Assembly (NCBI RefSeq): GCF_900696045.1
Contig: NZ_LR216287.1
Span: forward strand, 372,001-436,000
DNA from: Candidatus Nitrosocosmicus franklandus
GTDB lineage: Archaea; Thermoproteota; Nitrososphaeria; Nitrososphaerales; Nitrososphaeraceae
Direction: 5' to 3'
DNA length: 64,000 nt
Shown: positions 1 to 64,000 of the stretch, in pieces
Layout of the letters: every line of letters starts with the position of its first letter
How positions within the stretch are numbered: position 1 is the stretch's first letter
Notes under the pieces: generated by a model
Databases searched by the model: none
Told to the model about the DNA's origin: nothing
What the model saw: only the letters and a program-made list of their open reading frames with translations
Position numbers and translations under genes: made by a program

Positions 1-1668
1 ATTCTGCTGCCAACGTATCTATTTGTTTTATGACCGGTAAAATACCAAGCTTGTTTCGCAATTCTCTTACTTGATCTTCACTTAGACTCCAACAGCGACC
101 TATCTGCTTGTCAGAAAAACCTAGCTTTTTTACCTCTTTTAGTAACCCTATATTCAGGTTGGCTTTCTTAAGCTGTTCTTCCTTGTCAACTATATTCTTG
201 ATTTTCATTAAAAACCAAGGATCGATTGACGAAAGATTGCTTATGTGTTCTATACTCATGCCGAATTTAATGGCTCTAACAACGTTGAAAATAATTTCAT
301 CATCAGGATGGATTAGAGAGTACTCAATTTTTTCTATTACAGAAGGATCAATGTGATCAGTTACGTCATCCGACTTTCTTTTCCTTAGATAAAATTCATT
401 TTCATCTTCTAGATTACACACTAATCCATCTTTACCAATCTCACACATTCTTATCGCTTTCTGGATAACTTCTTCAAAGTTCTTTCCAATCGCCATAACC
501 TCACCAACAGATTTCATTGCACTACCGAGCTTCCTTTTCACAAGTTCGAATTTTTTGAAATCCCAACGAGGCATTTTGACCACCATGTAATCTAATGCAG
601 GTTCAAAACAAGCTGAAGTAACTTTGGTTATCTTATTGACCAATTCGGGTAAAGTATAACCAAGGCCTATCTTAGCAGCCATATATGCAAGCGGGTAACC
701 TGTAGCCTTACTAGCCAATGCAGAAGACCTAGATAATCTTGCATTGATTTCTATAGCACAGTATTCTTCGGATTTAGGGTTTAAACCAAACTGGATATTG
801 CACTCACCATTTATCCCGCAATAAGAAGTTGCCCTTAAAGCCGCATCCCTTAACATATGGTATTCATGGTTGTTTAAGGTCTGTGATGGAGCAACTACAA
901 TATTATCTCCCGTATGGACCTTCATGCCTAAAACATTCTCCATATTGCATACAATTACGCTGTTCCCTTGAGAATCTCTCATAACTTCGTATTCTATTTG
1001 TTTCCATTCGCCGACATATTTTTCGATTAGAACTTGATGAACCATGCTAAGGGACAAACCGCGATGCACTATCTCATGCAGATCAAATTCATTATAGGCT
1101 ACTCCGCCTCCTCGACCACCTAATGTGTAAGCAACCCGTATGATTACTGGAAAGCCAATCTGCTTAGATATTTGTAGTGCCTCTTCATATGTATATGCTG
1201 TAGCGCTATCTAGAACTGGAACGTTACTGTTGATCATTGCATCCTTAAATTTTTGCCTATCTTCGGTTATTTTGATTCCGTCGATTGAGGTATTAAGAAC
1301 ATTTACACCATACTTTCTCAATACATCGTTTTCATACAGGTCGACACCGCAGTTTAGCGCGGTTTGACCTCCGTAACTTAACATTATGGAATCAGGACGT
1401 TCATTCTCAATGACCTGTTCAACAAAATTCCTATTAATTGGTAACAAATACACCTTATCTGCAAACTTATTATCAGTTTGGATTGTAGCAATATTAGGAT
1501 TAATCAGGATACTTGTGATTCCTTCTTCCTTTAAGGCTTTGAGGCACTGAGACCCAGAGTAGTCAAAATTGCGGTTAGATAAATATTCTAACTCTCGCCT
1601 GCTTCTCCGATCTTTATAGCACCACTGCCTAACACAAGAACCTTATTTATAGTCCTGTTTCGAGGCAT
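1..1668 (-). CDS. carB: Carbamoyl-phosphate synthase large subunit, N-terminal half (partial, interrupted by a 26-nt putative BHB intron)
   Basis: CarB makes carbamoyl phosphate from ammonia delivered by CarA, bicarbonate and ATP, for pyrimidine and arginine synthesis. The gene starts at ATG 1668 (MPRNRTINKVLVLGSG) and runs off the left edge. The visible part covers the first (carboxyphosphate) ATP-grasp half, ending at ...IKQIDTLAAE, which matches about residue 545 of E. coli CarB. After codon 25 (GEAGE) the frame meets an in-frame TAG at 1590-1588. The conserved continuation FDYSGSQCLKALKEEG resumes at 1567 in another frame and stays open to the edge. Removing 1568-1593 restores GEAGEFDYSGSQ. 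It lies 65 nt downstream of carA on the same strand, so the two are probably one operon. The alternatives are a true frameshift or an assembly error, but the inserted 26 nt fold as a BHB element (see the intron entry). Confidence 0.9.
1568..1593 (-). other. Putative bulge-helix-bulge intron in carB mRNA (26 nt)
   Basis: Read on the minus strand, GTTAGA (1592-1587) pairs perfectly with TCTAAC (1579-1574) across a 7-nt loop. Below it lies a 3-nt bulge AGA (1595-1593), then a central helix GGCG (1599-1596) against CGCA (1573-1570) with three G-C pairs and one G-A, then a 3-nt bulge ATT (1569-1567). Archaeal splicing endonuclease cuts after the second bulge nucleotide, here 1594/1593 and 1568/1567. 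The joined exons read GAG-TTT, which gives the conserved EFDYSG of CarB. The outer helix is weak, so this is a relaxed BHB. The intron contains an in-frame stop, so unspliced RNA would give only a 26-residue peptide. Confidence 0.7.
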
Positions 1669-1733
1669 TAATTGTCACCACAATTACCAATTTAATCAGA
1701 ACTATCTTCTTTAGGAATTAAATTTATACCTTT

Positions 1734-2882
1734 TTATGAAATAACCTTTTCGGTTTTTTTCACTAATTCTTTGAACTTTTCGAAAACATACAAGCAATCA
1801 TCCGGACCAGGTGAGGCCTCGGGATGGAATTGTACCGCAATGATAGGCTTGCTTCTATGTTTTATTCCTTCAACAGTATTGTCATCAATATTCTTAAACC
1901 AGACTTCGAATTCGGTATCCAACAAGCTATTAGATTCCACACCATAGCCATGATTTTGGCTGGTAATAAGGGTAATTTTTGAATCCAAGTCTAAGCAACT
2001 TTTATTCTGTCCTCGGTGTCCAAATTTCAGTTTGTGAGTTTTCGCTCCACCGGCTAATGCAAGAATTTGGTTTCCTAAGCAAATCCCCAACGTAGGAATT
2101 GATTTTTCTATTACCTTGGACGCAGTTGTTATAGTTTCATTGCACAAAATTGGATCCCCTGGCCCATTACTAATTACAACACCAACAGGATCATATGACA
2201 AAATTTCGTTTATAGTAGAGTCCCATGGAAGGCGAACTACATTGAATCCTAATTTGAGCAAATTTCTTATTATACTATATTTTGTTCCAGTGTCTATTAG
2301 CACAATTTTGGAATTATTATCATTTTTGTTACCATAATATCTTGGCTCCGAAATCGATACTTCAGGCATAAAATTGCATGAATCATAATCAAATTTATCC
2401 AGTAATGATGATGAAGACCCATCCATTATCAATTTGCCGCTCATAACCCCATGGGAGCGAATTTTTTTAGTCAATTCTCGTGTATCTATATTCGTAATTC
2501 CAGGAATTCGTTCCTCGTACATCCATTGATCCAAAGTTCTTGTGCAGGTCCAATGGCTTGACACGGTTGACAAATTATTGACAATTATACCGCTAGTCTG
2601 AATCCTGTCGGATTCAAAATACTTTGGTAAACCATATTCGTCCAAATTGTCCATAGATGGGACTCCATAATTACCAATTGAAGGATACGTAAAACAAAGG
2701 ATTTGTCCTTTGTATGAAGGATCTGTCATTGTTTCCGTATAACCTACCATACCAGTGTTAAATACAATTTCTCCAGACACGTTAATCGGATAACCGAACC
2801 CTATCCCCTCAAAAACCGTCCCATCTTGTAGAACTAATTCTGCCTTAGTTTCTATTGGTTTACTAAAGAGTGTTGGAATAAT
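1734..2882 (-). CDS. carA: Carbamoyl-phosphate synthase small (glutaminase) subunit
   Basis: CarA is the class I glutamine amidotransferase subunit that hydrolyses glutamine and passes ammonia to CarB. The N-terminal domain (VFNTGMVGYTETMTDPSY) is followed by the amidotransferase domain, with nucleophile Cys in GICLGNQILA and the His/Glu pair in VQFHPEAS. The first conventional start codon is GTG at 2780 (348 residues). However, the frame upstream clearly encodes the conserved CarA N-terminus (AELVLQDGTVFEG, compare ALLVLEDGTQFHG in E. coli). It stays open only back to a stop at 2885-2883, with no ATG, GTG or TTG. Translation therefore probably starts at ATT 2882 or 2879, or at an internal ATA, giving about 382 residues, the usual family length. 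carB follows downstream. Confidence 0.93.
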   Translation of the reverse strand: MIPTLFSKPIETKAELVLQDGTVFEGIGFGYPINVSGEIVFNTGMVGYTETMTDPSYKGQILCFTYPSIGNYGVPSMDNLDEYGLPKYFESDRIQTSGIIVNNLSTVSSHWTCTRTLDQWMYEERIPGITNIDTRELTKKIRSHGVMSGKLIMDGSSSSLLDKFDYDSCNFMPEVSISEPRYYGNKNDNNSKIVLIDTGTKYSIIRNLLKLGFNVVRLPWDSTINEILSYDPVGVVISNGPGDPILCNETITTASKVIEKSIPTLGICLGNQILALAGGAKTHKLKFGHRGQNKSCLDLDSKITLITSQNHGYGVESNSLLDTEFEVWFKNIDDNTVEGIKHRSKPIIAVQFHPEASPGPDDCLYVFEKFKELVKKTEKVIS

Positions 2883-2884
2883 TT

Positions 2885-2920
2885 ATCCCCTAAAACCCAA
2901 AAAGTCAAATCATTTATAAA
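2885..2920 (-). promoter_or_regulatory. carAB promoter (TATA-like) and Shine-Dalgarno-like site
   Basis: TTTATAAA at 2913-2920 is a good archaeal TATA match. Initiation about 26 nt downstream would start the mRNA near 2890. The element AGGGGAT (2891-2885) matches six of seven bases of AGGTGAT, the complement of the usual archaeal 16S 3' end. It lies 5 nt before ATT at 2879. This spacing supports non-AUG initiation of carA but is inference from sequence only. Confidence 0.4.
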
Positions 2921-2935
2921 TTTTTGTAACCTAGA

Positions 2936-4171
2936 TCAAAGATTGATTTCGTTATAATTATACTCACTATCCCTCCATCTTACTTTTGCATTATTTCGAA
3001 AGGTCAATATCGACCAAATAAAAGAGAAAGAAACTATCATGCATCCTACTGGAGCACCTACAAAATAAAACGTACTATGAGTATTGGCTTTTTTTAGTTG
3101 GTAATAGTTTGTTATAAGGATAATTATCACGCATATTAAAGATAAAATCAATAGACAATATGAGGACCAGTTTGGTTGAGCTGAAAATGCAATAACCAAA
3201 GAGATATAAGAAACTATCACAAATGGAAAACTCATCAAAAGAAAAATCCCAAGCGTCATAACGACAGAATTTCTTCGATCGGTAAAATACAATGGAATAA
3301 TGAGTCTTTTGAGTGAATTCCATAAAGTACCAAAATCACGTGCCCAAAAAGCCTCAAGCAGGTTTTCCCCTCTAAACATTTTCAATCTAAAACCCTCCTC
3401 TTTAAGCTTTTTACCTAACGCACCATCCTCAACTATTTCAGATTTTACGGCCTCATGAGTCCCAACACGCTCGTAGCAGTCACGTGTTATTACAAAAAAA
3501 CTGCCAAATAAATATCCAATTTTGACGTTGGGATCATTTACCCTCATGGGAGAGTACCTGCTAAACATAAATATTGAAAGGACAGGTAATACCAATTTAA
3601 CTATAAGATTCGGATATTTCAATTTAGGTACAGCTGTTAGAACATCCAAGTTTTCCTCTTTAAGCGTCCTAATTGAATCCCTGATACTATTTTTCGAATG
3701 AATGGTGTCCGCATCAGTAAACATAAGATAATTCCCCTTTGCATTGACATAACCAACATAGCATGGCCAATTCTTTCCTATCCAGCCTTTAGGTTTGGGT
3801 CCTGCCTTAAATACTCGAATTTTGTGATTATCCTCTAGCTTCTGCATGAGGGAGAAAGTGGAGTCTGTTGAATTATCATCGATTAACAGGATTTCACAAT
3901 TGTTGGCATTTTGATCCAATAAGCTAGTAACACATTTCAGTATGTATTTTTCTTCATTCCTTGCAGGTATAATAATACTTACGAGTTCATTGTGACAGTA
4001 ATGGCCATTTTTCCTTCGTATAATAGGGGATAAATCAAAAGATCTTTTTAACATAACCAAGAGATAAATCCATATTCCAATAGCTCCTAAAACAATTATA
4101 GAAAATAACAAATTAAGTAACAGTAGGACGTCCAACAAGAATTCAAACCCTCGAGTACCATATAAAGACAC
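2936..4171 (-). CDS. Membrane-bound family 2 glycosyltransferase
   Basis: The 411-residue protein has an N-terminal membrane segment (about 15-40), then a GT-A glycosyltransferase domain. It shows the entry motif SIIIPARNEE, a nucleotide-binding IDDNSTDST, and the metal-binding TDADT typical of GT2 enzymes. GWIGKNWPCYVG is characteristic of the HpnB/CrtQ-like branch that modifies lipids or carotenoids. Several hydrophobic segments follow at the C-terminus (about 300-395), so the catalytic domain probably faces the cytoplasm. The acceptor cannot be told from sequence. The gene is divergent from the secreted repeat protein to its right, which would be compatible with a cell-surface role, but that link is only inference. 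Confidence 0.85.
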   Translation of the reverse strand: MSLYGTRGFEFLLDVLLLLNLLFSIIVLGAIGIWIYLLVMLKRSFDLSPIIRRKNGHYCHNELVSIIIPARNEEKYILKCVTSLLDQNANNCEILLIDDNSTDSTFSLMQKLEDNHKIRVFKAGPKPKGWIGKNWPCYVGYVNAKGNYLMFTDADTIHSKNSIRDSIRTLKEENLDVLTAVPKLKYPNLIVKLVLPVLSIFMFSRYSPMRVNDPNVKIGYLFGSFFVITRDCYERVGTHEAVKSEIVEDGALGKKLKEEGFRLKMFRGENLLEAFWARDFGTLWNSLKRLIIPLYFTDRRNSVVMTLGIFLLMSFPFVIVSYISLVIAFSAQPNWSSYCLLILSLICVIIILITNYYQLKKANTHSTFYFVGAPVGCMIVSFSFIWSILTFRNNAKVRWRDSEYNYNEINL

Positions 4172-4210
4172 TTAAACCTATATATTTACTAAACATTTTT
4201 AAGTAAACCT

Positions 4211-4220
4211 TATTTATAAG
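4211..4220 (+). promoter_or_regulatory. TATA-like promoter of the secreted repeat-protein gene
   Basis: TATTTATAAG lies about 26 nt upstream of the ATG at 4241. This is the distance expected for leaderless initiation at that codon rather than at ATG 4229. Confidence 0.4.
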
Positions 4221-4228
4221 CTTATTTG

Positions 4229-5500
4229 ATGCTAAAACTTATGCGAAATAAACTAATCAAGATTAGTTTGATCTTAATTGTAATAACAACTATCCTGTTT
4301 TCTCAAAATTATATGAGTCAAAATTCCTTTGCACAAACTAATCAGAGTTCAATAGACGGGATTCTTTCTTGTGATTTCGTACAATTTTGTTCAAATCCAG
4401 TTCAAGTAACTAGAAATTCTCTTGAGTCAACTATCGTAACATCACCCACAGAAACCTCAGATTCAACTCAAGCTGTCTCTGAAGATGAGAATCAAGCTGT
4501 ATCTGAGTCACCAGAAGTAATCCCTGACGTAACTTCCAATATTTCGCTAATTATGACTCCCGACTTGCCTAGTAATTTTGCAACAGATAACCTCGGTGAC
4601 TCTGCAGACCCCTCACTACAGAATCCTAATAATACAATAGATGGCATCGTAGATGATGCCAACACAACTAGTTTGAATACAACCACAGATAATACCACAA
4701 TAATTACACCGTCTTCAAGTAACATATCTCAGCAATTAGAGGAAGACATTATAACACTTCAAGATGGTTTAGAAGATAACAATACAGCTGGCTTGAATGG
4801 TAATAGCACTACAACTGATTTGCTTTCTCCTACAAATGTAACGTCCCAAGGTACGATGAATGTCAATTCTGAACTTGGTGTTGCAAACGAGACAATTGAT
4901 ACAACTGCTGCAAACGAGACAATTGATACAACTGCTGCAAACGAGACAATTGATACAACTGCTGCAAACGAGACAATTGATACAACTGCTGCAAACGAGA
5001 CAATTGATACAACTGCTGCAAACGAGACAATTGATACAACTGCTGCAAACGAGACAATTGATACAACTGCTGCAAACGAGACAATTGATACAACTGCTGC
5101 AAACGAGACAATTGATACAACTGCTGCAAACGAGACAATTGATACAACTGCTGCAAACGAGACAATTGATACAACTGCTGCAAACGAGACAATTGATACA
5201 ACTGCTGCAAACGAGACAATTGATACAACTGCTGCAAACGAGACAATTGATACAACTGCTGCAAACGAGACAATTGATACAACTGCTGCAAACGAGACAA
5301 TTGATACAACTGCTGCAAACGAGACAATTGATACAACTGCTGCAAACGAGACAATTGCGGGTCAAACCCAAGGAACAGTTCAACAAGACAACAATATTCC
5401 TACATCTTCTTCAGATACTGAGACCGAAAACCCTCCTTCTCCAACTGCATTTCTAGACCCAATTATCAATCCATTTAAGGAATTCTTTGGAATAAACTAA
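4229..5500 (+). CDS. Secreted Asn/Thr-rich protein with 17 perfect nonapeptide repeats
   Basis: An N-terminal signal peptide (basic MRNKLIK, then a hydrophobic stretch ending near NSFAQ) leads into a Ser/Thr/Asn-rich, acidic region. This is followed by 17 identical copies of ANETIDTTA and a partial eighteenth (ANETI). The C-terminal tail (about 65 residues) ends in PIINPFKEFFGIN. Each repeat contains the N-x-T sequon NET, so the array could carry dense N-glycosylation. There is no enzymatic domain, and I do not recognise a family. ATG 4229 and ATG 4241 are both possible starts; the TATA position favours 4241 and leaderless translation. A TTG at 4226 is less likely. A surface or cell-wall stalk is plausible, but this is inference. 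Confidence 0.8.
   Translation: MLKLMRNKLIKISLILIVITTILFSQNYMSQNSFAQTNQSSIDGILSCDFVQFCSNPVQVTRNSLESTIVTSPTETSDSTQAVSEDENQAVSESPEVIPDVTSNISLIMTPDLPSNFATDNLGDSADPSLQNPNNTIDGIVDDANTTSLNTTTDNTTIITPSSSNISQQLEEDIITLQDGLEDNNTAGLNGNSTTTDLLSPTNVTSQGTMNVNSELGVANETIDTTAANETIDTTAANETIDTTAANETIDTTAANETIDTTAANETIDTTAANETIDTTAANETIDTTAANETIDTTAANETIDTTAANETIDTTAANETIDTTAANETIDTTAANETIDTTAANETIDTTAANETIDTTAANETIDTTAANETIAGQTQGTVQQDNNIPTSSSDTETENPPSPTAFLDPIINPFKEFFGIN
4883..5356 (+). repeat. 27-bp tandem repeat, 17 full copies plus 15 bp
   Basis: The unit begins GCAAACGAGACAATTGATAC and is repeated with no visible substitution from 4883 to 5341, followed by 15 bp of an eighteenth unit. It is in phase with the reading frame (9 codons). 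Identity also at synonymous positions points to recent expansion or ongoing homogenisation by slippage or unequal recombination. The repeat lacks stops in several frames on both strands, which creates long spurious ORFs. Confidence 0.97.
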
Positions 5501-5534
5501 TACGAGATCATCTTTTATTTTTGATTGGCGAAAC

Positions 5535-5876
5535 ATGAATACTAATAACAAAGAGATCACTTTGGAGGAATTTAGTAAAGTCGATCTCAAAGTCGGAAAG
5601 GTATTAAATGCTGAGAACTTAAAAGGCTACAAGAAAATTCTGAAAATCACTGTTGATCTTGGAGAAGAGGTACGAGAAATAATGTCGGGGATAGCCAAAT
5701 ATTACACTCCGGAAGAAATAGTCAACAAGAACGTAATTGTATGTACAAACCTTGCACCCAGAAAATTTGGTGAACAGGTTTCGCATGGGATGCTATTGGC
5801 AGCTAGTAATGAGAACGGTCGACCTGTTTTACTAACAGTTCTAGAAGATATCAAACCAGGTTCAAAAGTTTCCTAA
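5535..5876 (+). CDS. tRNA-binding domain protein (MetRS C-terminal/EMAP-II/CsaA-like)
   Basis: A 113-residue protein that is essentially a single OB-fold tRNA-binding domain. It begins with EFSKVDLKVGKVL and ends with ISHGML-type residues (VSHGMLLAAS), the pattern seen in the C-terminal domain of methionyl-tRNA synthetase, Arc1p and CsaA. In archaea it is often encoded separately and dimerises to help MetRS bind tRNA. No metG lies nearby in the window, so the partner is inference. It follows the secreted repeat protein by 34 nt on the same strand but is functionally unrelated. Confidence 0.85.
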   Translation: MNTNNKEITLEEFSKVDLKVGKVLNAENLKGYKKILKITVDLGEEVREIMSGIAKYYTPEEIVNKNVIVCTNLAPRKFGEQVSHGMLLAASNENGRPVLLTVLEDIKPGSKVS

Positions 5877-6015
5877 AACTTGTTGACAAAATCAGATATA
5901 GATTCATTAATTATCGATCGATACTCCTACAAGTTATTCCATACCGTAATGCTAATTAGTTTAGAAGAATGATATTTGTAATAAACATCTCTAATTTCCA
6001 AGATCTCGATATAAA

Positions 6016-6342
6016 TTGAATAGAAAGAATGTTTTGCATGGTGATGGAAATTCATATATCAGTGATGTTCCCATAAAAAAACATTTGTTCCTACCGTCTG
6101 GTAATTTCATATGGGAAATAAGAAGCAAAAAGGATGATTACTCCTATTTCATTGACTCAAGAAAAGAATCTTGTACTTGTAAGGGATATTACTACCACCA
6201 TAGTGAAAAGAATAGGTGTTATCACTTCGACAAAGTAACCGAGTGCGAATCAAAACCAAGTTACAAGATAGATATACATCATGATACATATTACAATGAA
6301 TTTTTAAAAAAAATGGTACTTGAAATAGTTTTTAGGGCTTAG
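6016..6342 (+). CDS. Small SWIM-type zinc-finger-like protein
   Basis: The 108-residue ORF starts with TTG at 6016. Residues 50-75 read SRKESCTCKGYYYHHSEKNRCYHF, which fits the SWIM zinc-finger pattern CxC...CxH. SWIM domains mediate DNA or protein interactions in Swi2/Snf2 ATPases, MuDR transposases and Sws1-type recombination factors. Here the domain stands almost alone, flanked by a basic N-terminus and a C-terminal helix. The gene is 39 nt upstream of purD on the same strand. The partner and target are unknown. Confidence 0.6.
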   Translation: MNRKNVLHGDGNSYISDVPIKKHLFLPSGNFIWEIRSKKDDYSYFIDSRKESCTCKGYYYHHSEKNRCYHFDKVTECESKPSYKIDIHHDTYYNEFLKKMVLEIVFRA

Positions 6343-6381
6343 TTGATTTCAAATATATAATAGATAACAAATCTAACGAAT

Positions 6382-7674
6382 ATGCATGGGTATGAGAATG
6401 TACTGATTGTTGGTTCAGGAGGACGTGAACACGCATTAGGTTGGAAGGTCTCACAAAATGAGCATATTCACAAAGTAATATATGCAAATGGAAATGGCGG
6501 TACTGCCGAGAATATTCCGATACTTCCAACCAAAATAAATGAGTTAGCGGATTATGCCAGAAAAAACAAGTGTTTCACCATAGTTGGTCCAGAAATACCA
6601 CTATCAATGGGAATAGTAGACGGCTTTCAGGCGTTTGATCTTCCAATCTTTGGTCCAACCAAGAGTGCTACCAAAATAGAATCAAGTAAAGAATTTTCCA
6701 AGAATTTCATGAAAAAGTATGGTATTCCGACTAGTGATTATCGTGTGTTTACTGACTACGGTAAGGCTGTTGATTTTGTAAATAGAATAGACTATCAGGC
6801 AGTCATCAAAGCTGATGGGCTAGCGGCAGGAAAAGGGGTTTTTGTAAGCAATAGCAAGTCAGAAGCAATAGATGCAATTGATTTATTATTGAACAAAAAA
6901 GTGTTTGGAGATTCCTCAAACAAAATTATTGTAGAAAAAAAAATAGTTGGTGATGAATTGTCCATGATAGCTATTTGTGATGGCAAAAATTTCGTAATTT
7001 TGGATTCCTGTAGAGATTATAAAAGAGCTTTTGATAACGATATGGGCCCTAATACAGGAGGTATGGGCAGTTATTCGCCTATTCCAGAAATTACAGAAAT
7101 CGAAAAAGAATACATCGCAGAAAAGATATTCCAACCTGCGATTAAAGGCATGAACACAGAAGGCAGTCCATTCAAAGGGTTCCTCTATGCAGGATTGATC
7201 ATAGAAAAGCATACAGGGAAACCTCATGTGTTAGAGTTTAACGCAAGAATGGGTGATCCAGAATGTCAACCGCTTATGATGAGGATGCAATCGGATTTAT
7301 TCCAATATATAGAAGCAGCAGAGCACCAAGCCTTAGATACAATGGATCCTGTCGAATGGAAAAAGAAATATTCAGTCTGTGTAGTAATGACATCTAAAGG
7401 ATACCCCGATAAATATGAAACAGGCTATAATATTAAAGGGATAAGTAACAACTATGATCCAGATTTAATGTTGTTTCACTCTGGAACGAAACTGAATCAA
7501 GATAAAGAACTTGTTACAGCAGGCGGTCGTGTTCTAAGTATAACTTCTATTGGAAATACACTAAATGAAGCTATCGAGAGAGCATATAAGGAGGTTTATA
7601 AAATAAGCTGGGGCAACGATCAACAACAATTTAGAAAAGATATAGGATTCAAGTCTCTTCAAGGCCAGGTCTGA
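6382..7674 (+). CDS. purD: Phosphoribosylamine-glycine ligase (GAR synthetase)
   Basis: PurD joins glycine to 5-phosphoribosylamine with ATP in the second step of purine synthesis. The protein has 430 residues, the normal length. The N-terminal domain starts VLIVGSGGREHALGW. The ATP-grasp domain shows KADGLAAGKGV and the characteristic MGPNTGGMGSYSP, then the metal-binding EFNARMGDPECQ. The C-terminal domain includes GRVLSIT. The 3' end overlaps the convergent 5-formyl-THF cyclo-ligase gene by 26 nt, so the last codons of both genes share DNA. Confidence 0.97.
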   Translation: MHGYENVLIVGSGGREHALGWKVSQNEHIHKVIYANGNGGTAENIPILPTKINELADYARKNKCFTIVGPEIPLSMGIVDGFQAFDLPIFGPTKSATKIESSKEFSKNFMKKYGIPTSDYRVFTDYGKAVDFVNRIDYQAVIKADGLAAGKGVFVSNSKSEAIDAIDLLLNKKVFGDSSNKIIVEKKIVGDELSMIAICDGKNFVILDSCRDYKRAFDNDMGPNTGGMGSYSPIPEITEIEKEYIAEKIFQPAIKGMNTEGSPFKGFLYAGLIIEKHTGKPHVLEFNARMGDPECQPLMMRMQSDLFQYIEAAEHQALDTMDPVEWKKKYSVCVVMTSKGYPDKYETGYNIKGISNNYDPDLMLFHSGTKLNQDKELVTAGGRVLSITSIGNTLNEAIERAYKEVYKISWGNDQQQFRKDIGFKSLQGQV

Positions 7675-8257
7675 AAAATCTGGTTTCGGCTTCTGTAAAT
7701 AGAGCATCTAGTTTCGCATCATGATCAAAATACTCTATTTCCTGAGGATGGACTTGAAAATTGTAACCCAATCCTGCAATAGTACACTTTTTTCTATCTA
7801 AGGAACTGATTAGTTTGTCATAATAACCTTTACCATAACCGATCCGGTTTCCGAAAAAGTCAAACACTATTCCCGGGATTATTAACAAATCTAACTCATG
7901 ATTCATATATATGTTATCATATATTGGTTCCATAATATTGTATTTTCCCTTCTGCAACCCCATTATTGATTCATACTTGTAAAAAAGTAACCTTCCATCA
8001 ACAACAGCAGGTAGGCAAATTGTTTTAAAGTGTGATAGAGAATAAGTGATTATCCTAAATGTTTGTACTTCATTTAATATCGGGTAATACAAACCTATTA
8101 CCTTTGCTTTGCAAAAAAGGTTTGAGGTAATAAGCCTGGCTTGAATTGCCCAACTCCTAATAAAGGAATCAAAAGATGACAAGGCTTTCCTGACCTCAAG
8201 GTACTTTAACCTTAGTCTTGTCCTATCTGTAACCATAATATCTCGATCATCAATCAT
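7649..8257 (-). CDS. 5-formyltetrahydrofolate cyclo-ligase family protein
   Basis: This family converts 5-formyl-THF to 5,10-methenyl-THF with ATP. The 202-residue protein has the early basic region KYLEVRKALSS and the C-terminal signature FDFFGNRIGYGKGYYDK, the nucleotide/folate-binding loop of the family. Its start overlaps the 3' end of folD by 8 nt, so the two are probably cotranscribed and act on adjacent folate intermediates. Its 3' end runs 26 nt into purD on the other strand. Confidence 0.88.
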   Translation of the reverse strand: MIDDRDIMVTDRTRLRLKYLEVRKALSSFDSFIRSWAIQARLITSNLFCKAKVIGLYYPILNEVQTFRIITYSLSHFKTICLPAVVDGRLLFYKYESIMGLQKGKYNIMEPIYDNIYMNHELDLLIIPGIVFDFFGNRIGYGKGYYDKLISSLDRKKCTIAGLGYNFQVHPQEIEYFDHDAKLDALFTEAETRFFRPGLEET

Positions 8258-9101
8258 TGAATTTGGCAGCTTCTACAGTGTTATTTAGCAACATACAAAT
8301 CGTCATAGGTCCGACTCCTCCAGGTACGGGGGTAATATATCCTGCCTTTTTCTTGACCGCATCAAAATCTACATCTCCACATAGTTTTCCTTTTACCCTA
8401 TTCGTTCCTACATCAATTATTGTCGCACCCTCCTTTATCATGTCTGCTGTTAGTATGAATGAATCTCGTTTTCCAACTGCTGTGATAACGATATCAGAGC
8501 TCTTAGAGAATTGAGCAATATCACTGGTGTGAGTATGAGCTATAGTAACAGTAGCATTTTTTTCAAGTAACAAGCTTACTAACGGCTTTCCAACAAGATT
8601 ACTACGATTGATGACGAGTACGTTTGAGCCATCTATAGGGATATCGTAAAAGTGAAATAACTTCATAATCCCTAGAGGAGTACAAGGTATTAATCTCGCT
8701 TTGTTGTTTACTAATAACCCTGCGTTGATATACGTCAAGCCATCTACATCTTTGCGGGGGTCGATTTTGTTAATGATCCTGTGCTTATCCAAATGTGCAG
8801 GCAATGGTAATTGCAGTAATATTCCATGGACCAAACGATCAGAATTTAGATCCTCTATTAATTTAATAAGATCGTTTTCAGAAGTATTACTATCTAATCG
8901 GTAATCAAGTGTCTTTATTCCTATTGAATTAGCTGCTTTTTGTTTATTGTTGACATATACTATTGATGGAGGATCTTCACCAGTTAATATCGTGGCCAAA
9001 CATGGAATTACATCCGCTTTGCGTAATTTATCAATCTCAGTTTTGAGATTTTCTTTAACATGTTGTGAAACTGTTATTCCATCAATAATTTTTGCAGTCA
9101 A
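8250..9101 (-). CDS. folD: Bifunctional methylene-THF dehydrogenase/methenyl-THF cyclohydrolase
   Basis: FolD interconverts 5,10-methylene-THF, 5,10-methenyl-THF and 10-formyl-THF using NADP. The 283-residue protein has the family motifs: an early YVNNKQKAA with the catalytic Lys, the loop LPLPAHLD, the NADP-binding VINRSNLVGKPL, and the C-terminal TPVPGGVGPMT. It precedes the 5-formyl-THF cyclo-ligase gene with an 8-nt overlap. The pair supplies one-carbon units for purine and amino-acid synthesis near purD. Confidence 0.97.
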   Translation of the reverse strand: MTAKIIDGITVSQHVKENLKTEIDKLRKADVIPCLATILTGEDPPSIVYVNNKQKAANSIGIKTLDYRLDSNTSENDLIKLIEDLNSDRLVHGILLQLPLPAHLDKHRIINKIDPRKDVDGLTYINAGLLVNNKARLIPCTPLGIMKLFHFYDIPIDGSNVLVINRSNLVGKPLVSLLLEKNATVTIAHTHTSDIAQFSKSSDIVITAVGKRDSFILTADMIKEGATIIDVGTNRVKGKLCGDVDFDAVKKKAGYITPVPGGVGPMTICMLLNNTVEAAKFND

Positions 9102-9212
9102 TATTTAGATATTTAAAAAATAAATATAATTTTAATATTGTTACTTACTTCTCCAATAGATGGTCATCTTAAACCGTTTTAATAAACAAAAAATTTGTTG
9201 TAAAGTAAAAAT

Positions 9213-10037
9213 CTATTTTATTCTATTCTTACTTTTGATTTGAGGGATTGAAGGGGATTTAAGTTTGGTGATTGCAACTTCTGCAGCTTTTTTACCAGAT
9301 AATAACATTGATCCAAATGTAGGACCCATTCTTGGTAATCCATAGGTTTCAGTTACTGACATGCCAGCTACAATCAAGCCTGGGAAAACCTCTCCTGTTG
9401 AATGTACGACACCGTCTTCTCCGCCTTCTACCCACATTGGATTCATACCTTTCCAGTCAACTAGACCCCTCTGCATTAATCTCTTTACAGCGACGGAATC
9501 ATGACCAGTTGCGTCGACCACAATTTTACTTTCAAATGCCACCGGATCAACGCATGTTATATTCCTCGGTAATGCTGATACGGGCATCCAATTTACAACA
9601 ACCCCATTGACCCTTTTATTCTTCAAGACCAAGTCATCGAATTTCGTAAGTTGTAAAAATCTAACTCCTGCATCACATGCGGCCGATATCAATTTCGAGC
9701 ATGCATCAGGTCCCCACGCCGCATAAAGATTATCATTTATCTTACGATAACGTACACCTAATTCATCCCATACTTCCTGAGCAGGAGCCCTTACTGTCAC
9801 TGGGTTCATCATATAACCACCTACCCAATAGCCTCCGCCGAGATAGTTGTTCTGTTCGATAATCAAAGTCTTTATCCCACGTTTTGCAATTTCTCTTCCT
9901 GCTGATAAACCTGCGGGACCGGCACCTAAAATAATTACGTCTGAATCACTATACTCTTGAATAGTTTCAAAGAACATTGAAGCTATAGAACGTGTAATTT
10001 CTTTCTCACTCACGTCAGCAAATATTTTTTTTTCCAT
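9213..10037 (-). CDS. thi4: Thiamine thiazole synthase (THI4 family)
   Basis: THI4 makes the adenylated thiazole precursor of thiamine from NAD and glycine. The 274-residue protein has the FAD/NAD-binding VIILGAGPAGLSAG (38-43 is GAGPAG), the acidic end of the second strand (IIEQN), GGGYWVGG, and the C-terminal ETYGLPRMGPTFGSML. At the position of yeast Cys205, just before the V/MDP motif, this protein has Cys162 (NITCVDP). In the family, Cys here donates its own sulfur in a single turnover, whereas His at this site goes with sulfide-using, multi-turnover enzymes. A sulfur-donating mechanism is thus inferred. The gene stands alone. Confidence 0.93.
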   Translation of the reverse strand: MEKKIFADVSEKEITRSIASMFFETIQEYSDSDVIILGAGPAGLSAGREIAKRGIKTLIIEQNNYLGGGYWVGGYMMNPVTVRAPAQEVWDELGVRYRKINDNLYAAWGPDACSKLISAACDAGVRFLQLTKFDDLVLKNKRVNGVVVNWMPVSALPRNITCVDPVAFESKIVVDATGHDSVAVKRLMQRGLVDWKGMNPMWVEGGEDGVVHSTGEVFPGLIVAGMSVTETYGLPRMGPTFGSMLLSGKKAAEVAITKLKSPSIPQIKSKNRIK

Positions 10038-10238
10038 AAGTGAATTTCAATATAGCAGTATTAATACATTCTTGATTGATTATAAAACCAAGATAACAGC
10101 AAAATGAAAAATTATGATTTTTCAGTCATTCTATTGATGAATTCTCGATAGCAAATTTGGATCTTTTTAGCGGTTGACCTATTATATTCATAATTATGGA
10201 GCTTCATTACTTATTGGTATGCAACCCCAAATGGCTGT

Positions 10239-10877
10239 TTAGGTATCGATTGATCCTTTTCGTTTCTTCTTTTTTCTTATCAAATAAAAAATAACAACGC
10301 TTACAAAAATTGCAGTAGTAAGTATAGACAAAAGCGGAAAATAGTCCGATAATGAATCGGACAATTCGCTCCAGGAGTTCCCTAAAAGGTATCCAGAAAA
10401 AACCAACACGGTGCTCCAAACCAAGGAACCAAGAAATGTAAATATAGTAAACTTGACGATAGGCATTCTGGCAATCCCTGCAGGAACACTGATTAATTCA
10501 CGAACCCCAGGAGCCATTCTGCCTAAAAAAACAGCATAAATACCGTATTTCTCAAACCATTTTTCAGCTGTTTCTATTTTTTCCTCACTCACAAATACAT
10601 ATTTTCCTAATTTCACTATGGCTATCCTACCAATCTTTAATGAGATAAAATATATCAACACGGCCCCTATGGTCGCCCCTACTGCTCCGCTTACAGCCAT
10701 TAAGAAGGTTTCTAAATACGTAAAATTAGATCTAAATCCAACAAAACCGGCCAAAGGAAAAATAACTTCACTTGGTATAGGTGGAAAAATAGTTTCAGCA
10801 AATGCTGCTATAAAAAGTCCTAGGTAACCGTAAGATGATACAATAGAGGTGATAATGTTAATGATTTCCACAGCCAA
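10239..10877 (-). CDS. DedA-family membrane protein
   Basis: A 212-residue integral membrane protein of the DedA/SNARE-associated superfamily. These act as lipid scramblases or flippases and in membrane homeostasis. Visible features are an N-terminal segment with ETIFPPIPSEVIFPLAG, the conserved FLGRMAPGVRELISVPAG re-entrant loop with key Arg residues, and a final transmembrane segment followed by a basic tail KKKKRKG. No linked genes suggest the substrate. Confidence 0.9.
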   Translation of the reverse strand: MAVEIINIITSIVSSYGYLGLFIAAFAETIFPPIPSEVIFPLAGFVGFRSNFTYLETFLMAVSGAVGATIGAVLIYFISLKIGRIAIVKLGKYVFVSEEKIETAEKWFEKYGIYAVFLGRMAPGVRELISVPAGIARMPIVKFTIFTFLGSLVWSTVLVFSGYLLGNSWSELSDSLSDYFPLLSILTTAIFVSVVIFYLIRKKKKRKGSIDT

Positions 10878-10956
10878 TCAGTTCACTTTAATGTGTTAAA
10901 TTTAATTAACATTTGCTATTTTTCAAGTTTTGAAAATAAGATTAATTAGGTATGAA

Positions 10957-11088
10957 ATGTTATTATGGATATTGACCAAAAAAATATGCGCGCTTTGTTT
11001 AGAACAACTTCCGGAGCGTTCTAAAGTAAGTATTTGCGATGAATGTATGAAATGTGCCGATTGTTGTGTTGGATTAGAAAAACTATAA
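10957..11088 (+). CDS. Cys-rich mini-protein (43 residues)
   Basis: The start is ATG 10957 and the stop TAA 11088. The protein has CALC near the N-terminus and a CDECMKCADCC cluster, so it is likely a small metal-binding (zinc) knuckle. Archaea carry many such one-finger proteins; I do not recognise this one. It sits convergent to the HTH-CBS regulator, 11 nt away. The Cys spacing is the only support for coding. Confidence 0.5.
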   Translation: MLLWILTKKICALCLEQLPERSKVSICDECMKCADCCVGLEKL

Positions 11089-11099
11089 TCCCCCAATCA

Positions 11100-11660
11100 T
11101 TAACTGCGTTCGACAATCTTCAAGGTGTCTGTAAGGGTAATTATGCCTATTACATTACCCTTTTCACTAACTAATACGCATTTTGCAAACCTTACTAATG
11201 AGACTAAAGCTTTAGCAGGAGTAGATTCATCTACAAGTGGTGGCGGTGGGTCCATTACAGCACCCACCTTGACTAAGTGAATATCCTTATCAGTATTTTC
11301 TATCATTATTCTTGCTAAATCATCTTCTGTCAAAATACCTACTAACTTGCCACCGTTAAATACCGGCATTTGACTGATACTATGATCGCGCATTTTTATA
11401 ATAGCAGCACTTAGTGACTCTTCACTTTGGATTGTAATTAGATTTCTATTACAGATATTTCCAGCTTTAATAGAAGCATCGGATTCCATCGATAATAATA
11501 TCTCAAATATACGCTTTGCAGTATCATAGCTTGGTTTACATCTACCAGATTCAATTTGATTCACCATTGAAGTACTTATCCCACAGAGTGTAGCCAATTT
11601 CTTTTGAGTTACACCCAACTTAAGCCTAGCTTGCTTAATATAGTCAAGATGAGGCAGCAT
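11100..11660 (-). CDS. Transcriptional regulator: XRE-type HTH plus two CBS domains
   Basis: Residues 1-60 form a Cro/C1-type helix-turn-helix (LGVTQKKLATLCGISTSM, NQIESGRCKPSYDTA). Residues 65-186 hold a tandem CBS pair (SISQMPVFNGGKLVGILTEDDL and the second ending GNVIGIITLTDTL). CBS pairs bind adenine nucleotides, so the protein may sense energy charge and bind DNA, a common archaeal arrangement. There is no operon partner: the 5' side faces tRNA-Gly. Confidence 0.85.
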   Translation of the reverse strand: MLPHLDYIKQARLKLGVTQKKLATLCGISTSMVNQIESGRCKPSYDTAKRIFEILLSMESDASIKAGNICNRNLITIQSEESLSAAIIKMRDHSISQMPVFNGGKLVGILTEDDLARIMIENTDKDIHLVKVGAVMDPPPPLVDESTPAKALVSLVRFAKCVLVSEKGNVIGIITLTDTLKIVERS

Positions 11661-11748
11661 GTTAAGTAATATTAAATTAATGCGATTAGTAATTTTAATT
11701 ATACGATAAATAGAATTTTAACCTGGTAGCGTCATTGCAAAAAATGTA

Positions 11749-11823
11749 TGCGACGGCCGGGATTTGAACCCGGGTTACCAGATTGGCAATCTGATGTCCT
11801 AGACCAAACTGGACGACCGTCGC
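11749..11823 (-). tRNA. tRNA-Gly (GCC)
   Basis: Cloverleaf read on the minus strand: acceptor GCGACGG/CCGTCGC, D stem GTCC/GGAC, anticodon stem TCAGA/TCTGG with loop TTGCCAA (anticodon GCC), T stem CCGGG/CCCGG with loop TTCAAAT, discriminator A. There is no intron and no encoded CCA. An AT-rich TATA-like stretch (TTAATATAA) lies about 34 nt upstream. Confidence 0.95.
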
Positions 11824-11972
11824 CTTCCTGATTTTTATTTAACAATGGTTATATTAATTATTTGGTAATAATGAATATACTCATGACGAAACTCTAGATT
11901 AGATATTAGACACAAGAATTCAACTATTGTCAAGCTATGACTTGAAAAGCGATACTACTGATGAATTACTCG

Positions 11973-12260
11973 TCATAGTTCGATTTCATGTGTTGGTTCT
12001 AATATTTTTTCTGTCCCAGTAGGTTTTTTCATTACATTATATTCTTCAAAAAGAGAATCCAAGGTATCTTTCTTTACGAAAAACTCTTTCTCGATAAACT
12101 CGGTATCATGATTATCACTGTATTCACGTATTAGGACCTTGAAAACACCCTTTTTTATTTCTCTCACTAAGAAATCAGCATTTTCACCTTCATAATTAAA
12201 GTACGTAACATACTCCGAGATTGGCACTTCCAATTTCCTACAAATTAAGTCGAAAATCAA
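11973..12260 (-). CDS. Hypothetical protein, 95 residues
   Basis: An acidic, soluble protein with no signal peptide or membrane segment. It is predicted to mix strands and helices (FLVREIKKGVFKVLIREY) and has a charged C-terminal tail. I do not recognise a family. Length, start and the clean intergenic flanks support a real gene. It is divergent from the next hypothetical gene (12381). Confidence 0.6.
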   Translation of the reverse strand: MIFDLICRKLEVPISEYVTYFNYEGENADFLVREIKKGVFKVLIREYSDNHDTEFIEKEFFVKKDTLDSLFEEYNVMKKPTGTEKILEPTHEIEL

Positions 12261-12380
12261 CTAATATTAGTGTATCAAAATATGAATCAGAAGGTATATA
12301 ACTTACATGTTGAGTTTATTAGTAGCTTTATAATAACCAGCCTTATTAATTCTTAAATACTCAACTGACTCTTTAAAGTT

Positions 12381-12794
12381 ATGCACAAAAACTCATCTGC
12401 GAAATCCCCAATAGTGCAAATTTCAGGATCATGTCTTGACTTTGAAAAGGAAAGAAACATTATCTTAGATGTCATAGGTGAATTAGAATGGGGTGCTCAT
12501 TATGAATCAAATTTTGAGTGCTCATCCGAAGGGAAGACTATGGGTTGGGATTTTTTTAACATGTACATTGAATTGGATTTTATAAAAACCTTAGCAGAAG
12601 TGCATCCTAGTATAAGCAAGGAAGAAGGGAACATGTTGGAACAGCAATTTTTGTTATGGCTTGAAAAGCAGTTCAAGAAAATTAAGAAGGATTATCACCT
12701 TAGACTCGTGGAAACCCCTTATGAAATTTCCAAAGGCTTCAGAATTGATCCGGAATTCTATAGAACCGAAGAAAGGTTATGGGATCTTCGATAA
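12381..12794 (+). CDS. Hypothetical protein, 137 residues
   Basis: A soluble acidic protein with several Trp (LEWGAHYESNFEC, MGWDFFNMYIEL, FLLWLEKQFKKIKKD) and a helical centre. No known motif is recognised. It ends 40 nt before the DHH phosphoesterase on the same strand, so cotranscription is likely. The function is unknown. Confidence 0.7.
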   Translation: MHKNSSAKSPIVQISGSCLDFEKERNIILDVIGELEWGAHYESNFECSSEGKTMGWDFFNMYIELDFIKTLAEVHPSISKEEGNMLEQQFLLWLEKQFKKIKKDYHLRLVETPYEISKGFRIDPEFYRTEERLWDLR

Positions 12795-12834
12795 GTTTTA
12801 AAACTAATTTTATTCTTATGATAAGTTAAGATCA

Positions 12835-13809
12835 TTGAATGTCATCATAGTTTCACATGAGTCAGATGTTGATGGACTATTTTCTTCGTCTATTGTTCTT
12901 ATGCGCTATCCCCAAGCAAAGACGCTATTCACCTCGTATGGTAAGGAAAATTTTGACAGGATTTCAGAGATAATTTATAGAGAAGTAATGAAGAATTCCA
13001 GACACGGACTATTGGTTTTTTGTGATTTGGGACCAAACGATGAGATCATCCCTCTAATATCCGAGCTATTTGAATTTGTTCGTTCAAACTCTTGGTCAAT
13101 TCTATGGATAGATCACCATCCGTGGACAAGGAAAGCGCTCGATCTATTCACCAAAGATGGGAATAACCTCACTAAGCTCATTCTTGATACATCAGGGGAA
13201 AAATGTGCATCAGAATTGGCTTACGAATTTTTGTTGAAAGATAATATTATAGCACAAAATCTTGCGTCAATGGCACACACTTCTGATTTTTTATTAAAAG
13301 ACCAGTTCATGCCACCTCTGCCAGAATTAATTATATTCTATAGAACTTTACCTGATTTTTATAACAAACTGACTATTCTATCGAGAAAGATTTCCCAAGG
13401 CATCTTGTGGGATACAGAAATGCATGTGGAATATGTTTTATATTCCAAGCTTCGTGACGAATCAAAAATAGAGGCATGGAAAAAGATTCAAGAGATTAAA
13501 CTCTCTGGAGGCATAAAGATGGCTATCATTCCCATTGGTCCTTATATCCAATCAAGCTTATTCTCTGAAGAAATTTTTGAAAATACCGACGTAGATATCG
13601 TATTTTTGCTTTCAAGAGAGGGAAAAGTCAGTATCCGCCGGAAGAATCCGTTACTGAATTGTAATGACATTGCTTCAGAACTTTTGGAAGGAGGCGGCCA
13701 CAAGTATGCAGCAGGAGGAAAAATAAGATCAGACCCAGAAGACATTGATATGGTAATTTTGGAACTAACGAAGGCTGTGGAGAATTCGATCAAAATCAAA
13801 AATGATTAG
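12835..13809 (+). CDS. DHH-family phosphoesterase
   Basis: The 324-residue protein shows the DHH superfamily motifs: SHESDVDGLFSS near the N-terminus (replacing DxDG), an Asp motif in VFCDLGPND, and IDHHPWT. The DHHA1-type C-terminus has the glycine motif GGGHKYAAGG that binds nucleic-acid or nucleotide phosphate. Relatives include archaeal RecJ-like/GAN nucleases and nanoRNases or c-di-NMP phosphodiesterases; the sequence alone does not decide between them. The start is TTG 12835. It follows hypothetical gene 12381 in the same direction. Confidence 0.87.
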   Translation: MNVIIVSHESDVDGLFSSSIVLMRYPQAKTLFTSYGKENFDRISEIIYREVMKNSRHGLLVFCDLGPNDEIIPLISELFEFVRSNSWSILWIDHHPWTRKALDLFTKDGNNLTKLILDTSGEKCASELAYEFLLKDNIIAQNLASMAHTSDFLLKDQFMPPLPELIIFYRTLPDFYNKLTILSRKISQGILWDTEMHVEYVLYSKLRDESKIEAWKKIQEIKLSGGIKMAIIPIGPYIQSSLFSEEIFENTDVDIVFLLSREGKVSIRRKNPLLNCNDIASELLEGGGHKYAAGGKIRSDPEDIDMVILELTKAVENSIKIKND

Positions 13810-13815
13810 GATTTT

Positions 13816-14127
13816 TTATTGAGTTAGAGATACCTCAATATACACATCCTCAGGTATTTTAAGACGCATAAGTTGTCGGATGGATCTATCATCCGCTCCT
13901 AAATCGATTACTCGCCTATGTACTCTGAGCTCGTACTTATCCCATGTGTTTGTACCTTGACCACATGGCGATTTCCTTGTCACTACTCTCATTTTCTTGG
14001 TTGGTAAAGGATGAGGCCCCTTTAATCGTATTCCGTTTTTTTCTCCAATGTCTTTAATCTCTGTACACACATTCTCCAATGTTGATAAATTGGTGCTAGT
14101 CAGCTTGATCCGGGCTTCTTGAGGCAT
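13816..14127 (-). CDS. rps10: Small ribosomal subunit protein uS10
   Basis: The 103-residue protein has typical archaeal S10 motifs: KLTSTNLSTLENVCTEIK, the GPHPLPTK loop, TRKSPCGQGTNTWDKYELR and the RRVIDL strand. It lies 13 nt downstream of EF-1A on the same strand, the standard archaeal order, so the two are cotranscribed. Confidence 0.97.
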   Translation of the reverse strand: MPQEARIKLTSTNLSTLENVCTEIKDIGEKNGIRLKGPHPLPTKKMRVVTRKSPCGQGTNTWDKYELRVHRRVIDLGADDRSIRQLMRLKIPEDVYIEVSLTQ

Positions 14128-14140
14128 CCGTTATCACTCT

Positions 14141-15454
14141 TTATTTCTTATTAGGATCATATTTTTCGGTAATCGTTTTCACAATTCCCGCGGCAATGGT
14201 GGTTCCCATATCTCTAAGTGCAAATCTACCAATCTCAGGAAATTCTTTGAAAGTTTCTATAGCAAGGGGACGTACAGGTCGAATTTTCACTATTGCTGCA
14301 TCACCAGTTTTCAAGAACTTTGGTTTTTCTTCCACTACTCCACCAGTTTTGGGATCGATTTTTGCAACAAACTCGGAAATAGTGGCTGCAACCTGTGCTG
14401 TATGGGCATGAAGCACAGGAGTGTAACCTGGAGCCATTGCAGTAGGATGATGTATTACAATGATTTGTGCTTCAAACTCTTTTGCAACACTTGGCGGATT
14501 ATCAATGTTGCCAATGATATCTCCCCTGTGTATAGCTTTTTTATCTACCCCTCTAAGATTAAATCCAATATTATCTCCTGCTTCAGCATAATCCATTTGA
14601 GTATGATGAGTTTCAATGGATTTAATTTCTCCAGGAACACCAGATGGCATTACTATTACCTTTTCGTTAACCTTCATCTTACCTGTTTCAATCCTGCCTA
14701 CTGGAACTGTTCCAACACCGGTAATAGTGTAAACATCTTGTACTGGTACTCTCAAAGGTTTGTTTATAGGTTTTTCTGGAGGGGTAAAAGCATCAAGTGC
14801 TTCAGCTAATGTAGGTCCCTTATACCAAGGCATATTCTCAGATCTCTTTACCAAATTGTCACCTTTCCAAGCAGAAACCGGAATGAAGCTGACTTTGGAT
14901 GTATTGTATCCAACCATTTTCAACATCTTTTCAACTGTTTCTTTGACTTCGTTGTATCTTGCCTCAGAATAACCTACATCATCCATCTTATTCAAAGCAA
15001 CCACAATCTGTCCTACACCCAGTGTCCTCGACAGGAAAGCATGCTCTCTCGCTTGCCCGCCTGGTTCAGTTGCAGCCTCGGTTTCACCAGGCTTAACAGA
15101 AACTACTAATATTGATGCATCAGCTTCCGAAGCTCCAGTGATCATATTTTTAATGAAATCTCTATGCCCTGGTGCATCAATCAGTGTATAAAAGAATTTT
15201 TGCGTTTCAAACTTTTGAAATGCTAAATCTATTGTAATACCTCTTTCTCTCTCATCTTTTATACTATCTAGTACCCAAGCATACTTGAAAGTATCACCTT
15301 TTCCAGTTGCTTCAGACTCTTTAGCAAAAGAATCTATTGTTCTTTGATCAATGACACCTAAATCTACCATTAAATGACCAACGGTAGTTGATTTACCATT
15401 ATCAACATGTCCTGTAACCACCAAATTCATATGTGGTTTTTTACTTGCGCTCAT
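14141..15454 (-). CDS. tuf: Elongation factor 1-alpha (aEF1A)
   Basis: The GTPase that delivers aminoacyl-tRNA to the ribosome. At 437 residues it has G1 TGHVDNGKST, G3 DAPGHRDFIKNM, G4 NKMD, and C-terminal beta-barrel motifs such as AEAGDNIGFNLRG and GMTT-like DMGTTIAAG. It is the first gene of the EF-1A/S10 pair. aEF1B, its exchange factor, is encoded at 40.6 kb. Confidence 0.98.
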   Translation of the reverse strand: MSASKKPHMNLVVTGHVDNGKSTTVGHLMVDLGVIDQRTIDSFAKESEATGKGDTFKYAWVLDSIKDERERGITIDLAFQKFETQKFFYTLIDAPGHRDFIKNMITGASEADASILVVSVKPGETEAATEPGGQAREHAFLSRTLGVGQIVVALNKMDDVGYSEARYNEVKETVEKMLKMVGYNTSKVSFIPVSAWKGDNLVKRSENMPWYKGPTLAEALDAFTPPEKPINKPLRVPVQDVYTITGVGTVPVGRIETGKMKVNEKVIVMPSGVPGEIKSIETHHTQMDYAEAGDNIGFNLRGVDKKAIHRGDIIGNIDNPPSVAKEFEAQIIVIHHPTAMAPGYTPVLHAHTAQVAATISEFVAKIDPKTGGVVEEKPKFLKTGDAAIVKIRPVRPLAIETFKEFPEIGRFALRDMGTTIAAGIVKTITEKYDPNKK

Positions 15455-15691
15455 AAAAGATAAAAATCCATCAGGGGTTTATTTGTATTTCGTTATCTTT
15501 TTTATAATAACGTTTTGCAGCTCTATAATGTTAGAGAGCAAAAACTTGCTATAAATTGTATCCATGCCTTAATATACTTATCCAATAACTATGTTCTACG
15601 GAGCATAATAATAACGAGTCTCCAAATTTGCATTGGAGTCTCCTTACTCCCAATTCAGATGCAGTACAATTGCGATTCAAATTTTAACACA

Positions 15692-16051
15692 TTATTTTGA
15701 ATTCCTATTGTAAATATCTTCAATTCTTACAATATCGGATTCATCAAATTCACCAAATGAGATCTCCAAGATTGTAGAAGGAAAATCAAGATTAACTACT
15801 CTATGCCTAGAACCTTTAGGGATGTAAATAGTGTCATTTTCATTTAATATCCTTTTTTCTTGATTTAACTCTACTGATATGGAACCCTTGATCAATTTCC
15901 ACCATTCTTCTCTCTTATGATGATATTGAAGACTGGTTTGAGAATTTGGATTCAAGTGTAAAAGCTTAACTGTGCATTTTTGATTTTCAACAAACTTCTC
16001 AAATCGACCCCACGGTCTAACTTCCTCATAAACATGTATCATTATAACCAA
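15692..16051 (-). CDS. Cupin-fold sugar-phosphate isomerase-like protein
   Basis: The 119-residue protein is a single cupin. The metal-binding motif (SLQYHHKREEWWKLIKG) and the second cupin motif (YIPKGSRHRVVN) match the C-terminal domain of type II mannose-6-phosphate isomerase/GDP-mannose pyrophosphorylase. VYEEVRPWGRFEKF is the usual N-terminal signature. It would bind a divalent metal and could isomerise a phosphosugar for glycan precursors. ATG occurs at residues 1 and 4. Confidence 0.82.
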   Translation of the reverse strand: MVIMIHVYEEVRPWGRFEKFVENQKCTVKLLHLNPNSQTSLQYHHKREEWWKLIKGSISVELNQEKRILNENDTIYIPKGSRHRVVNLDFPSTILEISFGEFDESDIVRIEDIYNRNSK

Positions 16052-16221
16052 TTCTATTATTCTACAACATATTTAAAAATAGATGAACATCACGGCTAGT
16101 AGAATAAAGGAAATAAAATATAGAAGAAATATCGGACAAGAATGAAATTTAATTCTTCGTTCTTTTACGGTCTTATCGTGAAACACATTCATAATTTTCA
16201 CAAAAAAGAAAAGGATCCGAA

Positions 16222-16584
16222 TTAGTGGATTGAAACCAATGCATCATCTAATGTATTAAAGCATTGTATAAAGAGGTAATCTGATCGTTCAAAAATCCAT
16301 TCCGCAAATTCATCGAACGTAAATACCCTTTGATGCTGAACAGCGATTGGAACATAGCCTCCGAACGTAATTACTTGGATAACAACGAAATCCTCATTTA
16401 CGATTGCAAGCTCCTGTTCCCCGTAGTCACAGACTTCATCAAGTAAGGTCGTATAAAGTACCACTGGTTTGCCTGTTTCGGCTACGTTTCGAGAAAGGTC
16501 AAATAACTTTTCCTTGAAATTATTAATCAAGCAATTTTCGAAGGACATTTGTTTACTTTCTTGCAAACCAGGGTTTTTTTTCAA
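16222..16584 (-). CDS. Hypothetical protein, 120 residues
   Basis: A soluble acidic protein with alternating strands and helices (GKPVVLYTTLLDEV, AIVNEDFVVIQVITFGG, FDEFAEWIFERSDYLF). I recognise no family and see no signal peptide. The gene is isolated. Confidence 0.55.
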   Translation of the reverse strand: MKKNPGLQESKQMSFENCLINNFKEKLFDLSRNVAETGKPVVLYTTLLDEVCDYGEQELAIVNEDFVVIQVITFGGYVPIAVQHQRVFTFDEFAEWIFERSDYLFIQCFNTLDDALVSIH

Positions 16585-16915
16585 GCAATACTAAATTGCT
16601 CAAAAAGAATTTATCTACATTAAAGATCACTACAATTGACACTTTGACCAATGTTTGTTAATCACTTTTTCGACTTGAAATAATTCATGCTATAGGGTAC
16701 TAATTAACCAGATTACTATAGATCATTTCTATCGATATTTTAAAATATTTTTCATAGTTTTATTCCAATTTAGTTTAGTTTTTGGATAAAATTGTTATTA
16801 TGTCAATCATAGTTTGATATATCAAAATAACGACTAGAATCTCCAGTGGTTAATGAGAACAACTTTTTACACATGAATAATCACTCTGAAAATATCATCT
16901 AAATCTAACACGGGT
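16585..16915. other. AT-rich intergenic stretch without a recognised gene
   Basis: I see no ORF, tRNA or clear hairpin here. It separates hypothetical gene 16222 from the 3' end of ileS and probably holds only the promoter of the former and 3' sequences of the latter. Confidence 0.5.
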
Positions 16916-19900
16916 CTAGCGAATATAAATAGCAATATCCTTTCCGTCTATGTCAATTTGTTTCCATTTAAAATTACTATCAGAAGTTCCTTGAGGAAAT
17001 TCAATCTTTTGAACTCTTACCAAATTCTTTAAATCTGTCTCGAATTTTTGTAACTTTCCTATTTCATCTTTACTAAAATTGGAAATATAAGCGGTGTTGA
17101 GAATCGCCGTGGGGGAATAACCCAATTCTTTCCTCAACTGTTGAATATTTCGTGCCAAATCCTTGATCATCCCTCTTAAGATAAGTTCATCGTTACGATG
17201 CTTATTCAATAAGAGAATAAGATTGTCTTTCTCAAGTGCAGTGTACTCATTAGTAGTTTCAAAATCTATATTAATATCCTGTAACGTCAGATCTACAGAT
17301 TTACCTTCAGAATATTCGAAATTAAATGACCCGAATTGCTGAAGTCGTTGTAGGACATCAACCTTATTTGTTTTTTCAAATTTTTCAATTAACACTCCAA
17401 TGTCACCCTTTACTATCTTTGCAATGGTTTTTCTGTTAATCGTAAGAATAGGTATTATAGGAGCATTACTTTTCAGAATATCGAGTATTTTGGCTGCATT
17501 ATTTTCCAAATTTATCTTCTTGATAATAACAGTTTCGATATTCATTTGCCCCTTTAATAATTCAATCATTCCTTCGAGTTCAAGAAAACTAGTATCATCT
17601 GTGAATACATAAATCGTCTCTAGAGGCCATCTTCTTTTTAACATGTTTTTATTTCTCAAAGCAAAAGACATTGAAGATATTTCCTTAATCTTATCAAAAG
17701 CAGATTCAATTTTGTCACTAGATACCCTTTTCAAAAAATCTAGATCTAAAGACCTATCCTGCAATATCAAATCATACTGTTTAAAACAGGTTTGATACAA
17801 GTATTCTGTAATAAATGGACATATTGGATGCAAAATTACGTCTAGTGAAAATAGACAACGAGACAGGATCTTGTATATTGTAAACCTTCGCCCTTTATCT
17901 TCTGCGTTATCGCTCCACAAATCATATCTAATAAGAGGTATGTATGTCTGACTCAAAGAATTTATGATGAAATTTTCAATTTCATGGCAGGCTTCGTGGA
18001 AGCGGCAAGTATCTAAATGATAATTCACATTCGAAATTAGTTTGGCAAGCTTAGTTAATATCCAAATGTCCTGACTTTTTAGTAAATCCTTCTCAATATT
18101 CATTTCTCCTTTTCCAGTTAAAGATTGATATCTAAATTTATCATACTCAGCATTCTGTTCATAATACACATGTAGATAGTACAATGTACTTAATACCTGA
18201 TGCGGTCTCGAAATCATTTCTTTCGGGTCAAAATTCAAGGGTTCAATTGGAGACGACTTCCACATCATGTAAAACCGTACTAAGTCTACTGGATTGTTTC
18301 GTAGAAGGGTAAACGCATCAACGACGTTCCCTAGGCTTTTGCTCATTTTATTACCCCGTTCGTCTAGAACATGACCAGTAAATAAGAACGATCTGAATGG
18401 AGATTGGGGGATATTCTTAAGAATCACATTTAGGATCAATAAAGTATAAGCCCATCCTCTTGTTTGATCTATGCCTTCAGTGAGAAACGAAGCAGGAATA
18501 ATATTTTCAAATTCCTTGTCTGTTAAAGAAGAATACGGTGCACTTCCACTGTTATGCCACGTATCTAAAACAAATGGTTCACGTACCATTTCCCCAGCGC
18601 AATTTCGGCATTCGATACTTATTTCATCTATCCACGGTCGATGTAGTTCAAAATTTTCACCGTGTGGTAGTTTAGTTGCTCTTTGAATGATTTCTCGCCT
18701 AGAAAACAATCCTTCAATTTTAGAACACTTTTTACATTTCCAGATGGGTAATGGAGTACCCCATACTCGTTCTCTTGAAATGCACCAAGGAATACGTTCT
18801 CTGATAATTTCAAGGAATCTGTTTTTTGGTTGCTCGTAAAAGTATTCGACGTTAGAAGCAGCTTCAAAAGGTTTGTTTCCCATTTGGTCAATCATATAAA
18901 AATACTCTTTTCTAGCTATCCAAACGATCTTATGATGAGATCTCCAGCATGTAGGGTATTTGTGCAATACTTTGGAAATCTGAACTAATGAATTAGCTTG
19001 CTTCATGTCTTCAACAATTTCAATATCTACATCCCTTACAAACTTATTTTGATACTTTCCCGCATCTCTTGTAAAAAATGCTCTGTCATCAATGGGTACA
19101 AAAATCGGTATTCCTCTCTTGGTGGCAATATTAAAATCATCTTCTCCATTGGCGGGTGACAGGTGTACTATTCCACTACCAGTTGTGAAATCAACAAAGT
19201 CTTCAGCAATAATATAATGAATCTTGTAATCGGAGGCAAGCTTCTGCAAACCGGGTATATTAGTCAGCAGAGGATGGATGTATGACTGACCCTCAAGTTC
19301 CTTCCCTTCAAATACATTTATTATTTCGTATTCGTCTATCATTAGCTCTTTCATAAGTCCTTCGAGTCTATTCTCAGAAACAATCCATTTCTCTGTAGAA
19401 TTATTATGATTTATCTTAACAGTTGAGTAACTAGCCCTTGGGTTAATCCCTATCAATTCATCAGTTACGACTGTAAAAGGCATTGTAGTCCATACTACAA
19501 CATAGGTGTCGGTGTTGACAAGTTTTACCTTATAGTAAAATGACGGGTCCTCAACCTGTTCATAGCCTTGGTTAATTTCAGCATTACTAAGAGAGGTCTG
19601 GCATGAAGGACAATAAGCGACTACTCTAAACCATTCCTTTAGAATTCCATCTTGAAATGCTTTTTTAATGTACGTCCACTCTCTTTCTATGTAGGAATCC
19701 TTGTATGTCCAATAAGCATTCTTATAATCAAAAGACATTCCTATAAGCTGATCAACTTCCAACCATTTTTGGTTATATTCGAGAATTATTTTCTTGCATG
19801 TTTCAACAATTTTTTCGACCCCTACTTTTTTTAAATTTTCAGACTTGCTGCCAGTTAGTCCCAAAATTTTTTCTGCCTGAAGCTCTACCGGCAACCCTTG

Positions 19901-20167
19901 CGAATCCCAGCCTGCGCGAAATATTGGTTTCTTTTTTTGTAGGAACGATTTCCTATACCATAGATCTTTTATTATTCTCCCCCTTAAATGACCCAGATGA
20001 GGCTCCCCATTCATAGTTGGAGGTCCCTCAATATAGCCTATGGTTGAACAAAAATTATCTGGATTGTCTACAAAATTCTGGATCCTATTCTTAACAATTG
20101 GATCATTGTAGTAAGTTTTAACTTGATTTTCGATATCTTTTAGATCTAATTTATTACCCAGATTCAT
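16916..20167 (-). CDS. ileS: Isoleucyl-tRNA synthetase
   Basis: Class I synthetase of 1083 residues, charging tRNA-Ile and editing valine. The HIGH motif is HLGH at residues 57-60 (preceded by GPPTMNGEP) and KMSKS is at about 607-611 (NKMSKSLGN). The editing domain contains the YVVVWTTMPFTVVTDE type motif. Zinc-binding CPSC and CKKC/CRNC pairs are visible. The C-terminal anticodon-binding domain and a DUF5915-like tail match archaeal/eukaryotic-type IleRS. The gene is divergent from pyrophosphatase. A tRNA-Ile (GAT) is encoded at 28.0 kb. Confidence 0.98.
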   Translation of the reverse strand: MNLGNKLDLKDIENQVKTYYNDPIVKNRIQNFVDNPDNFCSTIGYIEGPPTMNGEPHLGHLRGRIIKDLWYRKSFLQKKKPIFRAGWDSQGLPVELQAEKILGLTGSKSENLKKVGVEKIVETCKKIILEYNQKWLEVDQLIGMSFDYKNAYWTYKDSYIEREWTYIKKAFQDGILKEWFRVVAYCPSCQTSLSNAEINQGYEQVEDPSFYYKVKLVNTDTYVVVWTTMPFTVVTDELIGINPRASYSTVKINHNNSTEKWIVSENRLEGLMKELMIDEYEIINVFEGKELEGQSYIHPLLTNIPGLQKLASDYKIHYIIAEDFVDFTTGSGIVHLSPANGEDDFNIATKRGIPIFVPIDDRAFFTRDAGKYQNKFVRDVDIEIVEDMKQANSLVQISKVLHKYPTCWRSHHKIVWIARKEYFYMIDQMGNKPFEAASNVEYFYEQPKNRFLEIIRERIPWCISRERVWGTPLPIWKCKKCSKIEGLFSRREIIQRATKLPHGENFELHRPWIDEISIECRNCAGEMVREPFVLDTWHNSGSAPYSSLTDKEFENIIPASFLTEGIDQTRGWAYTLLILNVILKNIPQSPFRSFLFTGHVLDERGNKMSKSLGNVVDAFTLLRNNPVDLVRFYMMWKSSPIEPLNFDPKEMISRPHQVLSTLYYLHVYYEQNAEYDKFRYQSLTGKGEMNIEKDLLKSQDIWILTKLAKLISNVNYHLDTCRFHEACHEIENFIINSLSQTYIPLIRYDLWSDNAEDKGRRFTIYKILSRCLFSLDVILHPICPFITEYLYQTCFKQYDLILQDRSLDLDFLKRVSSDKIESAFDKIKEISSMSFALRNKNMLKRRWPLETIYVFTDDTSFLELEGMIELLKGQMNIETVIIKKINLENNAAKILDILKSNAPIIPILTINRKTIAKIVKGDIGVLIEKFEKTNKVDVLQRLQQFGSFNFEYSEGKSVDLTLQDINIDFETTNEYTALEKDNLILLLNKHRNDELILRGMIKDLARNIQQLRKELGYSPTAILNTAYISNFSKDEIGKLQKFETDLKNLVRVQKIEFPQGTSDSNFKWKQIDIDGKDIAIYIR

Positions 20168-20405
20168 TGATAACTGAATCCAACCCCATATCCATTCTTA
20201 AATTTTTGGAAAGTTTGATCTTAAATTAATCAAAATCGCTAGAAATATGGTTGAATATGTGTTCACTATGTTAAATGGATGATAGATAGATATACATTGA
20301 CGTTTCATAGAAGTTATATATTCTACATCGATTACAATAGAGAAATATTTTTGTTGCAGACTTGGCTAAACATAGGAATATATTAAAAAGAAGAAAACAC
20401 AAATT

Positions 20406-20939
20406 ATGAATATTTTCGACCGAATTGGTTCAGGGAAGAATCCTCCTAGCAATATTAACGTGGTTATAGAAATCCCGCAGAATAGTAATATAAAATATGA
20501 AGTTGATTCTGAATCAGGAATTTTGTTTGTAGATAGAAAATTGCATACTTCAATGGTTTACCCTTTCAATTATGGATTTATTCCAATGACAAGAGAGGAG
20601 GATGGCGACCCAATAGATATCTTGGTGATGAGTAACGATGCATTTTCCCCATTATCAGTAGTAAGATCAAAACCGATAGGAGTTTTAATAATGGAAGACG
20701 AAGAAGGGCAGGACTCAAAAATTATTGCGGTGCCCGATGAAAAAATAGACAATGATTATTCAAAATACACAGAAATAGATCAGCTGGATAGCAGGATTTT
20801 AGATAAAATTAAGCATTTTTTTGAACATTACAAAGAGCTCGAAAAAGGAAAATTCGTAAAGGTAATTGGATGGGAAAATAGCAAAAGAGCAGAAAGCATA
20901 ATAAACGAGGGGATAGAACGATTCGGTAAAAAAAAATAA
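20406..20939 (+). CDS. ppa: Inorganic pyrophosphatase (family I)
   Basis: The enzyme hydrolyses the pyrophosphate released by biosynthesis. At 177 residues it has the family I features: substrate Lys/Glu strand (KYEVDSESGILFVDR), YPFNYGFIP, the signature DGDPIDILV with its metal-binding Asp residues, and the C-terminal KVIGW. Its stop abuts the stop of cdvC on the other strand (convergent, no gap). Confidence 0.97.
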   Translation: MNIFDRIGSGKNPPSNINVVIEIPQNSNIKYEVDSESGILFVDRKLHTSMVYPFNYGFIPMTREEDGDPIDILVMSNDAFSPLSVVRSKPIGVLIMEDEEGQDSKIIAVPDEKIDNDYSKYTEIDQLDSRILDKIKHFFEHYKELEKGKFVKVIGWENSKRAESIINEGIERFGKKK

Positions 20940-22277
20940 TTATAATGCTTTAAATTGTTCACTCCAACGAACATATGCACGTAACATGTCTGAGCTCACG
21001 CTGGGTTTCCTAACCTTAAACATTTCTTTGAAATCCGAAAGGGTCAATTCCCTCGGAAGGACAGTATCATCAGCTGGTTCTCCTTTTTCAAAAAGCTCAT
21101 TTACGACTTTTAATTGCGCAGACTGGCATATGTCTTTGATATCGCTAGCACTATAAGAATCCGAAAGCTTTGCTAAATCGTCCACCTTAACAGTCTGATC
21201 TCGTGCTAATTTTGATAAATACTGCTTAAAAAGATTCTTACGTGAAGCAATATCAGGTAAGGTAACATAAATTCGCTTCTGAAATCTTCTCAAAAATCCT
21301 GATTCTAGACTCCAAGGTTTGTTTGTTGCACCGATAACATATAAGAAAGAGTCCTTGGATTTTCCATTTATCCCATCCATTTCCGTTAAAAATTGATTTT
21401 TCACTCTGACCTCTCCCCCTACTTCTCCATTGCGAGTACCTAGTAGCGAATCAATTTCATCAATAAACAACAAAATAGGAATTTTTTCCTTTTCATGCAG
21501 CGCCCTTGCGAATGTAAAAAGTTTTGATATATTCTTCTCTGCCTCACCCAGCCATTTGCTCATCATAGAAGCAGCATCTATATTAATAAAATAACCGTGT
21601 ATCTCCGCTGCTGCTGCAGCCGCTAGTAGAGTTTTACCACAACCTGGCGGGCCAAAAAGTAATATCCCACGAGGCCAGCCTAGTGGAAACAGATCTGCTC
21701 TTTTAGTAGGGTAAACGATCGATTCTCTGATGGCCCTCTTTGCATCATCTAAACCTACAACTTCTTTCCATGTAACCATCGGTTTTTCTTTTAGAACAAG
21801 ATTTTCAAGATCTTTACCTAATTCCTGGATTAGGGTTGTACTATTAGCAGTACTATTCATGTTAGAATTATGATCATGACTTGTCCCACTGCTACGATGT
21901 ATCGTATTAGGAGACGTAGGATTTATTCTAAATGGGTTATTATTGTTTGACAATTTGGTATCATGAGATCTGGAACGATTATTATTGTTAATATGTTCCT
22001 TCATACCAGTTACAACTGTATTCCCCTGTTTTTCATCTTCCGCTATTCCGTTGGCCATCTGGATTGCCTTTATCCTATTTTGATACGCACTTGCCCGTTC
22101 AAGATAGACCCTATTCAACTTGTATTCTGGATAAATCTGTACCAATTTAATCAGTGCTTCTGCGGCCCTCTGATAGGAGTTTATTGCAGAGGAATGTGAA
22201 CCCTGAGAATCTAGCTTTATAGCTTCTGCAGCGAATTTACTCGCAGTATTCTCTAATTCCTGTGGTGCAAGTGTCAT
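20940..22277 (-). CDS. cdvC: CdvC: Vps4-like AAA ATPase with MIT domain
   Basis: The ATPase that remodels ESCRT-III-like CdvB polymers in archaeal cell division. Residues 1-75 form an MIT domain (helical, with AINSYQRAAEALIKL). Residues 80-165 are a Ser/Asn-rich linker. The AAA domain follows with Walker A GPPGCGKT (209-216) and Walker B LLFIDEID (269-276). The pore-loop region has MMSKWLGEAE, and the arginine-finger region contains ESGFLRRFQKRI. MIT plus a single AAA domain distinguishes it from CDC48. No cdvA or cdvB is adjacent. Confidence 0.93.
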   Translation of the reverse strand: MTLAPQELENTASKFAAEAIKLDSQGSHSSAINSYQRAAEALIKLVQIYPEYKLNRVYLERASAYQNRIKAIQMANGIAEDEKQGNTVVTGMKEHINNNNRSRSHDTKLSNNNNPFRINPTSPNTIHRSSGTSHDHNSNMNSTANSTTLIQELGKDLENLVLKEKPMVTWKEVVGLDDAKRAIRESIVYPTKRADLFPLGWPRGILLFGPPGCGKTLLAAAAAAEIHGYFINIDAASMMSKWLGEAEKNISKLFTFARALHEKEKIPILLFIDEIDSLLGTRNGEVGGEVRVKNQFLTEMDGINGKSKDSFLYVIGATNKPWSLESGFLRRFQKRIYVTLPDIASRKNLFKQYLSKLARDQTVKVDDLAKLSDSYSASDIKDICQSAQLKVVNELFEKGEPADDTVLPRELTLSDFKEMFKVRKPSVSSDMLRAYVRWSEQFKAL

Positions 22278-22467
22278 CTTTGTATATTCTCAAATATGCT
22301 TATTAATTCATTTGAAAGGATACAAAGTAAACATAATTCATCTAAACGATAAAAAAATATAGACCCATTTATGTGCTGAAGTATCTTGATACTTTCTTTT
22401 TTTTTAATCAATAATCCAAAAATTTTGACTATTTGCCTTCTATTCTATGGTAATAAATTAACCCTTG

Positions 22468-23271
22468 ATGTCAAAAGAAAACTTTAGGGGCAATGAAATG
22501 TTGGGTGGTCTAGAAGAACTAGGATTATCAAAATACGAGGCATCAGCTTACCTTGGATTATTAGGTAAGGGCATGGTTTCAGCAACTGAGCTCGCATTTT
22601 GTTCAGATTTGCCTAGAACCAAAATTTATTTTATATTAAAGAAATTGGAAAAGAAAAAGTTGGTTTTCATCAATAATCAAAAACCTTTGACCTTTAGGGC
22701 TCTTCCCCCTAAGGATTCATTTAGTAATATTTTAAAAAAATATGAAAAAAAAATTAAGGACATGAGAGACATCATAGATTCTCTACAGCAAATAAATGAT
22801 GAAGGATTAGAGAAAAAAGGCCTTGAAGAACGAAGATATTTGATCCTCAATCAAATGTACACAGACAAGAAAATTAAAGAGCTCATAAAGTCATCCCGCG
22901 AGAAGATCAATATTGCACTTAATTCATGGGGAAATATTCTTTTAAGATCTGTTAAAGATGAAATATTCCAAGCAGTAATTCGAGGAGTCAAAATAAGAAT
23001 ACTTTTTGATAATCTATCGAATGCAGATTCAATTATCTTACCAAATGCAGTTGATAAGAAAAGAGCCAATATTAGTACGAACTTATTTATCTTTGACAAC
23101 GATGTTGCGATACTAATAAACAATGATGGAACTAAATCGGCTTATTTCGATTCGCATGAGATCTTTAAAACAGTTTTAACCAACCATTTTAAAGATATAT
23201 GGGATTCAGATAACAATCAATCAAAAATCAAGAGCACTACTACGTTCGATACAATTAATGTCAGTCGTTAA
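22468..23271 (+). CDS. TrmB-like transcriptional regulator
   Basis: The N-terminal 75 residues form a winged helix (LEELGLSKYEASAYLGLLGKG, DLPRTKIYFILKKLEKK) typical of TrmB. A basic coiled-coil follows, then a phospholipase-D-like sensor domain lacking catalytic motifs. TrmB proteins control sugar and other metabolic genes; many Thaumarchaeota have expanded sets. ATG 22468 is preferred over TTG 22465. Its 3' end overlaps the convergent nnrD gene by 11 nt. The ligand is unknown. Confidence 0.82.
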   Translation: MSKENFRGNEMLGGLEELGLSKYEASAYLGLLGKGMVSATELAFCSDLPRTKIYFILKKLEKKKLVFINNQKPLTFRALPPKDSFSNILKKYEKKIKDMRDIIDSLQQINDEGLEKKGLEERRYLILNQMYTDKKIKELIKSSREKINIALNSWGNILLRSVKDEIFQAVIRGVKIRILFDNLSNADSIILPNAVDKKRANISTNLFIFDNDVAILINNDGTKSAYFDSHEIFKTVLTNHFKDIWDSDNNQSKIKSTTTFDTINVSR

Positions 23272-24127
23272 CGACATCATAATCTTTCATTACAAATGGT
23301 AATTCAGCGAGTAAATCTGATGCCATCATGTGTAGGCCTATTTTGCTAGACACTTTAAGAGCAGCCATACCGTTAAAGTACAAACCCAGTAAAGAAGCAT
23401 GAATAGGCTCATGCTTTGTAAGAAATCCAGCAACAAGGCCCGAAAGAATGTCTCCAGTTCCACCCACGGTCATGGAAGGAGTTGACCGTTGAATCACATA
23501 TACCTTATCACCATCAGAAACAATGTTCCAAAAACCCTTCAACGTAATAATGAGTCCATACTCTTTTGCCATTTTAGTAACAAGCGTTATCTGATCATTT
23601 AGACTGCCAGTCGGAAGTTCTCCAAATAGGCGTTTAAATTCTCCACCGTGCGGAGTAACGATAGTCTTGGTATTTGTTATATCTTTCAAAATATCAGGTA
23701 CCAATGCTCCGGCATCTACCAATAAACGAACATCTGACTTGATTAGTCCATTGATTAGTGTTAAAAGGGACTGAGATTTTGAGAAACTCAACCCCATTCC
23801 GATACCAGCTGCATCAATTTTCTTAGGAATTGAATTCAATAATCGCCGAGCTGCTCCGCTTGTTAATTTATCGTCTGGGAAGGGGATAAAAATTAGATCA
23901 GCAGAAAAATTTCTGGAAGGTATCAAATTAATTTTTGGAATAGCAGTATATACCAAATCTGTGCCGCTCCTTAGTGCAGCAATTGAAGATAGCAACGGAG
24001 CACCGTGGTACATTCGACTGCCCCCTACTATGAGCGCTATTCCATTGTCACCTTTTCTGGATTTTTTATTACGTGGAAGAATAATTTCCCTTACAAGGTT
24101 TGAATCCACATTAGAATAAATTTTCAT
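23261..24127 (-). CDS. nnrD: ADP-dependent NAD(P)H-hydrate dehydratase
   Basis: A ribokinase-like enzyme that repairs hydrated NAD(P)H. The 288-residue protein has GDNGIALIVGGSRMYHGAP at the N-terminus, the VTPHGGEFKRLFG motif, and the C-terminal catalytic SMTVGGTGDILSGLVAGF with Asp as base. The usual epimerase (NnrE) domain is absent, so epimerisation would need another protein. The gene is convergent with the TrmB-like regulator. Confidence 0.93.
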   Translation of the reverse strand: MKIYSNVDSNLVREIILPRNKKSRKGDNGIALIVGGSRMYHGAPLLSSIAALRSGTDLVYTAIPKINLIPSRNFSADLIFIPFPDDKLTSGAARRLLNSIPKKIDAAGIGMGLSFSKSQSLLTLINGLIKSDVRLLVDAGALVPDILKDITNTKTIVTPHGGEFKRLFGELPTGSLNDQITLVTKMAKEYGLIITLKGFWNIVSDGDKVYVIQRSTPSMTVGGTGDILSGLVAGFLTKHEPIHASLLGLYFNGMAALKVSSKIGLHMMASDLLAELPFVMKDYDVVND

Positions 24128-24216
24128 TTTAGAGTAGCTATAACAAATCCTTGTGTGGTAATTAGTATTTTCCCATTAAACAAAAATAAAGGCGTAGCAT
24201 AAAAGGATCATAAGTA

Positions 24217-24423
24217 TTGGTACGAGAAAAGGGAAATAAGAAGATGGATAAATCAAAATTAGAAAGTTTTATCCCCAAATCAGTGGTGCCTCCAGAAATT
24301 GATACTCATTTTCAACTGTACGGAAAGCATATGTGGGAAGTAAATTATAGTGAAAGGTGTCCTGTGTGTGACAAGCGAATTGATGAGTTTGGCCTTTGCG
24401 CATGTAGTGGATTCACAGGATAA
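24217..24423 (+). CDS. Small zinc-ribbon protein, 68 residues
   Basis: The protein has CPVCDKRIDEFGLCAC near the C-terminus, a four-Cys zinc knuckle, after a basic N-terminus. A shorter start at Met10 (24244) is possible. It heads a run of three zinc-ribbon genes on the plus strand that ends before SAH hydrolase. The function is unknown; a transcription or translation accessory role is plausible given rpoP next door. Confidence 0.65.
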   Translation: MVREKGNKKMDKSKLESFIPKSVVPPEIDTHFQLYGKHMWEVNYSERCPVCDKRIDEFGLCACSGFTG

Positions 24424-24527
24424 TAACTAATTTGTTGAGTATTAGAGAATAATCAAGAGTTGAAATCATTGTCGAAACTAAAGGTTTTCTAATAATGAAT
24501 AAATACCTGGTGGAATAAAGAGTAGTT

Positions 24528-24692
24528 ATGAGTAATGAAGTCATGGGTGCGGTAACCTATGAGTGCATGTCTTGTGGTACTAACGTAACCGCTGAAGAAC
24601 TTTCTTACCTACCAGAAATAAAATGTATTTGTGGATTCAGAGTTTTTAGAAAAGTCCGACAACCGATTATTAAACAGTTAAAAGCGATTTAA
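24528..24692 (+). CDS. rpoP: DNA-directed RNA polymerase subunit P (Rpo12)
   Basis: A 54-residue zinc-ribbon protein: YECMSCGTNVTAEEL with CxxC, then IKCICGFRVFRKVR with the second Cys pair and the RVFRK(V/T)R signature of Rpo12/Rpb12. It is normal length for archaea. It ends with TAA directly followed by the GTG of the next zinc-ribbon gene, so the two are probably translated from one mRNA. Confidence 0.93.
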   Translation: MSNEVMGAVTYECMSCGTNVTAEELSYLPEIKCICGFRVFRKVRQPIIKQLKAI

Positions 24693-24860
24693 GTGAAAAT
24701 AAAATGTCCTGATTGTAAAAACGCAGCCGAGCTGTCCGATGATTTCTCGTCAGTCCAGTGCAGTAATTGCGGTTTCAATATGTCATATGGTGATTATGTC
24801 AGGTACATAGCATACAAGGATCCTAGATACTCAGATATTCTAGGAGATTATAAAAAATAG
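24693..24860 (+). CDS. Small zinc-ribbon protein, 55 residues
   Basis: GTG start immediately after the rpoP stop. CPDC and CSNC pairs define a zinc ribbon, followed by a Tyr-rich tail (DYVRYIAYKDPRYSD). I do not recognise it. The zero-gap linkage with rpoP suggests a transcription-related role, which is inference. It is followed 49 nt later by the SAH hydrolase gene. Confidence 0.7.
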   Translation: MKIKCPDCKNAAELSDDFSSVQCSNCGFNMSYGDYVRYIAYKDPRYSDILGDYKK

Positions 24861-24909
24861 TGGTAGACTGAATTTATTTATGTCATAGTCGAGTTGTTGT
24901 CATTATTAT

Positions 24910-26130
24910 TTGAACTCCGATAGTGATTCAAAAAAAGGGTACCTATGGGCAAAAAGTAGAATGCCCATTTTGAATAGAATAGTAAGAAAGTATTCCAAGA
25001 GTAAAATATTGTCCGATTTTAAATTGGGAATGTGTTTACACATAACTTATGAAACAGCCGTACTTGTAACGGCTCTTTCAAGAGCGGGTGCAATGATATC
25101 GTTATGCCCAGCCAATCCTTTGTCTAGTAAAGATCATGTAATTGATTACTTACATTCGGAGGTAGCAAATGTAAAATTGTTCGTGAATAATCGAGAAGAC
25201 TATTCATCATTTTACAAAAATATGGACAGAGTGTTGGATACAAAACCACAAATTATAACAGACGATGGAGGAGAATTGCACAAGAAGGCAATCTTAAGAT
25301 CTCAGAATGTGGTTGGTGGAACGGAGGAAACTACGTCTGGAGTAAACAGGTTGAGAATGCTCAGCAAAGACGGCAAGCTAACATATCCTATTATAGCAGC
25401 AAATGAATCAATCATGAAACTGTTGCTTGACAATAAATTTGGAACAGGACAAAGTACCATTCAAGGAATTATAAATACGACCGGCGTAATGGTGGCAAAT
25501 AAGAGAATAGTAGTTTGTGGTTATGGTTGGGTCGGCAAAGGAGTTGCCAGAGTTGCCAAAGGCATGGGTGCAAAAGTAACGATCGCGGAGGTAGATCCTC
25601 TACTAGCAATTGAGGCATACCTTGATGGATTTGAGGTTGGTCCATTAGAGAAACTTCTAGCTAATAATGATATATTCATAACATGTACTGGCCAATTCAA
25701 CGTTATAGGTCGAGATCATTTCCACAAGCTAAAAGAAGGGGCAATTTTGTGCAATGCTGGGCATTTTGATGTTGAAATCGATGTCAATTATCTTAATGAA
25801 ATGGATCCAAGTCATTTCGATCCCCGCCCAAATGTTACTTGCTATCACACAAATCGTAGTCAATGCAAAAAGAAATTTTACCTCATCACAAGAGGGAGAG
25901 TAGTTAATCTGGTTGGAGCAGAAGGAAATTCCCCTGAGGTGATGGATATCTCTTTCTCCAATCAATTTTTGGCTATAGTATATTTATCGAAGGCCGCGAG
26001 TAAGATGACTAACAGAGTATACAGGATGCCAAAGAAATTGGATAAGAAACTAGCACAATTGGTTCTTGCGGAACATGGAGTGGAAATAGATAGTCTTACA
26101 CCTGACCAGATCAGCTATTTTAAAAGGTAA
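24910..26130 (+). CDS. ahcY: S-adenosylhomocysteine hydrolase
   Basis: The enzyme splits SAH into adenosine and homocysteine to keep methylation going. The 406-residue protein has the LHITYETAVL motif, the NAD-binding VVCGYGWVGKGVA, and the conserved CNAGHFDVEI with its substrate-binding His. It lacks the long C-terminal lysine/tyrosine tail of eukaryotic enzymes and ends ISYFKR, as in archaeal forms. The start is TTG 24910. Confidence 0.95.
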   Translation: MNSDSDSKKGYLWAKSRMPILNRIVRKYSKSKILSDFKLGMCLHITYETAVLVTALSRAGAMISLCPANPLSSKDHVIDYLHSEVANVKLFVNNREDYSSFYKNMDRVLDTKPQIITDDGGELHKKAILRSQNVVGGTEETTSGVNRLRMLSKDGKLTYPIIAANESIMKLLLDNKFGTGQSTIQGIINTTGVMVANKRIVVCGYGWVGKGVARVAKGMGAKVTIAEVDPLLAIEAYLDGFEVGPLEKLLANNDIFITCTGQFNVIGRDHFHKLKEGAILCNAGHFDVEIDVNYLNEMDPSHFDPRPNVTCYHTNRSQCKKKFYLITRGRVVNLVGAEGNSPEVMDISFSNQFLAIVYLSKAASKMTNRVYRMPKKLDKKLAQLVLAEHGVEIDSLTPDQISYFKR

Positions 26131-26388
26131 TAATATAAAGAGCAACCCATATCAAGCTAATTTTTTGTTCTATAAAATTATTGATTTATTATTTATGCGT
26201 ACAACGGAAGCAAGCATGCCTATCCGAATTCATATATTTACCCATTGTATTTACGCAAGCTATAAAACTTGTTCACGAGCATTCTAGTGGATTTTAAATA
26301 TAAATTGGATGACACAGGTTTAATCTTACTCCGGCCAGATTGCTAAAGTATACGGTCCTTTGAGACTCGTGGTCATATGTATACATTG

Positions 26389-26886
26389 TCATGCTTGACT
26401 TTTACTTCTTTTAATCACTAATCGGTTCCCGCAATTTTCACAAAAATCTGAATTATTGGTAGAGCTTTTTCTACAAATACTACAGTATTTTCTTGCAATT
26501 CTTAAAGTAAAATTCTTTTTTCCGGGTGTTACTACTTTTAATGAAAGATGTTTTGCTATGTTTACTAGGGAAAAATCCGTTGAGAGTATAGGCAGGTTTA
26601 GCTGTAATGCTAGTGCTATAATGGAGCGGTCAGCATGAGACAAAAGAATTTTACCTACCTCGGTCTCCTTTTTCTTTACTTGAGATATGATTTCATCTGA
26701 TGCCTGTATCATGATTACTTTCCTTGTAATCATCAAAAAATCTAGTCCGTCTATATTTTTCTTTATATGCTTTATCTCGTCAAATATTTGAGGCGTAATG
26801 TAGTATGTGTACTCAGCCGTAGTAAGAAAAGGTAACCCCATATAAAAGATATTTGCATCTGTTACGATTTTATTATGTAAATCCAA
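26389..26886 (-). CDS. nob1: Nob1-type PIN-domain endoribonuclease
   Basis: Nob1 cuts the 3' end of pre-16S rRNA. The 165-residue protein has a PIN domain with acidic residues at VTDANIF, at the central HADRSIIALAL and at LSTDFSL, followed by a C-terminal zinc ribbon (YCSICRKSS...FCENCGNRL). Its start overlaps the 3' end of the NAD kinase gene by 14 nt, so they are cotranscribed. Confidence 0.88.
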   Translation of the reverse strand: MDLHNKIVTDANIFYMGLPFLTTAEYTYYITPQIFDEIKHIKKNIDGLDFLMITRKVIMIQASDEIISQVKKKETEVGKILLSHADRSIIALALQLNLPILSTDFSLVNIAKHLSLKVVTPGKKNFTLRIARKYCSICRKSSTNNSDFCENCGNRLVIKRSKSQA

Positions 26887-27679
26887 GTTTGGTTAGTTGT
26901 CTCAAATCATTCATTTTAAATCTTATGAACAATGCATCGTCTTGGTACTTTTTTATCGAGATCATGTGGTTTTTAGGAATCGATCGGGTCATCTGTCCAT
27001 CCATTATGAGCTGAGTATCATGATTTACACTAACCTTAATACCATTCAATGGGGCCACGAATGAGGGAACCCTATTAACCGAGCCAATGGGAGTTACAAG
27101 GATACAATCAAGTTGTTCATGAATAATAGGTCCGTTGTTTGACAAGGCATGGCCTGTAGAGCCAGTAGGAGTGGAAATTATCATACCATCCATTTTTTGG
27201 CTTAAGGAACTATCATTCATGAACAGTGTAAAAATTGGTGTTTTGTCTAGCTCAGAACGCATCAATACAAAATCATTTAACACGGGTACGGTTGTATCAT
27301 TTCCAATCTGTGCTATTATCCTTGTTCGCTTGTCTAAAAAAAATTCTCCATTTAGTAAGGGTTCTATAATTTTGTTTATAGAGTCCTTTGAAACTTCTGA
27401 CAAAATCCCACGTGTCCCTCCCGCATTGACACATAGAACAGGAACTTCTGAAGGTAACGTTCTAAATGCTTTAATAGTAGTACCGTCTCCACCTATTGCT
27501 ATTGCAAAGTCTAATGGTTTTTCCGAAAAATATTTTGTATTGTGGATCGCGTCTTTTTTGAATTCAATGATTTCGACGCCTTTCTTGGTCAATTTGGACT
27601 TAAGTATAAATGAAACCTTTTCAGATTCTTCATTATTTCTCTTAGTAAAAAAGGCAACAGATCGAATTCTCTTGATCAA
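26873..27679 (-). CDS. nadK: NAD kinase
   Basis: Phosphorylates NAD to NADP. At 268 residues it has the catalytic GGDGT motif (IAIGGDGTTIKAF), the conserved NDFVL segment and the third motif STPTGSTGHALS. The N-terminal strand (IRSVAFFTKRNNEES) is typical of archaeal forms. It is upstream of nob1 with a 14-nt overlap. nnrD, another NAD(P) gene, is 2.7 kb away. Confidence 0.95.
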   Translation of the reverse strand: MIKRIRSVAFFTKRNNEESEKVSFILKSKLTKKGVEIIEFKKDAIHNTKYFSEKPLDFAIAIGGDGTTIKAFRTLPSEVPVLCVNAGGTRGILSEVSKDSINKIIEPLLNGEFFLDKRTRIIAQIGNDTTVPVLNDFVLMRSELDKTPIFTLFMNDSSLSQKMDGMIISTPTGSTGHALSNNGPIIHEQLDCILVTPIGSVNRVPSFVAPLNGIKVSVNHDTQLIMDGQMTRSIPKNHMISIKKYQDDALFIRFKMNDLRQLTKLGFT

Positions 27680-27966
27680 ACATTCTAAATTGATAAGTAG
27701 GGGTATATTTTGTTACTTGTTATCAATTTATAAAATTTCAATTTTGTCGATAGTAGCAGAGTCAGTAAAATCAGTAAAGCTAAATTTTGATTGTTTATGT
27801 TAAATCCATATAGATTCTAGAAAAATATATCAATGTGCCTAAAATGGCACCTGCACACCCACTGACTAGTTCTTTGATTCAATGAATTAAGATTAAATAT
27901 GGATTTTTGTTCCTAATTTAATGCAAGTTTTTTTCTTATTGACTGGTAAATCCAACCAAAATTACA

Positions 27967-27976
27967 TTTATATTAG
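27967..27976 (+). promoter_or_regulatory. TATA-like element of tRNA-Ile
   Basis: TTTATATTA lies about 35 nt before the mature 5' end, the usual distance for an archaeal tRNA promoter. The 327 bp between nadK and the tRNA hold nothing else that I recognise. Confidence 0.4.
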
Positions 27977-28006
27977 AAAAATAGGACCTTAAAGAATTAA
28001 CAAATA

Positions 28007-28080
28007 GGGCCGATAGCTCAGCTTGGTGGAGCGTTCGACTGATAATCGAAAGGCCGAGGGTTCAAATCCCTTTCGGCCCA
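28007..28080 (+). tRNA. tRNA-Ile (GAT)
   Basis: Acceptor GGGCCGA/TCGGCCC, anticodon stem TTCGA/TCGAA with loop CTGATAA (anticodon GAT), T loop TTCAAAT, discriminator A. No intron and no encoded CCA. Confidence 0.96.
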
Positions 28081-28318
28081 TTGCATTATCTTAAATTAGG
28101 CGAAGTAACTGAAACTAATTGCAAGGAAACTCCGGTTACAAATCTCTCTTACCTTACAGGTACGCATACATTTGATACAAATCCCAAATTTGTCTGTAAT
28201 ATTTACCTAGATAGGTTGTTTTCGTTGTGTGTTAGCCAGCGAGATTAAATAAATAAACCCAAATAACTCAATCTGATGTGCAACAGTCACAATTTCGGTC
28301 CTTCCAAATTTGCGGCAC

Positions 28319-28603
28319 TTATCCAAAGCCATTACAACATTCTCGATCTAAATTGAAAGAAAGATAATTTTTGTTAACATTTTCCCTTATCCCAATCGAC
28401 TGCGTAACTTGATCATACTGTTCAGAGACACCTTTATATGAGTAACAGTGGTTGTGATCATACCAACCATCCTTGCAACCCTGTATCTTAGCTGAGGATT
28501 TTTTAGTTTCGTCTGCACAGTAATGACTGGCCGCGTGGGCATTTTGGACAAGTAGAACGGGTGTCAAAGCCATTGAAGCAACTGCAATTGTAATAATCGG
28601 CAC
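28319..28603 (-). CDS. Small secreted Cys-containing protein, 94 residues
   Basis: A signal peptide (hydrophobic residues 1-20, cleavage probably after QNAHA) precedes a short mature domain with five Cys (HYCADE, IQGCKDGWYDHNHCY, RECCNGF), so it is likely disulfide-bonded outside the cell. GTG 28603 is the only conventional start. Related small secreted proteins are common in soil Thaumarchaeota, but I cannot name a function. Confidence 0.65.
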   Translation of the reverse strand: MPIITIAVASMALTPVLLVQNAHAASHYCADETKKSSAKIQGCKDGWYDHNHCYSYKGVSEQYDQVTQSIGIRENVNKNYLSFNLDRECCNGFG

Positions 28604-29641
28604 CCTCAGAATTATTCATCACACGCTTTGTTGTTAAATATATAAAAATATTTAATTCTCTTAGTATCAATCATCCAATTATTCTCATTTCATTTTTGTG
28701 ATAACATTAACTCATTAATGATCAATTCGGTTATAGACGGTATGTAATATATAGTTAGAGTGAATGGATTCCTTGCTGATTCTAATTCAATAATTCAATA
28801 CAATGATTTACAGCCGAATAATTATTCTATTTGAGAGGTAAACCTAAAATACTTCAAGTTGAAAAGCTCCCTGCATAAAAACTATTACCTCCTGTTAATT
28901 TATGCAGGCTTGTGTAAAATGATTAATGATTATCGCTGCCACATTTCTACATACTGATGCAAAGTCATCTGAATGCTCTATCATATGGAAACATATAATT
29001 TACAAAAGCAAATCATCAAATTAGCAATTAAGAGGATTACCATAAATTGCAACAAGATTTAGACAAAATATATAAATAAATCTTATTCAAATGCATCCTT
29101 TACCTAAAGAGGGTGGATCCGAAAATAACCCAATTTTTACAAGTACAAACAACTAATCTAGGATTAATCCCGCATAATGTCCTATAATCGTAAAATCATA
29201 TAAGGAAGAAACATACTATGATAACCTTAACTCTTAATATCCTCCTTGAAGTAATCAAAAACAAATGATTATGAAATTATATCAAATCGTATCAAAAAAG
29301 TAGGTAATCTAACTTTTCTGATGATTTTAAAAGTCTCTTTTTAACTAGTGTACAATTGCTTTGAGAGAAACCATCTTTGAATCAACGTATTATCAATGAC
29401 TTGGCTTCACAAAGTTTCCCAGAAATTTGGAGCTTGATCAAATATGAAATTATATGCTAATTTATAGCATAAAAAAATAGTGGATTGATTAATATAGTTA
29501 CCAAATTGCTTATAAGATCTTTATCTAAGAAAAAAATCCAAAGCTACAGGAGGCAGAATCAAGGAACTCGTTATATTCCATGAGGTTGAAACCAAGTTTT
29601 TTATTGATTATGATGTTTGTTATAGTGATATATTTCATAGT
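28604..29641. other. 1-kb gene-poor AT-rich stretch left of the IS element
   Basis: No supported gene. The only reading frames are very short (for example one beginning MHPLPKEGG at about 29091) and no tRNA or strong hairpin is seen. It may be decayed sequence associated with the IS insertion. Confidence 0.5.
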
Positions 29642-30324
29642 TTAAAAACGGCTCTGTTCAGTTAACAGGTTTTAATTCCTTGTTGTGATAGTCGACAAAC
29701 AGGTTCAACCAGTTTTTTACGTGTTTTAGTTTGCAGTTCTTTAGCCTGCAGGGAAAGTAATCATCGAAACTTTCAGTTCTGTCCTTGATATACTGCATTG
29801 TTCTTTCAATCAAGTTTTTTTCATAGGAGGAATGGAGATGGTGTTCTAATTTAAGGAATTGACAAGCCATGGGATACCAAGTACCACCATCTGTTGAAAC
29901 TGGATGCTTTCCATAGTCTCTGACTATGTTTGACAGAAACCGTTCCGCAACAAACATGTTTCTCTCCTTAGAAATGGATAGTGAGAGAATTTCCTTACTT
30001 TTCGCATCTATTGCAACCCATAACCACGTGTATTCTGAACCAACCTTAAGCAATGTTTCATCTACAATGAATTCACATATCCTTCTTTGTTTTGTCTTGA
30101 TAATCTTAGGTTGGTACTTTTGAATCCAGTTCCAGATAGTGACATGATTTCGTTTGATACAGTATGATAATCTTTCAGATGTTTTCCTAAGAGAAAGACC
30201 TGAAAAGTACAAATGTAAGCCATAATACACATATTTTGAAGGTGTTCTGTTTCTAGTATTCATAAAAGAGATAGGACATCTTCAAGCTATAGACTTGACG
30301 CTAAATGAACAGAGCCTTAAAAAC
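29642..30324. mobile_element. IS6-family insertion sequence with intact ends and 8-bp target duplication
   Basis: The 667-bp element spans 29650-30316. Terminal inverted repeats GGCTCTGTTCA (29650-29660) and TGAACAGAGCC (30306-30316) match exactly over 11 bp and start like IS6/IS26 ends. The flanking direct repeats TTAAAAAC (29642-29649 and 30317-30324) are identical, giving the 8-bp duplication typical of IS6. It encodes one transposase on the minus strand. Perfect ends and duplication indicate a recent insertion. It lies about 85 bp before the histidine kinase start. Confidence 0.95.
29658..30263 (-). CDS. IS6-family DDE transposase
   Basis: 201 residues, close to the IS6 norm. An N-terminal HTH region (LSLRKTSERLSYCIKRNHVT) precedes the DDE domain: first Asp in CEFIVDETLLK, second in VSTDGGTWYP, Glu in NLIERTMQYIKDRT. 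It starts at ATG 30263 and ends 8 nt inside the left terminal repeat. No frameshift is seen, so it is probably active. Confidence 0.94.
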   Translation of the reverse strand: MNTRNRTPSKYVYYGLHLYFSGLSLRKTSERLSYCIKRNHVTIWNWIQKYQPKIIKTKQRRICEFIVDETLLKVGSEYTWLWVAIDAKSKEILSLSISKERNMFVAERFLSNIVRDYGKHPVSTDGGTWYPMACQFLKLEHHLHSSYEKNLIERTMQYIKDRTESFDDYFPCRLKNCKLKHVKNWLNLFVDYHNKELKPVN

Positions 30325-30407
30325 AATTATATTTCTTTTATAGTAATCTATTTAATATTTCGAGTATTATGAGAATTTGATATATAACGAAAGTCGCGAC
30401 AAGTATT

Positions 30408-32306
30408 TTGATTTTACTAATACCACTAATAATAGGTTCACTAATCTTTACTTCAATTGTATCATTGCAGAATTTTGCTGGAATTAGAACGAAATTTCTT
30501 GATATGTTTGAAGTTTCGGGATTGCAATTAGCAGAAAAACTATCAGACGAGATCCGCAAGGTAAAATCAGAGCTCCACCACCTATCTACGAACCCTATAC
30601 TTCATAATATAAGTATTTCAAAAAGCTTCAAGTCACAGATTTTAGAAGATTCTTTCAGCCAAAGTGATCCAAAATATGCAAATATCGCAGTGTATGACAT
30701 TGGCGGAAAATTAGTAATCGATACGGCCAATTCCAACACTAATGAAAGTTTTTCTGATGAGGAATTTTTTGAAAGAGCATTAGAGGGTCATTTTTTCTTT
30801 TATAGTATTCCCACACAATCGTTATCGAATCAAAGTCACTTCCACTTTTCAGGGCCTATTTATAACACAAATAGAACAGTTATTGGAGTTTTAGAAATTG
30901 AAGTGCCTGTTACCCTCATTGACAGTCTCTTGAACGAGAGTTTATTTTATAGTAACAAGTATAATAAAACCTTCAGGTTTGATGTCAAGTTGTTACACAA
31001 CAACAGTATTTTTTATCATTCTAAAAGTTCTGAAGATCAACATATTGATGATCTTGGCATTATTTTAGAACAACTCAATACACTTGAGGATGGACTACAT
31101 GTAATAGGAGATACTATGATGATTTCAATTCCACTATCCTTAGATGAGTATGGATTTGATGCAATCGGAAACTGGACTCTGGTTCTTGAAGGAGATCTAT
31201 CTACTATAATGAACGATTATAACAAAACGGTAAGTGATTTTCTAATTTCGTCTGCAGTAATCATTATTATTACTATATTCGTTACCGTTTTTTCAGTAAG
31301 AAAAATAACAGATCCGGTTACACAATTAAAAAATTCAGCTTTGGAATTAAGTAAAAATAATTTTGAAAAGGAAATCATGGTAGAGGGTTCAAGTGAGGTT
31401 AAGGATCTTTCGATCGCCCTTGAGGTCATGAGAAGAAATATCATAAACTCGAGGAAGAACCTAATTAACAAGGTTAAGGAAAGAACAAGAGATTTGGAAC
31501 ATGCTATTGAAGAATTGAGATCTAAAGAAGCTCTGCTAAAAAACATCAACATAGAGCTAAGAAAGTCTACGCGTGCTAAAGAAGAATTCCTTTCTATGGT
31601 AAGTCATGAGCTAAAAACCCCCATTACACCAATGAAACTGTATGTTGAAATGATCCTTAAGGAAAATAAATCGAACAAGATATCCGACTTTCAATTAAAG
31701 GGCCTTAACATAGTATACAAGAACATTATTAAACTTGAGGCAATCGTTAACGATATTTTTACTGTATACAAGATGGAATCAGACAATTTTACTCTAAATA
31801 AAGAAGTTGTTAGTGTAGCAGAGTTGGTAGAAACAAATGTATCTGCATTAAGACCATTAATGAGAGACAAGGGAATTAAATTAAATGTAAATGTCGCCAC
31901 CGATTCAAGTATTTATTGTGATCCAAATAGAATAAGCCAAGTATTTTTTAATTTGGTAAACAATGCAGTGGATCATGTTCCAGATAAAAATGGAAGAATT
32001 ACAATAAGTGTCGAGAAACTAAGTGAAATTGAAGTATCTAATTCCATGTCACAGGAACACAACGATGTAAAAGCTAAAATACTATTTACCATAGAGGATA
32101 ATGGCATAGGCATCAAGGAAGAAAATGTTGCAAATCTTTTTAAGAAATTTTACCAAATAGATACCGGACTCCGGAGAAAATATGGCGGTACCGGACTGGG
32201 TCTAGCAATTTCTAAAGGTATTATTGAATCCCATGGCGGATCAATATGGTTAGACTCAACTTACAAAGGCGGTGCTCGTTTTAGATTTAAATTAGATGCT
32301 TTATGA
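30408..32306 (+). CDS. Membrane sensor histidine kinase
   Basis: The 632-residue protein has an N-terminal transmembrane segment, an extracytoplasmic Cache-like sensor domain (about 25-270) and a second membrane segment (about 280-300). A HAMP domain (KITDPVTQLKNSALELS), a coiled coil and the kinase core follow. The H box is FLSMVSHELKTPITPM, the N box VFFNLVNNAVDH, and the G boxes EDNGIGIKEENV and GGTGLGLAISKG. There is no receiver domain, so a separate response regulator is needed; none is adjacent. Start TTG 30408 sits about 26 nt after GATATATAAC, suggesting leaderless translation. An IS6 element sits directly upstream. Confidence 0.92.
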   Translation: MILLIPLIIGSLIFTSIVSLQNFAGIRTKFLDMFEVSGLQLAEKLSDEIRKVKSELHHLSTNPILHNISISKSFKSQILEDSFSQSDPKYANIAVYDIGGKLVIDTANSNTNESFSDEEFFERALEGHFFFYSIPTQSLSNQSHFHFSGPIYNTNRTVIGVLEIEVPVTLIDSLLNESLFYSNKYNKTFRFDVKLLHNNSIFYHSKSSEDQHIDDLGIILEQLNTLEDGLHVIGDTMMISIPLSLDEYGFDAIGNWTLVLEGDLSTIMNDYNKTVSDFLISSAVIIIITIFVTVFSVRKITDPVTQLKNSALELSKNNFEKEIMVEGSSEVKDLSIALEVMRRNIINSRKNLINKVKERTRDLEHAIEELRSKEALLKNINIELRKSTRAKEEFLSMVSHELKTPITPMKLYVEMILKENKSNKISDFQLKGLNIVYKNIIKLEAIVNDIFTVYKMESDNFTLNKEVVSVAELVETNVSALRPLMRDKGIKLNVNVATDSSIYCDPNRISQVFFNLVNNAVDHVPDKNGRITISVEKLSEIEVSNSMSQEHNDVKAKILFTIEDNGIGIKEENVANLFKKFYQIDTGLRRKYGGTGLGLAISKGIIESHGGSIWLDSTYKGGARFRFKLDAL

Positions 32307-32904
32307 TCTCACTGGACATTTATAATTAAAAATTCCATTGTTTGATACGTTGGTTCACAGGGATCAGATTTATATCCTGAAAAATAAAAGGGGATTTAAA
32401 AAGGATTTTATAGTTTACACATATGAAAAACAAAACGATCAATAATAGTTGCCGAGCGTTACTGTATGAAATTGAAGACAGCTAGTATATTCTAACTATA
32501 TCTAATATGACAAAATCGAAATCCACCGAATCTAATGTACTCAAAGAATTAAAGATGGAAAGGTTTAGAAATAATAGCATAAACATTCCACTGTCTTTCG
32601 TAAAATCAAAGGTAGCAGGCTATTATTGCGATTAGAATTTATGTAATAAATTCAAAGCTTGTTTACAGATCAAAAGGCCACCAAGGTATCAAAAATTTGT
32701 ATCTAGAAACCCCAGCAGCTTGATTATTCGTAGAAAGATCATGATTTCCTTTTCAGGACTCAATACTTAAATTCCAACTAGAAGGTCAAAAAAGGTTGTT
32801 TATGGTGGTAACATTCCTCAATATATTTGAAAAATGATAAAACAGTTACATTAAATAGCATCAACGAAAAAGGATAGCTGAAGTACACAGAATGAAAGTT
32901 GTAC
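32307..32904. other. Intergenic stretch between histidine kinase and DsbA-like gene
   Basis: No convincing gene. A 42-residue frame at 32507-32635 (starts MTKSKSTESNVLKEL, ends GYYCD) could be a mini-gene or the remnant of a longer one; nothing supports it beyond being open. Confidence 0.4.
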
Positions 32905-33660
32905 CTACAGAGTGTTATTCAGTAGCTGACCTATTACATCGTCAAATACTTCTATTGGTTGTGCACCTTCTATTGCCGCGATTCTAGTCGAATTCTCCTT
33001 CATAATTAGAAAAGTTGGAGTGCTAGTTAATCCCAAATTCTTTGCAAAAATATCATTTTCTACAACGATCGAATTATACTTATGGGACTGTAAACAATCC
33101 GCAAATTCAGAAACATTTGGAATGTTTATATTTCTTGCAAAATCAATCAAACTTTCCTGTGTAACCCATCCAGTATTTTCTCCTCTTGAATTTCTATAAA
33201 CTTCATCATGATACTCCCAGTATTTGTCCTGCTCAGCAGCACAGTATGACGCTTCGGCCCCAAGAGTAGAGAGTTTATCCGCAGGTAAATCGTTAATTAC
33301 AAAATCTTTAAAACCAAACCTTACAATGCCCGGATCTACATACTTTGAGATTAAATCAGCTTTAGTCTCCTGATTGAACCTAGCACAAAACGGACATTGA
33401 TAATCTCCGAATTCAATTATGTCTATTGGGGCATCCCCATTACCAATTGCTGCTGCACCAGGTACGATTGGGTTTGTCAAATTAGAAATCAATTGTTGAA
33501 TATCTTCGGGGTTTGATGATGATGAATTATTATTACCTCCAAAATTTGAAAAGGCTGTTATCGAACCACCTATTAATAGTGCACCAAACAAAACTGCCAT
33601 TATCACAACCTTACGAACGTTAGTTTTATTACCTCGTGGTTTTCTGTTTCTATGTTTCAA
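32905..33660 (-). CDS. DsbA-like membrane-anchored thiol-disulfide oxidoreductase
   Basis: The 251-residue protein has a basic N-terminus and one transmembrane segment (about 17-40), then a thioredoxin-fold DsbA domain. The active site is CPFC in FGDYQCPFCARF, and the cis-Pro loop is in GLTSTPTFLI. This N-in anchored form would form or reshuffle disulfides outside the membrane. Possible substrates include the Cys-containing secreted protein at 28.3 kb, but this is inference. Confidence 0.92.
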   Translation of the reverse strand: MKHRNRKPRGNKTNVRKVVIMAVLFGALLIGGSITAFSNFGGNNNSSSSNPEDIQQLISNLTNPIVPGAAAIGNGDAPIDIIEFGDYQCPFCARFNQETKADLISKYVDPGIVRFGFKDFVINDLPADKLSTLGAEASYCAAEQDKYWEYHDEVYRNSRGENTGWVTQESLIDFARNINIPNVSEFADCLQSHKYNSIVVENDIFAKNLGLTSTPTFLIMKENSTRIAAIEGAQPIEVFDDVIGQLLNNTL

Positions 33661-33761
33661 CTTTTAACAATAAAGAAAAGGTCAATCCATTATTTAAAAT
33701 AAATATATGTTGAACATGACAAGACTCGATAACAATTTTATTAATAAGGTATGATTGTGTT

Positions 33762-34181
33762 TTATTTTAATTTTGAACGGATCAAACTAAGTGCGTTCTC
33801 TGCATTGTCCCTTTTGGGCAATTGGACAAAAAAGACGTTATTCCCAAATGATTTATGTGGAACGATTCCGAGCATTCCAGAAGCTGCGAGGGCTTCAAAA
33901 AAATCAATAGATTCGTTTGCATAAAGTAGAAAGTCAAACTTAAGGTCGGTGTTCAAAAAGTTAACATTAAGATTTACAAATACATGACAACCATCATCGT
34001 AAATATTCAAATTTGTATCGATTAAATTCGGTTTGCCGTAAGAATTTCGCATTATGGATTCGAATTGCTCTGGTTGAACTAATAAGCAAGGAACTTTATG
34101 ATTATGATATTCAATAAAATCGTAACCTAACTTGTGAACATTTGCCATAAAATCCTCAAGGGTATGCAATTCTCGGTCCAA
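33762..34181 (-). CDS. Hypothetical protein, 139 residues
   Basis: A soluble acidic protein with strands (KVPCLLVQPEQFE, CHVFVNLNVNFL, LKFDFLLYANE) and a C-terminal helix. I do not recognise a family. It lies 78 nt downstream of the ATPase gene on the same strand and may share its transcript. Confidence 0.6.
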   Translation of the reverse strand: MDRELHTLEDFMANVHKLGYDFIEYHNHKVPCLLVQPEQFESIMRNSYGKPNLIDTNLNIYDDGCHVFVNLNVNFLNTDLKFDFLLYANESIDFFEALAASGMLGIVPHKSFGNNVFFVQLPKRDNAENALSLIRSKLK

Positions 34182-34259
34182 TTATTTAAGTAAATGAAAT
34201 CATTTATCTCTTATTAATATTTAGTCTATCTACAAATAAAAAATTGCCTAGATATAAGA

Positions 34260-35888
34260 CTAGCAAATCTGGATAGATTTGGCTAGCAACATTGCCTTCT
34301 GTGGGTCCTCTGAACCGATTTCGTCACTATCATATTTTTTGCTAAAATAAAGCAAATCTGCAAGTTTCCATTTATCAATAGTTACTAATGTTGTTCCATT
34401 CTTCTTGATCGTAGTCATATTTGTAGTCAAGATAACTAGTTTGTCAACCGCGGAATTTCTTTTAGTACTTTTGAGGATCTTATCAAAATTCTTATTTTTA
34501 TCAAAATCCATGGCGATTGATATTCCGACCTTCTTTCCCATTTGGTCATTATAAGCAGCATCAAGAAATTCTCCGTCAATAACATCATCATACCTCTTGA
34601 CTGTCCCAAGCTGTTCAAAATAGTTAATAAGATTTCTAACCGCATTACGTACGTTGGTTTCTACCAAGTTCCTATCAATAGATATTTTTCTCATCTTCAA
34701 GAAATCCGAAATGGGAATGTCCATAATACTTCCCCTCAGCCTAAGTCCTGGGTACACTTTTTTTATAGTTTCTTCTATAGACTGTTCATCAATAGTATGA
34801 GAGTTTTTCTCAGATGCTTCCTCAAATGCATGATACAGTACGTTTAGAATAGATCTAATGTTTCTAAAATCAGGAAATTCATCATAAATAATTCGAACCT
34901 TTGCAGACAAATCCTTCTTTTCTGAGTTGGTAATATTGCCATTATAGTGTAACACATACTGTAAAACTATATCATTAACTTCGTCGTATGAATTGGAACC
35001 AGCCAAATCGATTTTGTAATTAGCTTTTTCTAAACGATCAAATAAAGACGGACTCGTTCTAGAAATCTCCGTGTAATACGAAGGAGTTGTCACAACCATT
35101 AGTATAGAATATGGAATATGTGAATTTATCAAACCTTTTAGGTACTCTAATGAGGTAGAATTAGTATCAAATTCATCTATCTGAAATATCGTTATTTTAT
35201 TAAATAATTTATAATTTATTTTAGCGATATTGGATAATACCATCGTAAGATTCTCAAAGGTTTTGAGATCTGAATAGTTAAGAGTACTTGTTTTGAAAAT
35301 CTCGGTAATCAAGCTAATTTCTATTTTGGTAAAATCGTTGGACATGAGTTCAAATAGATGTTCATATGACAGATTCATTTTCCTTTGTATGATCTGTTCT
35401 AATTTTTCAGTTATTGTATTTCCACTCAGTGAATCCATGATTCCGTATCTTATTATTTTTTTCACCAACTTAGGATTTTGAGAAAATTTATCCTTTAGAT
35501 AATCAACAAATTTGGCTTTTACGGCGGCGTAATAATCTTTACCAAATCCCGATACTATAGAATGAAAAAAATTGTCGATTTCTCTTGGTTGTACCTGTGT
35601 CAAGTCAACATATGATATAACGGATTTGTCATCAAATTCCTTTAAAGTTTTCGTATGTAAGGTTAAGTGTGTTTTGCCAGAGCCCACATCTTGTATTATA
35701 GTTATAATTTTAAACAAATCGTCATCATAAATTTTCTCGTTGCCCAACTTTCCGTATAAATCATCGACACATGCCTTTATTGAGTTCAGGGCAGCAATAT
35801 GTCGTTTCCCTCCCAGTATATTCGAATTATAAACTGTTGGTGTTGGGCTACTTGGAAAAGGATTTACACTCAGATTATAAGGAGCCAT
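34260..35888 (-). CDS. Uncharacterised P-loop (AAA-like) ATPase
   Basis: About 542 residues. An N-terminal NPFPSSP...GGKRHI segment leads to Walker A DVGSGKTHL. Walker B is FQIDEFD, a sensor-1-like strand LMVVTTPSYY follows, and SLFDRLEKA could supply an arginine finger. This resembles ORC/Cdc6-like or ExeA-like STAND ATPases. The C-terminal 110 residues (GKKVGISIAMDF, KLVILTT, VTIDKWKLADLLYF) look like a separate alpha/beta domain, perhaps a restriction-endonuclease fold without a clear ExK. ATG 35888 overlaps the stop of the upstream gene (TAATG), so the two are translationally coupled. The function is unknown. Confidence 0.75.
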   Translation of the reverse strand: MAPYNLSVNPFPSSPTPTVYNSNILGGKRHIAALNSIKACVDDLYGKLGNEKIYDDDLFKIITIIQDVGSGKTHLTLHTKTLKEFDDKSVISYVDLTQVQPREIDNFFHSIVSGFGKDYYAAVKAKFVDYLKDKFSQNPKLVKKIIRYGIMDSLSGNTITEKLEQIIQRKMNLSYEHLFELMSNDFTKIEISLITEIFKTSTLNYSDLKTFENLTMVLSNIAKINYKLFNKITIFQIDEFDTNSTSLEYLKGLINSHIPYSILMVVTTPSYYTEISRTSPSLFDRLEKANYKIDLAGSNSYDEVNDIVLQYVLHYNGNITNSEKKDLSAKVRIIYDEFPDFRNIRSILNVLYHAFEEASEKNSHTIDEQSIEETIKKVYPGLRLRGSIMDIPISDFLKMRKISIDRNLVETNVRNAVRNLINYFEQLGTVKRYDDVIDGEFLDAAYNDQMGKKVGISIAMDFDKNKNFDKILKSTKRNSAVDKLVILTTNMTTIKKNGTTLVTIDKWKLADLLYFSKKYDSDEIGSEDPQKAMLLAKSIQIC

Positions 35889-36547
35889 TAAATACACCTC
35901 ACAAAACCATGAATAATCCCTCTTAATACCACTCCTTCATACCCTCCAGATGAGAGCTCGTAATTTTCGGGATATGATTCTACTAGAGCAGATACCAATG
36001 AATAAAACTCTGTTCCCGTTATACCGATTCTACTGCATAATTCATCCTTTATAGAAGACAGCTCCAACCAGCCTATGGATGAGGATTTTTTTGAGACAAG
36101 GGAATCAAACTGTTCCTTAAAACTATCTAATGTAATGTTACTCCTGCCGCCATCAATACCTGAAGGGTTCTCAATGCTTAATTGGTTAATTTTTTCTTCT
36201 ATTCTAACAAATGAACTTTTAACTTCCGACAATTCGCAGTCTATTTTTTCAACGTATTTGAATATACTATCTGAATAATTATTCAGTTTGTTTTGAATTC
36301 CAATAATCGATTCATATAGATATCTAAACTTTATGTCCGATGACAGCAAGTATTCGAGGTAAAATTTTTTGCCCCAACAATAAATATAAGTTCCCTTTTT
36401 AGAAACACAGATTTTGTCCTGCAACACTAATTGTTCCAAATCTTGTTCAAAAGATTCGGTAGCGAATTTTTTCTTTAATTCGGATTTTTTAACTCCAACT
36501 GATCCAAAAGAATTAATATCTTCATAAATTATATCTATGTTGGACAT
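35888..36547 (-). CDS. Winged-helix/coiled-coil partner of the ATPase
   Basis: About 219 residues. The N-terminal 55 look like a winged helix (VGVKKSELKKKFATESFEQDL, LVLQDKICV). A central heptad-rich stretch (LSEVKSSFVRIEEKINQL) predicts a coiled coil, and a C-terminal helical domain resembles a second winged helix. ATG 36547 is preferred; TTG 36556 is possible. It overlaps the ATPase start by one nucleotide (TAATG). The pair looks like a DNA-binding adaptor with an ATPase motor. No known family is recognised. Confidence 0.65.
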   Translation of the reverse strand: MSNIDIIYEDINSFGSVGVKKSELKKKFATESFEQDLEQLVLQDKICVSKKGTYIYCWGKKFYLEYLLSSDIKFRYLYESIIGIQNKLNNYSDSIFKYVEKIDCELSEVKSSFVRIEEKINQLSIENPSGIDGGRSNITLDSFKEQFDSLVSKKSSSIGWLELSSIKDELCSRIGITGTEFYSLVSALVESYPENYELSSGGYEGVVLRGIIHGFVRCI

Positions 36548-36651
36548 ATACTCCAAAGTATTAAAAAAAGTTAAAAAAAAGATAGTGAAATAAAAGTAAT
36601 GTTGTTGTAAAAAAAAATAAACAATTATAAGAATAGTTGGTCTACAATGAA

Positions 36652-36716
36652 AAAGGAATGATGATACATCAATCTGAGCAAACCAATGATGATAGCACTA
36701 GGGTATCTGACCTCCT
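36652..36716 (+). ncRNA. C/D-box sRNA candidate
   Basis: In order: C box ATGATGA (36658-36664), 9-nt spacer, D' box CTGA (36674-36677), 8 nt, C' box ATGATGA (36686-36692), 14-nt spacer, D box CTGA (36707-36710). Short flanks (AGG before, CCT after) can close the terminal stem. Two perfect C boxes and two perfect D boxes in 53 nt is the textbook archaeal 2'-O-methylation guide layout. The D guide is TAGCACTAGGGTAT; the target nucleotide would pair with G36702. I could not assign an rRNA target. Confidence 0.7.
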
Positions 36717-36802
36717 CTTACAACTAAAATAAAACAAGGCGTGACAGAATATAAACATAAATAAATTAATAAGTAAAGTTTTAGTTAGAATTTACCGTTA
36801 AA

Positions 36803-37117
36803 TTGACCAATGTTGATGACAGTTACAGTGATAAGATTGGTGTAGACGAAGTTACCCAAAGAACCAATAAGTTACTTGATGAGTTTAGAGAAAATTATAT
36901 TAATAATAAGAATAGGGATTTTGTTAACGACGCCATAACCAATATGGTAGTTTGCTGTAAAACTTATGAAAAAATTTTTGAAGGATTCATAATAGTGTCA
37001 CAGATTAATAAAATGCCCCAAGAATTGATTGAAGGATTTGTCAAATGGTCTACTGGTCAGTTAGAAGATTTAAAGGAGCGAATCCAAGAAATAGATAAAA
37101 AACGCGATATGAGATAA
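36803..37117 (+). CDS. Hypothetical helical protein, 104 residues
   Basis: An acidic N-terminus followed by helices (EVTQRTNKLLDEFRENYI, GQLEDLKERIQEIDKKRD). TTG start at 36803. There is no family I recognise. It is 75 nt upstream of ctaB in the same direction. Confidence 0.55.
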   Translation: MTNVDDSYSDKIGVDEVTQRTNKLLDEFRENYINNKNRDFVNDAITNMVVCCKTYEKIFEGFIIVSQINKMPQELIEGFVKWSTGQLEDLKERIQEIDKKRDMR

Positions 37118-37192
37118 ATTATCCATTCTGTTAATTTTAAAAGGTATCGAAGAAGTTAAATTCAGGCGGAGGGTCATTAAGAATGAATACTT

Positions 37193-38107
37193 GTGTCTTT
37201 AAGTGGTCGTCTGGAATCTTCAGCTATTAAAGATTATATAGAGGTATCTAAACCTCGAATTGTAATCGTACTTGTCATTACTGCTGTAACTTCTATGCTC
37301 GCTGCAACAAGATTCGACGGCACACCAAATTCCGCATGGGATATTTCATTTTGGAAACTTTCACTTTTGATAATATGTGGTTCTTTATCGTCCATGGGAG
37401 CGAGTGCTATTAATCAATTTTATGACAGAAACATAGATAACTTGATGACAAGAACTTCTAAAAGACCGATACCCTCTGGACGGTTAAAAGCTAACAATGT
37501 TTTAATCTACGGATTGGCATTATGTGTAGCTTCTGTTACCCTAGCTTGGTTTACCTTGAATCCAATGGCTACTTTCATGATAGCCTTAGGAATTTTCTTT
37601 TACGTTGTAATATACACCTTACTTCTAAAGAGGAGAAACGTATGGAATATTGTGATTGGAGGTTTTGCCGGTAGCGCAGCCTCGATGGCCGGATGGGCAA
37701 CTACTACCAACAGTATGGACTTACTTGGATTCCTAGTTGGATGGCTAGTTTTTATGTGGACCCCGCCTCATTTCTGGTGTTTAGCAATAAAGACAAAGGA
37801 AGAATACTCAAAAGCTAATGTACCTATGCTTCCAGTAGTATATGGAGATAAGGTAACAGCTAAATATATTTTCATAAATTCGCTTATATTGATACCATAT
37901 TCTATCTCATTGTATTTCTTTGGACTTGGTATTTTGTATCTTGTTGTTGCAGTAGTATCGGGCACATTAATGGCTATTTATCATTATAAGTTACTTCAAA
38001 ACCCCAATCCCGAATTTGCTTGGAAGGCTTACAAAGTAACAGCCCCATACCTCGTAGTAATTTTTATAGGTATTGCACTCGATTCATTATGGTATTTTAG
38101 ATTCTAG
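37193..38107 (+). CDS. ctaB: Protoheme IX farnesyltransferase (heme O synthase)
   Basis: A UbiA-family membrane prenyltransferase that converts heme B to heme O for terminal oxidases. The 304-residue protein has about nine membrane segments. The first Asp-rich motif is INQFYDRNIDNLMTRTSKRP, and the second conserved loop is WTPPHFWCLAIK, diagnostic of CtaB/CyoE. The start is GTG 37193. This fits an aerobic organism with heme-copper oxidase. Confidence 0.94.
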   Translation: MSLSGRLESSAIKDYIEVSKPRIVIVLVITAVTSMLAATRFDGTPNSAWDISFWKLSLLIICGSLSSMGASAINQFYDRNIDNLMTRTSKRPIPSGRLKANNVLIYGLALCVASVTLAWFTLNPMATFMIALGIFFYVVIYTLLLKRRNVWNIVIGGFAGSAASMAGWATTTNSMDLLGFLVGWLVFMWTPPHFWCLAIKTKEEYSKANVPMLPVVYGDKVTAKYIFINSLILIPYSISLYFFGLGILYLVVAVVSGTLMAIYHYKLLQNPNPEFAWKAYKVTAPYLVVIFIGIALDSLWYFRF

Positions 38108-38141
38108 GTTCTGTTAAGGTTGATGGTATTCCAAAAGACAA

Positions 38142-38357
38142 TCAATTAAATAACTCAATTCGTTTCTTGTCCTTTGTAACCCATGTAACTTGAATAAGCC
38201 CATAAATCTCCAAGTCAAGTAAGACTTTGTTCAATTCATCGTCTGGGACATTAATATTGTCTTTTGACAAAGAGTTCACCAAATCTCGATCGGTAGTAAC
38301 TCCCCCTAACTGTTTTATTCGTTCAAATATAATATTTCTAATAGGATAGTTCATCAA
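38142..38357 (-). CDS. Small winged-helix protein, 71 residues
   Basis: The whole protein fits a winged helix (VTTDRDLVNSLSKDNINV, LNKVLLDLEIYGLIQVTWV). It is downstream of CDC48? No: it lies beyond the CDC48 3' end with 58 nt between the two genes, both on the minus strand, so read-through is possible. It may be a DNA-binding regulator. The target is unknown. Confidence 0.65.
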   Translation of the reverse strand: MMNYPIRNIIFERIKQLGGVTTDRDLVNSLSKDNINVPDDELNKVLLDLEIYGLIQVTWVTKDKKRIELFN

Positions 38358-38415
38358 GTCTATTCAATCTATACATAATATAATAGATTTGGCCATTAGC
38401 TAAGGTTATTAAAAT

Positions 38416-40620
38416 TTATCCGTAAAATATCTTGTCATGGAATTTAGGTATGGCGGCGGTCAGTTTCTTCTCAATCGTAGTGTACCAATTGTGCACATCA
38501 TTTGTTATGGAAGGCTTTACAGTATTCAATGCATCTTCAAAATCAGTGCTAAAGATCATTTCAGAATTTTTGTGGATTGCATTTATTGCTGCGACACGAC
38601 ACAATGCTACCAGATCAGCCCCACTAAAGCCTTTTGTTAATGAAGCTATCTTTGTCAGATCGACATCAGATGAAATAGGCATAGAGGATGTGATTTTCAA
38701 CAATATATCATATCTAGATGATTCATCTGGTGGATTGACATAAATGATAAGATCAAACCTACCAGGTCTCAATAATGATGTATCTAGTAGATCCGGCCTA
38801 CTCGTTATTCCGATTACAATGACTCCAAAATTTCCCGAATCATCCATTTCTGACAATATTTGCGATAGTACACGTTCATTTCCAGAAATATCATCATTTG
38901 TACGAGGACGTCCAAGAGAATCTATTTCATCGAAAACAACAATGCATGGAGAGGAAGAACGGGCCTTTCTAAATATTTCGCGTATCGCTTTTTCTGATTC
39001 CCCTACCCACTTTGACAAAACCTCAGGTCCTCGAACAAATATCATATTCATGGAACCTTCATTTGCAAATGACTTTGCCAGTAATGTCTTTCCACAACCA
39101 GAAGGTCCAAAAATAAGTGCACCTCTGGCTGGTTTGATCCCCATTTTTAAAAACTTTTCAGGAGAAATTATTGGCGACAAAAGGTTTTCCTTTAGTAAGC
39201 TTTTTTCCTTCACCAAACCTCCAACTTCATCCCATGTTATGTTAGTAGGTTCGACGTAAAACTCTCTAAGTGCCGTGGGGATAATTTCCTTCATAGCATT
39301 TAAGAAATCATTCTGACTTATTCGAATGTTGTTCAGAATCTCTGCAGGCACCTGATTTTGATTCTCCAAATCGAAATCTGTAAGTGTCCTTCGTATAGAC
39401 TTCATCGCTGCCTCCCTAGAAAGTGCCTTGATATCTGCTCCCGTGTATCCATTAAGCAACTTTGCGAGTTCTCTAAGCTTAACATCCGGGTCGAGAGGCA
39501 TTTCATGAGTATGAATCTTCAAAATTTCATATCTACCATCCACATTATGGATGCCAATTTCAATTTCCCTATCAAATCTACCTGGTCTTCTCAAGGCAGG
39601 GTCCAAACTATCTGGTCTATTAGTCGCACCTAAAACTACAACATTTCCACGATCAGACATGCCATCCATTAGTGCCAACAATTGTGCCACTACTCTCTTC
39701 TCAACATCCCCAAAGGTATCCTCCCTCTTGGGAGCTATCGCATCTATTTCATCTATGAAAATGATACTAGGTGCAGATTCTTTGGCTTTTTGAAATATTT
39801 CTCTTAGTTTGCTTTCAGTTTCGCCGTAATATTTGTTCACTATTTCAGGTCCGTTGATAATGAAAAAGTTAGCCTTAGACTCTGCCGCCAATGCCTTTGC
39901 GATTAGTGTTTTCCCACAGCCTGGGGGACCAAAAAGCAAAATGCCTTTATGAGGTTCTATGCCAATTTTTGAAAAAACTTCAGGATGTCGTAATGGCAAT
40001 TCTACTATTTCTCTCAACCGAGATATCTGGGTTTTCAAGCCGCCAATTTGTTCATAAGTCACATGGTGGCCAGAATCATAAGATCTCTCTGAGCCAACCT
40101 TTATTATGATTCTTGTGGATTTGGTGATTCTCACGACTTCCTTTGGAACAGTAGTTTGTACTTTGAATTCCAAAGAAGTACCCAAGAAATTAAGTAGAAA
40201 TTGTTCCCCTTTAGTTACAGGGTATCCATCAAAGCGGTTATTCAGATATAAGATAAATTCATCAGAAAAATTCTTTGAGGTATTACAAACCAATACGATT
40301 TTTTCAGCTGGCTTGGGATCTGTTTTTTTTACAATTACATAATCGTTCAAACTAACCCCGGCGTTTTGTCTTGTTTGTCCGTCAATATGGATACAACTAT
40401 TCTTCTTATTTTTATCCTCAAAACTGTAAACAGATACTGCTGCTATCTTCTTACCAGCAATTTCTATAACGTCACCATCCTGTAATCCTAATTTGGCCAT
40501 AGTATGGATATCAAGGATTGCCTTCTTCTTGCCTACGTCTTTAATCCTACATTCTGCCACCCTAAGCTTTATAGCATTGTTTTTGGGAAGATTCTTGGTG
40601 GGTTTTTCTTTTTTTTTCAA
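38416..40620 (-). CDS. cdc48: CDC48/VAT-type AAA ATPase
   Basis: An unfoldase that feeds substrates to proteolysis or disassembles complexes. The 734-residue protein has an N domain (double-psi barrel start [18 protein letters not shown]) and two AAA modules. D1 has Walker A GPPGCGKT (231-238) and Walker [14 protein letters not shown]2 has Walker A GPSGCGKT, with Ser where Pro is usual, and Walker [19 protein letters not shown] arginine fingers occur in both modules. The C-terminus (KIFYG) lacks a clear HbYX proteasome-docking motif. Confidence 0.95.
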
Positions 40621-40647
40621 TTGAACCTCAAAGGCATATTCATTGAT

Positions 40648-40929
40648 CTATTTCATCTTGACTGATTGTCTACTTATGTTTATAACTTGGATTTCGCCTG
40701 CACCCTCTACTTTTCGAATGGACTCTTCTAATTTCTCCATCTCTCCCTCCGCGTCATCTAATAAAAAGTCTCCTACAAGTGCATTCAATCCAAAGGCGAT
40801 GGGCTCTTTAGCATGAGCCTTTAATTCCATTCCTTGCGGAACATTTTTCTTTAACGTATCTGCCAAAACCTCCATGTCCGTTTCGGAATCTGCAGGCAAT
40901 ATCTTTATACGTGCAACCAATCTTGTCAT
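40648..40929 (-). CDS. ef1B: Elongation factor 1-beta (aEF1B)
   Basis: The guanine-nucleotide exchange factor for EF-1A. A 93-residue protein starting MTRLVARIKILP (ATG 40929), with AFGLNALVGDFLLDD and EGAGEIQVINISR, normal for archaeal EF-1B. An in-frame upstream start at 40965 would overlap the preceding gene and is rejected. It follows the zinc-ribbon gene by 5 nt. Confidence 0.92.
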   Translation of the reverse strand: MTRLVARIKILPADSETDMEVLADTLKKNVPQGMELKAHAKEPIAFGLNALVGDFLLDDAEGEMEKLEESIRKVEGAGEIQVINISRQSVKMK

Positions 40930-40934
40930 GTTAG

Positions 40935-41114
40935 CTATGGCCCCTCGAATCCACACCCAACACATTTGTAAGGCCTTGCAAATTCTCTACAGCTCTGACA
41001 TCTCCAAATTATAACATACCCACAGTTTGGACAATAGAATCTAACACATGCGTCATTAGGCATAATTGGCCTATTACATGAAGTGCAAACCGGTAATTGC
41101 AACTGTTTTGACAT
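40935..41114 (-). CDS. Small zinc-ribbon protein upstream of aEF1B
   Basis: 59 residues with four Cys pairs: CTSC, CPNC, CQSC and CVGC, plus the conserved ARPYKCVGCGFEGP end. This double zinc ribbon (DUF1610/HVO_2753-like) is typically encoded immediately before archaeal EF-1B, as here with 5 nt between. It probably acts in translation, though its role is not established. Confidence 0.88.
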   Translation of the reverse strand: MSKQLQLPVCTSCNRPIMPNDACVRFYCPNCGYVIIWRCQSCREFARPYKCVGCGFEGP

Positions 41115-41140
41115 AATTCTTAAAGAGCTCTAAACCGCAT

Positions 41141-42331
41141 TTATATCTTGCTTAGGTCTTTAATTATCTTCCTGTACTCGTTACCCATAATGGCAGAGAG
41201 TAAATTTAACGTTGTTCTAGTATCAAGAAATTGCCTGAGCGAAAACGAATGAAAATCAAAATCAGCAGTATCTGAAATTACATCAAGCGTCTTAGTTGAA
41301 ATTTCTGAAAAAATCTTATCAAAGGATTTATTATCTAACCGTTCTAGAATTCTCCTCAAGAAAAGCAACCTATCGAATTCTTTACCAAATTTAGATAACC
41401 ACTTTTGTTCGTAATGTGAGAGATATGAAGTTTCTTCACCCTCTGACAGAGAAAGTGCTATGGCTCTACCGGCATAAATCCCACCCATTCCACCTGTGTA
41501 TATCCCTCCTGCAGTTGTCGGTTTAGTCTGCCCCGCAGCGTCACCTACTCTAACATTTTTACCATTGTAGAACGGTCTTACATAGCCGGCAATCCATATC
41601 GGAGCATATATTTTTCTGATTATTGAATATGGCCGACCCCGAGTTTTCAAGAAGGATTCCAAAAGAAAATTAGGATTAATACTTTTGCCTGCAACTCCAA
41701 TCTTTCCTTTCCCCTCTCCTGTAGGTATAATCCAAGCAAAAAATCCGGGGTAACGTTCTGCGTCAAAAATAACCTCTATTGTATCCTTTTCAATCCATGG
41801 GGCATAGACTTCGTATTGTCCAGAAGGAATGATATTTCTCAATCCTTTATTTACCAATGTCCCTACGCCTCTAGCGTCGACAAAATATTTACTTTTATAG
41901 ATAGTACCCCCTTTAATCTTGACTTTAAACCAATTGTCCTCATAAGCAATTCCCACGATCAAACTGTTTGTATTAATTTCTGCCCCATGAGACTGTGCTT
42001 GAAATGCAATTTCCTTGTCAAATGAGCGTCTATCAATCACAATTACCTTTTGATTAACGGCATTAACTTCAATTGAATTGTTCTTTGTTTTAATTATTGC
42101 TTGTCTTATTTCATTGTCAAATGTTTTTATGCGTGGAATTATCCCAAGAGCTTCTAATCCTTTCTGACTAACGACTCCTCCACAGTGCTCTGGAGTCCCT
42201 ATCTCATGGTCTTCTTCTAATACTAACACTTTCATTCCTTTTGAGGCCATCTCTCGAGCTGCAAACAGTCCAGAAACGCTTCCACCCCCAATGATTGCAT
42301 CAAATGAGGTGGATTCATGTAATGTTGTCAA
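41141..42331 (-). CDS. Geranylgeranyl reductase family FAD-dependent oxidoreductase
   Basis: Saturates isoprenoid chains of archaeal membrane lipids. The 396-residue protein has the dinucleotide-binding IGGGSVSGLFAAREM, the family motif EHCGGVVSQKGL near residue 50, and the second FAD motif RVGDAAGQTKPTTAGGIYTGG. PYXXK-like and C-terminal helical regions follow. It is on the same strand as the downstream zinc-ribbon/EF-1B genes, 26 nt before them. Confidence 0.92.
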   Translation of the reverse strand: MTTLHESTSFDAIIGGGSVSGLFAAREMASKGMKVLVLEEDHEIGTPEHCGGVVSQKGLEALGIIPRIKTFDNEIRQAIIKTKNNSIEVNAVNQKVIVIDRRSFDKEIAFQAQSHGAEINTNSLIVGIAYEDNWFKVKIKGGTIYKSKYFVDARGVGTLVNKGLRNIIPSGQYEVYAPWIEKDTIEVIFDAERYPGFFAWIIPTGEGKGKIGVAGKSINPNFLLESFLKTRGRPYSIIRKIYAPIWIAGYVRPFYNGKNVRVGDAAGQTKPTTAGGIYTGGMGGIYAGRAIALSLSEGEETSYLSHYEQKWLSKFGKEFDRLLFLRRILERLDNKSFDKIFSEISTKTLDVISDTADFDFHSFSLRQFLDTRTTLNLLSAIMGNEYRKIIKDLSKI

Positions 42332-42386
42332 GCGAATAAGTTTGATGAAGCGAATATTTATTTCATCTATCTTGAAATCCCCTTAT

Positions 42387-43592
42387 CTAATTGCTTTTCA
42401 ATATATCAATCCCGGGCATCTCATCACCCGCTAAGAATCTTAAGGTAGCTCCTCCTCCGGTTGATACATGTGTAACCTCTTTTTCTGAAACTCCAGAAAC
42501 TTTCATTGCTTCCAAAGTATCACCCCCTCCAATTAGGGTTTTGACACCCCTCCAAAAGGCCAATGCCATACTAACAGCTACGCTTTTTGTTCCGTTAGAG
42601 AATACCTCCTTTTCAAAATAACCCATCGGGCCATTCCAAAAAATTGTTCCTAGTCCGTTATTATGGATCTCATAACTAAATTTTTGAATTGTCTTGTCTC
42701 CAATATCAAATCCCCTCATATCCTTGGGAATTTCAGATTGGACTACTTGATAATGATCACTATTTTCGGAAGTTGCTACTTTATGATCTAAGGGTAAAAT
42801 TATTTTGTCGCTATGGTCTTGGAGTGCTTTAGTAACCCAAGGTAAATAATCTTCCTCAATTATTGATTGTCCAACCGAGTGTCCCTTGGCTTTCAAGAAA
42901 GTGTAAGATGCTGCTCCTCCGATGAGAACTTTGTCTGCTTTAGGTAATAGGTGATCTAGGGCTCCTATTTTATCTTTAATCTTCACTCCACCTATTACCA
43001 ATGTAAATGGATTGGCAGGTTTTTCGCGTAATAACGATAAATATTGGAGTTCCTGTGCTAAGTTAAAGCCAGCAATCCTAGTATCAAAAAACTTTGCAAC
43101 ACCATATGTAGAAGAATGTTTTCTATGGGAAGTGCTAAAAGCGTCGTTTACATATACATCTGCATAGGAAGCAAGTGCCTGACAAAACTGGAGATCATTC
43201 TTTTCTTCCTCTGGATAAAACCTCAAATTTTCTAGCAACAATACCTCCCCATTCTCCATACTATCCACCATTCTTTTAGTATCAGTGCCAGCACAATCCT
43301 CTGCGAATTTCACCTTTGTGTTGAAAGAGGATAATATTTCTTCTAGCTTAAGGGAAACCGGACGAAGGGAGTAACGATAATCTCGGCCTTTGGGCCTATC
43401 TAAGTGAGACCCGAGGATAACCCTAGCTCCTCGTTTTGATAAATATTCAATTGTAGGGATAGCAGATCTAATCCTGAAATCTTCACTCACTCTATTGTCT
43501 TGGACTTTAACATTAAAATCAACTCGAACAAATATTTTCTTATTGAGATAAAATTTGTCTTCAAAATCTGTAATAAACTTGATCTGTCCCAT
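42387..43592 (-). CDS. pgk: Phosphoglycerate kinase
   Basis: Interconverts 1,3-bisphosphoglycerate and 3-phosphoglycerate with ATP. The 401-residue protein has the N-terminal VRVDFNVK motif, LGSHLDRPKG, the VGGVKIKDKI region, the nucleotide-binding GGGDTLEAM, and STGGGATLRFLAGDEMPGI at the C-terminus. The gene is upstream of the geranylgeranyl reductase gene on the same strand. Confidence 0.97.
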   Translation of the reverse strand: MGQIKFITDFEDKFYLNKKIFVRVDFNVKVQDNRVSEDFRIRSAIPTIEYLSKRGARVILGSHLDRPKGRDYRYSLRPVSLKLEEILSSFNTKVKFAEDCAGTDTKRMVDSMENGEVLLLENLRFYPEEEKNDLQFCQALASYADVYVNDAFSTSHRKHSSTYGVAKFFDTRIAGFNLAQELQYLSLLREKPANPFTLVIGGVKIKDKIGALDHLLPKADKVLIGGAASYTFLKAKGHSVGQSIIEEDYLPWVTKALQDHSDKIILPLDHKVATSENSDHYQVVQSEIPKDMRGFDIGDKTIQKFSYEIHNNGLGTIFWNGPMGYFEKEVFSNGTKSVAVSMALAFWRGVKTLIGGGDTLEAMKVSGVSEKEVTHVSTGGGATLRFLAGDEMPGIDILKSN

Positions 43593-43883
43593 GATTTAAA
43601 TGAAAATTATTCGTTATAAAATATTTGTTGTCTTTAGATCCCAAATAATAAAGGTAAACTTCATTTCATATTAAGATTTGATTATTTCAGTAACAGGTCA
43701 TCTTCTCAAGACTGCATGGAATTGGCAAAAAGACATGATGTCAAATAGTCACAAATTCGAAATTAGAAGTAAATGTGAACCAAAAAACACATTTGATACC
43801 AGTAAAGCTATATGTAAACTTTATAGATAAATCGGATTTTGAAAAATTAAATTAAAAATAGAGAGTAACTGACAATATTGTGC

Positions 43884-44378
43884 CTACTTTAGTGGAGTTA
43901 TTTTAGTAATAGTTGGGCACCCAACTTTGCTAGAGGCTACTTTAAACGCCTTTTTAGCAAGCTGTAAGTTTTCTTTAGTCACATGTGCTTCATAAATTGT
44001 CTGTCCTCGTTCGACACGAGCAGCCAGGCCAGTTGCCTTTCCAAAAGCTCTTCTCATACCTTCTTGAAGCCTATCAGCTCCAGCGGTTGCGATCATTTTA
44101 TTTTCGCGGAGAAGGACATGAGGGTAAACTCTTAATCGTGCGAAAAAACTCATATCGCCTGCTTGAGCCAAGGTCTTGTTGGCAGCTAGCCTAGCAGCTT
44201 CTAAGGAATTGTGTCTTATCTGTATGCGTTCTGTGACAGCGAGCTCAACTAAATAATCATAATCAGCCTTGGCCTGCCCAGAGGCAAATCTTGCAATTTT
44301 AATTTGAGGTTTCCCAGCAATGTATTCTCTTCTTACGTATGGCATGCCTCTAATTTCCCTATAATTTACACCTTTCAA
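43884..44378 (-). CDS. rpl10e: Large ribosomal subunit protein uL16 (archaeal L10e)
   Basis: 164 residues with typical L10e features: GMPYVRREYIAGKPQIKI, SLEAARLAANKTLAQAG, and FGKATGLAARVERGQ around the conserved Arg-rich loop near the peptidyl-transferase centre. The gene is divergent from endA with 27 nt between the start regions. Confidence 0.97.
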   Translation of the reverse strand: MKGVNYREIRGMPYVRREYIAGKPQIKIARFASGQAKADYDYLVELAVTERIQIRHNSLEAARLAANKTLAQAGDMSFFARLRVYPHVLLRENKMIATAGADRLQEGMRRAFGKATGLAARVERGQTIYEAHVTKENLQLAKKAFKVASSKVGCPTITKITPLK

Positions 44379-44405
44379 AACAGATTCACCCTATAATAAA
44401 TAAAT

Positions 44406-45101
44406 GTGGCTGTTGGCACTGATTTATGTGTTATGCCCATCGTCAAACCAGAGGTTCCAGATGAATCTGAGGAGAACCAAGCATTTAGTAACCTGGAGAG
44501 AATTGAAGCAAGTGAAAACCTCTCGGATCAAAATTTTGCTGCAGAGGCAAATTACATATCTAAGAAAGGGAAAATTATTATTCAAGAACCAAGGGACCAA
44601 GATCAACTCAGAAACAAAGGCTTTGGGGAAAACTTCAACAAAGAATACCTGCTTAGCTACCTAGAAGCATTATTTTTATTACAAAGTAACAAATTGAGGG
44701 TGTCAGATAAAACCCAGGATTATGATTTCTCTGAATTTTTAAAAGTACTTGTTAAAAAGGATAAAAAACTACTTACGAAATACCTTATATATCGGGATCT
44801 AAGGAGCAAAGGCTATGTTGTGAAAGATGGGTTTGGATTTGGAACTGATTTCAGAATTTATGAAAGGGGCGAATTTAATAAAAAAACTTCGAAATACGTT
44901 GCGGTTGGATTGAACGAAGGTACCACGATTAACGCCTCTTCATTTGCTAACATGGTAGATGAAGTGGAAAAAATGGGTAAAAATGCTGTCATAGCTGTGG
45001 TGGAGAGAAGAGGAGAAGTTATTTACTATAAAGCATCAAAGATGAATTTCTCAGAGAATAAGAGAGTTAGGAAGAAGGATACGGAATCTACATTTACATA
45101 A
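44406..45101 (+). CDS. endA: tRNA-splicing endonuclease subunit (EndA family)
   Basis: Cuts BHB motifs in tRNA and other RNAs. The N-terminal domain (to about 135) precedes the catalytic domain, which has the signature GYVVKDGFGFGTDFRIYERG. By position, Tyr152 and Lys192 (MGKNAVIAVVE) match catalytic Tyr and Lys. Where homologues have His in HSKY, this protein has Thr161 (TSKY), so the usual general acid is missing. It may be a subunit of a heteromeric enzyme or use another residue. The start is GTG 44406 or ATG 44433. It could process the carB and tRNA-Glu introns in this window. Confidence 0.88.
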   Translation: MAVGTDLCVMPIVKPEVPDESEENQAFSNLERIEASENLSDQNFAAEANYISKKGKIIIQEPRDQDQLRNKGFGENFNKEYLLSYLEALFLLQSNKLRVSDKTQDYDFSEFLKVLVKKDKKLLTKYLIYRDLRSKGYVVKDGFGFGTDFRIYERGEFNKKTSKYVAVGLNEGTTINASSFANMVDEVEKMGKNAVIAVVERRGEVIYYKASKMNFSENKRVRKKDTESTFT

Positions 45102-45135
45102 GAATAAATTCGCAGAGTGTATAGAAGATGTAAAA

Positions 45136-45528
45136 ATGCCTAAAGGTAACAATATTTCAAATTCAATCAAAATAAATTTATCTGAAGAAATATTTGCACT
45201 CGATGGTAATATCAGATTTGTAGGATTAGTGAATAAAGAGGGCGAAGTGATAGAAGGAGGTTTTCGAAAAGGAATAGAACCATTGCTTAATCAGAATGAG
45301 GAGCAAGATATGTACTTGCAATCACTCTCAAATATCAATTTCTTCCAATCATTTTCGGAAAAATTCGGGCGATTAGATTATCTGGTCATAAGACTAGAAA
45401 GGATTACAATGATGACCTTCCCTCTTAACGACAAAATCTTGTGTATTTCGACTTCGTCTCAATCAAATACAGATAAGATAAGGTATGAGATAATTAATCT
45501 GTTAAAGAATGATAAGAGTATTAAATAA
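45136..45528 (+). CDS. Hypothetical protein, 130 residues
   Basis: An alpha/beta protein (DGNIRFVGLVNKEGEVIEGG, DYLVIRLERITMMTFPLNDKILCIST) whose strand pattern resembles roadblock/profilin-like sensory domains common in Nitrososphaeria (DUF6659-like). There are no catalytic motifs. It follows endA by 34 nt. Confidence 0.65.
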   Translation: MPKGNNISNSIKINLSEEIFALDGNIRFVGLVNKEGEVIEGGFRKGIEPLLNQNEEQDMYLQSLSNINFFQSFSEKFGRLDYLVIRLERITMMTFPLNDKILCISTSSQSNTDKIRYEIINLLKNDKSIK

Positions 45529-45564
45529 AGTATTAAATAAAGTATGATAACAATGTCTTTATAG

Positions 45565-45714
45565 ATGGAACAAGTAGTTTGCGAAATATGTTTTCATAAA
45601 GGCAGTAAAACAGATTTTGAAAAAAGTAGCGATTACTGCATAGAATGTATGTGCGATCACGCCATGTGTCCGAAATGCAAAAAACCATATCATGCTGCTA
45701 CCATAACTGAATAA
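45565..45714 (+). CDS. Zinc-knuckle mini-protein, 49 residues
   Basis: ATG 45565 to TAA 45714. CEIC, CIECMCDHAMC and CPKC give seven Cys and a His, indicating one or two zinc sites. I do not recognise it. It is followed by a 32-residue acidic frame. Confidence 0.6.
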   Translation: MEQVVCEICFHKGSKTDFEKSSDYCIECMCDHAMCPKCKKPYHAATITE

Positions 45715-45776
45715 GATAGCCAGCCAAAGTGAATCAATATTCATATAAAAATATATTTTCATAAGAGTAATTAACA

Positions 45777-45875
45777 ATGTTGCAAAACGATGATGAGGAT
45801 GATAGTCCCCCTATTAGGTTCGAAGCAATATCGACCAAAAATGAAGAAAATATACCGGACTTCCGAGTTTTGTAA
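45777..45875 (+). CDS. Possible 32-residue acidic peptide
   Basis: ATG 45777 to TAA 45875; the N-terminus is rich in Asp (QNDDEDDSPP). An AT-rich TATA-like stretch (CATATAAAAATAT) lies about 25-30 nt upstream, which would fit leaderless initiation. There is no homology that I recognise, so it may not be real. Confidence 0.3.
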   Translation: MLQNDDEDDSPPIRFEAISTKNEENIPDFRVL

Positions 45876-46102
45876 CAAGTATTTTTCTAGATAGATACAA
45901 CACCAAGTCACGGAAAAATACGTCAAACAATTCATGAAAAAGTAAGCTTGCTTTTCCCTAATATATTGGCAATTTTTGACTTGGCATAATTTGATAATCC
46001 ATGTTTACAAAATTTTCAACTCAGTTATTAATAAAATAAAATACTTGTAATGAAATTTGCAATATTTATATAGGTAGAAGGGCAAGATAGAATTAGAGGC
46101 CC

Positions 46103-46273
46103 ATGTATAACGAAGGATCTTGTAGAGTTTGTGGGCTGGAGTTAACAGCTGTGCTATCGTGTAATCATTGTGATGAAACATATTTGTGGGTATGCAAGAA
46201 ATGCGGAACAAAGTTACAACGGTTACATTCACATGAAAAAATCCCTCTTCCAACAATGATAGAGCTAAAATAA
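46103..46273 (+). CDS. Zinc-ribbon mini-protein, 56 residues
   Basis: ATG 46103 to TAA 46273. CRVCG, CNHC and CKKCG pairs make a zinc ribbon, followed by a His-rich tail (LHSHEKIPLP). A candidate TATA (ATATTTATATAG) lies about 35 nt upstream. The function is unknown. Confidence 0.6.
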   Translation: MYNEGSCRVCGLELTAVLSCNHCDETYLWVCKKCGTKLQRLHSHEKIPLPTMIELK

Positions 46274-47556
46274 AGCAAGTTGTTTTTAATGAACCACAGA
46301 GATTAAACTAATAATTGATACATTGAATTTAATTTTTTTTGTTGCATCCTATTCCTCACTAAATTTTCGTTAACTTCATGAGCTTAGAGATTTGAGAACC
46401 CACTCAAAGGAAGTTTTCAGAAAGATCGGATCAGTATTTGAACCAGCAGCTATTCAATCCTACTTTTACCTGAGTAAACCTCCATTCTTGTTCTACCTTT
46501 GTAATCTAGAAGCAATCTATTAGAAGGCTCATAGTGATCGGTTGATAATCCAAATGGGTACATGTAGTATTGAGGTTACAATAAGTTGAGATAACCTTAC
46601 TGCTCAATAAACGGGTCTAACATATACAAAAATTTAAAGGGTTATTCTAACGGAAATTCCATTCATTTTTAATATTTTAAAATCCAATGATATATAAGAA
46701 AATCTACTAACGATAGCTCAAAATGCGATGATAGGAGAAAAAGTGAAAAAGAGAGATTTTTTTGATTCAGTTAAACAGTCATTAAGTTGAATCGATTATT
46801 ATCTAAAAACGATTTTAGATACAAAATTAGTCTTTTATGCATTACCCGAACTGCAGCCCATATAGCTATTAGGAATTATCCGACGAAATCAGTTTTTAGA
46901 TAGCCAAGCAAAAATCAAATTATTAAAAACCTTAACTCGCTTGGTTCAAGACAGTCATCAAGATACTTTTAAGATGGCATCCGTATTTTGCGTAATCAAT
47001 TTTTTAATGTAATCATACCATAGTTACAAAATCCAACCTTCTCTTTACGCTAGGCTTTTTCATATGGTACGCGAAAAATTCGACCAGGTCTAGTTGGAAT
47101 AATGTGTTGTTTATAGATAATTAAGTAAAATCCCTTTATAAGAATAGATTCGTTCGCATTTCTGTGTAATAAATTCAAGAAAAATCAGGATCGATCTAGC
47201 TATTAACATAAAATTTGATTTCTCCTCAAATTGTTATCAATCTCATTCAATTCGCATATCTGGTATTTGTTTTGTGGATAAAATTTGTGTTAAAAAAGAT
47301 TTCAACTCATAAAAAGGAGATTATTATATATGCTAAATTGTCTGATGAATGAAAAGCATTCAGAATTAAGCATAACTCTATATGCTAATGTGGAAGATAT
47401 CGTGAATTCTATGGTTTGCTCAACCTAATTGTTGTTATGATAACGGAATTATAATATCCTCACGCTAGAAAAAAAAGTATTTATTTCATATTTGAGAATT
47501 AGTAGTGATTTAAAATAGGCAAACGCAAAGTCTTAAATGAAGCTCATCTAAAGGAA
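46274..47556. other. 1.28-kb gene-poor AT-rich region
   Basis: No supported gene. One TTG-started frame at 46392-46520 (43 residues, including VFRKIGSVFEPAAIQSYF) reads like a coding remnant, but it has no clear start signal or homologue. No tRNA or GC-rich structured RNA is visible. The right end contains the aIF1A promoter. Confidence 0.45.
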
Positions 47557-47562
47557 TTGGTT

Positions 47563-47826
47563 ATGCCCCAAGAAGGAGAACTATTTGGGCGAGTCATCAA
47601 ATTAGTGGGCGGTGATAATATTATAGTAAAGAGTTCTGATGGAAAAATAAGAACTTGTAGAATAAGGGGCAAGATAAAAAGAAGAATGTGGATTAGGGAC
47701 AATGATTTAGTATTAATCGCTCCTTGGGATTTTCAGTCAGATAAAGCTGATATCATCTGGAGATATATTAGTGCACATGCAGACAAGTTGGAGCAAGAAG
47801 GACATCTTGAAGGATTAAACAGGTAA
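47563..47826 (+). CDS. eif1A: Translation initiation factor 1A (aIF1A)
   Basis: An 87-residue OB-fold factor of the 30S initiation complex: MPQEGELFGRVIKLVGG, CRIRGKIKRRMWIRDNDLVLI, APWDFQ and a short helical tail. It is normal for the archaeal factor minus long tails. ATG 47563 is preferred to TTG 47557. Confidence 0.95.
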   Translation: MPQEGELFGRVIKLVGGDNIIVKSSDGKIRTCRIRGKIKRRMWIRDNDLVLIAPWDFQSDKADIIWRYISAHADKLEQEGHLEGLNR

Positions 47827-47851
47827 ATTATCCGCTAACAGAATGATTGTA

Positions 47852-47951
47852 CCCCGCCTCTGACCCACAACCGAATCATAGTTAGCCTTACACTATGTGT
47901 AAAACTCATCGTGTACTCTCTAACGGGGATAAACAAAGTAAGATTGTGGGT
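47852..47951. ncRNA. Possible structured RNA between aIF1A and pheT
   Basis: A perfect 6-bp hairpin TTACAC-TAT-GTGTAA (47888-47902) sits inside GTTAG/CTAAC (47881-47885 with 47920-47924), stacked on CCCC/GGGG (47852-47855 with 47925-47928). In addition ACCCACAA (47863-47870) can pair with TTGTGGGT (47944-47951), which crosses the CCCC/GGGG helix like a pseudoknot. It contains no ORF. It could be a small RNA or a bidirectional 3' element. Confidence 0.35.
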
Positions 47952-48101
47952 TATATATCAGTTAACTTAGTGGCTTTAGATAGTGAAAAAATGATCTGTT
48001 AAATTCTGAACCAAAAGAATCATATCGCTTCCAGACTTTTTAGGTCAATCTAAGGTCACGTCCTTCATTCTAGTGTTAAATTTGAGAAATACACAAAGAG
48101 T

Positions 48102-49799
48102 CTAAAAAAAGGATTGTTTATTAAGGTTTAGTATTTCCATAATTTGAGAAATATCGATTTCAAACATACCCACCAAAGTTCTCATAGCAAAATTTTCAAG
48201 CACTTGTGGATGAACCTCTCCAATACATCCTATAGTTTTGTTGTCTAAAGAGATTTGGGCTGCATGACCGTCAAGAAAATATGGTAATTGTACTCTAGGA
48301 GTAGTAACGGATTTATTAAAACAATACCTCAACACTGATTCTAAATTGGACTTGGTTTCAGAGTAATCTGCATTGTCATGTGCAATAGCGGCGCACAAAT
48401 ACCAACTTTCTTTAGCCGAATTGCCATTTGCTCTGAAAACCTTTCCAATCTCAAATAGCTTTTGTGGATACTTTTCATGGATGTTGACAGACAGAGTATT
48501 AATCATAGATGGTATTAGCCTTGTTCGCAATAGTTCATACTCAGAATTTTTTGAGTCATTTAACCAAATTAACTCAGAAACAGAGTGTTTATCAAGTACT
48601 AAAGACTTTTCCATGATATTTCTAGATATTATACTCGGGTTCACGATTTGGATAAACCCAAGGCCGATCAAAATCTCGGTAAGTTTCTCAAATATTATAG
48701 AATGGCTTTCTTTGTTACCGTCAAGATATTCAGAGGGTTTATCGGGTTTCAAATTCATTATTCCATAGCCAATTGCCACTTCTTCAACAACATCACACGA
48801 ATCAAATAAGTCAATCCTATAGTTTGGGGCTATGCATCTAATAACACCTGGCCTTTCTACTAAACCATCACATCTGCACTTGTTAAGACATTCAATTATT
48901 TTCGCTTCCGGCAAGTTGAGCCCCAATAAATCGTTTATTTGTATGGCCTCCACTTCAATAATGATGGGCTCCAAGTTTGGGGACAAAACTTTACCCTCCA
49001 ATGGAGAATGAATAAACAAATGAAACAACTCGAATCCCATATCAGCCAATTCATAGGCAATCAAAGCTAGCATTTGTTTTGCAGATTTAGGGTTTTTGCC
49101 GGTTACCTCAACCATTAAGTTTCTCGTATTGGTATCAACTTTAGTCAATGCCCCATTAGTAATAGGTGGGAACGATATGACATCATCGTTGCAATCTGTT
49201 AAAAGCGGAACAAGATTAGAACCATCTATAAGATGACCGTACTTTTTTCCGGTTTCGGTTTCTTTTAGGACTCTAGCTAAAGATAACTCTTGTTCACTGC
49301 CCAAAGGCTTGAATTTTCTATTTATGTCTTCAAGTCTATATTGAAGAGGAAAATTTATTTTGTCAAAATCATGAATGCCCATTGACGCCTTTTTTCGTTT
49401 TCTCCCCAATCCGTTGTGTAAGTCTTCTTGCAATGAAATTAATTGAGTCAATTCTATCTCTGAGAGGAGCAGCTCTCTTCTAGCGATGAGGCCATAAATG
49501 AAAGGTCTAATTTTTTCGAGACTTCTTTCGACGAATATGGACTTGTCTGAAGGTTGAATTGTTTTGATCCGTGGACTTCCTAATTCAATTCCCAATATTC
49601 CCCTTAACCCTCTAATAATACCATTCTCGGATCCATAATCAGGTCTATTTGGATTGAATTCTATCTTAATAATGTCTTCTCGCTCATCGATATCCTCTAT
49701 ATCTAGACCCAGATAAGGGATTTCCTCAATTACCTCACTCAACCCATAATCTGGGAAACTACTCTTCAGTCTACTTAATCGCACATTTACTACTGGCAT
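48102..49799 (-). CDS. pheT: Phenylalanyl-tRNA synthetase beta subunit
   Basis: 565 residues, the archaeal/eukaryotic length. It starts with MPVVNVRLSRLKSSFP, then the B3/B4 editing region, B5 domain (IDLFDSCDVVEEVAIGYG), and the catalytic-like core with RTRLIPSMINTLSVN and LFEIGKVFR. Its first 10 nt overlap the end of pheS. The two form the alpha2-beta2 enzyme. Confidence 0.97.
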   Translation of the reverse strand: MPVVNVRLSRLKSSFPDYGLSEVIEEIPYLGLDIEDIDEREDIIKIEFNPNRPDYGSENGIIRGLRGILGIELGSPRIKTIQPSDKSIFVERSLEKIRPFIYGLIARRELLLSEIELTQLISLQEDLHNGLGRKRKKASMGIHDFDKINFPLQYRLEDINRKFKPLGSEQELSLARVLKETETGKKYGHLIDGSNLVPLLTDCNDDVISFPPITNGALTKVDTNTRNLMVEVTGKNPKSAKQMLALIAYELADMGFELFHLFIHSPLEGKVLSPNLEPIIIEVEAIQINDLLGLNLPEAKIIECLNKCRCDGLVERPGVIRCIAPNYRIDLFDSCDVVEEVAIGYGIMNLKPDKPSEYLDGNKESHSIIFEKLTEILIGLGFIQIVNPSIISRNIMEKSLVLDKHSVSELIWLNDSKNSEYELLRTRLIPSMINTLSVNIHEKYPQKLFEIGKVFRANGNSAKESWYLCAAIAHDNADYSETKSNLESVLRYCFNKSVTTPRVQLPYFLDGHAAQISLDNKTIGCIGEVHPQVLENFAMRTLVGMFEIDISQIMEILNLNKQSFF

Positions 49800-51361
49800 T
49801 TTGCTACACTCTTAAGCCAACTTAGATTGTTTGAATACAATTCACGAATATCATCCAAACCAAAACGTAGCATTGCTAATCTTTCAAACCCACCGCCCCA
49901 TGCAAGTACAGGGTTTTTAAACCCAAGTGGTTTGGTTACCTCAGAACGAAATATTCCCATGCCAAATAATTCAATCCACTTGTTGAGTTTATCGTTGAAA
50001 ACCATTGACTGGAGAGATGGTTCAGTATAAGGAAAAAAGGTAGGCCAAAATTTTACCTTCTTGATCCCCAACTTAGAATAAAATTCACTCTGGATTCCAA
50101 TCAACTGTCTCAAAGTTGCACTACTACTAGTGTAGATACCCTCAACTTGATGAAACTCGACCAAATGTTTGAAAGTGACCTTTTCATTTCTAAACACGCG
50201 TCCGATTAGGAAGACTTTATCTTTATCCGGCATTTCTTTCCACAGATGCTGAAGAGTAACTGGGGTAGTATGAGTTCTTAAAACGTAAGTTTTAGCCTCT
50301 CGTTCATCCCATGCATAGTCCCAGTTATACTCGTGAACCTTGGAAACTGAGTCAACTAAAGATTTTTCTCCACCTAGGGCAGAATACAAACCAGATTCAG
50401 AATTCAAATAAAAAGTATCCTGCATTTCTCTAGCGGAATGATCCTGGGGAATAAATAGTGCATCAAAATTCCAGAAAGAAGTTTGGATCAGTTTTCCCTC
50501 AATTTCACTAAATCCCATACTAACCAAAATTTCTTTTACTTCATCAATGAAATCTATCAAAGGATTTTTCCTTCCACAATTCAACAGTGGTAAGGGCGCC
50601 TCAACATCGATTTGCTCAAAACTAAGATTTCTCCATTCACTGGAGATTAGAACATTCTTGTCCAATTTCCTAGCAGTAGCTCGACCAGATTGTAAAAGGT
50701 TTCTGATTTTATCTACATTTTCCTTTAATATCTTAAATTTTTTCTCTTGCAACTTCTTTGTTATCAGTACGTTTGGTCTTTTGGCCAGGTTTTCATAAGC
50801 AATCTTCTCGTCATCATCAAGTAATGAAAATCGAAGGAATTTCGAGGATCTTAATTTATTGACAAAATTTTCTTCCCTAGACGGTAATTTCGAGGCCGGA
50901 AGAAGTTTTACTTGGTCTTTATCAACACTAATCCACCCATTGACCTTAGAGTAACGTATAGCACCATAAACTTCCTTTTCATTATTTTGAAATTCCTCGC
51001 TATGGAAGACGTCAGCAAGTTTATTCCTACCAGCTATGACAACATTTACAAACTTTCTTTCTGGAAGAATGTAATTATCATCATCAAGTATTTTCTCATG
51101 TAATGAAATTCTTGTATCAGACGACTCTGATAAATCAATCAAGTTCTTATATCGCAGCCATTCTATTCCTCTTCTGACCTGATCTGGGTTTAAGCCAGTA
51201 GCTTTGGCCAAATTGGTTTCACTCATCCAGTCTCCTGCCTTTTGTAGAACCAAAAGTATTTTTTTTTCGATAGGATGTAGAGAGGTCATTGAATTGGCCT
51301 GATCATTCACGATTTCGTACTTTTTTATGTCTTCTGTCCCATCCTTATGCAATATTGACAA
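49790..51361 (-). CDS. pheS: Phenylalanyl-tRNA synthetase alpha subunit
   Basis: The catalytic subunit, 523 residues. N-terminal winged-helix domains (LHPIEKKILLVLQKAGDW, TGLNPDQVRRGIEWLR) recognise tRNA. The class II core has motif 2 (FRNEKVTFKHLVEFHQVEG) and motif 3 (LAWGGGFERLAMLRFGLDD), with HSAREMQDTFYL in between. It is the first gene of the pheST operon and is divergent from trpS. Confidence 0.97.
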   Translation of the reverse strand: MSILHKDGTEDIKKYEIVNDQANSMTSLHPIEKKILLVLQKAGDWMSETNLAKATGLNPDQVRRGIEWLRYKNLIDLSESSDTRISLHEKILDDDNYILPERKFVNVVIAGRNKLADVFHSEEFQNNEKEVYGAIRYSKVNGWISVDKDQVKLLPASKLPSREENFVNKLRSSKFLRFSLLDDDEKIAYENLAKRPNVLITKKLQEKKFKILKENVDKIRNLLQSGRATARKLDKNVLISSEWRNLSFEQIDVEAPLPLLNCGRKNPLIDFIDEVKEILVSMGFSEIEGKLIQTSFWNFDALFIPQDHSAREMQDTFYLNSESGLYSALGGEKSLVDSVSKVHEYNWDYAWDEREAKTYVLRTHTTPVTLQHLWKEMPDKDKVFLIGRVFRNEKVTFKHLVEFHQVEGIYTSSSATLRQLIGIQSEFYSKLGIKKVKFWPTFFPYTEPSLQSMVFNDKLNKWIELFGMGIFRSEVTKPLGFKNPVLAWGGGFERLAMLRFGLDDIRELYSNNLSWLKSVAKCQ

Positions 51362-51426
51362 AAAAAATAGATTTGATTGTATTTTTAAACGTTTAAACTC
51401 TGGTTATGAAAAGTTAAGATCCACGA

Positions 51427-52680
51427 ATGTCTGCTGAGGAAGCGAATGATTCAGTTAATAGGAGAGAGGATAGAATTTCTCTACAAGATCGTGATGGAGA
51501 AATTACATCTCATGAATCGCCCAACATTAATTCCGGTGAAGAATTTAATGTTACGCCGTGGGAAGTAGCAGGGGAAGTCGACTACACCAAGCTAATTGAA
51601 AAATTTGGAACATCGTTGATAGATGAAACAATAGTTAGCAAGATCCATGATTTGACAGGTGAGATCCACCCATTCCTCAAGAATAGATTTTTCTTTTCAC
51701 ATCGAGATTTGGACTGGATTTTGAGAGAATATGAAAAAGGAAACAAGTTTTATCTTTATACTGGAAGAGGACCATCCGGACAAGTTCATCTAGGTCATTT
51801 GATGCCCTGGCTTTTTACAAAGTATTTGCAAGACAAATTTAATGTCAAACTAATATTTCAAATCACGGATGATGAAAAATTCCTATATAGTGAACATTCG
51901 AATTATGATTCGATTTGTCATTACACATATGAGAATATATTGGACATAATTGCAATAGGATTTGACCCAAATAAGACTCGAATCATCATAAATACTCGTG
52001 ACATAAACTATTTATACAAATTGTCAACAGAAATTGCAAAAAGGATTACTTTTTCAACGGCAAAAGCAGTATTTGGATTTACTAATTCCACAAATATTGG
52101 AATGATAGGGTTTCCACCAATCCAAGGTGCTCCATGTTTTTTGCCATCGTTAATAGAAGGAAAATCAACTCCCGTGCTCATTCCTGCAGCCATTGATCAA
52201 GACCCTTATTGGAGAATGACGAGAGACATAGCCGAAAAGTTAGGTTATCCAAAACCTGCTCAAATCCATAGTAAATTTATTCCAGGACTTGTAAGCGGTG
52301 GAAAAATGTCGTCATCAAAACCTGATACGGCACTGTTTACCGTGGATGATCCAGAAACTCTAGAAACGAAAGTTAAAAATACTTTTACAGGAGGTCAACC
52401 AACAGTTGCGTTACAGCGAAAGCTAGGTGGTAATGCTAATATCTGTCCAGTATATTGGTATTTGAACTATTTATTTGATTCAGAAAAAGAATCAAGGAGG
52501 CGATATATTGATTGTACTAGTGGTAATTTACTTTGTGGAGAGTGTAAGGATGATATGATAAAGAAAGTAAAACCATTCATGAAAGAAATTCAGACAAAAA
52601 GAGAAGAGGCTCAAGACATGATCTGCAAATTTACGGTTGATGGAAAGGATTTGAATAATGACAATACAATACAATTCTAG
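51427..52680 (+). CDS. trpS: Tryptophanyl-tRNA synthetase
   Basis: 417 residues. An acidic N-terminal extension (about 40) precedes the class I core: HIGH variant HLGH in GPSGQVHLGHL, KMSKS variant KMSSS in SGGKMSSSKPD, and substrate region QITDDEKFL. It is archaeal/eukaryotic-type TrpRS. Its stop overlaps the start of the next small gene by one nucleotide. Confidence 0.96.
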   Translation: MSAEEANDSVNRREDRISLQDRDGEITSHESPNINSGEEFNVTPWEVAGEVDYTKLIEKFGTSLIDETIVSKIHDLTGEIHPFLKNRFFFSHRDLDWILREYEKGNKFYLYTGRGPSGQVHLGHLMPWLFTKYLQDKFNVKLIFQITDDEKFLYSEHSNYDSICHYTYENILDIIAIGFDPNKTRIIINTRDINYLYKLSTEIAKRITFSTAKAVFGFTNSTNIGMIGFPPIQGAPCFLPSLIEGKSTPVLIPAAIDQDPYWRMTRDIAEKLGYPKPAQIHSKFIPGLVSGGKMSSSKPDTALFTVDDPETLETKVKNTFTGGQPTVALQRKLGGNANICPVYWYLNYLFDSEKESRRRYIDCTSGNLLCGECKDDMIKKVKPFMKEIQTKREEAQDMICKFTVDGKDLNNDNTIQF

Positions 52681-52991
52681 TGGTGACATTTAGGATGAAT
52701 CTTACCAAATCAGAGTTTCGATGTTTAGATTCTTATGAAGCTGAAAAACTTTCTAGTATTTTCTCAAAACACAAAGATGACACTTTATTTGTGAGTGAAA
52801 TAGTAAAAATCGTAGGTTCAGAAGTAGTAGTGAAGCTTGACGATGGTTCACATCACAGTATTATTTTAAAAGATAAAGACAATGCTCTCCAATTGTCAAT
52901 CTTTTTTAGCAACTTAACTAGGACAAACGGGATTATTATAGAGACAATTTTTGTTGACGACAAGGCAATAATTAGTTGGAATTATAACTAA
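52680..52991 (+). CDS. Hypothetical protein, 103 residues
   Basis: GTG start at the last base of the trpS stop; an internal ATG at 52695 is also possible. It is predicted mostly beta (TLFVSEIVKIVGSEVVVKLDDG, IIIETIFVDDKAIISW). No family is recognised. Coupling to trpS suggests a shared transcript. It overlaps the convergent gene by 4 nt. Confidence 0.55.
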   Translation: MVTFRMNLTKSEFRCLDSYEAEKLSSIFSKHKDDTLFVSEIVKIVGSEVVVKLDDGSHHSIILKDKDNALQLSIFFSNLTRTNGIIIETIFVDDKAIISWNYN

Positions 52992-53332
52992 ACCAATTCT
53001 CTGTTAAATTCGTCTAAAATTACTTGATATACTTTTTCAAAGTATAAAGAAGTGGAATATGGCATTAGCGGTATACACTGTCTGATGGAATCTAGAACAA
53101 GGGGTACAGTCCTCTTTGAAATATTAATTTCAAATTTCATCCACAATATGCGGTCTTGTTTAAAAATTATTTTTTCACCTAATTCTGTAGAACACATTTC
53201 TTTAGATCTATCCTCAATTCTTTTATACCAATAAGCGAGCACATCTGGCTCCAACCCCTCGCCAATATTTGACAAGTTAGCACAATAATCCAAAATCAAA
53301 TCGTCAATTCCATTTTTCATATTATCTAACAA
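52988..53332 (-). CDS. Hypothetical protein, 114 residues
   Basis: A soluble, helix-rich acidic protein (DDLILDYCANLSNIGEGL, VLAYWYKRIEDRSKEM, LYFEKVYQVILDEF). I do not recognise a family. It lies 56 nt downstream of coaD on the same strand and may share its mRNA. Confidence 0.55.
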   Translation of the reverse strand: MLDNMKNGIDDLILDYCANLSNIGEGLEPDVLAYWYKRIEDRSKEMCSTELGEKIIFKQDRILWMKFEINISKRTVPLVLDSIRQCIPLMPYSTSLYFEKVYQVILDEFNRELV

Positions 53333-53388
53333 AAGTTCATTAAAGAATGATTTATCAGATTATATGAATAATATTTGAGCAAATAGAG

Positions 53389-53868
53389 TTATTTTTTAAG
53401 ATCAAGTATTCTTCCCTCTGGATCAATTTCCTTAGCTTTAATACGTGTCGATGAAATCGGAAGTCCATCCTCCGCCAATCTCATCTTTACTATAATGATG
53501 TCAATAGGCAAAAGACCTTTTTCTGATCGGATCTTGTTAATTTTTTCACCTTTAGTACTTGTTTCGGAACTAACTACAAGACAATCTATATATTCTGAAA
53601 ACATTAGAGGACCAAATTCCTCTTCAAGCTTTGTTATCTCAAACGATGTTGAACGAATCTGATTTAGTATAAGGGTTTTCAAATTCTTGAGTCTAGTTTC
53701 AAATGTGTTTCGCAAATTTTTCTTTAATCTATACTTTGCAAATTCATCTGATGTTAATCCAATAACTACATAAGAGCCTATTTCGAATGATTTTCTTAAC
53801 AAGTCAACATGGCCAAGATGTAGTACGTCGAAAGTTCCACCCATAGTTACGCATTTGTATCTCTTCAC
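53389..53868 (-). CDS. coaD: Phosphopantetheine adenylyltransferase, archaeal/eukaryotic type
   Basis: Makes dephospho-CoA from phosphopantetheine and ATP. A nucleotidyltransferase of 159 residues with GGTFDVLHLGHVDLL (HxGH), GLTSDEFAKYRLKK and the C-terminal ISSTRIK motif. The type (COG1019) is the archaeal/eukaryal one. Confidence 0.92.
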   Translation of the reverse strand: MKRYKCVTMGGTFDVLHLGHVDLLRKSFEIGSYVVIGLTSDEFAKYRLKKNLRNTFETRLKNLKTLILNQIRSTSFEITKLEEEFGPLMFSEYIDCLVVSSETSTKGEKINKIRSEKGLLPIDIIIVKMRLAEDGLPISSTRIKAKEIDPEGRILDLKK

Positions 53869-53966
53869 TTGACTTTGAAATGAACAAAATCAATATATAA
53901 TTATATAATGGCCTTCTAAGATCATTTTGACAAATTTATAAATACCTAAGAAGGGATATAACCTCA

Positions 53967-54620
53967 TTGTCGCATACTATGACTGAGTACATATGTGAAG
54001 ACTGTGGCTCATTATTGACTCATTTAAATCCTACCACTTTGCAAAGTATTAAAGAAGTTCATTCCCAATTATGCCCAGTAAAGAGACAAAAAATTTTGGC
54101 AACGGCAGAAGCCGAAAAATTAAAAAGGGCTAGTTCTTCAAGAAATGCAACTATTCCTATGCAGGCGGTTCAGACAGCCGCTGGTGCACCTCCAAGTGCT
54201 GCTTCGATCCCTCAACAAGTTGCAACTACACCTTCTTCAAATGAAGCGGCCGATTCGTCTAGTTTAAAGCTCACTGGCACAGGAACAGATCACGTTGCAG
54301 CAGAAGGTCCAATTGATACTGGTTTTAAATCAAAAAGACAGCCTGCAGGCAAGTTTAAGGGAATTCAAGTATGGGGACCATACGATCCACCAGGACAACT
54401 TGGAATTTGGGGTACAGATGTTTGTGTAGATTTCGATATCTGTATTTCTGATGGAGCATGTATTGATGCGTGTCCAGTAAACGTTTACGAATGGCTAGAA
54501 ACACCAGGACATCCAGCTTCGGAAAGAAAACCATTCATGATAAGAGAAAAGGATTGTATTTTTTGCTTGGCCTGCGAAAACGTTTGTCCTCCTCAGGCAA
54601 TAAAAATATTCAAAAAATAG
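53967..54620 (+). CDS. Ferredoxin with N-terminal zinc-binding-like extension
   Basis: 217 residues. The N-terminus has YICEDCGSLLTH and a later Cys (QLCPVKRQ), possibly a zinc site. A low-complexity Ala/Ser/Pro linker (about 50-100) follows. Residues 115-217 form a dicluster ferredoxin with CISDGACIDACPVNVYEW and CIFCLACENVCPPQAI. This layout recalls archaeal zinc-containing ferredoxins. It would carry electrons in central metabolism. The start is TTG 53967 or ATG 53979; a TATA (TTTATAAAT) lies about 30 nt upstream. Confidence 0.88.
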   Translation: MSHTMTEYICEDCGSLLTHLNPTTLQSIKEVHSQLCPVKRQKILATAEAEKLKRASSSRNATIPMQAVQTAAGAPPSAASIPQQVATTPSSNEAADSSSLKLTGTGTDHVAAEGPIDTGFKSKRQPAGKFKGIQVWGPYDPPGQLGIWGTDVCVDFDICISDGACIDACPVNVYEWLETPGHPASERKPFMIREKDCIFCLACENVCPPQAIKIFKK

Positions 54621-54636
54621 TAAAGTTCAAAACCAT

Positions 54637-55365
54637 CTAATTTTTGATATATTTGTAAACATGATACTTTAGATTATTATTGTATTTCATTACGGAACTC
54701 CATTTATCATAATGATCATAAAGCGCAAGAAAATATTTTTTCTTGTCGCTATCAACATTGTTGTATATATTCTCTCCAACAACAATTTCATTTGGAAAAG
54801 CCATTGAAGTAATCTTGGATGCTATACTAATACTAAATCCGATCAGATCAATATGAGCATGCTCTATGTTCTTTCCGTATAGTAAAACCAATGCCGATCC
54901 GTATTCTATACCTATCTTTACAGCAATCTCTTGGAAGGATTTATTTTTAAAAACAGGATTGATTCCTTTTTTTACTATTTCTTGTATATAGTATGCACAA
55001 TCTAAGGAGTTCATTATGGCCTTGTTAGGATTGTAATCGGCTGGAAAAAGACCAATAACGGCATCGCCGACAAATTTAAGTACATAACCGCCGAATTTAA
55101 CAATCGAAAGACTAACTTCCTGAGAGAAGATTTGTATGATTATTGATAATTTGATTGGAGACAGATCATGAGACATTTGAGTCGATCCAGCAATGTCAAC
55201 ATACATGACCACAACATTCGCATTAGTATTTACTTTTCGTTGCAAGAATTTTCTACAAGAATCAGTTGAAAGATCAATATACAACCCACCATTTTCTATA
55301 CTATGATTAACCCGTTCTTGTATGCCTTTGAAAATATCCTGACCTACTGAATCAAGGTTGTACAA
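54637..55365 (-). CDS. Class III adenylate/guanylate cyclase-domain protein
   Basis: 242 residues. The cyclase homology domain covers about 30-210: metal Asp in VMYVDIAGSTQMSH, second Asp in KFVGDAVIGLF, then IGIEYGSALVL and the helix IASKITSMAFPNEIVVG. No membrane segment or sensor domain is attached. Class III cyclases are rare in archaea outside a few groups; whether this makes a cyclic nucleotide is unproven. It is convergent with the ferredoxin gene. Confidence 0.82.
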   Translation of the reverse strand: MYNLDSVGQDIFKGIQERVNHSIENGGLYIDLSTDSCRKFLQRKVNTNANVVVMYVDIAGSTQMSHDLSPIKLSIIIQIFSQEVSLSIVKFGGYVLKFVGDAVIGLFPADYNPNKAIMNSLDCAYYIQEIVKKGINPVFKNKSFQEIAVKIGIEYGSALVLLYGKNIEHAHIDLIGFSISIASKITSMAFPNEIVVGENIYNNVDSDKKKYFLALYDHYDKWSSVMKYNNNLKYHVYKYIKN

Positions 55366-55867
55366 TTACCTTCTGTTTTGGCCCTAAGTGATTTATACTT
55401 TTAAGGAATATGTCTTGTTGACACAATGATTCTAGATACTTTTAGATCATAAAATATACCTAATTTCGGATGCGTATTATTTTACGACATTTTGTAGTAG
55501 CGGTATGAAGGCTAAATATCCATGAATTAGCCTATATTGTACTTATGGCCTATCTTGGGATTTATTGAGTCGAATCCTATCCTACCCACCCTATCTGACA
55601 AGGGCTTAACAATCAACTTTCATATATTCTTACTAAAATGGATTCATTCTTAAGTTAACTTAAACCACCAATAAATTGATTGTTTTTTTTCGGATGATAT
55701 TCAGTTTTTTCATGCTAGTCCAAAATATGAATCACCTGTACTCGATTAAATCCGATTTTGTTGAACAAGAGCACTAATATGATTGTGTAAGATGCAGACC
55801 TGAATAATTGAAATCAATTATTCCATTTAAACCAAAAAGGATATGTTCTTGCAACGTTTAGGATTCT
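55366..55867. other. Intergenic region between cyclase and acetolactate-synthase-like genes
   Basis: No ORF is supported. It contains the hairpin at 55802-55823 and presumably the cyclase promoter near 55380-55400. Confidence 0.5.
55802..55823 (-). terminator. Perfect 9-bp hairpin after the acetolactate-synthase-like gene
   Basis: GAATAATTG and CAATTATTC form a perfect 9-bp stem with loop AAAT, 45 nt past the stop codon. It is AT-rich, with no strong U-run following on the minus strand, so it may be a 3' end stabiliser rather than an intrinsic terminator. Confidence 0.4.
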
Positions 55868-57550
55868 TCAACCGATTGCATTATCACCCATTTCAAACAA
55901 AAGTCTATTTCTCGAGGCATCGATATCAATAGCTATGACTACAGGTTTTCTTGTTGAGGATTTGGCTCTTTGAAGAATTTGTTTGAAATCCTCGGTTTTT
56001 TCGACTTTATAACCTATTGCTCCAAAGCTTTCTGCAAGTTTCACAAAATCGGGATTTTGAAATCTAGTATATACACTCTTGCCTAGTTCCAATGACTGTT
56101 TCGTTGATATCATACCCAAGTCTGAATCACACCAAACAATAACAATTACTGGTACCTCAAGTCTAACAGCTGTTTCTAATTCTTGTACATTCATTAGAAA
56201 CCCACCATCTCCACACATTGCGACTACTCCTTTAGATGGAAATTCAAGTTTCGCTGCTATGGCTCCTGGAAGTGCAAAGCCCATGGAACAAAATCCATTA
56301 GAAATAATACATGTATTTGGTTCGAATGTCTTGTAGATTTTAGCGATCCATAATTTGTGTGCACCAACATCAGAGATCAAAATGTCATCCGACAATAGTA
56401 ATTCTCGAACATCATTTATCAACTTTTCAGGTTTGATCGGGTAAGACAAGTCATCCTTGAATTTATAAATTCTGTTTTCTATTTCACTTTTTATGCTTTG
56501 GAATATTTTGAGTGTCGTTATGGTTTTTTCCCTTTGGCTTTTTTGAATGCGAAACCCAGGTTTCAAGCTATTAAGGGATTTCAATAAGGAGTTAATACCA
56601 AGTTCGATATTTCCAGATATCTCTAAATCAGGATCGTAATAATTATCAGTTTCTGCCGTAGTAAAGTCAAAATGAATTATTCTCTTCATGGGTATTGTTG
56701 AGTTCCAATTTTGAGGACTGTATTCTACTAAATCATAGCCTATCGTAATAACCAGATCTGCAAGTCGTAATGCTCTCAAAGCATAGTCAGATTCCTTTAT
56801 TCCTATTGTACCCAGATGAGTAACTGAATTATCTGAAATCACTCCTTTACCCATAAAGGTATTTACCGAATATATGCCCGTGACATCCAAAAGGTTCCTT
56901 ACTGCGTTTGAAGAACGATTTCTAATACATCCATTTCCAACTAGCACGATCGGTGCATTGGAACTAATAATCATCTCAGCGGCCTCTGTGAGGTCATGAC
57001 ATGATACGTCTGAGCTATTTTTTCTCTTTTTATTTAACGGTTTGTTGCTACTATTCATTCTTGCGACATCAACAGGTAGCTCCAAATGAGCAGCACCTTT
57101 CTTTTCCTCGAGTGCAATCTTGAAAGCTCGCCTAACGATCTCAGGTATTCCTTCTGCGTCTCTAATTGACCAAGTCCACTTGGTAATGGGTGTAAACATG
57201 ATAACTGGGTCCATATTTTGATGAGATTCCTTATGCATTTGATTTGTGGAGGTCTGACCTGTTATAGCGAGAATAGGAGATCTGTCCATGTTTGAGTTGG
57301 CAACACCTGTTGCTAGATTGGTAGCTCCAGGACCAAGTGTTGCAAGACAAACACCGACTTTATTAGTGAGCCTTCCGTAAACGTCGGCCATAAAGGCGGC
57401 TGCTTGTTCATGTCTTACAAGTATGAATCGAATTGTTTTTGAACCTGATATCGATAATACGAGATCGTTTGTTTCCTCACCAGGTATTCCAAATACATAT
57501 TTTACATCCTCCGATTCAAGACACTTTACAAACAGATCTGAAGCCTTCAT
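55868..57550 (-). CDS. Acetolactate synthase-like ThDP-dependent enzyme
   Basis: 560 residues with the three domains of the family. The N-terminal PYR domain has the catalytic Glu in LVRHEQAAAFMADVYGR and TLGPGATNLATGVANS. The C-terminal PP domain has the ThDP motif VAMCGDGGFLMNVQELETAVR. It resembles IlvB/AlsS-type enzymes that condense two pyruvates; no small regulatory subunit gene is adjacent. A role in branched-chain synthesis or another ThDP reaction cannot be separated here. Confidence 0.88.
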   Translation of the reverse strand: MKASDLFVKCLESEDVKYVFGIPGEETNDLVLSISGSKTIRFILVRHEQAAAFMADVYGRLTNKVGVCLATLGPGATNLATGVANSNMDRSPILAITGQTSTNQMHKESHQNMDPVIMFTPITKWTWSIRDAEGIPEIVRRAFKIALEEKKGAAHLELPVDVARMNSSNKPLNKKRKNSSDVSCHDLTEAAEMIISSNAPIVLVGNGCIRNRSSNAVRNLLDVTGIYSVNTFMGKGVISDNSVTHLGTIGIKESDYALRALRLADLVITIGYDLVEYSPQNWNSTIPMKRIIHFDFTTAETDNYYDPDLEISGNIELGINSLLKSLNSLKPGFRIQKSQREKTITTLKIFQSIKSEIENRIYKFKDDLSYPIKPEKLINDVRELLLSDDILISDVGAHKLWIAKIYKTFEPNTCIISNGFCSMGFALPGAIAAKLEFPSKGVVAMCGDGGFLMNVQELETAVRLEVPVIVIVWCDSDLGMISTKQSLELGKSVYTRFQNPDFVKLAESFGAIGYKVEKTEDFKQILQRAKSSTRKPVVIAIDIDASRNRLLFEMGDNAIG

Positions 57551-57719
57551 CCAAATTGGAAGGATATGATCGTTAATAAGGGTAATACTCTCAATATATA
57601 CCTGAAATAAAAAGTTCGATTTTTGAAAAATAGAATAATCATTTGAAATCTGCGTCGATTAGAGTTAATGAAGCGTATTGGTTGAATTACTACTGTATAT
57701 TTATGCGGGAGAGTGCTAT

Positions 57720-58094
57720 CTACCATGGTGTCTTGCCATTATTTATAATAAACTCGTTGTAGTATTTTGCTTTTTGATTGACATCATAAACTTGCCAAAG
57801 CCAGAATATAATATAGATTATTCCGAATGGTAAGAACACAAATGTTAAGACCAATATAATCCAACCAATAACCAACAAGATAATTCCGCGCCCTATTTTT
57901 CCTATGTACATATGGCCTATTCCATTGAAGCCCAAAATACCTGCTATCAGTGCAATCACTACTGCTGCACCTGTACTCTTGGTCTGTCCGGCCAAAGTAA
58001 CTGCCGAAGCATTATTTTGTGGTTTTCCACAAGTAGGACAAAAGGAGGAATTTTCAGAAGGCAAGGTTTCTCCACAATTTCTGCAAAAGACCAT
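57720..58094 (-). CDS. TM2-domain membrane protein with N-terminal zinc ribbon
   Basis: 124 residues. A zinc ribbon (CRNCGETLP, FCPTCGK) is followed by two membrane helices that form a TM2 domain (FNGIGHMYIGKIGRGIILLVIGW, then FLPFGIIYIIFWLWQVYDV). The function of TM2 proteins is poorly known. The gene is isolated. Confidence 0.82.
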   Translation of the reverse strand: MVFCRNCGETLPSENSSFCPTCGKPQNNASAVTLAGQTKSTGAAVVIALIAGILGFNGIGHMYIGKIGRGIILLVIGWIILVLTFVFLPFGIIYIIFWLWQVYDVNQKAKYYNEFIINNGKTPW

Positions 58095-58575
58095 ATCGAA
58101 GATCTAAATTGAAATCATATAAAGACATTATTAATCTGCAATATGCATCAATTAATGTGTATAGTCCAAAAAAGTGAGATCACTTTTCAAGATTTTCGTT
58201 TCGCTTTCCATGCTTTTCTAAGCTTAGGAATAGCAATTATTACAATATACGTAATCAAACTCTTGGAACAAATCGAGGTAATATTTATTAAATAATTATA
58301 GAGATAATTTACGGAAATGAACGAACTTTTTATATTTCTCGCCACAACTGGGGTTTGCCTGTGAATTCGTTAATTATTGTTAAGAACGTGGGTTAACTAA
58401 CACTATAATTCTTTAGACTTATAATACCGATCTCTACACCTCATAGATTGCATACCTAGACATTAGTTGGTGATGAAAGTTTACTTATCCTTCTACTCCT
58501 TTAACCCCAGAGAACCATACAACTAACATGAATTTGGAGATCTTTTTATATTTCATCTCTTACAATGGCACTTAT
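58095..58575. other. Intergenic stretch before the cyclophilin gene
   Basis: AT-rich, with no ORF or structured RNA that I can support. It carries the promoters of the flanking divergent genes. Confidence 0.5.
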
Positions 58576-59931
58576 ATGAAACTGGTATTCCTTTTTTTAT
58601 TGGTGATCATTGGAGTATTTGGCTTTTTGTCACTCCATTATGTTGAAACTGTATACTCTCAACCGATCGTAAATAACATAGACAGTTTGGCTGAAATGCC
58701 TTCTAATTTCTCTTTTATGTTGGAACCCAATATCCCAAATATTAGCGGGGTACCAGACAATAATTTTCAACAGTCAATAAATGGTTCAGTTCTTAACGAC
58801 CTAGTCTTACTCGAGGATCAGCTAAAGCTGGCTCAGGAAAAAATTGAATCGGCGGGATTAGAGAACAAAGATTGGAAGAACTACACTAGCAAGTCCCTTG
58901 GGCTATCTTTAGAATACCCCACAGATATCACATTCCAGAAAGAAGGGAGAGAGACAAGGTTCGATCCTTACAGAGATTTGAAGATAGGAAATATAGAAAA
59001 AGATGGGTTTAGCATTAGTCCTAGCATTTATGGGATGAATTTAACCGATCTTCGAAATGTAGTTGAATCTGCTAAAGAATCCCACTTGAATATTGACTTG
59101 AATAATTCATACTTGATGCTTGTTGAAGATTTAACTCCGATATCCATTTATGGAGATATAGGATATTCTTATTTGATATCCCTAATCGATCAAGATTTGG
59201 AAAAATCAAAATTCGTTTCGAATAACACTTTCCTGCAGCATGGCAACAATATCTACAGATTTGTCTTTGTAACAAACACTGACCAGTATAACCAAACGAA
59301 CGCAATTTACAATCATATATTAAATTCCTTAGTTTGGCAACAAGAAGAAATTGATTCAAATCAGAATTCAAAAATTTCAACAAACAATACTATGAACAAT
59401 AACCAATCATTAATTCTGCAAAACAATGTAACTAACATTGACAATAATACTGCAACTATTGAAACAACACAAGGTCCAATAAAAGTAGAGTTTTATCCAG
59501 ATATAGCTCCAAATCACGTAAAGAACTTTCAAGATCTAGCCCGTAAGGGATTTTATGACGGGATAGTATTTCACCGGATAGTTCCCGGATTTGTAATCCA
59601 AGCAGGTGATCCAAATACAAAAAATGATAGTGCTAGTAGAGACTCTTGGGGAACAGGGGGTCCAGGATATACCATAAATCAGGAATTCAACAGCATACCA
59701 CATGAAAGGGGAATATTATCTATGGCTAGAACAAACGATCCCAACAGCGCAGGTTCGCAGTTTTTTATAGTCCTCAACGATTCAAAATTTCTGGATAACC
59801 AGTATACCGTTTTTGGCAGGGTAATAGAGGGATTAGAAGTAGTTGATAAGATTGCTGATGTATCTCTGAATTCAAATAATCAGCCGGTTAACGAAGATCT
59901 AGTTCGTATAGAAAATGTAACTACTGAATAG
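58576..59931 (+). CDS. Secreted or anchored peptidyl-prolyl isomerase (cyclophilin) with PsbP-like N-terminal domain
   Basis: From ATG 58576 the protein starts with a signal/anchor (KLVFLFLLVIIGVFGFLSL). Residues about 90-260 resemble a PsbP/PsbP-like fold (YTSKSLGLSLEYPTDITF, HGNNIYRFVFVTN). After an Asn-rich linker comes a cyclophilin domain with FHRIVPGFVIQAGDP (catalytic Arg), ILSMARTNDPNSAGSQFFI, and YTVFGRVIEG. It probably folds secreted proteins. An upstream in-frame ATG at 58528 is less likely because the signal peptide begins at 58576. Confidence 0.88.
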   Translation: MKLVFLFLLVIIGVFGFLSLHYVETVYSQPIVNNIDSLAEMPSNFSFMLEPNIPNISGVPDNNFQQSINGSVLNDLVLLEDQLKLAQEKIESAGLENKDWKNYTSKSLGLSLEYPTDITFQKEGRETRFDPYRDLKIGNIEKDGFSISPSIYGMNLTDLRNVVESAKESHLNIDLNNSYLMLVEDLTPISIYGDIGYSYLISLIDQDLEKSKFVSNNTFLQHGNNIYRFVFVTNTDQYNQTNAIYNHILNSLVWQQEEIDSNQNSKISTNNTMNNNQSLILQNNVTNIDNNTATIETTQGPIKVEFYPDIAPNHVKNFQDLARKGFYDGIVFHRIVPGFVIQAGDPNTKNDSASRDSWGTGGPGYTINQEFNSIPHERGILSMARTNDPNSAGSQFFIVLNDSKFLDNQYTVFGRVIEGLEVVDKIADVSLNSNNQPVNEDLVRIENVTTE

Positions 59932-60769
59932 AAGCGTTGTTATTAATTAATTCTATTTTTATAATCAGGTATTCAAGACATATAGATATCTACGAACAAT
60001 AACACTCTCACAATGATTGATAATTCTCGAGTATATAGGTCAAAATTTAAGAATCATCATATTTTCAACTCTTGTGTCAGCTCATCAAAATCTAGGAACA
60101 ATTCAAGAGGAAGATTTGGATTATGTAACAAGAATATTCGATGTAGAATTGTTAGATATAGACAGACCGTTCGATTATTATAGTTTGTTTTATTTATCAT
60201 AACAAAATCATTTAAATAATGTGCCTTATAAATAGAAACTATCAGAAGGTTAACTCATTAGCCGAGATAAGCGATTGTCAGTAAGATCCGGTATTGGGGA
60301 AAATTCAAATCATCTCCGTTTCTTAATCATTGAGTCAATTAGACAGATAATAGAGAATTAGGAGGTATTGAAATACAAAATATAAATTGAATAGACATCT
60401 GACCTTGCAATGGCAAACTGGAATTAGCGAGTGTAAGAATTGATTTAAGATTCAATAGAGGTCAAAGTTAACCGTTACTAAAACTGATAGCCAAGTATTT
60501 GAGTATGTATGCTCCACCATAATCATTCTTCCCAATCGGCCAGTAATTATTATTGAACAACCATTCAGAAATTAATTCAAGTTTGGTTAGAATCATACAA
60601 ATGCTGATCTCACAGTTTGTAAAGAAAATCTTTTCTGAAAACGGCAAATCCCTTTTAGAATGGTTTTGAATTAAATGACGATCATGAATATAACTTCTAG
60701 ATTGATGATATCGGTACGATTGTCTATTTATGTCAAAAACCTAATCTATTTTGAAGACTAACAAACTGT
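59932..60769. other. Gene-poor region left of the alcohol dehydrogenase pseudogene
   Basis: No gene is supported. A 56- to 61-residue frame around 60013-60202 is open in two frames and has no recognisable motif. The region is probably decayed. Confidence 0.45.
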
Positions 60770-60770
60770 A

Positions 60771-61795
60771 CGAATCAAGGTCCTATGCGACCACAGGTTC
60801 GACATCTCCTTTTTACCACACTCATCAAACGACGTGAACCGAGGATTGAAGAAGTTCATATTAGTAAGCGCTAATATGACATGGGTCGTTCAGACTATCG
60901 TCAGGTTCCCAACGAATGGAGTTCGATGTCTATTATCTCCTCTTGCGTCGCTGGGTAAGAGATTGTTAGCAGAGTTACAAAAGTAGGAACGGCGGTCAAA
61001 TGATTTAAACCGGGAAACCTAACTACCGTAGGATGTCTGGTTGCCTCAGATGGTAATGACTCTTTTTGCAAATCTGGTTTGAAGCAGTTTTATCCCAAAA
61101 TGACTCTAACATATAACCCACTCCATCCAATTCTCAATGACGTTACCTATTAAGGATATTATAATAGTATCGGAGTTGTGGAACGCTTTGTTTTAATGGT
61201 CCCAGAGAAATTATAAATCTTGCTGATGTTGATCCTATTTTATGTACCAGAATTACAATGTACTCCCCTTTATGTCATTCGAGGGTGAACAAAGGAAAAA
61301 AGGGTGGTGTTGTTGGTCTATATATGGTTGGGTCATATGGTGGTAATATTTGTTCATGCTTTTGGAGCGCATGTTGTAATATTTACTACCTCACCAAGAA
61401 AGAAAGAATACGTACTTAATTTGAGTGCGCAAGAAGCAATTGTATCACAAAATAATGATGAGATGAACAAACACTTGTCGAGTTTAGATCTTCTTATCGA
61501 TACTGCTTTTGCTTAACATCACATAAATATCTATTTACGATCGCAACGACCTGATGGCAATATGACCCTCATGAGTTAACCCGACAAACCCCATACTATG
61601 TCTGCTTTTAATCTTTTATTTAGCCGTCGCTATTCATCTAGATCGTTTAGACCGTTAATTGTAAATAAAACCGAAACAAAAGAGATCCTTGATTTTTGTG
61701 GTCGACATAATATTACTTCAGATGTCGAGGTCATTCTGATTCAAAAAGTCAAAAAGGCTTATGAAAGATTAACGTTTTGATATAAAGTATCGCTT
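60771..61795 (+). pseudogene. Zinc alcohol dehydrogenase (YahK/cinnamyl-type) pseudogene
   Basis: Fragments in different frames follow the order of a zinc-dependent medium-chain dehydrogenase. SYATTGSTSPFLPH is the N-terminus. RSDYRQVPNEWSS and EIVSRVTKVGTAVK sit around the catalytic zinc site. FKPGNLTTVGCLVASDGND and CKSGLKQFYPKMTLTYN are the structural-zinc lobe, with most Cys lost. GHMVVIFVHAFGAHVVIFTTSPRKKE is the NADP-binding segment, and MSAFNLLFSRR and EILDFCGRHNITSDVEVI the C-terminus. Several frameshifts and in-frame stops (for example in the VK-F motif and after LLIDTAFA) make it non-functional. Confidence 0.88.
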
Positions 61796-61842
61796 CTCTA
61801 TATATGTGTCATCGCTTACATAGCAGTTCTTAATTAAGGGAG

Positions 61843-61983
61843 CTAGTCTACCCCGTCTTCTATTTTAGGGTTCAGCATTGTCAAAATAGTAATTTTTGCT
61901 TTGACATATTTCTCTAAAGAGCTATTATCTTCTAACCGCCTTGTTATGCGCACTTGGTAATTTGTCAGTTGTGAACCAGACGA
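61843..61983 (-). pseudogene. Possible C-terminal gene remnant
   Basis: A minus-strand frame of 46 residues (including VRITRRLEDNSSLEKYVKA and a stop after KIEDGVD) looks protein-like but has no ATG and a stop just upstream. It is probably the end of a decayed gene. The family is unknown. Confidence 0.3.
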
Positions 61984-62270
61984 TCAAGCAAAGCAAGAAA
62001 AATACGATAATCATGCGTAGGATTCTAGCTATGGTAAGGGTCAGTTGTTAATTAACTTAGTAATTCACGATAGAGAGCTCCTCAAACGCATGAATTTGGT
62101 AGTAAGTATTCTCCAAGCAAAACAGGTCAGAAAAATCCACTAGCAAACTTAAATTCAAAGGTCAAGCCGCTACCGGCAATATACACCATTTAGCACCTAA
62201 TCCTGGGAAATTAGAGGTAGTAGATCAAAAGTATTATATTAATAACCCTCGATTAATAAAAAGACTGTTT

Positions 62271-62367
62271 GCTCCGGTGGTGTAGAGACTGATGAAAGTC
62301 ACACAATCCGGTTAAGCATTTCGCCCTCTCAAGGCGACGATCCCGGGTTCAAATCCCGGCCGGAGCA
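62271..62367 (+). tRNA. tRNA-Glu (CTC) with a D-loop intron
   Basis: Acceptor GCTCCGG/CCGGAGC, anticodon stem TCGCC/GGCGA with loop CTCTCAA (anticodon CTC), T stem CCGGG/CCCGG, discriminator A. The D arm is interrupted by 21 nt (62286-62306). Removing them gives GGTGGTGTAGTCCGGTTAAG, a normal Glu D arm. Confidence 0.93.
62286..62306 (+). other. Non-canonical BHB intron in the D loop of tRNA-Glu
   Basis: The central helix GTGT (62280-62283)/ACAC (62301-62304) is perfect. 5' bulge AGA (62284-62286), inner hairpin GACT/AGTC (62287-62290 with 62297-62300), 3' bulge AAT (62305-62307). Cutting after the second bulge base on each side removes exactly 62286-62306. It lies in the D loop, away from the usual 37/38 site. 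The 5' bulge sequence AGA is the same as in the carB intron. Confidence 0.85.
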
Positions 62368-62533
62368 TTCTATTTTGTGTTTGTTTTCGGGCTCCTCGAA
62401 AGGCCTGAGAGTTATTTTCCGTATACGATTTACAGTTAATGCAATAATAGCCTAGTTTTGTAAACACGGCTTTAGGACCAAGCCTAATGTAAGTGGTATG
62501 AAGCCCCTTTTGACATTTTGAACATCTGGCCAA
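62312..62533 (-). CDS. Doubtful zinc-ribbon ORF partly antisense to tRNA-Glu
   Basis: A TTG-started frame with CSKC and CINC pairs (MARCSKCQKGLH, YYCINCKSYTE) that look like a real zinc ribbon in the first 45 residues. The last 20 residues (RPGFEPGIVALRG) are just the tRNA read antisense. It is either a small gene that lost its stop and runs into the tRNA, or a remnant. Confidence 0.35.
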   Translation of the reverse strand: MARCSKCQKGLHTTYIRLGPKAVFTKLGYYCINCKSYTENNSQAFRGARKQTQNRMLRPGFEPGIVALRGRNA

Positions 62534-62602
62534 TTACAATAAAAATAAACATATACTATTTGATCTTTGTGTAAATGAAGTGGAATATCACCATCAAAAA
62601 CG

Positions 62603-62638
62603 ATAGCGATAACCACTCGGGTCTGCGACCCTCGCTAT
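62603..62638. repeat. Hairpin element A
   Basis: ATAGCGA (62603-62609) pairs with TCGCTAT (62632-62638). Inside, GGGTC (62619-62623) pairs with GACCC (62627-62631) over loop TGC, leaving a 9-nt bulge on the 5' side. It stands out as GC-rich in AT-rich noncoding DNA. The layout resembles the hairpin at 62901-62946. Confidence 0.5.
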
Positions 62639-62900
62639 GTTATGATAGATTTCCATGCAAAGTATAACAATTGGCGTTAATCAAGACTTTTTTAGTAATT
62701 GATTAATAGGGGATTATTTTTAAGCAGAACTTGTATTTCTTATCAGGAGCAAATCTACGATTTTATGACACAAATTAGGTTTGTCGAAGTTCACAATTTC
62801 GTTCAAATGTATATGGGATCTACAGTGAAGTAGAATGATAGGTACATTGTGTTTTTAAACTTAGTAGTGTAGTGATAGTCACAACTCCAATAGTTTCATA

Positions 62901-62946
62901 GGGGCCTTGCATCGCTAATTCCGGGTGACCCATGATGCAAGACCCT
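62901..62946. repeat. Hairpin element B
   Basis: CTTGCATC (62906-62913) pairs perfectly with GATGCAAG (62934-62941), extended by GGGG/CCC pairs after one mismatch. Inside is GGG-TGA-CCC, again after a 9-nt 5' bulge. It overlaps the last codons and stop of the minus-strand remnant below, so it might be that gene's terminator. Confidence 0.5.
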
Positions 62947-63156
62947 TACTTTTCTTACAGTTCAATATTTCTCTGATGTGTGAGGCGAACTCAGTATCTG
63001 CTTTTATTAAATCATAAACTAGCTTGTCATTGTCGCGATTATTGTCTGTTATGACATTCCTAATCTGATTTGCTGAATTAATAGAGTTTGTAATATCAAA
63101 TGGTTTTTAATTAATGCGTCAAACGATGGACGTGTAATGTTATCAGAGTATAATAG
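62915..63156 (-). pseudogene. Frameshifted gene remnant (C-terminal part)
   Basis: Minus-strand frames read LYSDNITRPSFDALIK and then KPFDITNSINSANQIRNV, ending after KGLASWVTRN at stop 62917-62915. The two parts join if the A-run complementary to 63104-63108 (5 bases) had six. No intact start lies upstream. The family is unknown; KPFDI recalls the end of receiver domains but is too short to decide. Confidence 0.45.
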
Positions 63157-63494
63157 AGAGAACGAATTGCAAGTTAAAAATCGCAATCAAGTTTGTAGAT
63201 GCATAAATGAAATATGTACACGAGAAGTAGATAATAATGCTGAACTTAAAGTTCACTGAAATGAATTCAATCTATACTTTTATTAATTTAAAAATGTAAT
63301 TCTAGAAGATAAATTAATTGGCGCCGAAAATTAGGAACACTAGTATGTTATTTATTGGGACCTATTATGGTTTTTTCCAATTTATCTTATAGATCGTATG
63401 CCATAGGTCAGAATAACATTCAAGCATGATCTTGTTGTTGAAATACCTTAAATATCAAATACCTTAAATGATTGAAAGTATTAACAATTACACT

Positions 63495-64000
63495 ATGGAC
63501 AATCTAGACAAAGTAAATATTAAAAAGTATACAATAGTTGTACTGATCCCTATATTATTTATAGGAAGTTATTCGATTGGAAACTACAGCATTTTGCAAT
63601 CAGCAATGGCACAAACATCTGACAACATAGATAGTTTCACTGCAACCGGATATACTGGCCAAATACTTACATTGCCACCAAGTATTACACAGGTTGTAGC
63701 ATCACAAAATGAATCATCTCTTGGACCCTCAATTGGTTCAGTAATTGGAGGTAATTGGAGCTTTACTGTTGCAGATGGACAGCTACAGAACTTTACATGG
63801 CATGCAACATCCTATACACTAGGTGGAAATGTAGATGGTACTTTTGCTATCAATGGAATTGATGACGCTGCTCCATTAGATACTTCTGGTAGTGATATAA
63901 TACAGCTAGATGGCAATAATACATCCTTTACAGGAACTGCAGATATAGAAATTAATGGTGAAACAGCATTTTCAGATGTTCCAGTTACACTATACATATT
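63495..64000 (+). CDS. Secreted protein of unknown function (partial, runs off the right edge)
   Basis: ATG 63495. A basic N-terminus and hydrophobic segment (YTIVVLIPILFIGSYSIG) form a signal peptide with likely cleavage after QSAMA. The mature part is rich in Gly, Thr, Asn and Ser and predicted beta (GGNWSFTVADGQLQNFTW, GTADIEINGETAFSDVPV). 168 codons are visible. It resembles other exported beta proteins of soil Thaumarchaeota, but I cannot assign a function. Confidence 0.75.
   Translation, partial: MDNLDKVNIKKYTIVVLIPILFIGSYSIGNYSILQSAMAQTSDNIDSFTATGYTGQILTLPPSITQVVASQNESSLGPSIGSVIGGNWSFTVADGQLQNFTWHATSYTLGGNVDGTFAINGIDDAAPLDTSGSDIIQLDGNNTSFTGTADIEINGETAFSDVPVTLYI

Follow-up and report, generated by a model that had tools for sequence, protein, structure and literature searches.

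The carB locus and its interruption

The window analysed here is a stretch of 64,000 nucleotides from 'Candidatus Nitrosocosmicus franklandus', probably strain C13, for which a 2.84 Mb genome sequenced by MiSeq and MinION has been published (PMC6776761). The carB gene, encoding the large subunit of carbamoyl-phosphate synthase, is found at the left window edge, on the minus strand and downstream of carA. CarB is needed for making pyrimidines and arginine. The features of the locus are as follows.

1734 to 2780, minus strand: carA, carbamoyl-phosphate synthase small subunit, upstream of carB (TIGR01368, E 8.8e-125, above cut-off)
1594 to 1668, minus strand: carB exon 1, ATG plus 24 codons, MPRNRTINKVLVLGSGAIKIGEAGE
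1568 to 1593, minus strand: putative bulge-helix-bulge (BHB) intron, 26 nt, phase 0, AGTTAGAATATTTATCTAACCGCAAT; shifts the frame and has an in-frame TAG stop
1 to 1567, minus strand: carB exon 2, beginning FDYSGSQ (TIGR01369 CPSaseII_lrg, E 1.4e-196), open past the window edge
1574 to 1592, minus strand: intron hairpin, 1592-1587 (GTTAGA) with 1579-1574 (TCTAAC), 7-nt loop; the stem covaries
1570 to 1599, minus strand: BHB central helix, exon 1 GGCG (1599-1596) with intron CGCA (1573-1570), one G.A mismatch
1593 to 1595, minus strand: 5' bulge, A G/A with the last A on the intron side; predicted EndA cut between 1594 and 1593
1567 to 1569, minus strand: 3' bulge, A T/T; predicted EndA cut between 1568 and 1567
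1555 to 1609, minus strand: outer exon-exon helix, 1609-1605 (CGGAG) with 1559-1555 (CTCTG), 1603-1602 (AG) with 1562-1561 (CT), and 1601-1600 (CA) with 1565-1564 (TG)

The true start of carA is probably further upstream than 2780. The carB frame starts with the ATG at 1668 and runs through 25 codons down to 1594, ending in GGC GAG. Reading on from there gives AGT TAG, and FDYSGSQ picks up in a different frame, the first base of exon 2 being 1567 (TTT GAC TAC). The sequence-only reading had claimed a 26-nt break after codon 25 with an in-frame stop, with which both the coordinates and the sequence agree. A second intact carB, which would have refuted that reading, was sought in the complete genome (a single contig of 2,836,447 bases), and no second complete copy was found.

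The geometry of the insert is likewise observed. The 6-bp hairpin has the positions given to it in the sequence-only reading, which had also named two weak points, a G-A in the central helix and a minimal outer helix. The former is indeed present here, leaving three of the four central pairs, although most relatives have G-C or G-U there. The latter does not hold: relatives preserve an outer helix of 8-9 pairs between the exons, containing a single bulged A and a single A.A mismatch. Taken alone, the window sequence provides only moderate evidence beyond chance. Its fold has a z-score of -1.83, 9 of 200 shuffled sequences folded as well, and the same BHB geometry arose by chance in 1240 of 2,000,000 random 26-mers. 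The insert had no match in Rfam and thus no known RNA family. A group I or group II self-splicing intron was rejected, since these need a catalytic core of hundreds of nucleotides and the inserts at this site are 20-40 nt long without an Rfam match.

Same-site inserts, covariation and codon usage

A protein search for carB was carried out in 70 genomes of the family (Nitrososphaeraceae). Most matches start at residue 18-26 or contain a stop. The phase-0 site is interrupted in every carB of the family with a readable junction except that of G029, and inserts at the same site are present in many Nitrosopumilaceae and in other families of the order Nitrososphaerales. A covariance model (R1) was run on 300 genomes of the order. 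At a cut-off of E<=1e-9 it matched in about 164 of them, including the genome studied here (G000:C1:373550-373615, E 6.8e-21). Another 36 weaker matches (E 1e-7 to 0.01) were left out of the count because a pattern search showed several of them (G152, G168, G170) to be contiguous genes. The alignment of carB from related genomes, which had been proposed as a check on the original claim, thus places an insert at the identical site in most of them, and this genome is not alone in having the interruption. One assembly (G048) contained two carB 5' regions, on contigs C45 and C151, one of them at a contig edge; this is probably strain variation or bin redundancy.

A first set of junctions comprised 59 distinct interrupted ones (58 from Nitrososphaerales, 1 from Micrarchaeota). 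Over all fetched loci, the distinct junctions number 72 and the distinct inserts 70; the latter are 20-40 nt long and distribute over the three modulo-3 length classes as 22/25/23. An in-frame stop is present in the 22 junctions that do not shift the frame (the remaining 50 do), so no insert can be translated through. All 72 share one BHB plan with two three-nucleotide bulges and a central helix of 3 or 4 out of 4 pairs: exon 1 GGCG, the bulge A R/W, the hairpin, intron CGCN pairing with GGCG, and the bulge A N/T. With the cut marked by a slash, the 5' bulge is AA/A, AG/A or AA/T and the 3' bulge AA/T, AT/T or AG/T in 72 of 72 cases each. Cutting both bulges behind their second nucleotide would restore GEAGE/FDYSGSQ in frame (AE/FDYSG, giving AEFDYSG, in Micrarchaeota).

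Covariation was analysed in two sets of sequences. In the first, comprising 43 sequences whose alignment took no account of structure, 96.0% of cells were paired and 42 cells showed a double change, compared to 15.0 in shuffles (0 of 500 reaching this value). When partners were slid by 1-3 columns as a control, pairing fell to 18-48%. The second set of 20 other sequences, all outside the family by group code except L049 (record named Nitrosopumilaceae), was 92.5% paired with 20 double-change cells, compared to 5.4 in shuffles (0 of 500). Hairpin arms fit their own partner better than swapped arms of other introns (0 of 10000 permutations). The covariation sits in the hairpin; most exon pairs vary one-sidedly (G-C/G-U).

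The exons carry a constraint of their own. At protein-invariant residues, synonymous codon entropy is 0.50-0.54 of the maximum at the junction and 0.90 in the rest of carB, and the lowest-entropy stretches of the gene fall at the junction. The exon 1 residues KVLVLGSGAIKIGEAGE are conserved among relatives, and synonymous sites beyond the pairing region vary. The first junction glycine codon is GGA in 57 of 59 intron-bearing genes and 2 of 27 intronless ones; for the second, GGC is used in 58 of 59 and 3 of 27, respectively. Outer exon-exon pairs are kept at a mean of 8.54 out of 9 with the intron and 6.96 out of 9 without it. The p value of this codon and pair contrast (about 1e-10) is a guide only, as related species are not independent. 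Where the intron has been lost, the junction codons are free, and the constraint makes little sense if the BHB fold is dispensable. Although it comes from sequences alone, we regard the comparative evidence as decisive for the carB insert being a BHB structure.

Splicing enzymes and competing explanations

Two PF01974 (EndA-type) proteins are encoded in the genome, one of them within the window:

44406 to 45101, plus strand: EndA-type splicing endonuclease subunit, family match, with TSKYVAV at the histidine stretch

This protein is probably the structural (beta) subunit, a prediction based on TSKYVAV replacing the expected active-site histidine stretch. A catalytic-type subunit lies outside the window, at G000 2765534-2765779. 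Of the two PF01974 proteins, L120 can be aligned over its full length with solved subunits of the catalytic type, and it has retained their tyrosine, histidine and lysine stretch (YIHGPGIDHAPYLV...TVKKQFVLAIV), which we take to be the EndA active-site residues. An RtcB ligase is encoded as well. The presence of these enzymes is observed; to our knowledge, EndA and RtcB would be expected in any archaeon, which weakens them as evidence. Two-subunit endonucleases are described as tolerating relaxed BHB motifs outside tRNA (PMC2738675, PMC7714728).

Frame-breaking inserts in otherwise intact genes are frequently due to assembly or sequencing artefacts or to decay into a pseudogene, the 26 nt being an error or a disabling mutation. 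An assembly error, which would have overturned the original claim, can be dismissed, as scores of independent assemblies, drawn from several families, have an interruption at this site. The affected gene is moreover the sole carB, both of its exons are conserved as protein and the inserts covary. The comparative data have already refuted this explanation, and we see virtually no chance that it holds. Alternatively, CarB could be made in two pieces, exon 1 yielding a leader peptide of its own (MPRNRTINKVLVLGSGAIKIGEAGES) and exon 2 being translated independently. Exon 1 read to the stop would indeed yield 26 residues, and it could conceivably act as a regulatory uORF. However, the exon 2 frame has no ATG, GTG or TTG from its upstream stop to window position 1453, so that separate initiation would cost the conserved FDYSGSQ motif. 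Exon 1 also encodes the conserved start of the large subunit, and the exons are fused directly in intronless relatives. Separate translation of exon 2 was rejected for want of a start codon before 1453 and is exceedingly unlikely.

The mRNA might also retain the 26 nt and the ribosome hop or shift over them. T4 gene 60 and the mitochondrial byps are bypass elements with a hairpin after the take-off codon and a close stop, and the carB insert, with its hairpin after a potential take-off codon and its nearby stop, resembles them. Bypassing, however, needs matching take-off and landing codons. The take-off codon would be GAR, and the inserts end in CAA, CAT, AAA, TAA, TAT, CAG, AAT or AAG, never in GAR. 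No single frameshift would suffice either, because the lengths fall into all three modulo-3 classes and most inserts contain stops. Neither process accounts for the conservation of intron-exon and exon-exon pairing with BHB cut geometry. Bypassing and frameshifting were both rejected on the missing GAR landing triplet and the spread of lengths over every modulo-3 class, and we consider them very improbable.

BHB splicing of carB, as claimed in the sequence-only reading, is supported by the same-site inserts, the covariation of the stem, the exon codons and the presence of EndA subunits and RtcB. We put the probability that the insert is a genuine BHB intron of the mRNA, with EndA making the cuts and RtcB sealing the exons, at about 0.94; in the absence of RNA or protein data, cutting, joining and the identity of the enzyme are all inferred. 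In the transcript, GGCG of exon 1 and CGCN at the intron's 3' end would make up the central helix, with the intron hairpin on one side of it and the exon-exon pairing on the other. The tRNA-splicing endonuclease, a hetero-oligomer of catalytic alpha and structural beta subunits, is predicted to cut after the second nucleotide of each bulge. RtcB would then ligate GAG to TTT, giving GEAGEFDYSGSQ, and the intron would be released. A tryptic peptide of the spliced product would span IGEAGEFDYSGSQ.

Relation to known introns and evolutionary history

A BHB intron in the cbf5 pre-mRNA was reportedly described by Watanabe in 2002. According to Yokobori 2009, cbf5 was the only archaeal protein-coding gene with confirmed splicing, other mRNA introns, in Sulfolobus and a virus, being merely predicted (PMC2738675). 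A study from 2020 knew of cbf5 and of no further mRNA case besides its own 5' UTR intron (PMC7714728). We found no literature report of a carB intron, of BHB introns in this group or of later mRNA introns, subscription journals not being covered. The carB intron is thus apparently unreported, and it would belong to the cbf5-type class.

The cbf5 intron of Desulfurococcales and Sulfolobales (PMC2738675) and the carB intron are both short and without an ORF (16-44 nt and 20-40 nt, respectively). They share BHB-like borders with the cut, predicted in carB, between bulge residues 2 and 3, a hetero-oligomeric endonuclease, and a pattern of old gain and several losses. In contrast to cbf5, carB encodes a central metabolic enzyme. 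Its intron occurs in Nitrososphaerales and two Micrarchaeota and has phase 0, whereas that of cbf5 lies between codon positions 1 and 2, and splicing has been demonstrated for cbf5 only. The 5' UTR intron of HVO_1309 in Haloferax volcanii is also a BHB intron in an mRNA, and it is processed by EndA (PMC7714728). It is untranslated and the protein is independent of splicing, whereas CarB would depend on it. A 31-nt intron circle was missed in that study, possibly for its size (PMC7714728). Archaeal tRNA and rRNA introns have the same motif and the same predicted enzymes. The carB intron differs from these in residing in a protein-coding message without tRNA context, with exon codons constrained for pairing. 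If splicing is confirmed, carB would be a second such archaeal gene, one that serves an essential pathway and whose intron is conserved in most ammonia-oxidising archaea. Splicing of mRNA would then be a standing feature of an abundant archaeal lineage, and carB would probably be mis-annotated in many genomes.

Contiguous carB genes were found in 75 of 250 genomes of the class, many of them in genus code g44, which comprises intronless and intron-bearing members. Such close pairs within one genus, being cultivable, make retention and loss of the intron testable. On a tree of 81 exon-2 proteins, intron state requires 7 changes, compared to 23 in shuffles. Change counts alone cannot separate gain from loss, but our reading is that the intron was gained long ago, was present early in the order Nitrososphaerales, was inherited mostly vertically and was lost several times. 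A pattern search of 250 phylum genomes outside the order gave three matches, all of them contiguous genes, and no intron. Two Micrarchaeota, G300 (L084) and G306 (L176), have inserts of 32 and 29 nt, respectively, at the identical carB site. Both follow the common BHB plan, and their stem shows a compensatory change. No insert is present in the Micrarchaeota G301, whose exon 2 is 92% identical to that of G300, and G305. In their exon 1 codons, G300 and G306 look more alike than G300 and its relative G301. This distribution could stem from independent gain, transfer or loss.

Gating of CarB synthesis by splicing might be the reason for the intron's persistence. The amount of translatable carB message would then depend on folding or on EndA/RtcB capacity, tying pyrimidine and arginine synthesis to tRNA processing. 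Retention in most genera, and same-site introns in two Micrarchaeota whose nearest relatives have none, would be due to selection or to repeated gain at a favoured site, not to drift. Such gating is neither supported nor refuted by the data so far, and we hold this view to be unlikely.

Mid-CarB insertions were seen in genus codes g4, g5 and g12 (e.g. L112, L113, L115), at about query residues 411-430; in G067, 249 nt lie between the matched segments. As these are in frame and read as protein sequence, a second intron was rejected. Elsewhere in the window, the ORF at 4226-5500 on the plus strand contains 17.6 perfect copies of a 27-nt repeat (4882-5357, 100% matches), which translates as (ANETIDTTA)n. 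The protein is putatively secreted, and the lack of any divergence among the copies suggests a recent expansion.
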